This document shows, one piece after another, positions 1 through 43,238 of a stretch of DNA of 43,238 bases. The DNA is from an uncultured Oscillospiraceae bacterium (GTDB taxonomy: Bacteria; Bacillota; Clostridia; Oscillospirales; Oscillospiraceae): contig CANQQB010000011.1 in NCBI GenBank assembly GCA_947625845.1, positions 1 through 43,238 on the forward strand. The letters are read 5' to 3'. The notes below the pieces were generated by a model that was not told the origin of the DNA, did not search any database, and saw nothing but the letters and a program-made list of their open reading frames with translations. The position numbers were made by a program, and so were the translations under genes. Each line of letters starts with the position of its first letter. Position 1 is the first letter of the stretch.

Positions 1-529
1 GGTCATTGGCCTCGTCAGGCCTCTCAGAAATGCTCACAGCGTCCAGAATACGCCCCTGCCGGACATCCGTTCCGTTCATTCGCCTCTTCTTCCCTTTCCG
101 CCGCAGGTGGTAGGCGAATCGCTCTTGCTTGCGCAGGTACTTCTTCTTTGGGTCATACACTCCGGCCCAAATCGCCCGGTAGATCGTGATGAAGCTCAAG
201 TGGAGAGGGTTATTCTCCAAGGCTAATCGGTGCTGTATCTGCTCCGGAGACCAGTGTTCATCTTCTATGAGGTGCCGTATCACTTCTCGTGGGCCAGGGG
301 CGGCCAATATCCGCTTCCTGCCACAATTCTGTTTCTGCCTCACATACCGCCTCTGCGCCACGCTTGGGCTATATGGACGGTGGCTGCCTTTGTTGCGGGA
401 CAGTTCTCGGCTGAGTGTAGATGCTGAACGGCCCATCTCCCGGGCAATCTCCCGCAGGCTCTTTCCCTGTCCTCGCATTAGGTATAGCTTTTCCCGCTCT
501 TCTATGGTAAGATGTTTGTAGTGGCTCAT
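1..529 (-). CDS. IS30-family transposase, N-terminal part (cut by window edge)
   Basis: Read leftwards from an ATG at 529, about 176 residues are open up to the window edge. The start MSHYKHLTIEEREKLYLM, then an HTH region (GKSLREIAREMGRSASTLSR) and the stretch HWSPEQIQHRL are typical of the N-terminal DNA-binding part of IS30 transposases, which cut and join DNA as DDE enzymes. The catalytic DDE core would lie outside the window, so intactness cannot be judged. Family assignment is confident; activity is unknown. Confidence 0.88.
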   Translation of the reverse strand, partial: MSHYKHLTIEEREKLYLMRGQGKSLREIAREMGRSASTLSRELSRNKGSHRPYSPSVAQRRYVRQKQNCGRKRILAAPGPREVIRHLIEDEHWSPEQIQHRLALENNPLHLSFITIYRAIWAGVYDPKKKYLRKQERFAYHLRRKGKKRRMNGTDVRQGRILDAVSISERPDEAND

Positions 530-640
530 GGGGCTGGCTCCTATCTGGTTTGTCTGCAAACACCATTTTAGAAGCTTTCTTCCCTTGAGTCACTCCTTTT
601 CTTTACACTGTTGCACTTATTTTGTAAATCTTCAAATCGA
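530..640. mobile_element. probable outer end of the IS30-type element
   Basis: The 5' flank of the transposase gene has no coding potential. It contains a stretch at about 605-635 (ACTGTTGCACTTATTTTG) resembling the terminal repeats of IS30-like elements. The exact boundary needs the other end, which is outside the window. Confidence 0.4.
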
Positions 641-671
641 TTTTTCCGGCGGCGTGTACGTCGGAAAAATC
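639..671. repeat. inverted repeat, 10-bp arms
   Basis: GATTTTTCCG at 639-648 is repeated in inverse as CGGAAAAATC at 662-671 with a 13-nt loop. It lies between the IS30 fragment and the SRP RNA. It could be a terminator-like structure or a remnant of the IS end; there is no separate T-tract, so it is not called as a terminator. Confidence 0.5.
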
Positions 672-730
672 TCTTCTCGGCTCACGGAGTGTGCGCGCTC
701 GCGCGTGCGCTGCAGCGGACCGCATCCCCC

Positions 731-757
731 TCGTTTGCATGCGATGCATGCAAACGA
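731..757. repeat. perfect 12-bp inverted repeat just downstream of the SRP RNA
   Basis: TCGTTTGCATGC (731-742) and GCATGCAAACGA (746-757) form a perfect stem with a 3-nt loop, starting about 7 nt beyond the inferred 3' end of the SRP RNA. It may act in 3'-end formation, but it lacks a U-tract on the minus strand. Confidence 0.55.
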
Positions 758-763
758 AAATTA

Positions 764-1036
764 TGAAGCTGTACACCTGCCTTTGTACACCAGACCCATC
801 CGTTACCGCAGCAGTTGGCTCAGACCCAGCGACCTCGCGGCACACGAACGTTTCCGCTTAATGCTGCTCGGTTCCCCGCCTGACATGGTTCACGGGCATC
901 CGTTGCGCAAGACCAGGCCTTCAACGCTACTTGCCGCGGGCAGTCGATACGTCAAATGTCCGGGGGCAGGAGTTCGTCCCCGCTATAGCGGATTGCGGGT
1001 ACAGGGCACCGCTGGCTCCCCGACTAGTACAGCTCC
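764..1036 (-). ncRNA. ffs: signal recognition particle RNA, large (Bacillus/Clostridium) type
   Basis: Scaffold of the signal recognition particle, which with Ffh targets nascent membrane and secreted proteins. Read on the minus strand, the apical domain shows the Ffh-binding internal loop and GGAA tetraloop (GTCAGGCGGGGAACCGAGCAG). The 5' Alu-like part contains AGCGGTGCCCTGTACCCGCA followed by ATCCGCTATAGCGGG. The ends pair perfectly (GAGCTGTAC near the 5' end, GTACAGCTTC at the 3' end), giving about 273 nt, the size expected for the large type. Ends are inferred from the terminal helix and the promoter. Confidence 0.9.
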
Positions 1037-1043
1037 AATGGTT

Positions 1044-1072
1044 ATTATACGCCACAGGCGGCTTTTTAGCAA
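1044..1072 (-). promoter_or_regulatory. promoter of the SRP RNA gene
   Basis: On the minus strand: -35 TTGCTA (1067-1072), 17-nt spacer, perfect -10 TATAAT (1044-1049), about 7 nt before the inferred RNA 5' end. Sigma-A type. Confidence 0.8.
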
Positions 1073-1090
1073 GTGGGACTTTGTGCCGGC

Positions 1091-1125
1091 GCAAAAAAGA
1101 CCGCCCCCGTCGGAAGACGGAGGCG
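1091..1125 (-). terminator. terminator of the opp operon
   Basis: On the minus strand, a GC-rich stem (CCGCCTCCGTC / GACGGGGGCGG, 1101-1125) is followed by a U-run at 1093-1098. It begins 25 bp after the oppA stop codon. Confidence 0.85.
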
Positions 1126-1149
1126 GCGCGGGGTCATTTCAGGCGGATA

Positions 1150-2910
1150 TTACTCGTCGATGGTGCAATACATGAAGTACTTGTAGCCCAGGGGGTTGGT
1201 GTAGAAGCCCTGGATGCTGGAGTCGATCATGTAGATGTCGGTGTAGAAGTACAGCGGCACGATGCAGCCGGTGGCCATGAGCATATCCTCGGCGATGTGC
1301 ATGAGCTGATAGCGGACGGCGTTGTCGGTGCAGCTCTTGATGGTGGAGATCAGCACGTCGTAGGTCTCGGCCCAGGTGCCGTCCTCGACCTTGATGTCAT
1401 AGCCCAGCTCGGTCAGGTCCAGATCGTACATGGCCAGGTCGGCATGCTCGCCCTTGCCGTACTGCACGTCGTTGTTGCCGGAGGCGGTGACCCACATATC
1501 CAGGAAGCAGATGGGGTCGTTGTAGTCGGCCAGCCAGCCGTTGCGGGCGATGGAGTAATCGCCGTCCTTACGGGTGTTCAGGAAGGTGTTCCACTCCTGG
1601 TTCTCCAGCTGCATGTTGATGCCCACGGCGCTCAGCGCGGCGGCCAGGTACTCGCCGATGGCCTTGTGGCCCTCGTCGGTGTTGTACAGGTAGGTCAGGG
1701 TGGGGAAGTTGGTGAACTGGCCGGTGGACTCGTCGTACTCATAGTACTTCTTCAGCGTCTCGATGGCCTGCTCGTAGTTGCTCTCCAGCGCGTCCTCGGA
1801 CACGTCGAAGTAGCCCACGAAGCCGTCGTTGTGGCCGGCGTTTTCATAGAACTGAGAGCCGTCGGCGTCGGTCATGCCCATGGCCACGAAGGAGGAAGCG
1901 GGCACCTGACCGGCCTGGCCGATCTCCTCGCAGATGTAGTTGCGGTCGAACAGCAGACCGATGGCGTTGCGGATCTCGGCCTCGGCGGCCTCCGCCTCGG
2001 CGCCGGTGAGCTCGCTGCCCTCGGGCAGGATGGGCTCGTTGATGTTCCAGCAGACATAGTAGGTGCCGATCTGGCCCACGACCTGGTACTCGTCGGGGTA
2101 CTCGGCGGACACGCGGCTGATCTCATTGGTGGGAACAGCGTCGATCATCTGCCAGGCGCCGCTCTCGAAGTTGGCCAGCATGTTGTTGTTGTCGTCGGAC
2201 AGGTAGCACTCCAGCTTGTCCAGGGTCACGGAATCAGCGTCGTGATAGTTGGGGTTCTTCTCCAGGGTGATGACGCTGTTGTGCTCCCAGCCGGTCATGG
2301 TGTAGGGGCCGTTGCCGATGTAGGTGGAAGGGTCGGTGGCCCAGGCCTCGTCGGCCACCACGTCCTCACGTACGGGGAAGTAGGTGGGGAAGGCCATCAG
2401 CTCGTTCCAGTAAGCCACGGCGTTGTTCAGGGTGACCTCCAGGGTCACGTCGTCGGTCGCGGTGACCTGCAGGTCGTTGGGATAGCCAGCCACGACCTCG
2501 AACATGTAGCCATAGTCGGCGGCCAGCTCTTCGGAGGCGGCGCGCTTCCAGGCGAACTCAAAGTCGCCGGCGGTGAGAGGCTCGCCGTCGGACCACTTCA
2601 GGCCGTCCTTCAGGGTGTAGGTGTAGGTGACGGTGCCGTCATCGTTCACCACGCCCTCGGGCAGCTCGGTGGCGCAGTCGGGGGCAATGACCAGAACGCC
2701 GTTCTCGTCCTGGGCCCACTTGGCCAGGCCGGCGAACAGGTGGGAGACCATGGTCGCGCCGTCAACGGCGGAGTTCAGGGCCGGGTCCAGGGTGTCGGGC
2801 TCGGAGGCCAGGCAAACCGCCAGGGTGGTGGGCTCGTCGTCGGCCAGGGCCACAGCGCCAAGGCTGAGGACCATCGCGACGGCCAGCAGCAGGGATACGA
2901 ATTTCTTCAT
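1150..2910 (-). CDS. oppA: peptide ABC transporter substrate-binding protein (SBP family 5)
   Basis: 586 residues. Extracytoplasmic receptor that captures oligopeptides and delivers them to OppBC. The N-terminus is a clear signal peptide (MKKFVSLLLAVAMVLSLGAVALA, then DDE). The mature start has the family's SEPDTLDP motif, followed by the large SBP_bac_5 fold (AWKRAASEE, YIGNGPYTMTGWEHN, KNPNYHDAD). There is no lipobox cysteine at the signal-peptide cleavage site: it ends ALA-DD, a signal peptidase I site, whereas OppA of Gram-positives is usually a lipoprotein. Last gene of the operon, 69 bp after oppF, with its own RBS (AAAGGA, 6 nt before ATG) and a small stem (CTGCGC/GCGCAG) in the gap that might affect relative expression. 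Substrate specificity cannot be read from sequence. Confidence 0.93.
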   Translation of the reverse strand: MKKFVSLLLAVAMVLSLGAVALADDEPTTLAVCLASEPDTLDPALNSAVDGATMVSHLFAGLAKWAQDENGVLVIAPDCATELPEGVVNDDGTVTYTYTLKDGLKWSDGEPLTAGDFEFAWKRAASEELAADYGYMFEVVAGYPNDLQVTATDDVTLEVTLNNAVAYWNELMAFPTYFPVREDVVADEAWATDPSTYIGNGPYTMTGWEHNSVITLEKNPNYHDADSVTLDKLECYLSDDNNNMLANFESGAWQMIDAVPTNEISRVSAEYPDEYQVVGQIGTYYVCWNINEPILPEGSELTGAEAEAAEAEIRNAIGLLFDRNYICEEIGQAGQVPASSFVAMGMTDADGSQFYENAGHNDGFVGYFDVSEDALESNYEQAIETLKKYYEYDESTGQFTNFPTLTYLYNTDEGHKAIGEYLAAALSAVGINMQLENQEWNTFLNTRKDGDYSIARNGWLADYNDPICFLDMWVTASGNNDVQYGKGEHADLAMYDLDLTELGYDIKVEDGTWAETYDVLISTIKSCTDNAVRYQLMHIAEDMLMATGCIVPLYFYTDIYMIDSSIQGFYTNPLGYKYFMYCTIDE

Positions 2911-2979
2911 GTCGCGTTTCCTTTCTCAAAGAAAATGTTTTTTCAAACTGCGCTTGGCGCAGAAAGAATACGGGTTATT

Positions 2980-3968
2980 TCAATTGACCTCCGCCGTCCG
3001 GTGGCATGCCACGAAGTGGCCCTTGGACACCTCCTGGAAAGGGGGCATGCTCTCGGCGCACCTGTCGCACGCATAGGCGCAGCGGGTGCGGAAGGGACAG
3101 CCGGAGGGGGCGTTCAGGGGGCTGGGGATGTCGCCGCTCAGCACGATGCGCTTGTTGGCCCTGGCCTCCTTGGGGTCCGGCACGGGCACGGCGGACAGCA
3201 GGCTCTTGGAATAGGGGTGCAGCGGGTGGTCGTATATCTCCGCCGCGTCGGCCAGCTCCACCATCTTGCCCAGATACATCACCGCGATACGGTCGGAGAT
3301 GTGCCGCACCACCAATAAATCGTGGGCGATGAAAAGATAGGTCAGTCCCAGCTTTTCCTGGAGCTCGTCGAACATGTTGATGACCTGTGCCTGGATGGAC
3401 ACGTCCAGAGCGGACACGGGCTCGTCGCAGACGATGAAGTCCGGGTTCACGGCCAATGCCCGTGCGATGCCGATGCGCTGGCGCTGGCCGCCGGAGAACT
3501 CATGGGCATACCGGGAGGCGTGCTCGCTGTTCAGGCCCACGTGGCCCATCAGCTCCAGGATACGCTCCTCCCGCTCCTTCTTGTTGGAATAGAGCTTGTG
3601 GATGTCCAGCGGCTCGCCGATGATGTCGGAGACGGTCATGCGGGGGTTCAGGGAGGAATAGGGGTCCTGAAAGACCATGGTGGCCTTTTTCCTAAACTGT
3701 TTGATGTCCTCCTTGCTCGCCAGCTTCCTGCCGTTGTACCAGACCTCGCCGCCGGTGGGCTCGTACAGGTGCAGGATGGACCGGCCGGCGGTGGTCTTGC
3801 CGCAGCCGGACTCCCCCACCAGACCCAGGGTCTCCCCCTTCCGGATGGAGAAGGAGATGCCGTCCACGGCCTTCAGGGGCCTGGTCCGGAAAAGGCCCAC
3901 GTTGATGTCGAAATACTGCTTTAAGTCCCTGACGTCGATCAGGGGCTGCTGGGCCGCGTTCATTTCCG

Positions 3969-3972
<4 letters not shown>
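2980..3972 (-). CDS. oppF: oligopeptide/dipeptide ABC transporter ATP-binding protein
   Basis: 330 residues, one of two ATPases powering the transporter. Walker [11 protein letters not shown]-loop [14 protein letters not shown] signature [14 protein letters not shown], Walker [13 protein letters not shown] and the switch His (FIAHD) are intact. The C-terminal oligo_HPY region contains the cysteine cluster [14 protein letters not shown] typical of OppD/F/DppD/F and thought to bind an iron-sulfur cluster in some members. Its start overlaps the oppD stop by 4 bp (ATGA), so translation is coupled. Confidence 0.94.
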
Positions 3973-4994
<1,022 letters not shown>

Positions 4995-5010
4995 ATCACA
5001 TTCTCCTTTC

Positions 5011-6072
5011 TCAGGCGTTCAGCTTCGGGTCGAAGGCGTCCCGCAGACCGTCGCCGAACAGGTTCAGGCTCAGCACGATCAGCGATATGACGATGGCGGG
5101 TATCACCAGCCGGTGGGGATAGGACGTGATGCCGTTGAGCGCGTCGGAGGCCAGGGAGCCCAGGGAGGGCATGGGAGCGTTGACGCCCAGACCCAGGAAG
5201 GACAGATAGCTCTCCGTGAAGATGGCGTTTGGAATTTGCAGCGCGGTGGAGATGATGACCACGCTGATGCAGTTGGGTATCAGATGCTTGCGGATGATCC
5301 AGGACCCGCCGGCTCCGGCGGCCTTGGCCGCCAGCACGTATTCCTGTTCCCGCAGGGACAGTATCTGGCCCCGGATCAGCCGGCTCATGCTCACCCAATA
5401 GAGCACCGCGAACACGATGAACAGGCTTATGATGTTGGAGCCGATCTTGGCCAGCACCGTGCCCTCGATAAGCGGCGTCAGCACCGTGCCCAGCACGGAG
5501 GACAGCAGGATCACCATGAGCATGTCGGGCAGAGAGTAGATGATGTCCACGATACGCATGATGACCAGGTCCACCTTGCCGCCGCAGTACCCGGAGATGG
5601 CCCCCACGGTCATGCCGATGATGAGCACGATGATGCTGGCGAAAAAGCCCACCGCCAGGGAGATACGCGTGCCGTACACGATACGGATGAAATAGTCCCG
5701 TCCGGCGGAGTCGGTGCCGAACAGGTGGGGGAAGACCTTCTCCCCGTTCTCGATACGCTTTTGCTCGGACCGGCCGTATTCCATGGGCTTCAAATTGGCG
5801 AAGGACGCGTCCACGGGCTTGCCGGGCTGGATGCCCAGCTGGGCGTCGTAGGCGTAGGGCCAGAATATGGGCAGGATGATGGCCGTCAGCGTGATCAGCA
5901 CGATCAGGATGAAGCTGACCGTGGCCACCTTGTTTTTCAAAAGCCGCTTCACGCCGTCCCGGAAAAAGGTGGAGGACGGCCGCATCTGGACCATATAGGC
6001 CTTTTCCTCGTCCGTGGCCGGGAGAAAAGCGTCCACGTCCACGTGCATGGTGAATTTCTTCTTGTCCGCCAT
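5011..6072 (-). CDS. oppC: peptide ABC transporter permease (OppC/DppC type)
   Basis: 353 residues, one half of the transmembrane channel. A cytoplasmic N-tail (about 60 residues) leads into the first membrane helix (ATVSFILIVLITLTAIILPI). The binding-protein-dependent permease domain includes the periplasmic GTDSAGRDYFIRIVYGTRIS motif and the cytoplasmic coupling loop EYVLAAKAAGAG. An in-frame ATG exists 21 nt upstream and overlaps the oppB stop, but AAAGGAGG lies inside that stretch, correctly spaced before the ATG at 6072, which therefore is the chosen start. Confidence 0.93.
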   Translation of the reverse strand: MADKKKFTMHVDVDAFLPATDEEKAYMVQMRPSSTFFRDGVKRLLKNKVATVSFILIVLITLTAIILPIFWPYAYDAQLGIQPGKPVDASFANLKPMEYGRSEQKRIENGEKVFPHLFGTDSAGRDYFIRIVYGTRISLAVGFFASIIVLIIGMTVGAISGYCGGKVDLVIMRIVDIIYSLPDMLMVILLSSVLGTVLTPLIEGTVLAKIGSNIISLFIVFAVLYWVSMSRLIRGQILSLREQEYVLAAKAAGAGGSWIIRKHLIPNCISVVIISTALQIPNAIFTESYLSFLGLGVNAPMPSLGSLASDALNGITSYPHRLVIPAIVISLIVLSLNLFGDGLRDAFDPKLNA

Positions 6073-6089
6073 TGCAGCGCCGCCTCCTT

Positions 6090-7019
6090 TCATTCCAGGG
6101 TGATCCGGGGATCGACCACCTTATAGAGGATGTCGCTGACCAGGTTCAGGATGACGATCAGCGAGGCCAGGATGATGGTGGTGCCCATGATGAGCGGGTA
6201 GTCCCGGTTGGTGATGGAGTTGATGAAGGCCCGGCCGATGCCGCTGACGGCGAAGATCTGCTCCACCACCAGCGAGCCCGTGACGATGTAGGCCAGCATG
6301 GGGCCGAAGTAGGTGATGACCGGGATGAGGGAGTTTTTCAGCGCGTGGCCGAAGATGATCCTAGGCCCGGACACGCCCTTGGCCCGGGCCGTGCGTATGT
6401 AGTCCTGACCCAGCACGTCCAGCATGCTGGAGCGGGTCAGCCTTGTGATATAGGCCATGGGGTACAGGGCCAGCGTCACGATGGGCAGCACAAGGCCCGC
6501 CGGGGTGGAGCCATTGGCCGGCAGCACCCGCAGCCGTATGGCGAACACCACCAGCAGCAGCGAGCCCATGATGAACGAGGGCATGGACACGAAAGCCGTG
6601 GTGATGACCATGATCACTTTGTCCACCAGCTTATTGCGCCGCAGCGCCGCCACCGCGCCCAGCACCAGCCCGGCGGCCAAAGCGCTGAAGGCGGCGATGA
6701 CGCCCAGCTTGGCGGAGGTCTTCATGCCGTCGCCGATCACATCGATCACGTCCCGGCCCCGCTGCTTCAGGCTGGGGCCGAAGTCGAACTTGGTCACGAT
6801 GTCCTTCAGATAGGTGAAGTACTGCTCCATCAGCGGCTTGTCCAGGCCGTACTTGGCCTCCAGAGCCGCCTGTGCCGCCGGGGTGATGGCCTTCTCGCTC
6901 ATGAACGGCCCGCCGGGCACCGCCCGCATGACGAAAAACGTCACCGTGATGACCACCCATACCGTCAGGATGGCCAGCAGGACACGTTTCAATATGTACA
7001 TCAGCGTCTTTGTATTCAC
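6090..7019 (-). CDS. oppB: peptide ABC transporter permease (OppB/DppB type)
   Basis: 309 residues with the start chosen here, the normal length for OppB. First helix YILKRVLLAILTVWVVITVT, then the large extracytoplasmic segment and the permease core with the coupling-loop motif DYIRTARAKGVSG. Start choice: GTG at 7019 is preceded by GGGAGG at the right distance; ATG codons further upstream give a short, unconserved, cysteine-containing extension and lack such a site. First gene of the operon oppBCDFA, transcribed leftwards and divergently from metK. Confidence 0.9.
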   Translation of the reverse strand: MNTKTLMYILKRVLLAILTVWVVITVTFFVMRAVPGGPFMSEKAITPAAQAALEAKYGLDKPLMEQYFTYLKDIVTKFDFGPSLKQRGRDVIDVIGDGMKTSAKLGVIAAFSALAAGLVLGAVAALRRNKLVDKVIMVITTAFVSMPSFIMGSLLLVVFAIRLRVLPANGSTPAGLVLPIVTLALYPMAYITRLTRSSMLDVLGQDYIRTARAKGVSGPRIIFGHALKNSLIPVITYFGPMLAYIVTGSLVVEQIFAVSGIGRAFINSITNRDYPLIMGTTIILASLIVILNLVSDILYKVVDPRITLE

Positions 7020-7051
7020 GCACACCGCCTCCCTGCCAAGGCTCATCATGT

Positions 7052-7072
7052 GTTGTTTGCTCCGCAAACAAC
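7052..7072. repeat. stem-loop in the opp leader (9-bp arms)
   Basis: GTTGTTTGC / TCC / GCAAACAAC forms a perfect hairpin directly upstream of the oppB start region, within the predicted 5' untranslated leader. Confidence 0.6.
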
Positions 7073-7094
7073 GCATAAGGGCCGGCCCTTATGC
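7073..7094. repeat. perfect 22-bp palindrome in the opp leader
   Basis: GCATAAGGGCC followed immediately by its reverse complement, with no spacer. It abuts the hairpin at 7052-7072. Such a palindrome can serve as a protein-binding operator or an RNA stem; no known operator is recognised. Confidence 0.6.
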
Positions 7095-7130
7095 CGCCGC
7101 GCCGTACCGACACGGCGGCTGGTTTTTTAT
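7093..7130 (+). terminator. terminator-like hairpin on the plus strand, upstream of opp
   Basis: GCCGCCG (7093-7099) pairs with CGGCGGC (7113-7119), followed by TGGTTTTTTATTTT on the plus strand. No plus-strand gene precedes it; it may block transcription entering the metK region, or its stem may act in the opp leader RNA on the minus strand. Confidence 0.55.
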
Positions 7131-7144
7131 TTTACTGATTTATC

Positions 7145-7173
7145 ATAATAAAGTAGGTTCGACAAAATTGCAA
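7145..7173 (-). promoter_or_regulatory. promoter of the opp operon
   Basis: Minus strand: -35 TTGCAA (7168-7173), 17-nt spacer, -10 TATTAT (7145-7150). Gives a leader of about 120 nt before oppB that contains three consecutive inverted repeats. Confidence 0.6.
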
Positions 7174-7301
7174 CAACCAATGGCCGGAAAGGCCGAATTT
7201 CTCCGTTTTCACGGTCACGGGACCGCGACCCGGCGCGGGAATTGTGAAAAATGTCTCACCTGCTTTCCATTGTCCAACAGCCGGATTTTGCCGGGACGGG
7301 C

Positions 7302-7329
7302 TTGACTTTGCCCGAAAAGATGCTACAAT
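7302..7329 (+). promoter_or_regulatory. promoter of the metK-ahcY operon
   Basis: -35 TTGACT (7302-7307), 16-nt spacer, -10 TACAAT (7324-7329), ending about 20 nt before the SAM riboswitch aptamer. Confidence 0.75.
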
Positions 7330-7349
7330 ATGGCTGACAATCTTATAAC

Positions 7350-7490
7350 CTTATCAAGAGTGGCGGAGGGACCGGCCCTGTGAAGCCCGGCAACCTGCGA
7401 TCGTGCGCAAGGTGCCAAATCCGGCGGTGAAGAATCGAGAGATAAGGAACATCCGCTGTTCTGTGTCCGCCGGGAAACGGCGGATTTTTT
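7350..7490 (+). promoter_or_regulatory. SAM-I (S-box) riboswitch with terminator
   Basis: The aptamer runs from CTTATCAAGAG (P1 5' strand, 7350) through GGCGGAGGGACCGGCCCTG, TGAAGCCCGGCAACCTGC and AAGGTGCCAAATCC to GAGAGATAAGG (P1 3' strand, to about 7447). These are the hallmark S-box core segments. An intrinsic terminator follows: TCCGCCG (7466-7472), GAAAC-type loop, CGGCGGA (7478-7484), TTTTTT. The known mechanism for the family is that bound SAM favours the terminator, lowering expression; here that would shut off SAM synthesis (metK) when SAM is abundant. Confidence 0.96.
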
Positions 7491-7526
7491 GCTGCCCGGC
7501 CGCCATCCATTACGAAAGGAGAACAT

Positions 7527-8981
7527 ATGGGACACTATCTATTCACCTCCGAATCCGTCACGGAGGGCCATCCCGACAAGGTCTGCGACCAGATCGCGGA
7601 CGCCATTCTGGACGCTATCCTGTCCAAGGACTCCCAGGGCCACGTGGCCTGCGAGTGCGTGGCCACCACGGGCATGCTGTTCGTCATGGGCGAGATATCC
7701 ACCAGCTGCTATGTGGACATCCCCCAGGTGGCCCGGAACGTGCTGCGGGACATCGGCTACGACCGGGCCAAGTACGGCATGGACTGCGACACCTGCGCCG
7801 TGCTCACCTCCATCGACGAGCAGAGCCCGGACATCGCCCTGGGTGTGAACGCCAGCCTGGAGCAGAAGTGCGGCGGCGAGGCCGCGGAGCTGGAAAACGG
7901 CGCCGGGGACCAGGGCATGATGTTCGGCTACGCCTGCGACGAGACGCCGGAGCTGATGCCCCTGCCCATCAGCCTGGCCCATAAGATGGCCCGCCGCCTG
8001 GCCCAGGTCCGCAAGGACGGGACCCTTCCCTATCTGCGGCCCGACGGCAAGACCCAGGTCACCGTGGAGTATGACGAGGAAAACCGGCCCGTGCGCATCG
8101 ACACGGTGGTCGTCTCCGCCCAGCACGCCCCGGACGTGACCAACGAGCAGATCCGGGACGACATCATCCGGGAGGTCATCACCCCCATCCTGCCCGAACG
8201 GCTCAACCACGGGGATGTGAAGTGCTACGTCAACCCCACCGGCCGCTTTGTCGTCGGCGGACCGCAAGGGGATTCCGGTCTCACCGGCCGGAAGATCATC
8301 GTGGACACCTACGGCGGCAGCGCGCCCCACGGCGGCGGCTCCTTCTCCGGCAAGGACCCCACGAAGGTGGACCGCAGCGCCGCCTACGCCGCCCGCTGGG
8401 TGGCGAAAAACGTGGTGGCCGCCGGCCTTGCCACCCGCTGCCAGGTCCAGATCGCCTACGCCATCGGCGTGGCCACGCCCGTCAGCGTGAACATCACCAC
8501 CTTCGGCACCGGCAAGCAGGCCGATGAAGTGCTGCAAAAGGCCGTGATGCAGGTGTTCGACCTGCGGCCGTCGGCCATCATCCGGGACCTGGACCTGCGC
8601 CGGCCCATCTACCGCCAGCTGGCCGCTTACGGCCACATGGGCCGTGAGGACCTGGACGTGCCCTGGGAGAAGACCGACAAGGCCCAGGCCCTGATCGCCG
8701 CCATCCCCGAGCCCAAAGAGGCCCTCATCCCCTCGGACGGCACGGTCAAGCGCCCCTGGTGGAAGTTCTGGCTCCGGTGGAAAAAGCAGCCCAGGCAGCC
8801 GGACAAGCCCGCCGCGCCCGTACCGCCGGTAACGCCCGCACCCGCGCCCGCGCCCGCGTCGGAAGCCCCCGCGGAGCCCGCCGCGCCTGAATCACCCGCG
8901 GAGCCCGCCGCGCCGGAGGCTGAGACTCCCGCACCGGAGACGGAAACGCCCGCCGCGCCCGAGGCGAAGACGGAAGAATAA
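7527..8981 (+). CDS. metK: S-adenosylmethionine synthase with a C-terminal low-complexity extension
   Basis: 484 residues; makes SAM from methionine and ATP. The first ~394 residues are a complete Met[14 protein letters not shown], the ATP-site motif [12 protein letters not shown], and the glycine-rich P-loop-like [18 protein letters not shown]. The normal end is near [11 protein letters not shown]. Beyond it come about 90 extra residues: a tryptophan/basic patch ([13 protein letters not shown]), then repeats rich in Pro, Ala and Glu ([20 protein letters not shown]). The family is usually about 380-400 residues with nothing after the core, so the tail is odd. The tail is in frame with continuous GC-rich codon use, not an obvious frameshift. 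RBS AAAGGAG precedes ATG by 7 nt. Regulated by the upstream SAM riboswitch. Confidence 0.95.
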
Positions 8982-8994
8982 AGGGGACGCGCTT

Positions 8995-10230
8995 ATGAGC
9001 ACGATACGGGATATCTCCCTGGCCTCGTCCGGGGAGAAGAAGATCGCCTGGGCAGCGCGCAACATGCCCCTGTGCCGCTCCATCGGGGAGGAATTTGCAA
9101 AAGAAAAGCCCCTGGCGGGGCTGAAAATAGCCCTGTCGGTGCACCTGGAGGCCAAGACGGCCTACCTGTGCCGGGTGATGGCCCTGGGTGGCGCCGAGAT
9201 GCACATCACCGGCTCCAACCCCCTGTCCACACAGGACGACGTAGCCGCGGCCCTGGCCGTCGGCGGGCTGGACGTGCACGCCTTCCACGGCTGCACGTCG
9301 GCGGAATACGACGCCTGCATCGATAAGGTCCTGGCCTGCGGGCCCAATATCATCATCGACGACGGCGGCGACCTGATGCAGGGGCTGCGGGAGCGATTTC
9401 CCCAGTTCGTACCCGGCGTACTGGGTCTGTGCGAGGAGACCACCACCGGCGTGCACCGGCTGCGGGCTCTGGACCGAGCGGGGCTATTGCCCTTCCCGGC
9501 GCTGCTGGTGAACGACGCCGACTGCAAGCACCTATTTGATAACCGCTACGGCACCGGCCAGTCCGTCTGGGACGGCATCATGCGCACCACGAACCTGATC
9601 GTGGCGGGCAAGGACGTGGTGGTGGCCGGTTACGGCTGGTGCGGCAAGGGCGTGGCCATGCGGGCCAAGGGTCTTGGCGCGCGGGTCACCGTCACGGAGG
9701 TGGACCCGGTCCGGGCCATCGAGGCCGTCATGGACGGCTTCCGGGTCATGCCCATGAAGGAAGCGGCCAAAATCGGCGACATCTTCTGCACCGTCACCGG
9801 CTGCGAGCATGTGATCACGGAGGAACACTTCCCCCTTTTGAAGGACGGGGCCATCCTGACCAACGCCGGCCATTTCGACGTGGAGGTGGACGCGGCGGCG
9901 CTGGAAAAATACGCCGTGAGCCGCTATGAGGCGCGGCACAACATCGAGGGGTATACGCTGCCCAACGGCCGGACGGTGTTCCTGCTGGCCGAGGGACGGC
10001 TGGTGAACCTGGCCTCCGGGGACGGCCATCCGGCGGAGATCATGGACATGAGCTTTGCCATCCAGGCTATGTGCGCCAGGTACCTGGCGGAGCACCGGGG
10101 CAAGCTGAAGCCGGGGCCTTACCCGGTCCCGGCCGAGATCGACCAGGCCGTTGCCCGCCGCAAGCTGGATACTCTCGGCGTCCGGATCGACGAACTCACC
10201 CCGGAACAGAGAGCGTATCTGGGCATATAA
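8995..10230 (+). CDS. ahcY: adenosylhomocysteinase (S-adenosylhomocysteine hydrolase)
   Basis: 411 residues, in the size range of the shorter bacterial/archaeal enzymes. Splits S-adenosylhomocysteine into adenosine and homocysteine using bound NAD, completing the SAM cycle started by MetK. Visible signatures: IIDDGGDLMQG, the substrate/cofactor segment NDADCKHLFDNRYGTGQS, the NAD-binding turn AGYGWCGKGVAMRAKG, and the C-terminal VNLASGDGHPAEIMDMSF. Begins 13 bp after the metK stop with a GGGGA site, so it shares the SAM-controlled transcript. Some archaeal relatives act on S-inosylhomocysteine instead; substrate choice cannot be settled from sequence. Confidence 0.93.
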   Translation: MSTIRDISLASSGEKKIAWAARNMPLCRSIGEEFAKEKPLAGLKIALSVHLEAKTAYLCRVMALGGAEMHITGSNPLSTQDDVAAALAVGGLDVHAFHGCTSAEYDACIDKVLACGPNIIIDDGGDLMQGLRERFPQFVPGVLGLCEETTTGVHRLRALDRAGLLPFPALLVNDADCKHLFDNRYGTGQSVWDGIMRTTNLIVAGKDVVVAGYGWCGKGVAMRAKGLGARVTVTEVDPVRAIEAVMDGFRVMPMKEAAKIGDIFCTVTGCEHVITEEHFPLLKDGAILTNAGHFDVEVDAAALEKYAVSRYEARHNIEGYTLPNGRTVFLLAEGRLVNLASGDGHPAEIMDMSFAIQAMCARYLAEHRGKLKPGPYPVPAEIDQAVARRKLDTLGVRIDELTPEQRAYLGI

Positions 10231-10234
10231 CCGC

Positions 10235-10370
10235 TTGAAAGGCCCCCCTGTGTAAGGGGGGCTGTCACGCGCAAGCGTGACTGGAGGGTTGTAACGCAGG
10301 CTAACGGACAACCCTTCCACCGCGCTTCGCGCGGTCCCCCTCCCCTTGCACAGGGGAGGCTTTCAATAAT
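10235..10370. repeat. intergenic repeat, family B (two facing halves)
   Basis: Starts TTGAAAGGCCCCCCTGTG and ends CACAGGGGAGGCTTTCAA in inverse orientation, with an internal hairpin (TCACGCGCAAGCGTGA), GGAGGGTTGT and a CGCGCTTCGCGCG hairpin. Related units occur at 27277-27435, 32071-32310, 33300-33480 and 43004-43062. No coding potential. Confidence 0.75.
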
Positions 10371-10373
10371 GAA

Positions 10374-10402
10374 GGGCGCGGCCGATGGCCGCGCCCTAAA
10401 TT
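10374..10402. terminator. bidirectional terminator between ahcY and the LRR gene
   Basis: GGGCGCGGCC / GAT / GGCCGCGCCC (10374-10396), a perfect 10-bp stem. On the plus strand it is followed by TAAATTTTATTTTG, on the minus strand by TTCATTATTG, so it can serve the convergent ahcY and LRR genes. Confidence 0.75.
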
Positions 10403-12829
10403 TTATTTTGTGTACTTCACACTATTACTCGCCTTGTACGGTCCCAGCAGCGTCTTCTTATCATTCGCGCAGCACCTTACCGTAAACGCATAGGTGACAC
10501 CGTTCTTCAAATACTTCGCGGCCCTGGTGTAGGTGGTGCTGGTCGTCGTGCCTATCTTTTTCCAGCCCCCGCCGTTCTCCTTATAATACACCATATACCG
10601 CGGCGAGCCCGAGATTTTATTCCACGTGACCTTGATGCCCCCGGCAACCTTCGCGATCTTCACCGTGGGCGCGGCCAATTGGGGCGCTTTGCCCAAGGAT
10701 TCAAATTGGTAGCCGTATTTGTCCGCGTAGGTCTGGGCCGTAGAACCGGCGTAGCCGTAGACCACCGTTGTACCCGGCATACCCAGCTCCGCGCCATAAT
10801 AATCATTGATATCGCAACTGGGGTTTTGGATGATCATGCTCTTCAGGTCGGCACACCCCATAAAGGCGCCAGCACAAACATCATTCACGCTGGCGGGGAG
10901 CGTCACACTTTGTAGCGACGTGCAGTTATCAAATGCAAAGTCCCCGATACTCTTCACGCCGTTTTCGATCGTCAAACTGGTCAATGCCTCGCAGAGGCCG
11001 AACGCGCCTATCCTTATACTGGTCACATTGCCGGGTATCGTCACGTCCTTCATGCTGCGGCAGTAAAAAAACGCATATCCCCCGATGTAGGTCACGCCGT
11101 TTCCGATCGTCACGCTCTCCAGCGACTCGCACCAGCCAAACGCGCTGTCCCCAACGCTGGTCACACTGTCCGGGATCGTTACACTGGGCAGCGCGTCGCA
11201 GTCTTTAAACGCACTTTCCCCGATGCTGGTCACGCCGTTTTCGATGACAACCTTTTTGATGGAAGATCGATAGGAATACCACGGGGTATTGCCAGAAGAA
11301 AAATCCTCCATCGCGCCGGTGCCGGAGATGGTGAGGGTCCCGTTGGCAAAAGACCACCGAACATTATCCCCGCATGCGCCGGAGTTCGTCTCCGTGGGTG
11401 TGGGCGCTTTGCCCAGGGATTCAAATTTATAGCCGTATTTCTTCGCATGGTCTTCGGCGGTAGAGCCGTTGTACCCGCAGAGTATGGCCCCTTCTTCAAA
11501 TGCCGGTTCATAATACGGAAAGCCATGCAGGTTGTCATATGCAGTTACAGCAATATCACACTTCGGATTCAGAAATATGATCTTGGCAGGTCCCATAAGC
11601 GCCTCGTCACCAACAGAATCAACGGAGGCAGGGACTGTGATCTCCGGCAGGCCGCTGCAGGATAAAAACGCCTGAGCGTTGATTTTTTTGACAGAATTGG
11701 ACATGGTGATGCTTTTCAGCTTCTTGCAGCCGGAAAACGAACCGATCCCGATCTCTGTAACGGAATTGGGCATGGAAACACTCGTCAGATTTTCGCAATC
11801 CGCAAAAAGATAGCTTGGTATGTATGTCACATTGCTGCCAAAGGTCGCTTTCAGCCCACTGCTTGCGCCAGCGCCCTCAAACGGAAAAGAGGATCCACGT
11901 CGGTCATTTAAGACATCAGCTAGTTTGTCGCTATTAATGGCAACCGATTTGAGCGCCGTGCACCCATAAAAACACAGGCCTCCGATGTAAGTTACCGAAC
12001 CAGGGATCTCAACACTGGGCAAAGATGAGCAGCCTAAAAATACCCCTTCATACGGAAAGGCCTCGTAGGAAAAATCTTTCTCGCCCAGCGATGTGATAGA
12101 ATCGGGAATGCGAATACTGGTGAGGCCGGAAGCGCAAAACGCTCCGCCCTTAATGGTCGTGACTGAGGTCGGGATATCGATCGTTTTCAGACTAGTACAA
12201 TTGAAAAATGCACCTCTCCCGATAGAGGTAACAGATTTAGGAATGCTGACACTGGCCAGAGAGGTGCATTCAGCAAACGCACAGTGCCCAATAGAGGTGA
12301 CCCCGTTGTTAATAACGACCTTTTTAATGCTTGTAAGGTTTTTCCGCCAAGGGGTGGAGACAAAAATGATGTTACCGAACTCAGCATAATAATCGTCCAT
12401 CGCCCCCTTGCCGGAGATGGTCAGCGTGCCGCCGCTGAGGGACCACGTGACATTGGCCCCGCACTTGCCGGACGTGTCCGCCGCCGTCTCCGGCTCGGTC
12501 TCCGGTTCCTCGACCGGTTCTTCTTCCGGTTCTTCCGTGACTTCAACCGGTTCTTCCGGTTCCTTGACCGGTTCTTCCGTGACTTCGACCGGTTCCTCCG
12601 TGACCACCGGTTCCTCCGTGACCTCCACCGGTTCCTCCGTGACCTCCACCGGCTCCTCCGTGACCTCAACGGGTTCTTCGGTCACTTCGACGGGTTCTTC
12701 CGTGACCTCAACGACTTCCTCCGTCACGACTTCCTCCGTTGCAACGACTTCTTCCTCCGCAAGCGCTGGGACGCTCAGCGAAAAGAGCGTCACCAGCGCC
12801 AGGAGCAGACATAGACCGCGCTTTGTCAT
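10403..12829 (-). CDS. secreted BspA-like leucine-rich-repeat protein with EPVEVTE repeats and C-terminal FN3
   Basis: 808 residues. Signal peptide (MTKRGLCLLLALVTLFSLSVPALA). Residues ~25-95 are a strongly acidic Pro/Glu/Val/Thr repeat (unit EEPVEVT). Two copies of a module follow: each opens with a CG(A/D)NVxW...GTLTISGxGAM(D/E)D segment, continues with BspA/LRR_5 repeats (VTSIGxxAFxxCxSLxSVxIP) and closes with a YGYxFESLGKAP segment, indicating internal duplication. The end is a fibronectin type III-like domain (APTVKIAKVAGGIKVTWNKI). Such proteins are extracellular and often bind host or matrix proteins; the ligand here is unknown. No sortase signal or other wall anchor is seen. RBS AAAGGTG is suboptimal. 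Confidence 0.88.
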   Translation of the reverse strand: MTKRGLCLLLALVTLFSLSVPALAEEEVVATEEVVTEEVVEVTEEPVEVTEEPVEVTEEPVEVTEEPVEVTEEPVVTEEPVEVTEEPVKEPEEPVEVTEEPEEEPVEEPETEPETAADTSGKCGANVTWSLSGGTLTISGKGAMDDYYAEFGNIIFVSTPWRKNLTSIKKVVINNGVTSIGHCAFAECTSLASVSIPKSVTSIGRGAFFNCTSLKTIDIPTSVTTIKGGAFCASGLTSIRIPDSITSLGEKDFSYEAFPYEGVFLGCSSLPSVEIPGSVTYIGGLCFYGCTALKSVAINSDKLADVLNDRRGSSFPFEGAGASSGLKATFGSNVTYIPSYLFADCENLTSVSMPNSVTEIGIGSFSGCKKLKSITMSNSVKKINAQAFLSCSGLPEITVPASVDSVGDEALMGPAKIIFLNPKCDIAVTAYDNLHGFPYYEPAFEEGAILCGYNGSTAEDHAKKYGYKFESLGKAPTPTETNSGACGDNVRWSFANGTLTISGTGAMEDFSSGNTPWYSYRSSIKKVVIENGVTSIGESAFKDCDALPSVTIPDSVTSVGDSAFGWCESLESVTIGNGVTYIGGYAFFYCRSMKDVTIPGNVTSIRIGAFGLCEALTSLTIENGVKSIGDFAFDNCTSLQSVTLPASVNDVCAGAFMGCADLKSMIIQNPSCDINDYYGAELGMPGTTVVYGYAGSTAQTYADKYGYQFESLGKAPQLAAPTVKIAKVAGGIKVTWNKISGSPRYMVYYKENGGGWKKIGTTTSTTYTRAAKYLKNGVTYAFTVRCCANDKKTLLGPYKASNSVKYTK

Positions 12830-12867
12830 GAGAATACCACACCTTTCATATTGAGTTCCCGGCAGTC

Positions 12868-12902
12868 AGGCCCGGAGCGGGGTTTTTAGCCCGCCCCGTG
12901 GC
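12868..12902. repeat. GC-rich inverted repeat before the LRR gene
   Basis: GGCCCGGAGCGGGG ... CCGCCCCGTGGCC can fold into an imperfect stem just upstream of the LRR start region on the minus strand. It may lie in the mRNA leader. No known regulator is recognised. Confidence 0.4.
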
Positions 12903-12909
12903 CCTTCCG

Positions 12910-12952
12910 CCGAGACAAACAAAAGACGGCGCAGGGAAACTTCCCTACACCG
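12910..12952 (-). terminator. intrinsic terminator on the minus strand
   Basis: CGGTGTAGGGAA / GT / TTCCCTGCGCCG (minus strand, 12952 to 12927), followed by TCTTTTGTTTGTC. It lies ~100 bp upstream of the LRR start, so it ends some shorter minus-strand transcript or attenuates the LRR gene. Confidence 0.6.
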
Positions 12953-12990
12953 TGGAACGACAGCACGACCCCGTCATACGCAAGCCGTTC

Positions 12991-13019
12991 TTGTAAAAAC
13001 AAGGGGTTGCGGGTATAAT
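12991..13019 (+). promoter_or_regulatory. promoter of the 6S-like RNA
   Basis: -35 TTGTAA (12991-12996), 17-nt spacer, perfect -10 TATAAT (13014-13019) on the plus strand, with no protein gene following. Confidence 0.6.
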
Positions 13020-13025
13020 GGGTCC

Positions 13026-13193
13026 GGCGCAGTTATCCTGCTGTGTGGGAGAGTACCGATCTCCTGCATAGGGGCGTGGGGTGTTCCTACCGCCTCACGT
13101 CCCGCCTTTTGCTTATCTCGCAGCCCCATTGTAACGCATTATCCGATGTAACGCAAGCAAAAAATCGACAGGACCCAAAATCGGGTCCTGTCG
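13026..13193 (+). ncRNA. ssrS: probable 6S RNA
   Basis: A non-coding stretch with its own strong promoter and a terminator. The 5' part TCCTGCTGTGTGGGAG, with a small hairpin GGAGA/GTACCGA/TCTCC, resembles the start of Bacillus subtilis 6S-1 RNA as I remember it. A long-range CTGC...GCAG pairing and a central hairpin (GGGGCGTG / CACGTCCC) give the rod-like outline of 6S, which binds sigma-70-type RNA polymerase by mimicking an open promoter. The 3' end is set at the terminator stem 13166-13193. A promoter and terminator also exist on the opposite strand, so orientation is not certain. A covariance-model search would settle identity. Confidence 0.55.
13128..13156 (-). promoter_or_regulatory. 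candidate minus-strand promoter facing the LRR gene
   Basis: -35 TTGCGT (13151-13156), 17-nt spacer, -10 TACAAT (13128-13133) on the minus strand. It would drive RNA antisense to the 6S-like region and towards the LRR gene, through the terminator at 12910-12952. Confidence 0.4.
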
Positions 13194-13199
13194 TTTCGT
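13166..13199. terminator. bidirectional terminator (azlD / 6S-like RNA)
   Basis: CGACAGGACCC / AAAATC / GGGTCCTGTCG, a perfect 11-bp stem (13166-13193). Minus strand continues with ATTTTTTG (end of azlCD operon), plus strand with TTTCGTTTC. Confidence 0.85.
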
Positions 13200-13200
13200 T

Positions 13201-13527
13201 TCAGAATATCCGTATCAGCACCATATAAATGGCCGTGCCGGAGAGGATACTGACCAGGGAATTTCTCCGCCATGCCTGCAGGATGACCACCGCCAGCGCC
13301 GCCAAAAGCTCCGGCAGGCCGTAAGGCGCCGCGGTCACCGACACGTCCTTCAAACAGTAGATCACCAGCATGCCGATGATGGCCTGGGGCAGCACGTCCC
13401 CCAGATACGCCACATAGGCCGGAGTCCTGCCCTTGCGGAAGATCCAAAACGGCAAAAACCGCAGCAGCATGGTGACCGCCGCCATCACCGCCACCAGCGC
13501 GGCGGCGTGGGTGTTGGAAGCCGTCAT
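13201..13527 (-). CDS. azlD: branched-chain amino acid transport protein AzlD
   Basis: 108 residues, the usual AzlD size, with several membrane helices (AALVAVMAAVTMLLRFLPFW, LPELLAALAVVILQAW). AzlD works with AzlC as a small membrane exporter of branched-chain amino acids and analogues, as known in B. subtilis. Its start overlaps the azlC stop by 4 bp, so the two are translationally coupled. Assignment rests on size, hydrophobicity and the azlC partner. Confidence 0.88.
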   Translation of the reverse strand: MTASNTHAAALVAVMAAVTMLLRFLPFWIFRKGRTPAYVAYLGDVLPQAIIGMLVIYCLKDVSVTAAPYGLPELLAALAVVILQAWRRNSLVSILSGTAIYMVLIRIF

Positions 13528-14237
13528 TGTCCCGCCCCCTTTTGCCGCGCCGCGAGCCTTGGCCGCAGCGCCGTCAGCGCCAGCGTGATCAACGCCATCG
13601 CGGGGATGAGAAAGTCGTCCGCGCCAAATACGATAAGCGAGATAAGCGACGCGCCAAGCCCCACCAGGGCTGGCACATGGTCATGGCAGTCCAGCCATTG
13701 TTGGGTGAAGGAGGCGATGAACAGGGCCGTCATGGAAAACTCGATGCCCGCCGTGCTGAACGGCAGCGCCGCGCCTAAAATGCTCCCCAGCACGCAGCCC
13801 ACCACCCAGTAGCACTGGTCGAACAGCGACACCAGAAACCGGTACAGGTTCGGGTCCGCGCCCGCCGGCGTCTCGCCGCCGCACAGCAGCGAATACGTCT
13901 CGTCCGTCAGAGCGAAGATCATATAGGGCTTATACTTGCCCGCGTCCCGGTAGCGGCCCAGCATGGACACACTATAAAATAAGTGCCGGGCGTTGACCAT
14001 GACGGTGGTGAGGGCCGCGGTGAGAAGGCTGGCCCCGCCCGCCAGCAGGCTCACGCCCACGTACTGCATGCTCCCGGCGTAGATGAGCACCGCCATCGCC
14101 AGGGACCAGACCACGCCGTACCCCGCGTCGTGCAGCAGGATGCCAAAGCCGATGCCCAGCACGATATACCCCGCCATCACGGGCAGGGACGTATAAAACG
14201 CCTGCCGGGCCACGGTACCCTTTGCCCCGGACTTCAT
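13524..14237 (-). CDS. azlC: branched-chain amino acid exporter AzlC
   Basis: 237 residues with the AzlC family start (ARQAFYTSLPVMAGYIVLGI followed by GFGILLHDAGYG) and the signature region YAGSMQYVGVSLLAGG ... VNARHLFYSVSM. Integral membrane protein of the LIV-E type. Overlaps the upstream nucleotidyltransferase gene by 4 bp (ATGA) and azlD by 4 bp, a tight three-gene operon. Confidence 0.93.
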   Translation of the reverse strand: MKSGAKGTVARQAFYTSLPVMAGYIVLGIGFGILLHDAGYGVVWSLAMAVLIYAGSMQYVGVSLLAGGASLLTAALTTVMVNARHLFYSVSMLGRYRDAGKYKPYMIFALTDETYSLLCGGETPAGADPNLYRFLVSLFDQCYWVVGCVLGSILGAALPFSTAGIEFSMTALFIASFTQQWLDCHDHVPALVGLGASLISLIVFGADDFLIPAMALITLALTALRPRLAARQKGAGQ

Positions 14238-15148
14238 GCCCAGAGGTTTTCCGGGTACTTCCCGGCGGCCCTCATGTCCGCCAGCGCCTTTTGCAGCGCG
14301 GGCAGATCGTCCCGGTATGTAACCCCGTGCCAGACCTCGTCCGTGGGTAGCACCTTCACCTTATCCGTTCCGGCAGCCAGGCACGTATTCACCACGCTGG
14401 GCAGGAAAAACTCCGCCTTGGCGGGGTTTTTCGGCATATCGATCCGCAAAAACTTCTCCAGCTCCGCCCCGATGGCCTTAAGGAAGCTCTGGTGGAACCC
14501 CCAGGTGTTCAGGCTCACCGGCGTATCCGGCGCAAGGGAAGTCCAGGTCGCGCCGCCGTCCAGGGTATAGGAAGGGCTGTCCGCCGGCCCCTGGATGGCC
14601 GTCAGCTCCGTCACGCCGGTCAGATACCCGGACCCGTCCACGGTGCAGGCCCCCCGGGCCACGGTGCCGTTTTCCGTCAGGGTGTTTTTCAGGTCATAGG
14701 CCACCAGCGCGTGGGTGTGCTCGTCCTGGTGCCCGGTGAGAAAACCCGCCAGCGCCCGGAACGCGCCCCGGCCGTAAAAATCGTCCGCGTTGATGACCGC
14801 GAAGGGCCGGTCGATCAGCTCCCGCGCGGCGTACACCGCGTGAGCCGTGCCCCAGGGCTTGGCCCGCTCAGGCGGCACAAGGGGGAAACCCGCCGGCAGG
14901 TCGTGCAGGTCCTGGAAGGCGTAGTGCAGGTCGCACTTTGCCCCGATACGGTCCCCCACCAGCGCCCGGAAGTCCGCCTCGATCTCTTTTTTAATGACGC
15001 ACACGATCCTTTCAAAGCCCGCCTGTAAGGCGTCATAGGCGGAGTAATCCAGTATCACCTGCCCCGCTCCGTCCACGGCGGTCATTTGCTTCAGCCCTCC
15101 AAACCGGCTGCCCATCCCGGCCGCCATGATCACCAGCATCGGTCCCAT
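14234..15148 (-). CDS. sugar-phosphate nucleotidyltransferase-like protein
   Basis: 304 residues. The N-terminal MLVIMAAGMGSRFGGLKQM is the nucleotide-binding signature of NTP_transferase enzymes (G-x-G-x-R then K). Further motifs are KPWGTAHAVYAAR and the metal-binding region FAVINADDFYGRGA. Such enzymes join a sugar 1-phosphate to an NTP; the particular sugar is not evident. RBS AAGGAGG 7 nt before the ATG at 15148 fixes the start. First gene of an operon with azlC and azlD; the functional link to amino acid export is not obvious. Confidence 0.85.
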   Translation of the reverse strand: MGPMLVIMAAGMGSRFGGLKQMTAVDGAGQVILDYSAYDALQAGFERIVCVIKKEIEADFRALVGDRIGAKCDLHYAFQDLHDLPAGFPLVPPERAKPWGTAHAVYAARELIDRPFAVINADDFYGRGAFRALAGFLTGHQDEHTHALVAYDLKNTLTENGTVARGACTVDGSGYLTGVTELTAIQGPADSPSYTLDGGATWTSLAPDTPVSLNTWGFHQSFLKAIGAELEKFLRIDMPKNPAKAEFFLPSVVNTCLAAGTDKVKVLPTDEVWHGVTYRDDLPALQKALADMRAAGKYPENLWA

Positions 15149-15270
15149 TGCCCGCGCCTCCTTATATTTTTATAATGGTCGATTTTACCACAGATGACCC
15201 CGATTGGCAACGCCGCTCCCGCAAGAAATCGCCCCGGCCGGATATACTGAAAGGGAGGGCGAAGACGATT

Positions 15271-15297
15271 TTAGCACTCTTTCAGTCTGAGTGCTAA
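15271..15297. promoter_or_regulatory. CIRCE operator (HrcA binding site)
   Basis: TTAGCACTC (15271-15279), 9 nt, GAGTGCTAA (15289-15297): both arms match the CIRCE consensus exactly. HrcA represses chaperone genes by binding this element and releases it on heat shock. It lies 92 bp before the hsp20 start. Confidence 0.96.
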
Positions 15298-15320
15298 TAT
15301 TTACAATTCGTTCACAGAAT

Positions 15321-15349
15321 ACACATAAATTTGTTCACAAATTATGTGT
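15321..15349. repeat. AT-rich imperfect palindrome before hsp20
   Basis: ACACATAAATTTGT (15321-15334) and ACAAATTATGTGT (15337-15349) are reverse complements apart from one extra A. It lies between CIRCE and the gene, in the likely promoter or leader. It could be a second operator or an mRNA stem (a thermosensor is possible). No known regulator recognised. Confidence 0.55.
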
Positions 15350-15389
15350 ATGATACAGACAAATCAAAAGGACAGGGAGGTCCAATAAC

Positions 15390-15803
15390 ATGTTCGATAT
15401 GATACCTTTTGCAGCCGCTTCCTATACCCCCAGCAAGATCTGGGACCCGTTCCAGGAGTTTTTCGGCACGGTGACCCACGCCGCCGCCACGGACATCCGG
15501 GAGAGCGACCACGATTTCGTCATCGAGACGGAGCTGCCCGGCTTTGACAAGAGCGAGATGTCCGTCAGCGTCAAAGAAGGCGTGCTCACCGTCCGTGCCG
15601 AGCACAAGAGCCAGGACGAGGACAAGTCCGACGACGGCTATATCCGCCGGGAGCGCTCCAACACCGCCGTGGAGCGGCGGTTCGAGGTCTCCGGCGTGGA
15701 CGCCGGGGCCATCAGCGCCCAGTACGTCAACGGCGTGCTGCGGCTGACGCTGCCCAAGCTGCCCGAGACCGTGCCCGAACAGCACCAGATCGAGATCCGC
15801 TGA
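15390..15803 (+). CDS. Hsp20/alpha-crystallin small heat-shock protein
   Basis: 137 residues, a normal single-domain length. ATP-independent holdase that keeps unfolding proteins soluble. The alpha-crystallin domain begins around DIRESDHDFVIETELPGFDK, contains GVLTVRAEHKSQ, and ends with the conserved YVNGVLRLTLPK. The C-terminal anchor motif is weak (the tail is HQIEIR). RBS GGGAGG is 9 nt before ATG. Control by HrcA through the upstream CIRCE is expected. Confidence 0.94.
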   Translation: MFDMIPFAAASYTPSKIWDPFQEFFGTVTHAAATDIRESDHDFVIETELPGFDKSEMSVSVKEGVLTVRAEHKSQDEDKSDDGYIRRERSNTAVERRFEVSGVDAGAISAQYVNGVLRLTLPKLPETVPEQHQIEIR

Positions 15804-15835
15804 ATATCAGGTAAAATCGCACAAGGAACAAGCTG

Positions 15836-15861
15836 CCCCGGCTCGTCAGAGCCGGGGTTTT
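15836..15861 (+). terminator. hsp20 terminator
   Basis: CCCCGGCTC / GTCA / GAGCCGGGG followed by TTTT, 33 bp after the hsp20 stop codon. Confidence 0.85.
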
Positions 15862-15882
15862 GCTGAATCTTGCGCCGGTCCC

Positions 15883-15911
15883 TTGCGCGACAGGCGGGAA
15901 CATGGTAAGAT
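15883..15911 (+). promoter_or_regulatory. promoter of the ACT regulator-hom-lysC genes
   Basis: -35 TTGCGC (15883-15888), 17-nt spacer, -10 TAAGAT (15906-15911), about 43 bp before the ACT-domain gene. Confidence 0.5.
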
Positions 15912-15953
15912 ACACGCTGCGTGGACAAATGCCCGCAAAAGGAGGACACGCGT

Positions 15954-16400
15954 ATGTCGACAGGCAAGCGCAGACAATACTACCTGGTGGACGGGGACGC
16001 TCTGCCGGAGGTCTTCATCCGGGTGACCCAGGCCCAGGAGCTGCTGGACACAGGCCGGGCACAGACCGTGGCGGAGGCCGCCGAGCAGGTGGGCATCTCC
16101 CGCTCGGCGTTTTACAAGTACAAAAACGCCGTCATGCCCTTCCAGAACGTGGCCGGCGGACACATCGTCACCTTCCAGATCATGCTCCAGCACAAGATGG
16201 GCATTTTGAGCGAGGTACTGGGGCTGTTCGCGGAGACCGGCGCCAACATCCTGACCATCAACCAGGGCATCCCCACCAACGGCGCTGCCCCGGTCACGAT
16301 AACGGCGGACATGACCGCGCTGGACATACCCGCCGAGGGGCTTTTGGAGCGCCTTGGCGCGGTGGACGGGGTGATCAAGGCGGCTGTGGCCGCGGGATAA
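15954..16400 (+). CDS. UPF0735-type ACT-domain protein (PheB/ThrR-like)
   Basis: 148 residues from the ATG at 15954, chosen because AAAGGAGG lies 8 nt upstream (an earlier in-frame ATG at 15921 lacks a site). The N-terminal half resembles a helix-turn-helix (TVAEAAEQVGISRSAFYKYK). The C-terminal half is an ACT domain (HIVTFQIMLQHKMGILSEVL, ANILTINQGIP), a small-molecule sensor usually for amino acids. B. subtilis PheB and ThrR belong to this family; ThrR controls hom-thrCB. Position 28 bp before hom supports a role in sensing threonine or a related amino acid, by inference. Confidence 0.88.
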   Translation: MSTGKRRQYYLVDGDALPEVFIRVTQAQELLDTGRAQTVAEAAEQVGISRSAFYKYKNAVMPFQNVAGGHIVTFQIMLQHKMGILSEVLGLFAETGANILTINQGIPTNGAAPVTITADMTALDIPAEGLLERLGAVDGVIKAAVAAG

Positions 16401-16428
16401 ATAAGACAGACAAAAGAGGAAGATACAA

Positions 16429-17625
16429 ATGACAAAATACGCGATACTGGGTTTTGGCGTCGTAGGCACAGGCGTGGCGGAGGTCATGGCCGGCCAGCGG
16501 GAAAAGCTGGCCGCCGCGGCGGGGGAGGACATGGAGCTGGGCTATATCCTGGTGCGCCGGGACATGCCGGACAGCCCCTGGAAGGACAAGATGGTGCGCG
16601 ACTTCGCCGTCATCGAAAACGACCCGGACGTGTCCGTGGTGGCGGAGGTCATCGGCGGCGTGGGTCCGGCCTACGAGTACTCCCGCCGTGCCATCCTGGC
16701 GGGCAAGAGCGTGGTCAGCTCCAACAAGGAGCTGGTGGCGACCCACGGCCGGGAGCTGGCGGCACTGGCGAGAGAGCACGGCGTGAGCTATCTTTTCGAG
16801 GCCAGCGTGGGCGGCGGCATTCCCCTTCTGCGGCCTCTGAGCCGGTGCCTGGCCGCCAACCGCATCGACGAGGTATACGGCATTTTGAACGGCACCACCA
16901 ACTATATCCTGACGGCCATGGACGCGCAGGGCCAGGACTTCTCCCAGGCGCTCAAGAAGGCTCAGGAGCTGGGCTACGCCGAGGCGGACCCCACCGCGGA
17001 CGTGGAGGGCATCGACGCCTGCCGCAAGACGGCCATATTGGCGGACATGTCCTTTGGCTGCAATGTGGACCCGGCTGATATCCCCACCACCGGCATCACG
17101 TCGGTGGCGGCGGCTGACCTGGAGCTGGCCCGGAGTCTGGGCTATACGGTGAAGCTTCTGGGCCGGGCCATGCGCACGGAAAGCGGCTGCCGGGCCTTCG
17201 TCCAGCCTCATCTGGTGCCTCTTGGCCACACCCTGGCGTCGGTGAACGGCGTGATGAACGCCTGCGCCATACGGGGCAGCGCCGTAGGCGAGGTCATCCT
17301 GTGCGGTCCCGGCGCGGGACGTTATCCCACGGCCAGCGCCGTGGCGGCGGACATCGCCGACGCGGTCCGGCATCGGGCCGACCCCATGGTCCCGGACCTG
17401 GGCGCGGCCGGCGGGAAGCTGGCCCCGGAGGAGGAGCTTTCCTCCCCCTGGTACGTGCGGGTGAGCGCTGAGCCGGACGCGGTGCGCGCGGCGTTCCCGG
17501 ACGCCGAGCCGGTCTACGGCACCACCCTGGAATGTGCCTTCATCACCGGGAGCATGGCGAGGCCCGCGCTCACGTCGCGGCTGGAATCCCTGGCGCCGAA
17601 GGCCGTCTGGCGGGTCCTGGCATAG
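16429..17625 (+). CDS. hom: homoserine dehydrogenase (no C-terminal ACT domain)
   Basis: 398 residues. Reduces aspartate semialdehyde to homoserine on the way to threonine and methionine. Rossmann motif GFGVVGTGVAEV at the N-terminus, SSNKELVA, the catalytic-domain motifs ASVGGGIPLLRPL, LNGTTNYIL and AQELGYAEADPTADVEG are clear. Many Firmicutes versions are about 430 residues with a C-terminal ACT domain for feedback inhibition; here the tail after ~350 is short and ends WYVRVSAEPDAV...ECAFITGSM, a degenerate ACT-like remnant at most. RBS GAGGA. Follows the ACT-domain regulator, precedes lysC by 52 bp. Confidence 0.95.
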   Translation: MTKYAILGFGVVGTGVAEVMAGQREKLAAAAGEDMELGYILVRRDMPDSPWKDKMVRDFAVIENDPDVSVVAEVIGGVGPAYEYSRRAILAGKSVVSSNKELVATHGRELAALAREHGVSYLFEASVGGGIPLLRPLSRCLAANRIDEVYGILNGTTNYILTAMDAQGQDFSQALKKAQELGYAEADPTADVEGIDACRKTAILADMSFGCNVDPADIPTTGITSVAAADLELARSLGYTVKLLGRAMRTESGCRAFVQPHLVPLGHTLASVNGVMNACAIRGSAVGEVILCGPGAGRYPTASAVAADIADAVRHRADPMVPDLGAAGGKLAPEEELSSPWYVRVSAEPDAVRAAFPDAEPVYGTTLECAFITGSMARPALTSRLESLAPKAVWRVLA

Positions 17626-17677
17626 AATGGCTGGGCACGAGCCCACCTATTGTGAGAACAAGGAGACTTGATATAGA

Positions 17678-18886
17678 ATGTTGATCGTACAAAAATTCGG
17701 CGGCTCCTCCGTGGCCGACGCCGGCCGTATCCGGAACGTGGCGGCCATCATCGCGGAGAGCTACCTGGAGGGCCACGAGATGGTGGTGGTGCTGTCCGCG
17801 CAGGGGGACACCACGGACGATCTTCTGGAAAAGGCGGCGGAGCTGAACGCCGCACCCTCCAAACGGGAGCTGGACATGCTTCTGGCCACCGGGGAGCAGC
17901 AGTCCATCGCCCTGATGGCGATGGCGCTGGAGGCCATGGGTCTGCCGGTGGTGTCCCTGACCGGCTGGCAGGCGGGTGTGCGCACCAATACGGACTACAG
18001 CGCCGCGCGCATCAACCGCATCCACACCGAGCGGCTGCGCCGGGAGCTGGACAAAAAGCGCATCGTACTGGTGGCGGGCTTTCAGGGCGTGAACAAGTTT
18101 GACGACTACACCACCCTGGGCCGCGGCGGGTCCGACACCACCGCCGTGGCCCTGGCCGCGGCGCTGCACGCCGACAAGTGCCAGATCTTCACGGACGTGC
18201 AGGGCGTATACACCGCCGACCCCCGGAAGGTGCCGGGGGCACGGAAACTGGACGAGATCACCTACGACGAGATGCTGGAGCTGGCCAGCATGGGCGCGCA
18301 GGTGCTGATGAACCGCTCCGTACAGCTTGCCAAGCGGTACGGCGTGGAATTGGAGGTGCTCTCCTCGCTGGTGAGAGCGCCCGGTACAAAGGTGAAGGAG
18401 GTTTCCCGCAGCATGGAAGAGATGAAGATCACCGGCATCGCCAAGGACGACAATGTGGCACGGGTAACGGTCATGCAGGTGGCGGACCGGCCCGGCTCCG
18501 CCTTCCGGGTCCTGAACGCGGTGGCCCGCGCGGGCATCAACGTGGACATGATCATCCAGGCCAACGGCCGGGACGGGACGAACGACATGAGCTTTGTGGT
18601 GGCTCAGGCCGACGCGGAGGCCGCCGAAAAGGTCCTGCGCCAGCGCCAGCCGGCCATCGGCTTTGCGGACATCTCCGTGGACAAGGGCATCGCCAAGGTG
18701 AGCGTTGTGGGCGCGGGCATGATGAGCTCCGTGGGCATCGCGTCGCTGGTGTTCGAGGCATTGAACGACGAGCACATCAACATCCAGATGATCAACACCA
18801 GCGAGATCAAGATCTCCTGCGTGATAGACGCCGCCAGCGCCGACCGCGCCGTGGCTGCCATCCACCGGAAATTCTTCGAGACGTAA
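17678..18886 (+). CDS. lysC: aspartokinase with two ACT domains
   Basis: 402 residues, the usual monofunctional type. Phosphorylates aspartate, first step to lysine, threonine and methionine. Kinase motifs KFGGSSVAD, TLGRGGSDTTAVALAA and FTDVQGVYTADPR are intact. The C-terminal third holds two ACT domains (VARVTVMQVADRPGSAFRVL, IAKVSVVGAGMMSSVGIASL) that bind feedback effectors, normally lysine and/or threonine. With hom and the ACT regulator this makes an aspartate-family cluster. RBS AAGGAG lies 12 nt before ATG, somewhat distant. Confidence 0.96.
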   Translation: MLIVQKFGGSSVADAGRIRNVAAIIAESYLEGHEMVVVLSAQGDTTDDLLEKAAELNAAPSKRELDMLLATGEQQSIALMAMALEAMGLPVVSLTGWQAGVRTNTDYSAARINRIHTERLRRELDKKRIVLVAGFQGVNKFDDYTTLGRGGSDTTAVALAAALHADKCQIFTDVQGVYTADPRKVPGARKLDEITYDEMLELASMGAQVLMNRSVQLAKRYGVELEVLSSLVRAPGTKVKEVSRSMEEMKITGIAKDDNVARVTVMQVADRPGSAFRVLNAVARAGINVDMIIQANGRDGTNDMSFVVAQADAEAAEKVLRQRQPAIGFADISVDKGIAKVSVVGAGMMSSVGIASLVFEALNDEHINIQMINTSEIKISCVIDAASADRAVAAIHRKFFET

Positions 18887-18903
18887 AGATGTATAACATA
18901 TTG

Positions 18904-18930
18904 CCCCCGCGTCACCGACGCGGGGGCTTT
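18904..18930 (+). terminator. lysC terminator
   Basis: CCCCCGCGTC / ACC / GACGCGGGGG then CTTTCC, directly after lysC. It also separates lysC from the convergent histidine kinase gene. Confidence 0.75.
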
Positions 18931-18946
18931 CCATATGGAAGAGATC

Positions 18947-21157
18947 TCATCCCTCCCGGCCGCCCAGGATGCTGTCCATAGCGGCGTAGACGGCGGCGAT
19001 GTCCAACGGCTTGGTGATGTGTCCGTCCATGCCGGCCTGACGGCTCTTTTCCGCGTCCTCGGCGAAAGCGTTGGCGGTCATGGCCAATATGGGGACGGTC
19101 CCGGCGTCGGGCCTGGCCATAGCCCGGATGGCCCTGGTGGCGGCGTAGCCGTCCATGCGGGGCATCTGCACGTCCATGAGGATGAGGTCGAACTCGCCCG
19201 GTTCGGACCGCTCGAACAGCTCCACGGCCTGCTGGCCGTCCTCCGCCTGGACGATCTCCGCCCCGGTCTGCTCGCCCAGCAGCTCCACGGCGATCTCCCG
19301 GTTGAGCTCGTTGTCCTCCGCCAGCAAAACGCGCTTGCCGGCAAAGTCGTACCGCACCCCGGAGGCGGCCGGATCGCAGGCCGCCAGGCTCTCGTCCCAG
19401 ACGATGGACCCGGCCCCCGCCACCGTGGGGAACGGCACGCGCACGGAGAAGGTGCTCCCCTGGCCGTACACGCTCTGAAGCTCCACGCCGCCGCCCATCA
19501 TCTCGGCGAACCGTTTGACGATGGAAAGCCCCAGCCCGGTGCCGCCGAACTGGTGGGCCACGCCGGCGTGCTCCTGCTCAAAGGCCTCGAACACCTTGTC
19601 GAAATTTTCCTCCTTGATGCCCACGCCGGTGTCGCACACCTGAAAGAGCACCCACAGCCTGTCGCTCTCCCGCTCCGCCTCGGCGACACGCAGGGTGACG
19701 GTCCCGCCGGCGGCGGTGAACTTGATGGCGTTGGACAGAAGATTGGACAGAATCTGGTTCAGCCGCAGGCAGTCCCCCACCAGCGTCTCGTCCACCCGGC
19801 CGGCGACCTGGGTGACGAACGCAAGGCCCTTGGACTCGGCCTGGTCCCGGTACACGCTGACGAGGCTGACCAAAAACATCCGCATATCGAAGGGCTCATA
19901 GCGCATCTCCAGCTTGCCGCTCTCGATCTTGGACATGTCCAGCACGTCGTTGATCAGCGCCAGCAGGTGGCTGGACGCCAGGGACACTTTTTTCAGGCAG
20001 TCCTCCACCCGGGACCGGTCGTCCAGATTCTGCCTGGCAATGGCGCTCATGCCGATGATGCCGTTCATGGGGGTGCGTATCTCATGGCTCATGCGGCTTA
20101 GAAATTCGCTCTTGGCCCGGTTGGCGCTCTCGGCCCGCTCCTGTGCGGCTTTGGCGGCCTCGTTGGCCCGGACCAGAGCGCGGGTATGCTGCTGTAAGTT
20201 TACATAATAAGCCAGAAACAGGATGGACAGCCCCACAAGGACCACCGCCAGCACGATCATGGCGTTTCGGTTCAGCCTGTCGGTCTGCGCGGCCACCATC
20301 TGGTCGATCACGTCATAGGGGATCTCCAGCAGGATGAACCAGTCCGTCCCCTCGATGGGGGCGTAGTACATGCACTGCAAATAGCCGCCGGCCTGGAAGA
20401 TGGTCATGCCGGCAGCGCGCGCGTCCAGGTCGGCGCGCACCTTCTCCAGCGAATACCCCTCGTTGAACTGCGCGTAGGCGTCCAGCTCGGACAGGATATT
20501 GGTGCCCGCGGGCAGGTCGTCGTTGAAGGTGTTGCGGATGATGAAGCTGCCGGCCTGTGTGACCACGCTGGCGTAGGCGTGAGCGTCGGGGTTTTGCAGC
20601 GCCAGGCGGGCGCTGAACGCCTCCCGCGTAAGGCCTCCCAGCATGGCCACAAAGGTCCGGTCCCCATAGCTCACCGGGTCGATGGGCACGCCCATGAGGA
20701 TGCTGTTCTCATGCACCAGCGCCTCGCTGTACGATATCTGGTCGCCCTGGCCCTGCAGCAGCTTTCCGAGAAAGCTGAGCCGGGAGGCGGCGGGCCGGAC
20801 CCCGGCGGGGCTGTAGTAAAGGCCGTCGTCGTCCAGAAAAGCCAGAAACTGGAAGCCGTTGTCATCCTGCGCGTCCGTCAAAAACGCGGCCAGCGCGTCC
20901 TGGTCCGCAAGGTCCCCGTCGTTCACGCTGCCGGCTATGGTCTTCAGCGCGGAGAACCGGGCATTGAGGCCGGTGTCGAAGTGGCTGACGATCTGAGCGG
21001 TCATCTCCCGCAGATACAGCCGGTTCAGCTCCGCGCCGGACTCCATCGTCACCCTGGCGGACGAGCGGGTCAGCCAGAAGAAGCACCCGGCGCTGATGGC
21101 GAATATGGCGGCGGTCAGCACCAGATAGGAAAGCCGCACCTTTTTCTTTTCACGCAT
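18947..21157 (-). CDS. hybrid sensor histidine kinase with C-terminal receiver
   Basis: 736 residues. Membrane helix 1 at ~9-30, a ~265-residue extracytoplasmic sensor region (dCache-like by size and pattern), helix 2 at ~299-319, a short coiled linker without a clear HAMP, then the kinase core: H-box SHEIRTPMN (His ~358), N-box NLLSNAIKFT, G1 DTGVGI, G2 GGTGLGLSI. A receiver follows with the acidic pair (AED ~613-615), phospho-acceptor Asp ~662 in LMDVQMPRMDG, and Lys ~716 (ITKPLD). No DNA-binding or other output domain, so phosphate must pass to a partner not seen here. Its ATG overlaps the stop of the solute-binding fusion gene by 8 bp, so the two are co-translated; the lipoprotein is its probable extracellular partner. 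Confidence 0.92.
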   Translation of the reverse strand: MREKKKVRLSYLVLTAAIFAISAGCFFWLTRSSARVTMESGAELNRLYLREMTAQIVSHFDTGLNARFSALKTIAGSVNDGDLADQDALAAFLTDAQDDNGFQFLAFLDDDGLYYSPAGVRPAASRLSFLGKLLQGQGDQISYSEALVHENSILMGVPIDPVSYGDRTFVAMLGGLTREAFSARLALQNPDAHAYASVVTQAGSFIIRNTFNDDLPAGTNILSELDAYAQFNEGYSLEKVRADLDARAAGMTIFQAGGYLQCMYYAPIEGTDWFILLEIPYDVIDQMVAAQTDRLNRNAMIVLAVVLVGLSILFLAYYVNLQQHTRALVRANEAAKAAQERAESANRAKSEFLSRMSHEIRTPMNGIIGMSAIARQNLDDRSRVEDCLKKVSLASSHLLALINDVLDMSKIESGKLEMRYEPFDMRMFLVSLVSVYRDQAESKGLAFVTQVAGRVDETLVGDCLRLNQILSNLLSNAIKFTAAGGTVTLRVAEAERESDRLWVLFQVCDTGVGIKEENFDKVFEAFEQEHAGVAHQFGGTGLGLSIVKRFAEMMGGGVELQSVYGQGSTFSVRVPFPTVAGAGSIVWDESLAACDPAASGVRYDFAGKRVLLAEDNELNREIAVELLGEQTGAEIVQAEDGQQAVELFERSEPGEFDLILMDVQMPRMDGYAATRAIRAMARPDAGTVPILAMTANAFAEDAEKSRQAGMDGHITKPLDIAAVYAAMDSILGGREG

Positions 21158-23123
21158 CGCCGGTCACCACCCTGATACGTCCCTCCGGCTGCGCGAAAAT
21201 GGCCTCGCCGTTGTGAGCGTGGAAGTAAATTTGCAGCGCGTCGGCCAGGTTTTTGCCCGTCTCCCGGACGAGCGTCACGTCCTGCGCCAGGGGAGCCGTA
21301 TCGGAGTACACATTGAGCATGGTAAAGCCGTCGCCGTTATTGTCCAGATATCCGTCCGCGCCGCACATATAGGACGTGACCGCGATGGTATAGGTCCCGT
21401 CGTCCTCCACAGGCGCGCCGTCGGGCAGCGTCACGTCCAGAAGCTCCGCCGGGCTGTCCCCCGCCGGCGCCCGATAGGCGTAGCACAGGCCGGACACGTT
21501 CAAAAACCGGCCGCCGGGGATGTTCTCCTCCCGGACGAGCCGGGTCAGGCCGTTGGCCAGCATTTGGCGGATCACGGCGCCTGTCACTTCCAGCACCACG
21601 AACTCGTTGTCGTACGGACACACCACGTCCAGGTCGCCGCCGAAGACGTTGCCGGCGTAGATGCTGCCCCGGATGGACCCGCCGTTGACGAAGGCCATAT
21701 CTGCCCCGGTCATCTCCCGCGCGGCGTCGGCCACCAGATCGCCGATGCCCGTCTCCTCCCGGCGGACGTTGTAGTCCTCATAGATCATATCGCCCGCCGC
21801 CACGCCGATGAGGGTCTGGTCATATTCTATTTCCTCGTCGCCGGTCAGGAAGTACCTGTCCACGTTTGCCAGCGCGCCGGCCAGGTCGATCTTCCCGCAC
21901 AGCACGTCCGCCATGCTGCGGCCAAAGTAATTGAGCAGCTTGGCGGGGAACTGGACGTTGTACACATACCCGTCCTCCACGCACTCCGCCAGCCCCGCGG
22001 GCACCTGGCCGGACAAGGGCACCTCCGCGGCCAGATAGGACTGGGACGCGCCGCTGTCCCGGATAAAGGCCGTCTGTCCCTCCGGGGTAGACAGCACCTC
22101 CAGCACCCGCCGGGCAGCGTCCAGCACGTCCTCCCGGCCCGGCTCGGCCAGCGCGGCGTTCAGCCCCAGGAAACCGACCGGCGCTGCGATGGTCCAGGGA
22201 TGGCTGTCGGCCTCGCTCAGGAAGGGGAGCATGGCAAATTCGTATGCGCCGCTTTCGGCGTTGAGCGTGTCCAGGAGATGGACGGTGCCGTAGGTCATCA
22301 GCATGGTGCCGTTCAGCATCCGTTCCGGCACCGGCGTTATATTGCCGCTTTCGTTGATCAGCCGCTCCGGGTCCAGATAGCCCTTTTCCGTCATCGCGGC
22401 GGACAGGTCCAGGCACCGGGCCATGCCGTTGGCGAAGGTATCCTCCCGCATGGTGAGCTTGTCCCGCCAGATCACGCCCGCTGCCCGGCCCAGAAAGTCC
22501 GGGACCTGGGTACCGACGAAATAGGAGGACACGGTGGTCAGGTCGTTGGACCCGATGGCGAACATAACGCCGTCATCGCCCTGCCCCAGGCCCTTTTCCG
22601 CCGCCGCGTCCAGCATGTCCAGCAGCGCGCCGGTGGAATCAGGCGTCTCGGTCACGCCGGCCTCACTGGCCAGAGTGACATTATAGATATAGCCGGAGTA
22701 CTGGCCCGGCAGGGGCAGGAAAAGGGTCCTGCCCTCCGCCAGAAGGCTCTGGGATATGCTGGCCTGGTAAGCGGAGGCGAAGGCCATGGCGCTCAGGTCC
22801 AGCGCGTAGTTTCTCACGTCCCCGGTGGGCATGGTGGTGGTGATGATGTCGGCGCCGTGGCCGGTGCGCAGGCGGCGCTCGCTCTCCCCGTCGATGGTGG
22901 CGGCGGCGTTGCGCTCCACCTGCAGGTCGATGTCGGGATAAGTCCGCTCCACCAGCGCCTCAAAGTTGTCCAGGTCGATGGTGTACAGCATGCTCACCGG
23001 CAGCCGTCCCGTGTCGGCGTCGGACGCTCTCTTCCCCTTGTCGGCGTCCTCTGTCTGACCGCACCCCGCCGGCGCCGCGGCCAGCGAGCATGCCAGCGCC
23101 AGCGCCACGAGCCGTCTTTTCAT
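21150..23123 (-). CDS. lipoprotein fusing a solute-binding protein to a 5'-nucleotidase C-terminal domain
   Basis: 657 residues from the ATG at 23123 (an upstream TTG is possible but GGGGGTG sits before this ATG). Signal peptide with a lipobox-like AAAPAGC, modified Cys ~21. Residues ~40-430 look like a family-1 extracellular solute-binding protein (GHGADIITTTMPTGDV, PLPGQYSGYIYNVTLASEAG, APVGFLGLNAALAEPGRED). Residues ~436-640 are the 5'-nucleotidase C-terminal domain (ETGIGDLVADA, FVNGGSIRGSIYAG, PYDNEFVVLEVTGAVIRQML, SYMCGADGYL). In UshA-like enzymes this domain binds the nucleoside moiety, while the metallophosphatase half does the chemistry; that half is absent, so hydrolysis is unlikely. 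Overlaps the hybrid kinase gene; probably a nucleotide/nucleoside-recognising sensor, by inference. Confidence 0.85.
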   Translation of the reverse strand: MKRRLVALALACSLAAAPAGCGQTEDADKGKRASDADTGRLPVSMLYTIDLDNFEALVERTYPDIDLQVERNAAATIDGESERRLRTGHGADIITTTMPTGDVRNYALDLSAMAFASAYQASISQSLLAEGRTLFLPLPGQYSGYIYNVTLASEAGVTETPDSTGALLDMLDAAAEKGLGQGDDGVMFAIGSNDLTTVSSYFVGTQVPDFLGRAAGVIWRDKLTMREDTFANGMARCLDLSAAMTEKGYLDPERLINESGNITPVPERMLNGTMLMTYGTVHLLDTLNAESGAYEFAMLPFLSEADSHPWTIAAPVGFLGLNAALAEPGREDVLDAARRVLEVLSTPEGQTAFIRDSGASQSYLAAEVPLSGQVPAGLAECVEDGYVYNVQFPAKLLNYFGRSMADVLCGKIDLAGALANVDRYFLTGDEEIEYDQTLIGVAAGDMIYEDYNVRREETGIGDLVADAAREMTGADMAFVNGGSIRGSIYAGNVFGGDLDVVCPYDNEFVVLEVTGAVIRQMLANGLTRLVREENIPGGRFLNVSGLCYAYRAPAGDSPAELLDVTLPDGAPVEDDGTYTIAVTSYMCGADGYLDNNGDGFTMLNVYSDTAPLAQDVTLVRETGKNLADALQIYFHAHNGEAIFAQPEGRIRVVTGDA

Positions 23124-23203
23124 GTTCCACACCCCCAAACGCAAGGTAACATACCATGTCGCGCGGTTCCGGCGGCAGCCGGGAGCGCGACCGGTATTTC
23201 TTG

Positions 23204-23230
23204 TATAACAGCGCGAAACGCGCTGTTATA
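23204..23230. promoter_or_regulatory. perfect palindrome at the start of the sensor operon transcript
   Basis: TATAACAGCGCG (23204-23215), AAA, CGCGCTGTTATA (23219-23230). It begins 3 bp beyond the -10 of the minus-strand promoter, so it covers the transcription start. It is either a repressor operator or a 5'-terminal mRNA hairpin. The binding protein is unknown. Confidence 0.65.
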
Positions 23231-23233
23231 CCG

Positions 23234-23261
23234 ATTATACAGACCGGCCCCGGTTTGTCAA
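23234..23261 (-). promoter_or_regulatory. promoter of the solute-binding/histidine kinase operon
   Basis: Minus strand: perfect -35 TTGACA (23256-23261), 16-nt spacer, perfect -10 TATAAT (23234-23239). Confidence 0.85.
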
Positions 23262-23271
23262 GACGCGTCTG

Positions 23272-23517
23272 TCAGGACAGCTTTGCCGCCCTTGCCCCGG
23301 ATATCTTCATCCGCACACCATTGGCGGCCAGGGCATTTTCCAGCCAGCGCGCGATCTGATCCCCGTTGGAGTTTACATAATTCACCGCCATGTCCTCCTT
23401 GGCGCTGTCGGGCATGGACCGCACGGCCATCACCATCATCGGCGGCAAATGGCCCGCCATCGCCTGGAGCAGGGAGGCGTAGTCCACCTCGCTCACGTTC
23501 AGCCGCAGTTCTACCAT
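23272..23517 (-). CDS. conserved-looking 81-residue protein of unknown function
   Basis: Not recognised. Starts MVELRLNVSEVDYASLLQAM; start at 23517 preferred because GGGGG lies 8 nt upstream (an ATG 6 nt earlier is too close). The protein has a strand-like N-terminus, a methionine-rich helix (HLPPMMVMAVRSM) and a lysine-rich end; no signal peptide. Its own divergent promoter and RBS argue it is real. It is transcribed away from a marR-type gene and is a likely target of that regulator. Its stop lies right before the promoter of the sensor operon, to which transcription might read through. Confidence 0.6.
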   Translation of the reverse strand: MVELRLNVSEVDYASLLQAMAGHLPPMMVMAVRSMPDSAKEDMAVNYVNSNGDQIARWLENALAANGVRMKISGARAAKLS

Positions 23518-23549
23518 CGTCATTTCCCCCTTGTATTTGCTTGTGATAC

Positions 23550-23578
23550 AGTATAGCATATGCGTTCGGCATTGACAA
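23550..23578 (-). promoter_or_regulatory. promoter of the 81-residue protein gene
   Basis: Minus strand: -35 TTGTCA (23573-23578), 17-nt spacer, -10 TATACT (23550-23555). It shares bases with the -35 of the divergent marR promoter. Confidence 0.7.
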
Positions 23579-23600
23579 ACCCGAGGTCAATGGGATAAAC
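23572..23600 (+). promoter_or_regulatory. marR promoter with an overlapping inverted repeat
   Basis: -35 TTGACA (23572-23577), 17-nt spacer, weak -10 ATAAAC (23595-23600). TTGAC (23572-23576) and GTCAA (23586-23590) form a short inverted repeat over the -35 regions of both divergent promoters, a plausible MarR operator. Confidence 0.5.
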
Positions 23601-23630
23601 TGGAAGCAACACAGAAAGCGAGGACGGACC

Positions 23631-24059
23631 ATGCTCACCCAAAAGCTGAAAACTCTCTATGAAAAAGTCCGGCTCCAGCACTACCGGGACCTGTTCCGGC
23701 GTGTCAGGGAGCGGGACGGCTCCCTGAGCGCCACGGAGGCGTTCGCGGCGGACGTGATCTATCTGCTGGGCTCCCCCACCGTCAGCGCCTTTGCCGACAC
23801 GCTGGGCATCTCCCAGCCCAACGCCACCTATAAGATCAACAATCTTGCCTCCAAGGGCTACGCCGTCCGGAGCGGGTCCGACGCGGACCGGCGGGAGTGC
23901 CGGGTGTCCGTGGGGGAGCGGTTCTTCTCCTATTACAACACCGACTACCCCTTTATCGCCGACAGCGTGAAGAAGCTGCAAGCGGACTACACCCCGGAGC
24001 AGCTCTCCCTTCTGGAACGGATGCTGGACGACATGATCCGCTTCATGAGCGGGGAATAA
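23631..24059 (+). CDS. MarR-family transcriptional regulator
   Basis: 142 residues, normal for the family. Winged helix-turn-helix: PTVSAFADTLGISQPNATYK (recognition helix), then the wing VRSGSDADRRECRVSVGERF with the conserved D-x-R-R. N- and C-terminal helices form the dimer interface. MarR proteins usually repress themselves and a neighbouring divergent gene and respond to small ligands; the divergent 81-residue gene with overlapping promoter is the obvious candidate target. Confidence 0.9.
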   Translation: MLTQKLKTLYEKVRLQHYRDLFRRVRERDGSLSATEAFAADVIYLLGSPTVSAFADTLGISQPNATYKINNLASKGYAVRSGSDADRRECRVSVGERFFSYYNTDYPFIADSVKKLQADYTPEQLSLLERMLDDMIRFMSGE

Positions 24060-24077
24060 GGGCAAGAAAAACCAAAA

Positions 24078-24118
24078 GCGCCTGTCTGAAGGTTCAGACA
24101 GGCGCAATTTTTATTGTT
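24078..24118. terminator. bidirectional terminator (marR / glycerate kinase)
   Basis: GCGCCTGTCTGAA / GG / TTCAGACAGGCGC, a perfect 13-bp stem (24078-24105), followed by AATTTTTATTGTTTT on the plus strand and TTTTGGTTTTTC on the minus strand. Confidence 0.92.
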
Positions 24119-25358
24119 TTCGCAGCAGCGCCACGGCCACGTCGTTGACGTTGGTGCCGGTGGGACCGGTGACGATGAGGCCCCCCGCCGCTTTGAGGGC
24201 GTGGTAGGTGTCGTTGTCCCGCAAAGCGTCGGCCGCGTCCAGCCCGGCGGCGTGCAGCGCGTCCATGGTATCCCCGTCCACATAGCCCCCGGCGGCGTCG
24301 GTGGGGCCGTCGGTGCCGTCGCTGCCCACGGAGAACACCGCCGCGCCGGAAAGCCCCGCGATGCCTGGGGCCGCCGCCAGGGCCAGCTCCTGATTTCGCC
24401 CGCCCATGCCACGGCCGGTGACACGCACCACCGTCTCGCCCCCGGCGATGAACGCCAGACACTTATCCGACCCGTCCGACCCGGCGTGGCTTCGCAAAGT
24501 ATCGGCCAGAAACCGCCCCGCCTCCCGCGCCTGGCCGCACAGCTTATCCGTCAGCACCACCGGCTCGTAGCCCAGCGCCCGGCACTCTGCCGCCGCGGCG
24601 GCGCAGAGCTGCCCCACGGAGCCGGTCACCACGGTCCGCGCGTTGGTAAGCTCCTTCGGCGTCTCCACATCCAGCAGCGCCCTTGCCCTGGCCGACAGGC
24701 GCAGCGCGTATTTTTCCGCCACGGCTCTGGCCTCTGCGCAGGTGGAGCTGTCCGCGCAGGCGGGACCGCTGGCGATGGTGTCCGGCCTGTCGCCCAGCAC
24801 GTCGCTGAGCGCCACGGTGAAAACCCGCGCCGGAGCGCAGGCCAGCGCGAACCGCCCGCCCTTCACGGCGCTGAGCCGCTTGCGGACGGTGTTTATCTCC
24901 GCGATATCCGCCCCGCCGGCCAGAAGCCGGTCCGTTATCTCCTGAAGCTCCCCGGCCGGTATCAGCGGCTTTTCAAAAAGCGCGCTGCCCCCGCCGGACA
25001 GCAAAAACAGCACCCTGTCCCGCGCTGTCAGCCCGGACACCAGCGCCAGCGCCTTTTCCGTGGCGGCGAAACCGTTTTCGTCCGGCACCGGATGGCCCGC
25101 CTCGTAACACGTAAGGCCCGGGATTTGACCCATGCCGTGGCCGTATTTGGTGATGACGATGCCGCCGTCCACGGCTCCCAGCGCGTCCACGGCGGCCTTC
25201 GCCATCCGCCACGCGGCCTTGCCCACGGCCACCAGTATAGTTTTGCCGCCGCCCGGCGCAAAGTCCTCCAGCGCCCGGCGCACCGCCCTCTCCGGCAGCA
25301 CGGCTTCTATGGCGCCCCGGACGATCCTGTCGGCGTCCGCCCGCAGAGCCCGGTCCAT
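24111..25358 (-). CDS. glycerate 2-kinase (GckA/MOFRL type)
   Basis: 415 residues from the ATG at 25358; this start lies 1 bp after the upstream gene's stop (TGAGATG) and gives the normal length. ATP-dependent phosphorylation of D-glycerate to 2-phosphoglycerate. The N-terminal DUF4147 domain shows VAVGKAAWRMAKAA, HPVPDENG and LLSGGGSALFEKP; the C-terminal MOFRL domain shows GRGMGGRNQELALAAA and SVGSDGTDGPTDAAGGYVD. Follows a 2-hydroxyacid dehydrogenase, which could supply glycerate by reducing hydroxypyruvate. Confidence 0.92.
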   Translation of the reverse strand: MDRALRADADRIVRGAIEAVLPERAVRRALEDFAPGGGKTILVAVGKAAWRMAKAAVDALGAVDGGIVITKYGHGMGQIPGLTCYEAGHPVPDENGFAATEKALALVSGLTARDRVLFLLSGGGSALFEKPLIPAGELQEITDRLLAGGADIAEINTVRKRLSAVKGGRFALACAPARVFTVALSDVLGDRPDTIASGPACADSSTCAEARAVAEKYALRLSARARALLDVETPKELTNARTVVTGSVGQLCAAAAAECRALGYEPVVLTDKLCGQAREAGRFLADTLRSHAGSDGSDKCLAFIAGGETVVRVTGRGMGGRNQELALAAAPGIAGLSGAAVFSVGSDGTDGPTDAAGGYVDGDTMDALHAAGLDAADALRDNDTYHALKAAGGLIVTGPTGTNVNDVAVALLRKQ

Positions 25359-25359
25359 C

Positions 25360-26328
25360 TCACCCGTTGACCACGTGCACCGGCGACCCGGCCAGAAACG
25401 CCCTGATGTTCTCCGCCGTGGCGTCCATGATGCGCTGGCGGCTCTCCTTGGCACCCCAGGACATATGCGGCGTGATGATGCAGTTTTTCGCCGTGAGCAG
25501 CGGGTCATCCGCCCGGATGGGCTCTTCGGATATCACGTCCAGCCCGGCGGCGGCCACCTTCCCGGAATTCAAGGCGTCCGCCAGGTCCCGGTCCACCACC
25601 ATCTGTCCCCGGCTGTTGTTGATGATGATCACGCCGTCCTTCATTTTGGCGATATTGTCCTTATTGATGATGCCGGTATTTTCCGCCGTCAGGGGCATAT
25701 GCAGCCCCAGCACGTCGGACCGGGCAAAAAGCGCTTCCAGGTCCACGAACTCCACGCCCAACGCCACCGCCTCCGGCCGTCGGCTCCTGGCGCAGGCGAT
25801 GACGTGCATGCCCAGCGCCTTGGCGACGGCGGCGGTGTGCACGCCGATGTTGCCGCAGCCTAAAAGCCCGTAGGTCTTCCCCGCCAGCTCGATGAGCGGC
25901 CAGTCCCAGTAGCACCAGTCCTGGCAGCCGGTCCATTTCCCGGCGTGGACCGTGTCGCTGTGGTAGCCGATGTGGTGGCATATCTCCAGCAGCAGACCGA
26001 TGGCGAACTGGCTCACGGCCCTTGCGCCGTAATCCGGCACGTTGGACACGGGGACGCCCTTTTCCCGCGCGTACGCCACGTCCACCACGTTGTACCCCGT
26101 GGCCAGCACCGCGATGAACCGCAGATTCGGGCACGCGTCCATGACGGCCCTGGAAACAGGCGTTTTGTTGGTGACGGCGATCTCCGCCTCGCCGATACGT
26201 GCGGCGATCAGCGCCTGGTCGGTCGCGTCGGTCCTGTCGTACACCGTCAGCTCCCCCAGCGCCTCCAGCGGCCCCCAGCTCAAATCGCCGGGGTTTTCCG
26301 TATACCCGTCCAGCACCACGATCTTCAT
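25360..26328 (-). CDS. D-2-hydroxyacid dehydrogenase (hydroxypyruvate/glycerate type)
   Basis: 322 residues. NAD-dependent; Rossmann motif YGLLGCGNIGVHTAAVAKA, catalytic Arg in INNSRGQMVVD, Glu in LDVISEEP and His in ITPHMSWGAKES. The partner glycerate kinase suggests that the substrate pair is hydroxypyruvate and glycerate, though the family is broad (lactate, glyoxylate and others). Lies between rpe (10 bp gap) and glycerate kinase (1 bp gap). Confidence 0.9.
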   Translation of the reverse strand: MKIVVLDGYTENPGDLSWGPLEALGELTVYDRTDATDQALIAARIGEAEIAVTNKTPVSRAVMDACPNLRFIAVLATGYNVVDVAYAREKGVPVSNVPDYGARAVSQFAIGLLLEICHHIGYHSDTVHAGKWTGCQDWCYWDWPLIELAGKTYGLLGCGNIGVHTAAVAKALGMHVIACARSRRPEAVALGVEFVDLEALFARSDVLGLHMPLTAENTGIINKDNIAKMKDGVIIINNSRGQMVVDRDLADALNSGKVAAAGLDVISEEPIRADDPLLTAKNCIITPHMSWGAKESRQRIMDATAENIRAFLAGSPVHVVNG

Positions 26329-26338
26329 GGCAAACTCC

Positions 26339-27004
26339 TTATGCCTCGCCGCGAAGCTGGCGGATGATGGCGGCGTAATCCTCGTGGCCGAATATGGCGG
26401 ACCCGGCCACCAGCACGTTGGCCCCCGCCTGGATGGCGACAGGCGCGGTGCTTGTCTTGATGCCCCCGTCCACCTCCACGTCGCAATCGGGGTTCACCGC
26501 GTCCAGCCGCCTCCGGATGGCCCGGACCTTGTCCATCTGGTCCAGCATGAACGGCTGCGCGCCAAAGCCCGGCTCCACCGTCATCACCAGCACCATGTCC
26601 AGCTCCCCCAGCCAGCTCTCCAGCGCCACGGCCGGCGTGGCCGGTTTGAGGGACAGGCCGGTCCGCACCCCCAGCTCCCGCGCCCTTGCCAGCGCGGCGG
26701 AGATATTGTCCGGGTTATCGGCCTCCACGTGGATGGTCAGGCTGCTGGCCCCCGCCTTTGCAAATGGCTCCACAAAATCGCCGGGCTCCACGATCATCAG
26801 ATGCACGTCCAGGAACACGTCCGGGAACGCCCGGCGTATGCTCTCCACCAGGGGCACGCCCATGGAGATATTGGGCACGAACTGGCCGTCCATCACGTCC
26901 ACATGGATATACTCCGCCCCGGCGTTCAGCACGCTTTGGATCTCTTCCCCCAGGCGCGTGAAGTCCGCCCCCAGGATGGATGGCGCGATCTTGATCTGTT
27001 TCAT
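26339..27004 (-). CDS. rpe: ribulose-phosphate 3-epimerase
   Basis: 221 residues, normal length. Interconverts ribulose 5-phosphate and xylulose 5-phosphate in the pentose phosphate pathway. TIM-barrel with KIAPSILGADF, IHVDVMDGQFVPNISMG, DVHLMI, MTVEPGFGAQPF and EVDGGI. Start at 27004 chosen from GGGGGTG 6 nt upstream; a GTG 9 nt earlier is possible. First gene of a three-gene operon with the dehydrogenase and glycerate kinase. Confidence 0.94.
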   Translation of the reverse strand: MKQIKIAPSILGADFTRLGEEIQSVLNAGAEYIHVDVMDGQFVPNISMGVPLVESIRRAFPDVFLDVHLMIVEPGDFVEPFAKAGASSLTIHVEADNPDNISAALARARELGVRTGLSLKPATPAVALESWLGELDMVLVMTVEPGFGAQPFMLDQMDKVRAIRRRLDAVNPDCDVEVDGGIKTSTAPVAIQAGANVLVAGSAIFGHEDYAAIIRQLRGEA

Positions 27005-27026
27005 GCCGTTCACCCCCGTACCAATT

Positions 27027-27056
27027 ATTGTAACTTTATTATACCCGCTCTGTCAA
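27027..27056 (-). promoter_or_regulatory. promoter of the rpe operon
   Basis: Minus strand: perfect -35 TTGACA (27051-27056), 18-nt spacer, -10 TACAAT (27027-27032). A second TATAAT occurs within the spacer but too close to the -35. Confidence 0.7.
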
Positions 27057-27061
27057 CCGGC

Positions 27062-27262
27062 AAAAAGGTGTCCCCGGCAAAGCCGTGGACAGCGTGGGAT
27101 TTTAATGCTTCTCTCCCTCCGTCGCGGCATTCGCCGCGCCACCTCCCCCGTCAGGGGGAGGCGGGGGCTATGCCCCCGAATCGGCCCCATCGGGGCCGGC
27201 CCCCTCTGACGAGGGGGCTGTCAGCGCCTTTGGCGCTGACTGAGGGAGAGATATTTTAAATC
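27062..27262. repeat. intergenic mosaic repeat, family A (short version)
   Basis: Begins AAAAAGGTGTCCCCGGC and contains the blocks CTTCTCTCCCTCCGTCG, CCACCTCCCCCGTCAGGGGG, CGGGGGC..GCCCCCGAATCGG, GGCCGGCCCCCTCTGACGAG and GCGCTGACTGAGGGAGAGAT. Compared with copies at 31761 and 32991 it lacks the internal TCGCCGCTCG...GGGGGCCCC block. Non-coding, full of short inverted repeats. Confidence 0.8.
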
Positions 27263-27276
27263 CCTTCCTTATCGAA

Positions 27277-27435
27277 CGCCTCCCCTGTGTAAGGGGAGGT
27301 GGCAGCGCGGAGCGCTGACGGAAGGGTTGTCTGTTGTCCGACGTTACAATCCCCCAGTCTCCGGCTGACGCCGGAGCCAGCCCCCTTTACACAAAGGGGC
27401 CGTCCATAATGTTGCCGCCTTTAGGCGGCAATTTG
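27277..27435. repeat. intergenic repeat, family B
   Basis: One half opens with GCCTCCCCTGTGTAAGGGG, GGTGGCAGCGCGGAGCGCTG and GGAAGGGTTGT; the other with CAATCCCCCAGTC...CCCCTTTACACAAAGGGG and GTTGCCGCCTTTAGGCGGCAA. Same class as 10235-10370. Confidence 0.75.
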
Positions 27436-27466
27436 ATTTAAATCCTCTTCCTTATTGTCCAGGGCT

Positions 27467-27605
27467 CCCATCGCAAACCAGCGGAGCGTTTGCGTTGGGA
27501 AAAGGAGGAACGGCTCTGGCCGATGCGCAGGGCCTCGCTTGCGAGGACCCTGGCATCTCCAGAGCCGTTCCGACGTACAAAGCCGGCCGCCTCACGGCGA
27601 CCGGC
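27467..27605. ncRNA. candidate structured RNA: three consecutive stable stem-loops
   Basis: Stem 1: CCCATCGCAAAC (27467-27478) with GTTTGCGTTGGG (27488-27499). Stem 2: a long hairpin at 27507-27571, GGAACGGCTCTGG/CCAGAGCCGTTCC enclosing GATGC/GCATC, CAGGG/CCCTG and CCTCGC/GCGAGG around a TT loop. Stem 3: GCCGGCCGCC/GGCGACCGGC at about 27582-27605. No U-tract follows, so they are not simple terminators. Not a riboswitch class I recognise. Strand is unknown. It precedes a small ORF with a good RBS. Confidence 0.4.
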
Positions 27606-27633
27606 CCTGCAACAAAGAAGAGAGGAGTGAAAA

Positions 27634-27762
27634 ATGAAAAGTGTCACGCTTATGATGCTCTGCTCCTTGAGGTCTCGGCTTGGCCTCTTGGAACCCTGTG
27701 AGCATAATATACAGCATCCGGTCCGGGCAATGGTGAATAAATTCCCAACGAATTGTAAATAA
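27634..27762 (+). CDS. small ORF (42 residues) with a strong RBS, function unknown
   Basis: ATG at 27634 is preceded by GAGGAG at 6-7 nt. The predicted peptide starts MKSVTLMMLCSLRSRLGLLE and contains EPCEH. No family recognised; no clear membrane segment. The coding region itself contains TATGATGCTC and GAGCATAATA in inverse order, so the mRNA folds. It could be a leader peptide or a chance ORF after a structured RNA. Confidence 0.35.
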   Translation: MKSVTLMMLCSLRSRLGLLEPCEHNIQHPVRAMVNKFPTNCK

Positions 27763-27791
27763 ACGATGAATAAACCTTTAAGGACAGGCGA

Positions 27792-27820
27792 TTGACACCC
27801 TTCCGCTCATTCTGTATAAT
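27792..27820 (+). promoter_or_regulatory. promoter of the GH13 gene
   Basis: Perfect -35 TTGACA (27792-27797), 17-nt spacer, perfect -10 TATAAT (27815-27820), 58 bp before the start codon. Confidence 0.85.
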
Positions 27821-27877
27821 AGCACGGCCATTTCTTAAATATCACATAAAAATCGTCCGAGAGGAACATATTGCCCC

Positions 27878-29527
27878 ATGAACATCCTGTACGACTGCTT
27901 CGATCCCGCCGACAAGACCCCCTTTGGCCCCGTCTGGGCCGGAAAGCCTTGCCATATCCGCATCCGTATCCCCGCCGCCTGCGAGGCCCGGCGCGTCGCT
28001 CTCACCGCCGAGGGCCTGGACGTGGCGCTGGAGAAGTGGGGCACGGAGAAGAACTACGACCTCTTTGCGGCCAAATTCGTCCCCGACACGCCGGGGCTTT
28101 ACTTTTACCGCTTCCATATCTGGGACAAAAACGGCGACTACGACCTGTTCCGCTCCGGCGCCGACACCAACATCGGCGCGGGGGACCTGTGGCAGCTGAG
28201 CGTGCTCCCGGCGGATTACATGCCGCCGGAGGCGTACCGGGGCACGGTTTATTACCAAATTTTCCCGGACCGCTTCGCCAAAAGCGGGGACTGCGACCTG
28301 GCCGGCAAGCTGGAGCCCTACGCCCTCCGGGACTTCGCCACCTTCGTCCCGCAGGCCCGCAATGCCACCGACTTTGCCGGGGGCAACCTGCGGGGCATCA
28401 TGGAAAAGCTGGACTACATCCAGAGTCTGGGTGTTTCCGTCGTCTACTTAAACCCCATCGTCCTGGCCTGGTCCAACCACCGCTACGACGCGGCGGACTA
28501 CATGCGCCTGGACCCCATGCTGGGCAGGTTGGCGGACTTCACCGCCCTGTGCGACGCCGCCCACGAGCGGGGCATGAAGATCGTGCTGGACGGGGTATTC
28601 TCCCACACCGGCAGCCACAGCGTCTACTTTGACGCGGACGGACACTTCGGTGGGGGAGCGGTGTCGGCTGGACCGGCCTCCAAGTACTATAAGTGGTACG
28701 ATTTTCAGGAATTTCCCAAGAAATATACGGCCTGGTGGGGCGTGGAGGTCATGCCCTGCGTCAACGAGCTGGACCCGGACTATATGGAATACATCCTGGG
28801 AGAGGACGGCGTGGTGGCCACCTGGCTGCGCCGCGGCGCGGACGGGTTCCGGCTGGACGTGGCCGACGAGATACCGGACCCGTTCCTGGCGGCCCTGCGC
28901 CGGCGGGTGAAGGCGGTCAACTCCGACGGCGTGGTCATCGGCGAGGTCTGGGAGGACGCCTCCAACAAGATAAGCTACAGCGTCCGCCGGACCTACTTCA
29001 CCGGCGCGGAGCTGGACGGGGTCATCAACTACCCCTTCCGCACGGCCATTTTGAACTTCGCCACCGGCCGGGACGATGGCCGCGCCCTGGCGAAGACGGT
29101 GCTGGACATCGCCGAGCACTACCCCGCCCCGGCCCTGGACTGCACCATGTCCGTGCTGGGCACCCACGACACCGAGCGGGTGGGTACGCTCCTGCCGGGC
29201 AAAAACGCCCGCCGTGCGGCGGTGTTCCTGCAATTCGCCCTGCCCGGCTCCCCGGTGATCTACTATGGCGACGAGGCCGGCCTGACCGGCGGCAAGGACC
29301 CCATGAACCGGCTGCCCTTCCCCTGGGGCCATGAGGACAGAGAGCTCCAGAAGCTTTACCGGGAAGCGGCGGCGCTCAAAAACGCCCATCCTGCCCTGCG
29401 CACCGGGGACATCCGGTTCGAGTGGGCACAAGGCGGCATCCTGCGCTTCACCCGCACCTGCCCGCAGGAGAAGGTCTTCTGCGAGCTCGTCCGGGACACC
29501 GGCGCGTTTTCTGTGGAAGTGTGCTGA
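27878..29527 (+). CDS. GH13 alpha-amylase-family enzyme (neopullulanase/cyclomaltodextrinase-like), cytoplasmic
   Basis: 549 residues. No signal peptide, so it likely acts on imported maltodextrins. An N-terminal beta domain of ~115 residues (CBM34-like) precedes the (beta/alpha)8 barrel: GVSVVYLNPI, region I LDGVFSHTG, region II GFRLDVAD (nucleophile Asp ~327), region III GEVWED (acid Glu ~356), region IV LGTHDTER (Asp ~431). All three catalytic residues are present. Family members are typically about 580 residues, with a C-terminal beta domain that is short here. Single-gene transcript from the strong promoter upstream; RBS GAGAGGA is rather far (~13 nt). Confidence 0.9.
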   Translation: MNILYDCFDPADKTPFGPVWAGKPCHIRIRIPAACEARRVALTAEGLDVALEKWGTEKNYDLFAAKFVPDTPGLYFYRFHIWDKNGDYDLFRSGADTNIGAGDLWQLSVLPADYMPPEAYRGTVYYQIFPDRFAKSGDCDLAGKLEPYALRDFATFVPQARNATDFAGGNLRGIMEKLDYIQSLGVSVVYLNPIVLAWSNHRYDAADYMRLDPMLGRLADFTALCDAAHERGMKIVLDGVFSHTGSHSVYFDADGHFGGGAVSAGPASKYYKWYDFQEFPKKYTAWWGVEVMPCVNELDPDYMEYILGEDGVVATWLRRGADGFRLDVADEIPDPFLAALRRRVKAVNSDGVVIGEVWEDASNKISYSVRRTYFTGAELDGVINYPFRTAILNFATGRDDGRALAKTVLDIAEHYPAPALDCTMSVLGTHDTERVGTLLPGKNARRAAVFLQFALPGSPVIYYGDEAGLTGGKDPMNRLPFPWGHEDRELQKLYREAAALKNAHPALRTGDIRFEWAQGGILRFTRTCPQEKVFCELVRDTGAFSVEVC

Positions 29528-29790
29528 AAAAAGGTGTCCCCGGCTTCGTCGCCGCTCGTTGGGCTAGGTCGTGATTTGCCGCAAGCGGCAAACCCCGAGT
29601 AGCCCACGGCGTCTCCTCTCCCCACGCGACAAGCGTGCCGCGTGGGGGCCCCAATGGCCGCGCCACCTCCCCCCCGTCAGGGGGAGGCGGGGGCTTTGCC
29701 CCCGAATCGGCCCCGGAGGGGCCGGCCCCCTCTGACGAGGGGGCTGTCAGCGCCTTTGGCGCTGACTGAGGGAGAGAAAATTTTAATCCC
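29527..29790. repeat. intergenic mosaic repeat, family A
   Basis: Begins AAAAGGTGTCCCCGGC immediately at the GH13 stop codon, then carries the block TCGTCGCCGCTCG...GGTCGTGATTTGCCGCAAGC, CGAGTAGCCC, CACGCGACAAGCGTGCCGCG, followed by the CCTCCCCC / GGGGGAGG and CCCCCTCTGACGAGGGGG blocks. It lacks the GCCGTGGAC...CCCTCCGTCG block present in copies at 31761 and 32991. Confidence 0.8.
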
Positions 29791-29800
29791 TCCATTTTGA

Positions 29801-29822
29801 AAGCCTCCCCTTGCACAAGGGT
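29801..29822. repeat. fragment of repeat family B
   Basis: GAAAGCCTCCCCTTGCACAA, only the outer part of the family B unit, next to the typA terminator. Confidence 0.6.
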
Positions 29823-29837
29823 GCCGTTCCATAAAGA

Positions 29838-29872
29838 ACGGGTCCGCTTTGCAGCGGACCCGCCTTTTATTT
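29838..29872. terminator. bidirectional terminator downstream of typA
   Basis: GGGTCCGCT / TTGC / AGCGGACCC (29840-29861), a perfect 9-bp stem; minus strand continues GTTCTTTATGG, plus strand GCCTTTTATTTC. Confidence 0.8.
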
Positions 29873-31690
29873 CCTGAACTGGCTCTTCATGCGTTTTTCG
29901 TGGTTCAGTATGCGTTTGCGCAGGCGCAGGTGCTCGGGCGTGACCTCCAAAAGCTCGTCGTCGGCCAGAAACTCCATGCACTGTTCCAAACTCATCTGCT
30001 TCGGCGGCACCAGCCGCAGCGCCTCGTCGGAGCCGGAGGCGCGGGTATTGGTCAGGTGCTTGGACCGGCACACGTTGACCACGATGTCCTCCTTCTTGGG
30101 GCTCTCCCCCACGATCATGCCGGCGTACACCGCCGTACCGGGACTGATGAACAGCGCGCCCCGATCCTGGGCGTTCCACAGGCCGTAGGCCACCGCCTCG
30201 CCGGTCTCGAACGCTATGAGGGACCCGGTGTTGCGGCGCTTTACCTCCCCCTTCACGGGGGCATAGCTGTCGAACACGGAGGCCATGATGCCCTCGCCGC
30301 GCGTATCGGTCAAAAACTCGCTCCGGTAGCCGAACAGGCCCCGTGTGGGCACCAGAAATTCCAGCTTCATCCGATCGCCGATGGGGGTCATCTCGATAAA
30401 CTCCCCCTTGCGCTGGCCCAGCTTTTCCATGACGGAACCCATGCACTCGCCGGGCACGTCCAGCACCACCCGCTCCATGGGCTCGCACTGTTTGCCGTCG
30501 ATGGTCTTATACAGCACCCGCGCCGGGGATACCTGAAACTCGTACCCCTCCCGGCGCATGGTCTCGATGAGGATGGAAAGGTGCATCTCGCCCCGGCCGG
30601 CCACGTTGAACGCGTCGGTACTGTCCGTCTCCGTGACCCGCAGCGACACGTCCTTCAACGTCTCCTGTTCCAGCCGCTGGCGGATGTTCCGGCTGGTGAC
30701 CCACTTGCCCTCCCGGCCGGCGTAGGGACTGTCGTTGACGGAAAACGTCATCTCTATCGTAGGCGCGGAGATCTTCACGAAAGGCAGCGGTTCCGGCGCC
30801 TCCGGCGCGCATATGGTGTCCCCGATGGTCACGTCGCCGATGCCGCTCATGGCGATGATGCTGCCGGCCTCGGCCACGGTCACCGGCTGGCGGCCCAGCG
30901 GCTCGAACTCGTACATGCTCACGGCCTTTGCCTTGCGCACAGGCCGCTCGTCGTGGTAGTCGCAGACCACGATCTCCTGGTTCTGCTGCACCCGGCCCCG
31001 CTCCACGCGTCCGATGGCGATACGGCCCACGTACTCGTTATAGTCCAAAGAGCTGACCAGCATCTGGAAGGGCTCGTCCACAGGCCGTTCCGGCGCGGGG
31101 ATATAGTTCACGATGGCCTCGAAAAGCGGCGTCAGGTCCTTGCCCGGCTCGTCGGGACTGACGGAGCAGGTGCCCTGCCTTGCGGAGGCGAAGAGCATGG
31201 GGCTGTCCAGCTGCTCGTCGGTGCAGCCCAGGTCCATCAGCAGCTCCAATATCTCGTCCACGACCTCGTAAATGCGCTGGTCGGGCCGGTCGATCTTGTT
31301 GACCACCACGATGACCTTATGCCCCAGCTGGAGCGCCTTTTCCAGCACGAACCGGGTCTGGGGCATCGGCCCCTCGGCGGCGTCCACCAGCAGCAGCACG
31401 CCGTTGACCATCTTCAAGATACGCTCCACCTCGCCGCCGAAGTCGGCGTGTCCCGGCGTGTCCACGATATTGATTTTTGTGTCGTTATAATGTATGGCCG
31501 TGTTCTTGGCCAGGATGGTGATGCCCCGCTCCCGTTCCAGGTCGCCGGAGTCCATGATCCGCTCCTGGACCTGCTGGTTGACCCGGAAGGCGCCGGACTG
31601 GCGGAGCATAGCGTCCACCAGGGTAGTCTTGCCGTGGTCCACGTGGGCGATGATGGCGATATTGCGCAGATCCTGCATGAAAAATTTCAC
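29867..31690 (-). CDS. typA: translational GTPase TypA/BipA
   Basis: 607 residues, the normal size. Ribosome-binding GTPase involved in 50S assembly and stress or low-temperature growth. G1 [11 protein letters not shown]2 region ERERGITI, G3 [12 protein letters not shown]4 NKIDRPD, G5 SARQG; then domain II, EF-G-like domains and the TypA-specific C-terminal part ([16 protein letters not shown]). Start: GTG at 31690 is preceded by AAGGAAGAGA; an ATG 12 nt inside (31678) is the alternative but lacks a spaced RBS. Confidence 0.96.
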
Positions 31691-31760
31691 TCTCTTCCTT
31701 CATTTACGCAATTTCGTATTGTAACACGCGCCCCCGCCGTTTGCAATCGTCACCCCGCAC

Positions 31761-32070
31761 AAAAATGGTGTCCCCGGCTATGCCGTGGACGCGTTGGATT
31801 TTAATGCTTCTCTCCCTCCGTCGTCGTCGCCGCTCGCCGGGCTAGGTCGTGATTTGCCGCAAGCGGCAAACCCCGAGTAGCCCGCGGCGTCTCCTCTCCC
31901 CACGCGACAAGCGTGCCGCGTGGGGGCCCCGATGGCCGCGCCACCTCCCCCGTCAGGGGGAGGCGGGGGCTTTGCCCCCGAATCGGCCCCGTAGGGGCCG
32001 GCCCCCTCTGACGAGGGGGCTGTCAGCGCTCTGCGCTGACTGGGGGAGAGATATTTAAATATTACCTTAT
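31761..32070. repeat. intergenic mosaic repeat, family A (full version)
   Basis: Contains all blocks of the family: GGTGTCCCCGGC, GCCGTGGACGCGTTGG, CTTCTCTCCCTCCGTCG, TCGCCGCTCG, GTCGTGATTTGCCGCAAGCG, GCGTGCCGCGTGGGGGCCCC, CCACCTCCCCCGTCAGGGGG, GGCCCCGTAGGGGCCGGCCC, ending GGGGGAGAGATATTTAAAT. Nearly identical in order and sequence to 32991-33300. Confidence 0.85.
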
Positions 32071-32310
32071 TGAAAGCCTCCCCTGTGTAAGGGGAGGTGG
32101 GCGCCGCTTGCGGCGCTCAGAAGGGTTGTCAACTTAAATCCTTTTCCTTATTGAAAGCCCCCCTTGTCAAAGGGGGGTGCCCGCCATCGGCGGGCGGGGG
32201 GATTGCCGTTGGACGAAGGACAATCCCCCAGTCACCGCCTAAAGGCGGCGACAGCCCCCTTTACACAAAGGGGCCGTCCATAAAGGTTGCCGCCCTCCGG
32301 ACGGCGATTT
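32071..32310. repeat. intergenic repeat, family B (extended)
   Basis: GAAAGCCTCCCCTGTGTAAG, GGCGCCGCTTGCGGCGCTC, AGAAGGGTTGTC, a second start GAAAGCCCCCCTTGTC, then the inverse half CAATCCCCCAGTC, CCCCTTTACACAAAGGGG and GGTTGCCGCC. Together with 31761-32070 it fills the gap between typA and the XRE genes. Confidence 0.75.
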
Positions 32311-32357
32311 GATGCGGTAACACAAAACTCATCCTTTGTCAATAAAACTATACCGTT

Positions 32358-32394
32358 AATGATAATTACTTATCCGAACGTGCATACTATCATT
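32358..32394. promoter_or_regulatory. inverted repeat upstream of the XRE pair
   Basis: AATGATA (32358-32364) and TATCATT (32388-32394) are perfect inverse repeats, in an AT-rich stretch just before the first XRE gene. A plausible autoregulatory operator and promoter region (TTACTT, 16 nt, TATCAT is a weak promoter match). Confidence 0.4.
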
Positions 32395-32414
32395 GACACA
32401 GGGGGGTGAAGAGC

Positions 32415-32702
32415 ATGCAGATCGGCGACCGCATCAAACAGCTTCGCGAACGGGAAAATATCAGCCAGTCGTCCCTTGCCGGCGAACTGGACACCACCCG
32501 TGCGGCCGTGAACGCCTGGGAAATGGGCATCAGCCACCCCAGCATGCAGTCGCTGATAGAGCTCTCCCGCTATTTCCGGGTCCCGGTGGACTACCTTCTC
32601 GGACTGGAGGACGCCGACCGCGTCTCCCTGGACGGTCTGACGGAGGAAGAAAAAACGCTGGTCATGCAGATGATCCGCCACTTTGAAAACAAACAAACCT
32701 GA
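32415..32702 (+). CDS. XRE-family helix-turn-helix regulator
   Basis: 95 residues from the ATG at 32415, preceded by GGGGGG at 8 nt. Cro/cI-type HTH: IGDRIKQLRERENISQSSLA, then DTTRAAVNAWEMGISHPSM and LSRYFRVPVDYLLG. The short acidic C-terminus (LTEEEKTLVMQMIRHFENKQ) is typical of small chromosomal or phage-like regulators. Targets unknown; the next gene is a second HTH protein 18 bp downstream. Both are enclosed by near-identical repeats. Confidence 0.88.
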   Translation: MQIGDRIKQLRERENISQSSLAGELDTTRAAVNAWEMGISHPSMQSLIELSRYFRVPVDYLLGLEDADRVSLDGLTEEEKTLVMQMIRHFENKQT

Positions 32703-32720
32703 CGCAAAGAGGACTGGCGG

Positions 32721-32939
32721 ATGGACTACGGAAAACTGACGTTGCAGCTGGACCGCATCCTGCGGGAGCGGGGCATATCGAAAAACCGCGTCTGCAAGGA
32801 CCTGGACATCCCCAGGACCAATTTCAACCGCTATTGCCGCAACGGCTTCCAGCGGATGGACGCGCTGTTTCTCTGCAAGCTTTGCTGGTATCTGAACGTT
32901 AATATCGGCGAGCTTCTGGAATACGAACGGCCGGAATAA
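32721..32939 (+). CDS. small HTH protein (Cro/cI-like)
   Basis: 72 residues. MDYGKLTLQLDRILRERGIS, then NRVCKDLDIPRTNFNRYC as the recognition region and LCKLCWYLNVNIGELLEY. Single-domain HTH of the YozG/HTH_26 kind. RBS GAGGA 7 nt before ATG. Forms a two-gene unit with the XRE gene upstream; may be a regulator pair. Confidence 0.82.
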   Translation: MDYGKLTLQLDRILRERGISKNRVCKDLDIPRTNFNRYCRNGFQRMDALFLCKLCWYLNVNIGELLEYERPE

Positions 32940-32944
32940 ATGTT

Positions 32945-32973
32945 GCCGCCCATTGGGCGGCATTATTATTTTG
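32945..32973 (+). terminator. terminator of the XRE pair
   Basis: GCCGCCC / ATT / GGGCGGC (32945-32961) followed by ATTATTATTTTG, right after the second HTH gene. Confidence 0.75.
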
Positions 32974-32990
32974 CGGCGTGCGCCGCGCAC

Positions 32991-33300
32991 AAAGGTGTCC
33001 CCGGCAAAGCCGTGGACGCGTTGGATTTTAATGCTTCTCTCCCTCCGTCGTCGTCGCCGCTCGCTGGGCTAGGTCGTGATTTGCCGCAAGCGGCAAACCC
33101 CGAGTAGCCCGCGGCGTCTCCTCTCCCCACGCGACAAGCGTGCCGCGTGGGGGCCCCGATGGCCGCGCCACCTCCCCCGTCAGGGGGAGGCGGGGGCTTC
33201 GCCCCCGAATCGGCCCCAAAGGGGCCGGCCCCCTCTGACGAGGGGGCTGTCAGCGCCCCCGGCGCTGACTGGGGGAGAGATATTTAAATATTACCTTATT
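32991..33300. repeat. intergenic mosaic repeat, family A (full version)
   Basis: Near-identical to 31761-32070 block by block, differing at scattered positions (for example CGCCCCCGGCG in place of CGCTCTGCG near the end). Same orientation, so the two are direct repeats around the XRE genes. Confidence 0.85.
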
Positions 33301-33480
33301 GTAAGCCTCCCCTGTGTAAGGGGAGGTGGGCGTCGCTTGCGGCGCTCGGAAGGGTTGTCAATTTAAATCCTCTTCCTTATCGAACGCCCCCTTGTGAAAG
33401 GGAACTGTCGCCGCCTTTACACAAAGGGGCCGTCCATAAAGGTTGCCGCCTTTTAGGCGGCGATTTGATTTAGCGGCGAC
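33300..33480. repeat. intergenic repeat, family B
   Basis: GTAAGCCTCCCCTGTGTAAG, GGCGTCGCTTGCGGCGCTC, GGAAGGGTTGTC, a second unit start ACGCCCCCTTGTG, then CCTTTACACAAAGGGG and GGTTGCCGCCTTTTAGGCGG. Shorter internal part than 32071-32310. Confidence 0.75.
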
Positions 33481-33508
33481 AGCGCTTCCATATTGAAAGC
33501 CTCCCCGT

Positions 33509-33664
33509 TCACTCCGCCGTCTCGATATAAATATCCTCCGCCCTGTTCAGCAGCTCCTTCAGCCGCCGAAAGTATTCCCGACATTCCTCTTTCCCCTCCA
33601 TCTCGTCCAGCACCTCCGACACCCCCGCGCACAGCACGGCGTACATCTTCTCATAATCGGCCAT
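33509..33664 (-). CDS. 51-residue acidic protein, unknown
   Basis: Start at 33664 is set by AGGAGGGG 4-5 nt upstream; longer in-frame starts lack a site. Sequence MADYEKMYAVLCAGVSEVLD continues as a predicted charged helix (EYFRRLKELLNRAEDIYIE). Family not recognised. Divergent from the ribbon-helix-helix gene, sharing a 110-bp AT-rich intergenic region. Confidence 0.6.
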   Translation of the reverse strand: MADYEKMYAVLCAGVSEVLDEMEGKEECREYFRRLKELLNRAEDIYIETAE

Positions 33665-33774
33665 AATTCCCCTCCTGTAGCCATATTTTAAATGTATTTT
33701 GTATCTATAGTCTGCATTATAACACATGCAAGCCCCAAAATAAATACATAATAACTTTATTTTGAGGTGACATT

Positions 33775-33942
33775 ATGGCCATCAAAAGTCTTTCCATCCG
33801 CATCGAACAAGAGCTTTTGGACAAGCTCCACGTGGTGGCGGATTACGAGGGGCGTTCCGCCAACAGCCAGATACTGATCCTGATCCGCCGGTGCGTGGAG
33901 CGCTACGAACAGGAGCACGGCGAGATAAAATTCGGAAAATAA
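33775..33942 (+). CDS. Arc-type ribbon-helix-helix DNA-binding protein
   Basis: 55 residues: MAIKSLSIRIEQELLDKLHV, then VADYEGRSANSQILILIRRC. The pattern strand (KSLSIRIE), helix, turn, helix (RSANSQILILIRRCVERYE) is that of Arc/MetJ repressors, which act as dimers. RBS GAGGTG 5 nt before ATG. Could repress itself and the divergent 51-residue gene; no toxin gene is adjacent on the same strand, so an antitoxin role is not supported. Confidence 0.8.
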   Translation: MAIKSLSIRIEQELLDKLHVVADYEGRSANSQILILIRRCVERYEQEHGEIKFGK

Positions 33943-33946
33943 CAAA

Positions 33947-33983
33947 CCGCGCGGTGTGCTTGCACGCCGCGCGGGGATTTTTT
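33947..33983. terminator. bidirectional terminator (RHH gene / GH79 gene)
   Basis: CCGCGCGGTGTGC / TT / GCACGCCGCGCGG (33947-33974), then GGATTTTTTG on the plus strand; on the minus strand TTTGTTATTTTCC. Confidence 0.85.
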
Positions 33984-33997
33984 GCTCTTTTGCCTTT

Positions 33998-35533
33998 TTA
34001 CAGCACGAAGAAGGTGCAGGTCATGGGAGCAAGCTCCACCTTCCCGGCGGCCTGGGGCACGCCAACCAATGCGGGCAGGGCATTGTCCGGACCCAGGACC
34101 AGGTCCTGGCCGTTGCAGGTCATGACCGTGGCCCGCTTGTTGCCGTCCTTGCCGGCCAGGGTGTACCGCTCCGCGTCCCTGGGCAGCTCCACGGTGGTGG
34201 GCTCCGTCTCGCTGTTGTTGATGACCAGATACACCGCGCCGGGCTTGCCGTCCTTCCGGCTGTGGGCATAGACGTGCGCGCCCATGCGGACGGGTTCGCC
34301 GGTGTCGTAAACCGTTTGACCCATGAGCCGCACCCACAGCAGCACGGCGAAGTAGTTTGGCCGGGGGTCGTGGGTGACCCGGTCCAGGTAGGCGTAGTCG
34401 GAGGCGGCCAGGGTATTGTGGAAGATGATGCCGTCGGTGACGGCGGAGAAGCCGCCCGCCTCGTTCAGCGTCCGCAGCACGTCCAGGTACGTGGAGGCCC
34501 AGGTGTCCCCGCCGCCGCCGGCGTCGCCGGACTCGGTGACCCACATCTGCCCGCCGGGGCAGTACGCATCCCGCAGGGGGACGTAGGCCCTGGCGTTGTT
34601 GGCCGCCACGGCCAGGTAGGCCTCGGAGTTGGCCTCCTCCGCCAGCCAGTGGCCGGAGGGCATCGCCCCCGCCAGCCGCTCGGACACGCCGTTATAATAG
34701 TGATAGCTGAACACGTCCAGAGGGCAGGGGTCCGGACCCATCAGCTCTCGGGTAGAGCAGCTCCTGGCCAGCAGCTCCACACCGCCGCCGCCGGACTTGT
34801 CCCCCTCCTTGCCGATGGAGCCCTCGGACCCCACGGAGCAGGGTCCCACGTACAGGCAGTCGGGGTAGTTCTTTTTCAGCCATTCACAGAAGATCTTCTG
34901 GTCCCGCGCATGGTCCGCGGCGGTGTACCCGGTGGGGAAACCGGTGTCCTCCAGCATGTTGGGCTCGTTGACGAACTCGGACGCGCTGATGGGCACGCCG
35001 TAGTCGGCGCTGAATTTGAAGAGCTTCTCCGCCTCACGGGGCGTCCAGGGCGGGACAGGGGCCTTGTCGGTGCCGTACACGCCGGGACACGCGGACACGG
35101 ACACCAGCAGCTTAGCCCCCACCGCCTTCACGAAGTCCAGCACGCCGACCCACTGCTCCCTTGTCAGGGTGTTCAGATACCCCTCGGGCACCTTGCCGCC
35201 CATGGACCCGTCCAGATCGTAGTAGGTCTTGGTGGCCCAGGTACCGGACACCCGCACCCACAGGGGACCGAACGCCTTCGCCAGTGCCCGCAGCTTCTCG
35301 TCGTACAAATTGATGGGCGGGTACACCTGCATCAGGTCCTTGTAGGCCGCCGCCAGCCCGCCGCTCATGTCCACCTGGAAACTCTCCGTGCCGGCGATCT
35401 GGCCGGGGGTGTAGGCCTTCCAGAAGGTGCCGCCGGTGACCTCGGCGAACTCGATGTTGTAGCTCATCAGCGCCGGGTCCGTCTGGTGCAGCGCTTTTAG
35501 CTCTTCCGGTCTCAGTTTCACAAATTCCGCCAT
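33998..35533 (-). CDS. GH79-like glycoside hydrolase (heparanase/beta-glucuronidase family)
   Basis: 511 residues, no signal peptide, so apparently cytoplasmic. Clan GH-A features: ASEFVNEPNM with the acid/base Glu ~190 (N-E-P motif), and WVTESGDAGGGGDTWAST with the probable nucleophile Glu ~334, similar to the ETSSAYGGG region of heparanase. The C-terminal part (AVYLVINNSETEPTTVELP) is the beta-sandwich usual in GH79. Such enzymes release glucuronic acid or related residues; the actual substrate is unknown. RBS AGGAGA 7 nt before ATG. A terminator hairpin separates it from the upstream operon, so its expression may depend on read-through. Confidence 0.75.
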   Translation of the reverse strand: MAEFVKLRPEELKALHQTDPALMSYNIEFAEVTGGTFWKAYTPGQIAGTESFQVDMSGGLAAAYKDLMQVYPPINLYDEKLRALAKAFGPLWVRVSGTWATKTYYDLDGSMGGKVPEGYLNTLTREQWVGVLDFVKAVGAKLLVSVSACPGVYGTDKAPVPPWTPREAEKLFKFSADYGVPISASEFVNEPNMLEDTGFPTGYTAADHARDQKIFCEWLKKNYPDCLYVGPCSVGSEGSIGKEGDKSGGGGVELLARSCSTRELMGPDPCPLDVFSYHYYNGVSERLAGAMPSGHWLAEEANSEAYLAVAANNARAYVPLRDAYCPGGQMWVTESGDAGGGGDTWASTYLDVLRTLNEAGGFSAVTDGIIFHNTLAASDYAYLDRVTHDPRPNYFAVLLWVRLMGQTVYDTGEPVRMGAHVYAHSRKDGKPGAVYLVINNSETEPTTVELPRDAERYTLAGKDGNKRATVMTCNGQDLVLGPDNALPALVGVPQAAGKVELAPMTCTFFVL

Positions 35534-35574
35534 TTTATCGTCTCCTTTTCAAAAAGTTTTGCCGCATTTGACCG

Positions 35575-35611
35575 CAAAAGCCGGGCCTGCGTATGCGTGC
35601 GCAGGCTCGGC
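35575..35611 (-). terminator. terminator after the EFR1 ferredoxin gene
   Basis: Minus strand: GCCGAGCCTGCG / 8-nt loop / CGCAGGCCCGGC (35611-35580) followed by TTTTGCGG. It starts directly at the stop codon of the EFR1 gene. Confidence 0.65.
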
Positions 35612-36421
35612 CTAAACGATAAACACATTTTCCGCCGGGCGGGCGTAGTCCCGCTCCAGCATCGCGCGGTGGGACAAAAACGCCCTATCCGTGAAGGACC
35701 TGGCCCCCCGGCGGCATTTTACCACGCACGCCTGGCACTTGATGCACACCCCCACGGTCTTGCCGGGATCGTCCCTGTCGATGCTCCCCATGGGACACGC
35801 CGAGGCGCACGTCCCACAGTGGTTGCACAGGCCGTAGTCCACCGCAGGCGTGGCCCGCAGAAAGTCCACCGGCTCCCCGTCCGGCCCCAGGGGCCGGTAG
35901 TATGGCGCGTCCGGCTGACCGGGTATGTCCCCCTGGGACAACCACGCCCCCTCCGTCCACTTTTCCGCCGCCCGGACCGCGAACGCTCTCGCCGCGTTTA
36001 AGTCCTCAGCCGTCGGCCGCCCGGTCGCCAGCGCGGCCGTGAAGGCGTGCTGGCCCACCACGGCGGCCGCAGCGGGGATAGCAAAACCGTTTTGATGCAG
36101 GAGGCTGAACAGCTCCGCCAGAGCGTTGTCGAAGCTCCGGTTGCCGAAGCACACCACCGGCACCGCCCCGCCGCTGCCCGATAACCCGGCGGCAATAAAC
36201 GGCGCGATCTTATTGGGTACCCGCCCGGCGTACACCGGCAGGCCCACGAACACCAGGTCCTCCGTGCCGAAGCGGTAGTCCTTTTTCCTTGCCATAGGCC
36301 TGGTGAAGTCCGCGAACTTTGGCTCCGTGCCCAGCCTCTCCGCCGCGGCGGCCGCCATGGTCCGGACGATACGCTCCACGTTGCCGCACGGACTGAAATA
36401 AAGCCCCGTCACCCGGCCCAT
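35612..36421 (-). CDS. EFR1-family ferredoxin/flavodoxin-fold protein
   Basis: 269 residues. The N-terminal half has a flavodoxin-like fold (GLYFSPCGNVERIVRTMA, FVGLPVYAGRVPNK, VVCFGNRSFDNAL). The C-terminal half has two 4Fe-4S motifs, CNHCGTCASACP and CIKCQACVVKCR. EFR1 proteins are common in anaerobic Clostridia and are thought to carry electrons; the partner is unknown. Its start is 2 bp after the GT2-GtrA stop, with the RBS (GAGGAG) inside that gene's end. Confidence 0.9.
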   Translation of the reverse strand: MGRVTGLYFSPCGNVERIVRTMAAAAAERLGTEPKFADFTRPMARKKDYRFGTEDLVFVGLPVYAGRVPNKIAPFIAAGLSGSGGAVPVVCFGNRSFDNALAELFSLLHQNGFAIPAAAAVVGQHAFTAALATGRPTAEDLNAARAFAVRAAEKWTEGAWLSQGDIPGQPDAPYYRPLGPDGEPVDFLRATPAVDYGLCNHCGTCASACPMGSIDRDDPGKTVGVCIKCQACVVKCRRGARSFTDRAFLSHRAMLERDYARPAENVFIV

Positions 36422-36423
36422 AC

Positions 36424-37518
36424 CTACTCCTCCTTATCCCGGAACACCCACTTTTTCTGGATGGAATAGCTGACCAGAAACAGCGCCATCTCCACGGGTA
36501 TCTTGATAACCGTCTCCATCACGTTGGACACGTGCAGCAGGGAGTTGATAAGGTACACCAGCAGCGCGGATACGCTGCCCTGTGCCACCACCAGCGCGTA
36601 ATACCGGACCGCCGACTTACCCGGCGCGCTCCGGCTGCGAAAGACCAGGTTGCGGTTCAACAGGAAGTTCACCGCGCTGGACACCGCCCGCGCCCCCAGG
36701 GACGAGGCCAGCTCCCGCCCGCCGTCGGCCACGGACTTTAATACGACCGCGTTGAGCAGGGTGAATAACCCTGCGTCGATGAGAAAGCACGCGGCGGAGC
36801 TTGCCGCGAAGGCACCAAAGGAGCGCAGGGAGCGGAACATATGCCGGAAGATGATCTTATAAATCTTCCAGGAGTCCTTTATGGGATCAAAATGACTGGT
36901 CTGGTTTTCCTCGATGTACACCGTGTCGATGGACACCTGGCCCAGCTCGATCTTCTCCGAGCGCAGGGACAGGAGCATCTGCGTCTCGTACTCGTACCGC
37001 TCTCCCTCGATACGGCACATGAGGGGCAGATACTTGGCCGGGATGGCCCGCAGACCGGTCTGCGTATCGGTGACGGACACGCCGGCCAGCTTCATGACGC
37101 CCCGTGTCAGGGTGTTGCCGAACCGGCTCCGGAAGGGCACCTGCTCCAGGGAAAAATCCCGGCACCCCAGCCAGATCTTATCCGGCTGGCGGACCATGGC
37201 CTGCGCGCATGCCAGCACGTCTTTCGCGTTATGCTGGTTGTCCCCGTCCACGGTGACCACGCCGTCTATCTCCGGCCGGTTTTGTATGCACCAGTGGAAG
37301 GCGGTCTTCAGCGCCCGGCCCTTGCCCTTGTTGACCTCGTGGGTGAGCACGGTGACGCCGGGACGCGCGGCGGCGTCCCGGAACGGCTGGGTATTTTCCG
37401 GACGGCTGCCGTCGTTTACCAGCACCAGGTCCCGGAAGCCCGCGCCCAGCATGGCGTCCACCACCTGGCACAGCTTCTCGTCCGGGTTATAGGAGGGAAC
37501 GATGATCGTAATGTTCAT
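36424..37518 (-). CDS. glycosyltransferase family 2 fused to a GtrA membrane domain
   Basis: 364 residues. N-terminal GT2 domain (~1-225): ITIIVPSYNPDEKL, LVNDGS, and the metal-binding DGDNQH. C-terminal GtrA domain (~235-360) with four hydrophobic helices (FGAFAASSAACFLIDAGLFT; VRYYALVVAQGSVSALLVYL) and the end IPVEMALFLVSYSIQKKWVF. Such fusions transfer a sugar to undecaprenyl phosphate and help flip it for modification of wall or surface glycans. Sits between the unknown membrane protein (16 bp) and the EFR1 gene. Confidence 0.9.
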   Translation of the reverse strand: MNITIIVPSYNPDEKLCQVVDAMLGAGFRDLVLVNDGSRPENTQPFRDAAARPGVTVLTHEVNKGKGRALKTAFHWCIQNRPEIDGVVTVDGDNQHNAKDVLACAQAMVRQPDKIWLGCRDFSLEQVPFRSRFGNTLTRGVMKLAGVSVTDTQTGLRAIPAKYLPLMCRIEGERYEYETQMLLSLRSEKIELGQVSIDTVYIEENQTSHFDPIKDSWKIYKIIFRHMFRSLRSFGAFAASSAACFLIDAGLFTLLNAVVLKSVADGGRELASSLGARAVSSAVNFLLNRNLVFRSRSAPGKSAVRYYALVVAQGSVSALLVYLINSLLHVSNVMETVIKIPVEMALFLVSYSIQKKWVFRDKEE

Positions 37519-37534
37519 AGCGGCGTCTCACAGC

Positions 37535-38962
37535 TCAAAGATTCTGGAAGTTGCTCAGGTAATACCCGTCGCCCTCCCGCAGGAAGTAAAGGCGCATGGT
37601 GGCGTCCGCGTAATCCTGATGCTGGCCCCGGAGGGTACAGTCCGCGTCGTAGCTCACGTCGATGCTGAAGCAGTTGTCCGCCCAGCGCAGCACGGCCCCG
37701 GCGGTGGTCTTGCTCACGTCGATATCGTTGTGGTGGGTGGTCCACCGGACGCTCTCATGGGTATTTTGCAGCTCGGCATAGGCCTGAGTCCCCCCGCGCA
37801 GATACGCCAGCGCGCCGCCCAGGTTGCCCCCGGGGTTCTGCCCGCCGCACATGAAATAGTACACGTCCTTTTTGACGAACTCCACCGCCCGCTCGGCGTA
37901 GGCGGCGGTGTCGCTCTTGTCCGCAAGCAGGTATTGCTCGTCCCCGATGGGGAGCAGATCGAACCCCTCCGGCACCTGAGCGGTCATCTCCGGCTTGAGC
38001 AGCAGCCCGTCCACCGCGTAGCGCACCCAGGCCACGGGGTTTTCCAAAACCCCGTCCAGGGCGTGATAGCCCATCAGCGTCTCGGCCTCCTGCCGGTATT
38101 CCTCCCCCAGCTCTTGGCCGTTGCACAGCACCTTGCACGTGCTGGGCACGGTCACGGCGGCGCTGTGCTCGCCCTGGAAGAGAAGCTCCACGTCGGACAC
38201 GGCCCAGTCCAGCTCCCGGCCGGTGAGCGTTACCCGCGCCAGAGCCTCCCCGCCGCCGTTTTGCAGCACATAGACCGGCGATTCCTGGGTGAACTCCGGG
38301 GCCTTGTACGCCTGGACAGCGTCCGGTGCGAAGCGCTCGCGCATGTAATCATACACCGCGTCCCGTGTGTCCAGGTCGTTGGGGGACTGCTCATACCACA
38401 GGTCCGTCCAGTAGTCCGTGGTGAGGGCGTTTTCCCAGTCCTCGAAGGCAAGCTGGGGGGCCTGGAACAGGGCCTTCTCATGGGCCGCTTTGGCATTCTG
38501 AGCAGCCTCGGTCCTGTCCTTCTGCGCCTGCTCATCGCCCACGTAGCGCCAGAACCGCCACAGCCCGTACCCGGAGCCTATCAGCAATACCAGGGCGTAC
38601 AGGGCCAAACAGGCCCGCCAGAGCTTTTTGCGCCGCCGCTTCCTTTTGGCCGCCTCTGTCCGGGCCGCGGCCTGGACCGGCCGGACCTTTTCCGGCCGGG
38701 GCGCAGGCGCGGCGGCCCGTTCCTTTCCGGGCCTGGGCGCGCTCGCCGGGGCCTTGACGTGGGACGGCCCGGTCTTCTCCGCCCTGAGCGGCGCGGGCGT
38801 CGGCCTGGCCCTTTCCGGCGCGGGCGCGGGGGTCCTGACGTGGGACGGCCCGGCTTTTGCCGCCTGGGGCTTTGGGGGCTTGGGCGCGGGTCTGTCCGAC
38901 TTGGGCGCGTGCTTCGGCACTCGCGCGGGGGTGCTGGAATGTTTTCCCTCGTATCTGGCCAT
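37535..38962 (-). CDS. single-pass membrane protein with Ala/Pro-rich basic N-terminus, unknown
   Basis: 475 residues, family not recognised. Residues 1-110 are low-complexity, rich in Pro, Ala, Lys and Arg, with a repeated GPSHV(R/K)(T/A)PA(P/S)AP motif. A basic patch KRKRRRKKLWR precedes one membrane helix (ACLALYALVLLIGSGYGLWRF), so the ~340-residue rest should be outside the cell. That part has no catalytic motif I can name; its late region (DIDVSKTTAGAVLRWADNCF, GDGYYLSNFQNL) resembles the beta-rich ends of NTF2-like or penicillin-binding-protein-like accessory domains only vaguely. Starts 1 bp after the phosphodiester glycosidase stop, in the same operon. Confidence 0.7.
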   Translation of the reverse strand: MARYEGKHSSTPARVPKHAPKSDRPAPKPPKPQAAKAGPSHVRTPAPAPERARPTPAPLRAEKTGPSHVKAPASAPRPGKERAAAPAPRPEKVRPVQAAARTEAAKRKRRRKKLWRACLALYALVLLIGSGYGLWRFWRYVGDEQAQKDRTEAAQNAKAAHEKALFQAPQLAFEDWENALTTDYWTDLWYEQSPNDLDTRDAVYDYMRERFAPDAVQAYKAPEFTQESPVYVLQNGGGEALARVTLTGRELDWAVSDVELLFQGEHSAAVTVPSTCKVLCNGQELGEEYRQEAETLMGYHALDGVLENPVAWVRYAVDGLLLKPEMTAQVPEGFDLLPIGDEQYLLADKSDTAAYAERAVEFVKKDVYYFMCGGQNPGGNLGGALAYLRGGTQAYAELQNTHESVRWTTHHNDIDVSKTTAGAVLRWADNCFSIDVSYDADCTLRGQHQDYADATMRLYFLREGDGYYLSNFQNL

Positions 38963-38963
38963 C

Positions 38964-39977
38964 TTACCCCTCCCCCTCGTCCGGGGCCATCACAAGAATG
39001 GCCGTGGGTATCCGGAGCAGATAGTCGTTCCAGACAAGCTGCTCGCCCTGATAGTACATGTCGGAGGAACCGCCGCCGTCCAGACTGCCGGCGTTGACCG
39101 CGCCGTATTCCAGCATGATCTCGGCCGTCTGCCGGTTCGTCGCGCCGATGCTGTCGGGCCGGCGGCCCTCCGCCACCAGCAGCATCACCGTGCCGTCCTC
39201 GGTCTGGCCCAGGGCCGTCCGGGGGTTCAGGGTGCCGCCGGCGTCGCACTGTATTTCCCCGTCCTTGACCAGCGTGGGACCGGCGTTGAAGCTCAGGCCG
39301 GACACGATGCCCATGTCCAGCGCCTCCCGGCCGGTCATGTTGCCCACATGCAGCACGTGGTCGGCGTCAAAGCCCATCACGTTGCGGTAATAGCCGCCGG
39401 GGGAGCCGTGGGCAAACTGGCCGTCCCGGATCACCATGCCGTCCGGCGTGCCGCCGGCGGGGGCGAAAAACCCCGCGCCGTTGATGCCGCCGATGGCCCC
39501 GTATTTGTCGAGAAGCTCCGTCAGCAGCACCCCCTGGCCGCCGAAGTGGTCGATGGTGCCGATGACCACCAGGGACGGGTCGTGGACCAGCAGCAGCACG
39601 GCCCGGAACGCGTCCTTTTTAATATGTACGACCTCGATCGCGTCCGTCTGCTCCTCCGCCGGCACAGCCTCGTCCTCAGCGGGCGCGGCCTGGTCCGCCT
39701 GGACCGGCGCTGCAGACAGCTCCTCAAAGCTGTCCGGGACCGTGGGCGTGGGGGCCGGGTGCAGGATGGCGTCGATCTCATCCTCGTCGAAAAAAAGCCT
39801 TGGCACGAAACTGAGCGTGTCGGAGTCCTCAAAGCCCGCCACGAATTTCTCCTGCCACAGGTCCGACGGACCGTATGCCATCACCGCGCAGGCGCCGCCC
39901 GCCGCCAGCGCGCCGATGGCGGCCGTCAGCACCAGCACAGTCATGATTTTTCCCAGTGTTCTCAGGAAAATTCTCAC
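38964..39977 (-). CDS. phosphodiester glycosidase-family (NAGPA domain) membrane protein
   Basis: 337 residues. One N-terminal membrane helix (~10-34), an acidic Ala/Pro/Glu linker (~75-112), then the NAGPA domain outside the cell: AIGGINGAGFFAPAGGTPDG, VSGLSFNAGPTLVKDG, NPRTALGQTEDGTVMLLVAE and GSLDGGGSSDMYY. NAGPA is named for the mammalian enzyme removing GlcNAc from phosphodiesters; bacterial members such as YngK/StrH-associated forms act on wall or exopolysaccharide glycans. The exact bond is unknown. First gene of the operon with the membrane protein, GT2-GtrA and EFR1. Confidence 0.88.
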   Translation of the reverse strand: MRIFLRTLGKIMTVLVLTAAIGALAAGGACAVMAYGPSDLWQEKFVAGFEDSDTLSFVPRLFFDEDEIDAILHPAPTPTVPDSFEELSAAPVQADQAAPAEDEAVPAEEQTDAIEVVHIKKDAFRAVLLLVHDPSLVVIGTIDHFGGQGVLLTELLDKYGAIGGINGAGFFAPAGGTPDGMVIRDGQFAHGSPGGYYRNVMGFDADHVLHVGNMTGREALDMGIVSGLSFNAGPTLVKDGEIQCDAGGTLNPRTALGQTEDGTVMLLVAEGRRPDSIGATNRQTAEIMLEYGAVNAGSLDGGGSSDMYYQGEQLVWNDYLLRIPTAILVMAPDEGEG

Positions 39978-39998
39978 GGACGGACCCCTTTCTTTTCA

Positions 39999-40125
39999 AG
40001 CGCCCACCAAGCGCCCACCAAGCGCCCATTGTGGGACATTTTGGGACATTGTGGGACATTTGGGGGCGTTTTTTGGCCTTTTGAGGCCATTTTTGCGCCC
40101 AATTGCGCCCCCTTTGCGCCCCCCT
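39999..40125. repeat. short tandem repeats in the leader of the phosphodiester glycosidase operon
   Basis: Three copies of AAGCGCCCACC or its variant AAGCGCCCATT (39999-40030), three of TGTGGGACATT-type units (40030-40062), and several GCGCCC(C/A) units with T/A spacers (40090-40125). All lie in the predicted ~160-nt mRNA leader. No known class recognised. Confidence 0.6.
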
Positions 40126-40141
40126 TTGGACACACGGCGCC

Positions 40142-40170
40142 ATTATAAGACTTTCCCGCAAAAAACTCAA
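40142..40170 (-). promoter_or_regulatory. promoter of the phosphodiester glycosidase operon
   Basis: Minus strand: -35 TTGAGT (40165-40170), 17-nt spacer, perfect -10 TATAAT (40142-40147). Confidence 0.7.
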
Positions 40171-40209
40171 TAAAATAAAAAATATCCGGGGATTTTTTCG
40201 GCGGACATA

Positions 40210-40238
40210 TTGACAATTCGTAATATTTGTGTTAAGTT
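40210..40238 (+). promoter_or_regulatory. promoter of the pseudokinase receptor gene
   Basis: Perfect -35 TTGACA (40210-40215), 17-nt spacer, weak -10 TAAGTT (40233-40238), 49 bp before the start codon. Confidence 0.5.
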
Positions 40239-40286
40239 TGTTCCAAATCGTAACCATTTTGTAACTTTCTTAGAGAGAGGACTTGG

Positions 40287-42689
40287 GTGAGCGGTATGGC
40301 AGAGGATAGATTCCGGCCCACGGCGCTGCTGGCGGGCTATCTGAAGGAGACGGACCCTGACAAGGCGGTGAAGCTGGCGCGGGAGCTGTGCGACCAGCTG
40401 GAGGATGACCCGGACAGCTTCCACGGCGGCATCTGGCCGGGCAACGTGGACCTGAACGTGGACGGCAACGCCGTGCTGGGCGGGCCCAACCACACCGCGC
40501 CCAACCAGCGGCCGGCGGACCAGGTGGAATATCTGGCGCCGGAGTATTTCTGGGACAGCGCCGGTTCCGCCGCGGCGGACGTGTACTCCGTGGGCCTGAT
40601 GCTCTACGCCGGGTGCAACGGGGGGTATCTGCCCTTCCAGCCCAAGGGCGGCGCGCTGACGGACAAGGACCGCTCGGACGCGCTGCGCCGGCGCATGAAG
40701 GGCGAGAAGGTCGCCGCGCCGGAGGGCGTCAGCCCGGAGCTTAAGAAGATCATGGAAAAGGCCCTGGCCTATGAGCCGGAGGCCCGGTATATCACGGCCA
40801 GGGAGTTCCTCTCCGCCCTGGGCAGGACGGACGAGGCCCTGCCCGCCGCCGCGCCTGCGGCGAAGACGGAGGATAAGCCGACGGAGAACAGGCCCGCCGA
40901 GACCGCCGCGCCCGAAGAGGCCAAGCCCGCGGACGAGTCCGTGCCTGCCAAGTCGGAGGCCAGCCAGGACAACAAGACGGCGGCAGCCGCGGGAGCCGTG
41001 GCGGCAGGAGCCGCCGTTGCGGGAGCCGCAGCCGTGGCCGGCAGCAAGGGCGGGAAAAAGCGCTCCAACAAGAAGCGCAACGCCCAGAACAGGGCCCAGG
41101 CCCAGAAGAGATCCGCACCTGCGGAGAATAAACCCACAGAAGAGGCGGCAGCAGCCACCGATGGTAAGCCCGCGGAGGAAGCCTCCGCGCCTGCTGAGGA
41201 CAAACCGGCGGAAGATACCTCCGCGCCTACCGAGGATAAACCGGCAGAAGAGGCGGCCGAGCCTGCTGAAGATAAGCCGGCGGAAGAGGCACCCAAGGCC
41301 ACCGAAGATAAACCGGCGGAAGATACCTCCGCGCCTACCGAGGATAAACCGGCGGAAGATACCCCCGTGCCGGCGGAGGACAAGCCCGTGGAGGAAGCCT
41401 CCGCGCCTACAGAGGACAAGCCGACGGAGGCGGCAGCGGCAGCGGCCGTGGCGGCAGGTGCAGCGGGAGCCGCTCATACCACCCCCAAGTACAGCGTCCA
41501 GAAGGACTTTGAGAAGAAGCCCCGGACCCAGCAGCAGCGCAAAGCGGCCGTTCCCGCCGCCCAGCGGAAGAAAAAGCGCTCGAAGGCCGTGCCCATCCTG
41601 TGCGCCGCGGCGGTGCTGGTGCTGCTGGGCAGCGTGGGATATATGGCCGGGCTGTTCGGCGGTCAGCCGGCCACGTCCGAGGTCTATAACACCCCGGAGG
41701 CGGAGCCCCCCTCCCCCATCGTGGTCTCCCCCATCCCCAGCGCCACGCCGGAGCCCACCGCCACCCCCGCGCCTACCGGCACCCCCAGGCCGTCGCCCTC
41801 CGCCACGCCGATCCCCACGCCCGGCGAGGACGGGACGGTCCCCGGTGAGGAGACCGCCGGCGGCGAGACCGGTACCGTGACCATCGGCGGAACGGGTACC
41901 GGGACGGGTACAGGGACCGGTGCCGGCACGGGTACCGGCACCGGGACAGGTACTGGAACCGGTACGGGTACGGGCACCGGCTGGGGTACAGGTACGGGCA
42001 CGGGCACTGGTACCGGGACTGGTACAGGCACCGGGACCGGTAACAGCGGTTACACGGTGAGTCCCGCCGGGGGCACGGTCTATCTGACCGGCAACGGCGT
42101 GCGGGTCCGCACCGGCCCCGGCACGGGCTACGGCATCATCGGCGCGGTGAGCACCGGCGACAGCCTGACCCGCACCGGCACAGTGGCCAACGGCTGGACC
42201 CAGGTGAGCTACAACGGCATGACGGGCTATGTGTACAGCCAATATCTGACTGACAGCACCCCCGCCGCCACGGATACGCCGGCGCCTGCGCCGGAGGTAA
42301 CGCCGGAGGTACCGGCAGCCCCCAAAAATTACGGGGCCGCGAAAGCCGGCACGACCTATGACGGGGCCGTCTCCGCCGCCGGGAGCCTGGCGGTGATAGG
42401 CGGACAGGCGGACTTCGACGCCGCCACGGCGAAGATGCAGGAACAGGGCTTACAGTACGCGTGGGTCGGCGTGGAGTTCGACGGGAGCCACTGGACCTGG
42501 GCCGACGGGACCACGCTGTCCACGGAGGACGCGCACTGGGCCAACGGCTATCCCATCTCGGGCCACGCTCACGTGATGCTCGCCATGACCGAGTCCGGCG
42601 CCTGGCGGTACATGTCCGTCCCCGCTGACTTCGACCCGGCGGCAGATGGCAGATACGCGGACGTGTTCGGGTATATCACGGAAGAGTAA
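40287..42689 (+). CDS. membrane pseudokinase with extracellular SH3b and C-type-lectin-like domains
   Basis: 800 residues. GTG start at 40287 is favoured by GAGAGAGG 6 nt upstream over the ATG 9 nt later. Residues ~12-180 resemble only the C-lobe of a Ser/Thr kinase: catalytic-loop-like HGGIWPGNV (the HRD Asp is missing, Asn kept), LGGP in place of DFG, YLAPE (APE motif), [10 protein letters not shown], and the helix up to FLSALG. The N-lobe with the glycine loop and ATP lysine is absent, so it should be inactive. Residues ~190-400 are Ala-rich with repeated EDKPAE units; a basic patch (QRKKKRSK) precedes one membrane helix (~434-455). Outside: a Pro/Thr linker, ~50 residues of alternating Gly-Thr (~534-585), an SH3b domain (~598-655: [28 protein letters not shown]), and a C-type-lectin-like domain (~695-800: [25 protein letters not shown]). 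Ligand and partner are unknown. Confidence 0.82.
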
Positions 42690-42698
42690 AGGAATTGT

Positions 42699-42990
42699 CT
42701 CTCCCCCAGTCAGCGCAAAGCGCTGACAGCCCCCTGGGGTCCCCAAAAGGCACGCTTGCCTTTTGGGGAGAGGAGGAGCCGCGGGCTACTCGGGGTTTGC
42801 CGCTTGCGGCGAATCCCGACCTAGCCCAGCGAGCGACGACGACAGAGGGGGCCGGCCCCTCCGGGGCCGATTCGGGGGCAAAGCCCCCGCCTCCCCCTGA
42901 CGGGGGAGGTGGCTCGCCCGCCAGGGCGAGACGGAGGGAGAGAAACATTAGAATCCAACGGGTCCACGGCGAAGCCGGGGACACCTTTGG
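42699..42990. repeat. intergenic mosaic repeat, family A, inverted and rearranged
   Basis: Reverse orientation relative to the other copies: opens TCTCCCCCAGTCAGCG, contains GCGGGCTACTCGGGGTTTGC, AGGGGGCCGGCCCC, GATTCGGGGGC and ACGGGGGAGGTGG, ends GCCGGGGACACCTTTG. An extra hairpin block (CCCCAAAAGGC...GCCTTTTGGGG) and a changed block order show recombination between modules. Confidence 0.8.
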
Positions 42991-43003
42991 CGGTGGCGCA
43001 CTA

Positions 43004-43062
43004 TCGTTACAACCCTCCAGTCAGCGCAAAGCGCTGACAGCCCCCCTTACACAGGGGGGCCT
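43004..43062. repeat. intergenic repeat, family B (short)
   Basis: GTTACAACCCTCCAGTCAGC, GCGCAAAGCGCTGACAG, then CCCCCCTTACACAGGGGGGC. Same class as 10235-10370. Confidence 0.65.
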
Positions 43063-43101
43063 TTTTAAAAGGAAAATTCATTTAAAAATGCCTCCCTCTG
43101 A

Positions 43102-43238
43102 TGCACTGCCCCAGGAAAAGTGGACAGGGAAAAGAAGAGCTCCCTGCGTAGGAAAAAGGAATTAAGCGGAGTGGCGAAGCGTGAGCGGCGCCACTCCGGT
43201 CTTTAACTGGATGCGCTCATGATTGTAGAAATGGATGA
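43102..43238. mobile_element. end of an IS3-family insertion sequence (cut by window edge)
   Basis: The left boundary is placed at TGCACTGCCCCAGGAAAAGT (43102), which has the TG start and composition of IS3-family terminal repeats. It contains the transposase 3' end. The other terminus is outside the window. Confidence 0.6.
43162..43238 (-). CDS. IS3-family transposase, C-terminal end (partial)
   Basis: The visible 24 residues read IHFYNHERIQLKTGVAPLTL then RHSA and stop. This is the conserved end of the IS3/IS150-type integrase-core transposase (FYNxxRxQxKxGxxxPxxxR). The rest lies beyond the window. Confidence 0.88.
   Translation of the reverse strand, partial: IHFYNHERIQLKTGVAPLTLRHSA

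Follow-up and report, generated by a model that had tools for sequence, protein, structure and literature searches.

PASTA kinases (PrkC/PknB) place a kinase domain inside the cell, followed by a transmembrane (TM) segment and wall-facing domains outside. Pseudokinases in bacterial membranes are also described; in the available portions of PMC12599244, EssB/YukC is presented as a non-catalytic scaffold and, together with MviN and seven pseudokinase families (ActPs1-3, GLW, CP1, DYD, and DLHK), belongs to a set of proteins that are variants of a two-lobed fold. The words "lectin" and "SH3" are absent from the text of that paper. Kinase domains are joined to lectin folds in cyanobacterial DGR variable proteins, which combine a Ser/Thr kinase with a C-terminal CLec domain, and most DGR variable proteins are predicted to be cytosolic, according to the portions of PMC7517822 that are available. 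In the open-licence literature we found no description of a half-size kinase with a lectin-like domain.

The 43,238-nucleotide stretch of DNA analyzed here (the window) contains an ORF for an 800-aa protein that comprises, from N to C terminus, a half-kinase, an acidic linker, a TM helix, a Gly-Thr linker, an SH3b domain, and a divergent C-type-lectin-like domain. The protein is one of a family with the same kinase-to-lectin plan, each genome having one copy with no N-lobe, no catalytic residues, and a positive-inside hydrophobic helix. The features of the gene are as follows.

40273..40281, + strand: likely ribosome-binding site, GAGAGAGGA, judged from the sequence
40287..42689, + strand: whole gene, 800 aa
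40287..40838, + strand: half-kinase domain (residues 1-184), which spans hinge/αD through αI of the Hanks fold and has no N-lobe
40416..40445, + strand: degenerate catalytic loop, HRDxKPxN in which Gly stands for both Arg and the catalytic Asp, while Pro and Asn remain
40482..40490, + strand: degenerate DFG, here GPN, residues 66-68
40536..40553, + strand: APE motif, then family-specific F-W
40578..40595, + strand: αF motif DVYSVG
40686..40706, + strand: RRRMKGE, αG region
41155..41428, + strand: tandem repeat (36/72-bp period) encoding the acidic EDKPAEE... cytosolic linker
41490..41513, + strand: conserved linker motif YSVQKDFE (YxV[DQ]KxFE)
41589..41645, + strand: TM helix, residues 435-453, N-terminal side net positive
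41888..42042, + strand: Gly-Thr repeat linker
42096..42248, + strand: SH3b domain (Pfam SH3_3), residues 604-654
42321..42686, + strand: C-type-lectin-like domain without the canonical EP[ST]/ND site

Comparison with the described systems suggests that the half-kinase protein is akin to known bacterial membrane pseudokinases and that its N-lobe-less form is new. Unlike the PASTA kinases, the window protein has no N-lobe, no catalytic residues, and no PASTA domain (Pfam matches up to E 10), and NF033483 scores 35.8 bits on it against a cut-off of 450. EssB/YukC shares with it a cytosolic dead kinase domain, a TM helix, and a Firmicutes host, and MviN (ActPs3) is likewise a membrane protein with a dead kinase domain. 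However, EssB keeps a degraded glycine-rich loop, an N-lobe element, and MviN has an N-lobe that is the main site of its family constraints and dimer-interface residues (available portions of PMC12599244), whereas no N-lobe was found in the half-kinases. Of the families ActPs1-3, GLW, CP1, DYD, and DLHK, none is described as missing the N-lobe in those portions of the paper. The cyanobacterial DGR proteins resemble the window protein in joining a kinase domain to a C-terminal lectin-like domain, but are predicted Ser/Thr kinases with Hanks motifs and are diversified by a retroelement (PMC7517822, in the portions available). By analogy, the half-kinase protein would work most like EssB/YukC, a non-catalytic membrane pseudokinase, yet it is no member of that family, because PF10140 homology and co-occurrence with EssC both fail (see below), and its outer domains are of SH3b and lectin-like type.

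A sequence-only reading of this DNA had proposed a dead, half-size kinase lobe wired through a membrane helix to SH3b and lectin-like domains, and the profile searches bear this out. When residues 1-186 were scanned, Pfam Pkinase matched the C-lobe (residues 79-174) with 34.5 bits against a cut-off of 31.7; in the whole-protein scan Pkinase reached 30.7 bits, just below that cut-off, and PK_Tyr_Ser-Thr reached 29.3 bits against a cut-off of 23.1. Elements of a Hanks-type C-lobe from αE to αI, including APE and the αF Asp, are present. Among solved structures, PknB gives the half-kinase profile its best sequence match (E 3e-15, profile positions 18-178). A fold search had been named beforehand as a possible refutation of the kinase assignment; in a Foldseek search with a half-kinase model, all of the matches listed are kinases, with loose superpositions (query TM-score ≤0.54) from a model built on 4 sequences with middling confidence (the five models average 68, 58, 42, 42, and 41).

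The other half of the fold is missing. The Gly loop, VAIK Lys, and αC that define the N-lobe of the Hanks fold were not found in the half-kinases: an N-lobe profile run over all six frames of 42 half-kinase loci detected nothing, while controls gave 168 and 171 bits. An N-lobe hidden upstream, the second refutation envisaged, was not found, and a split gene with its N-lobe upstream is rejected on the same grounds. Family members start near the hinge or behind an extension without N-lobe homology, and the window protein starts at the hinge itself. The remaining lobe is dead in every aligned member. Neither the HRD catalytic Asp nor an intact DFG occurs in any of the 42 aligned half-kinases, the former position being occupied by G (32), A (5), C (3), N (1), or T (1), and Asp being found at position 66 in 5. 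The APE Pro and Glu, the αF Asp, and R136 in the αG region are each kept in 42/42; R136 is also invariant in 21/21 full-length relatives, whereas W89, invariant in 42/42 half-kinases, is not conserved in those relatives. The alignment (A1) leaves out L087, a true kinase with HRDIKPDN, and L041, which is cut by a contig end.

A search with residues 1-186 gave matches of 59-66% identity in five more genomes of the genus and of about 35-45% in many other genera. A family profile (A2) built from the 42 half-kinase members was then applied to three genome samples, scoring at most 9-11 first-look candidates per genome. In the sample from the window's own GTDB family, 56 of 300 genomes, in 20 of the 106 genera, carry exactly one half-kinase each. 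The half-kinases score 179-242 bits, and every other listed match (E up to 1e-30) scores ≤127.4 bits; outside the GTDB family, the order-wide sample (295 genomes, some of them of the same family) and the phylum-wide sample (348 genomes) gave no match >126.6 bits. Inspection of 21 distinct proteins with lower scores showed that in each the open frame extends at least 122 residues ahead of the C-lobe match. Of these, 20 have HRD and DFG (DFS in one); the remaining one, L097, has HGD and GGF. The search for the same architecture in related genomes, which the sequence-only reading had called for, uncovered a one-per-genome family. The half-kinase was also recovered in the independent assemblies L039, L040, and L041, and this recurrence, with that in the 56 genomes, rejects a frameshift or assembly artefact. 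Since the same design recurs in single copy in many related genera, its product looks like a protein that is being maintained, and the gene does not look broken. Consistent with this view, the half-kinase is under purifying selection, as shown by Nei-Gojobori dN/dS values of 0.21 (window-L039), 0.23 (window-L040), 0.08 (L048-L049), and 0.15 (L051-L052). In the window-L040 comparison, conservation is higher in the lobe (87%) than in the lectin-like domain (53%). The half-kinase proteins are a real, conserved, and unusual receptor-like family whose anatomy is firm.

In 42/42 full-length members there is a hydrophobic segment flanked on its N-terminal side by basic residues. Exactly one segment lies above a hydrophobicity cut of 1.6 in 29 of them, two in 12, and three in 1, the extra segments in these 13 members being mostly Ala-rich linker stretches or within the lobe. 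In the window protein, the Ala/Gly-rich stretch 233-251 also exceeds a simple hydrophobicity cut, but is unlikely to be a second membrane segment. Because the N-terminal side of helix 435-453 is net positive, the kinase part should be cytosolic and the SH3b and lectin-like parts outside. The cytosolic linker between lobe and helix ranges from 58 to 255 residues among members. A motif like YxV[DQ]KxFE, first noticed by eye and counted post hoc, occurs in it in 21/42 members (expectation from shuffled linkers, about 0.01) and is missing from the other 21; another sub-group has ELS[DE]VERMM-like sequences directly after the lobe.

In the outer part, SH3_3 matches residues 604-654 of the window protein with 47.9 bits against a cut-off of 27. 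The lectin-like domain is divergent: the window C terminus gives only weak Lectin_C and DUF5075 signals in Pfam, and the window protein is not among the 36/42 members with Lectin_C at E 0.01 in whole-protein scans. Even so, a profile of the 34 members outside the window's genus scores it at 33.4 bits, with 0/500 shuffles reported, and the family lectin profile matches solved C-type-lectin-like domains (CTLDs), single-domain ones at E 1e-12. A structure model of the SH3b-lectin part of the window protein has a pLDDT of 52, too poor for a fold comparison. A lectin-like match to the family profile is also found in 53/56 half-kinase genomes; the three others (G192, G220, and G222) have short open frames of 395, 262, and 142 aa, which probably result from contig ends.

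The outer part divides the family in two. SH3_3 is present at E 0.01 in 8/8 members of the window's genus and 0/34 elsewhere (8/42 overall), whereas the lectin-site motifs [EQ]P[ST] and ND are present in 34/34 members outside the genus (QPS in one) and 0/8 inside, with the same counts under loose and stricter motif patterns. The eight are the window protein and those of L039, L040, G294, G216, G257, G095, and G163; L039 and L040 are assigned to the genus because their full-length sequences are 83% and 66% identical to the window protein. We take the EPx ... ND motifs to be the canonical Ca/sugar site of C-type lectins. These distributions, read from sequence, indicate that the outer binding module was swapped in the window's genus, with SH3b present and the canonical lectin site lost. 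The earlier proposal that ties the lectin-like domain to ligand binding is weakened for the window protein, since its genus lost the site kept by all 34 others and alone has SH3b.

The tree of C-lobes (FastTree) places the 42 half-kinases as a monophyletic group (support 0.77) nested among full-length kinases, most of which carry an LGDFG signature; the half-kinases thus descend from full-length kinases. Grouped with them, with support of 0.999, is L097 (G532), a full-length pseudokinase from another family of the same order, whose HRD and DFG positions read HGD and GGF and which also has a hydrophobic segment. Both are dead, but L097 has an N-lobe (97.7 bits) and no lectin-like match; its outer part presumably resembles a VanW-type protein. 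This grouping, a single sequence, suggests that catalysis was lost before the N-lobe. The lectin-like domain is widespread, occurring in 88/300 genomes of the GTDB family, and 20 further lectin-like regions that were inspected are fusions to active kinases (7 proteins), other long proteins, or bare TM segments. The active kinase-TM-lectin proteins, from seven genomes (G138, G198, G282, G123, G193, G025, and G240; L184-L188, L200, and L201), are like the half-kinases in having a kinase domain, a hydrophobic segment, and a C-terminal lectin-like domain of the same profile. They differ in having an N-lobe, HRD, and DFG, and the C-lobe tree does not place them as sisters to the half-kinases. The domain also ends the long proteins L189-L195 and L203, each with an N-terminal CxxC part and a hydrophobic segment. 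We presume the N-terminal part of these to be zinc-ribbon-like and L189-L195 also to contain a VWA-like region; the zinc-ribbon, VWA, and TPR labels among the 20 regions were assigned from the look of the sequence.

Within genus g5, TM-lectin proteins that have no kinase lobe (240-400 aa) occur in three genomes. That of G224 (L197/L204) begins with EMSDMERMM, a sequence of the post-kinase linker type, and is encoded directly beside two genes that G174 also has, as homologues of 38% and 56% identity ~2.7 kb away from its half-kinase; those of G109 and G264 are in a different neighborhood. It appears that in g5 the lobe was lost in place and the rest retained. The lobe can thus be dispensable, and this genus is the strongest evidence against an indispensable lobe.

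How a dead half-kinase might serve a membrane protein is best explained, in our view, by an envelope receptor or anchor in which a C-lobe-only pseudokinase would dock a cytosolic partner, a reading that we hold to be evenly balanced between right and wrong. Outside, the Gly-Thr stalk would hold the SH3b and lectin-like domains, which may bind or sense envelope or environmental glycans. Inside, the Hanks C-lobe, which begins at the hinge and has no catalytic residues, would be a non-catalytic docking module, and the YxV[DQ]KxFE motif in the flexible linker could provide a second contact point; binding outside would alter binding inside. A likely class of partner would be an active Hanks kinase, one of its substrates, or its phosphatase. 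This notion draws on the presence of a PASTA kinase at E 1e-60 in 55/56 half-kinase genomes (51 over the curated cut-off) and in 36/36 high-quality ones, counts that cover the half-kinase genomes only and speak weakly for a partner because PASTA kinases are common. The main competitor, rather unlikely in our estimate, is an adhesin or wall anchor in which the TM-SH3b/lectin part does the work and the half-kinase is a plug that stabilizes the protein on its cytosolic side, one stage in the complete loss of a kinase. The g5 proteins fit it, one of them having some shared neighbors and what looks like a remnant of the linker motif, as does the graded series from active kinase-TM-lectin through half-kinase-TM-lectin to TM-lectin. 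However, a mere plug sits poorly with a lobe kept one per genome across 20 genera with gained invariants, with the low dN/dS values, and with the higher conservation of the lobe than of the lectin-like domain. A more distant option, improbable in our judgment, is a decoy in PASTA signaling, whose C-lobe would retain the αG/P+1 face and compete for the substrates or regulators of the active PASTA kinase. The invariant APE Pro and Glu, αF Asp, and R136 and the PASTA co-occurrence agree with a decoy, but, PASTA kinases being common, the latter carries little weight, and the closest full-length kinases are not of PASTA type: with the half-kinase profile, the genome's own PASTA kinase (L001) scores 54 bits, compared with 114 bits for its kinase L105.

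The shared outline of cytosolic pseudokinase, TM helix, and outer domain raises the idea of an EssB/YukC-like subunit of a type VII secretion system (T7SS). Indeed, the window's own genome has, on contig C8 (L088 and L089), an EssC-type T7SS cluster, with its ATPase and three kinase genes, and no YukC/EssB match anywhere in the genome. But EssC at E 1e-60 is found in 7/56 half-kinase genomes, against 15/244 others (Fisher p 0.15), leaving 49/56 without such a match, and this makes a T7SS role unlikely. PF10140 is moreover absent from the Pfam matches of the protein up to E 10 and from the whole genome at E 0.1, and the half-kinase gene lies on contig C11, so that we consider a T7SS subunit very improbable. 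Still less credible is a split kinase completed in trans by a separately encoded N-lobe. The cut does fall at the hinge, but no N-lobe was found in the 42 loci, none of the 8 Pkinase matches in the own genome (78.5% complete) is confined to an N-lobe, and the completed fold would still be without the catalytic Asp and DFG. We rate equally low a DGR target like the cyanobacterial kinase-CLec variable proteins of PMC7517822, with which, going by the available portions of that source, the window protein shares a kinase domain and a C-terminal lectin-like fold; in this same incomplete genome no template repeat or second copy of the lectin-coding DNA was found, only short matches of ≤35 bits.

Beyond the receptor or anchor reading itself, it is possible, though somewhat short of an even chance, that a kinase C-lobe alone can be a self-standing interaction domain and that the half-kinases are a class of receptors that couple an envelope-facing SH3b/lectin-like ectodomain to a C-lobe-only adaptor, the outer module being swapped between genera while the inner lobe is retained. 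If so, a C-lobe could act as an autonomous module, here of single origin, one per genome, N-lobe-less, selected, and with new invariants. The half-kinases would be a natural system for studying pseudokinase action without any possible nucleotide pocket, with the full-length dead L097, the active kinase-TM-lectin proteins, and the lobe-less relatives available for comparison side by side.

As to operon partners, no neighbor cluster occurs in >10 of 44 loci, a weak test with mechanical ORF calling in which only 27/44 kinase ORFs were joined and the loci included L041 (cut) and L087 (true kinase); no operon partner emerged from it, and the want of a conserved neighbor that would name a partner counts against the docking reading. 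In the window, the gene divergent to the half-kinase encodes a phosphodiester glycosidase-like protein (NAGPA; 38964-39977, − strand). The ORFs at 37535-38962 (− strand, 475 aa) and 33998-35533 (− strand, 511 aa) have no Pfam match at E 1e-5, and a BspA-type leucine-rich-repeat protein of 808 aa is encoded at 10403-12829 (− strand). Elsewhere in the genome, the C8 cluster presumably also holds FHA-, VWA-, and PP2C-like genes. One of its kinase genes, L089:3853-4794 (minus strand, 313 aa), has FCG instead of HRD, and its product may be a pseudokinase with an N-lobe. Contig C18 (L091:6448-16407) encodes three consecutive kinases of about 1100 aa each with long repetitive C-terminal parts; HRD is present in all three, and the middle one has NFA where the others have DFG. 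Finally, a 27-bp palindromic repeat, AGTCAGCGCAAAGCGCTGACAGCCCCC, which looks like a REP-type intergenic element, occurs in 29 genome copies with ≤1 mismatch (18 forward, 11 reverse; 0 for a reversed-pattern control), three of them in the window, at 42708-42734, 43019-43045, and 32015-32041.
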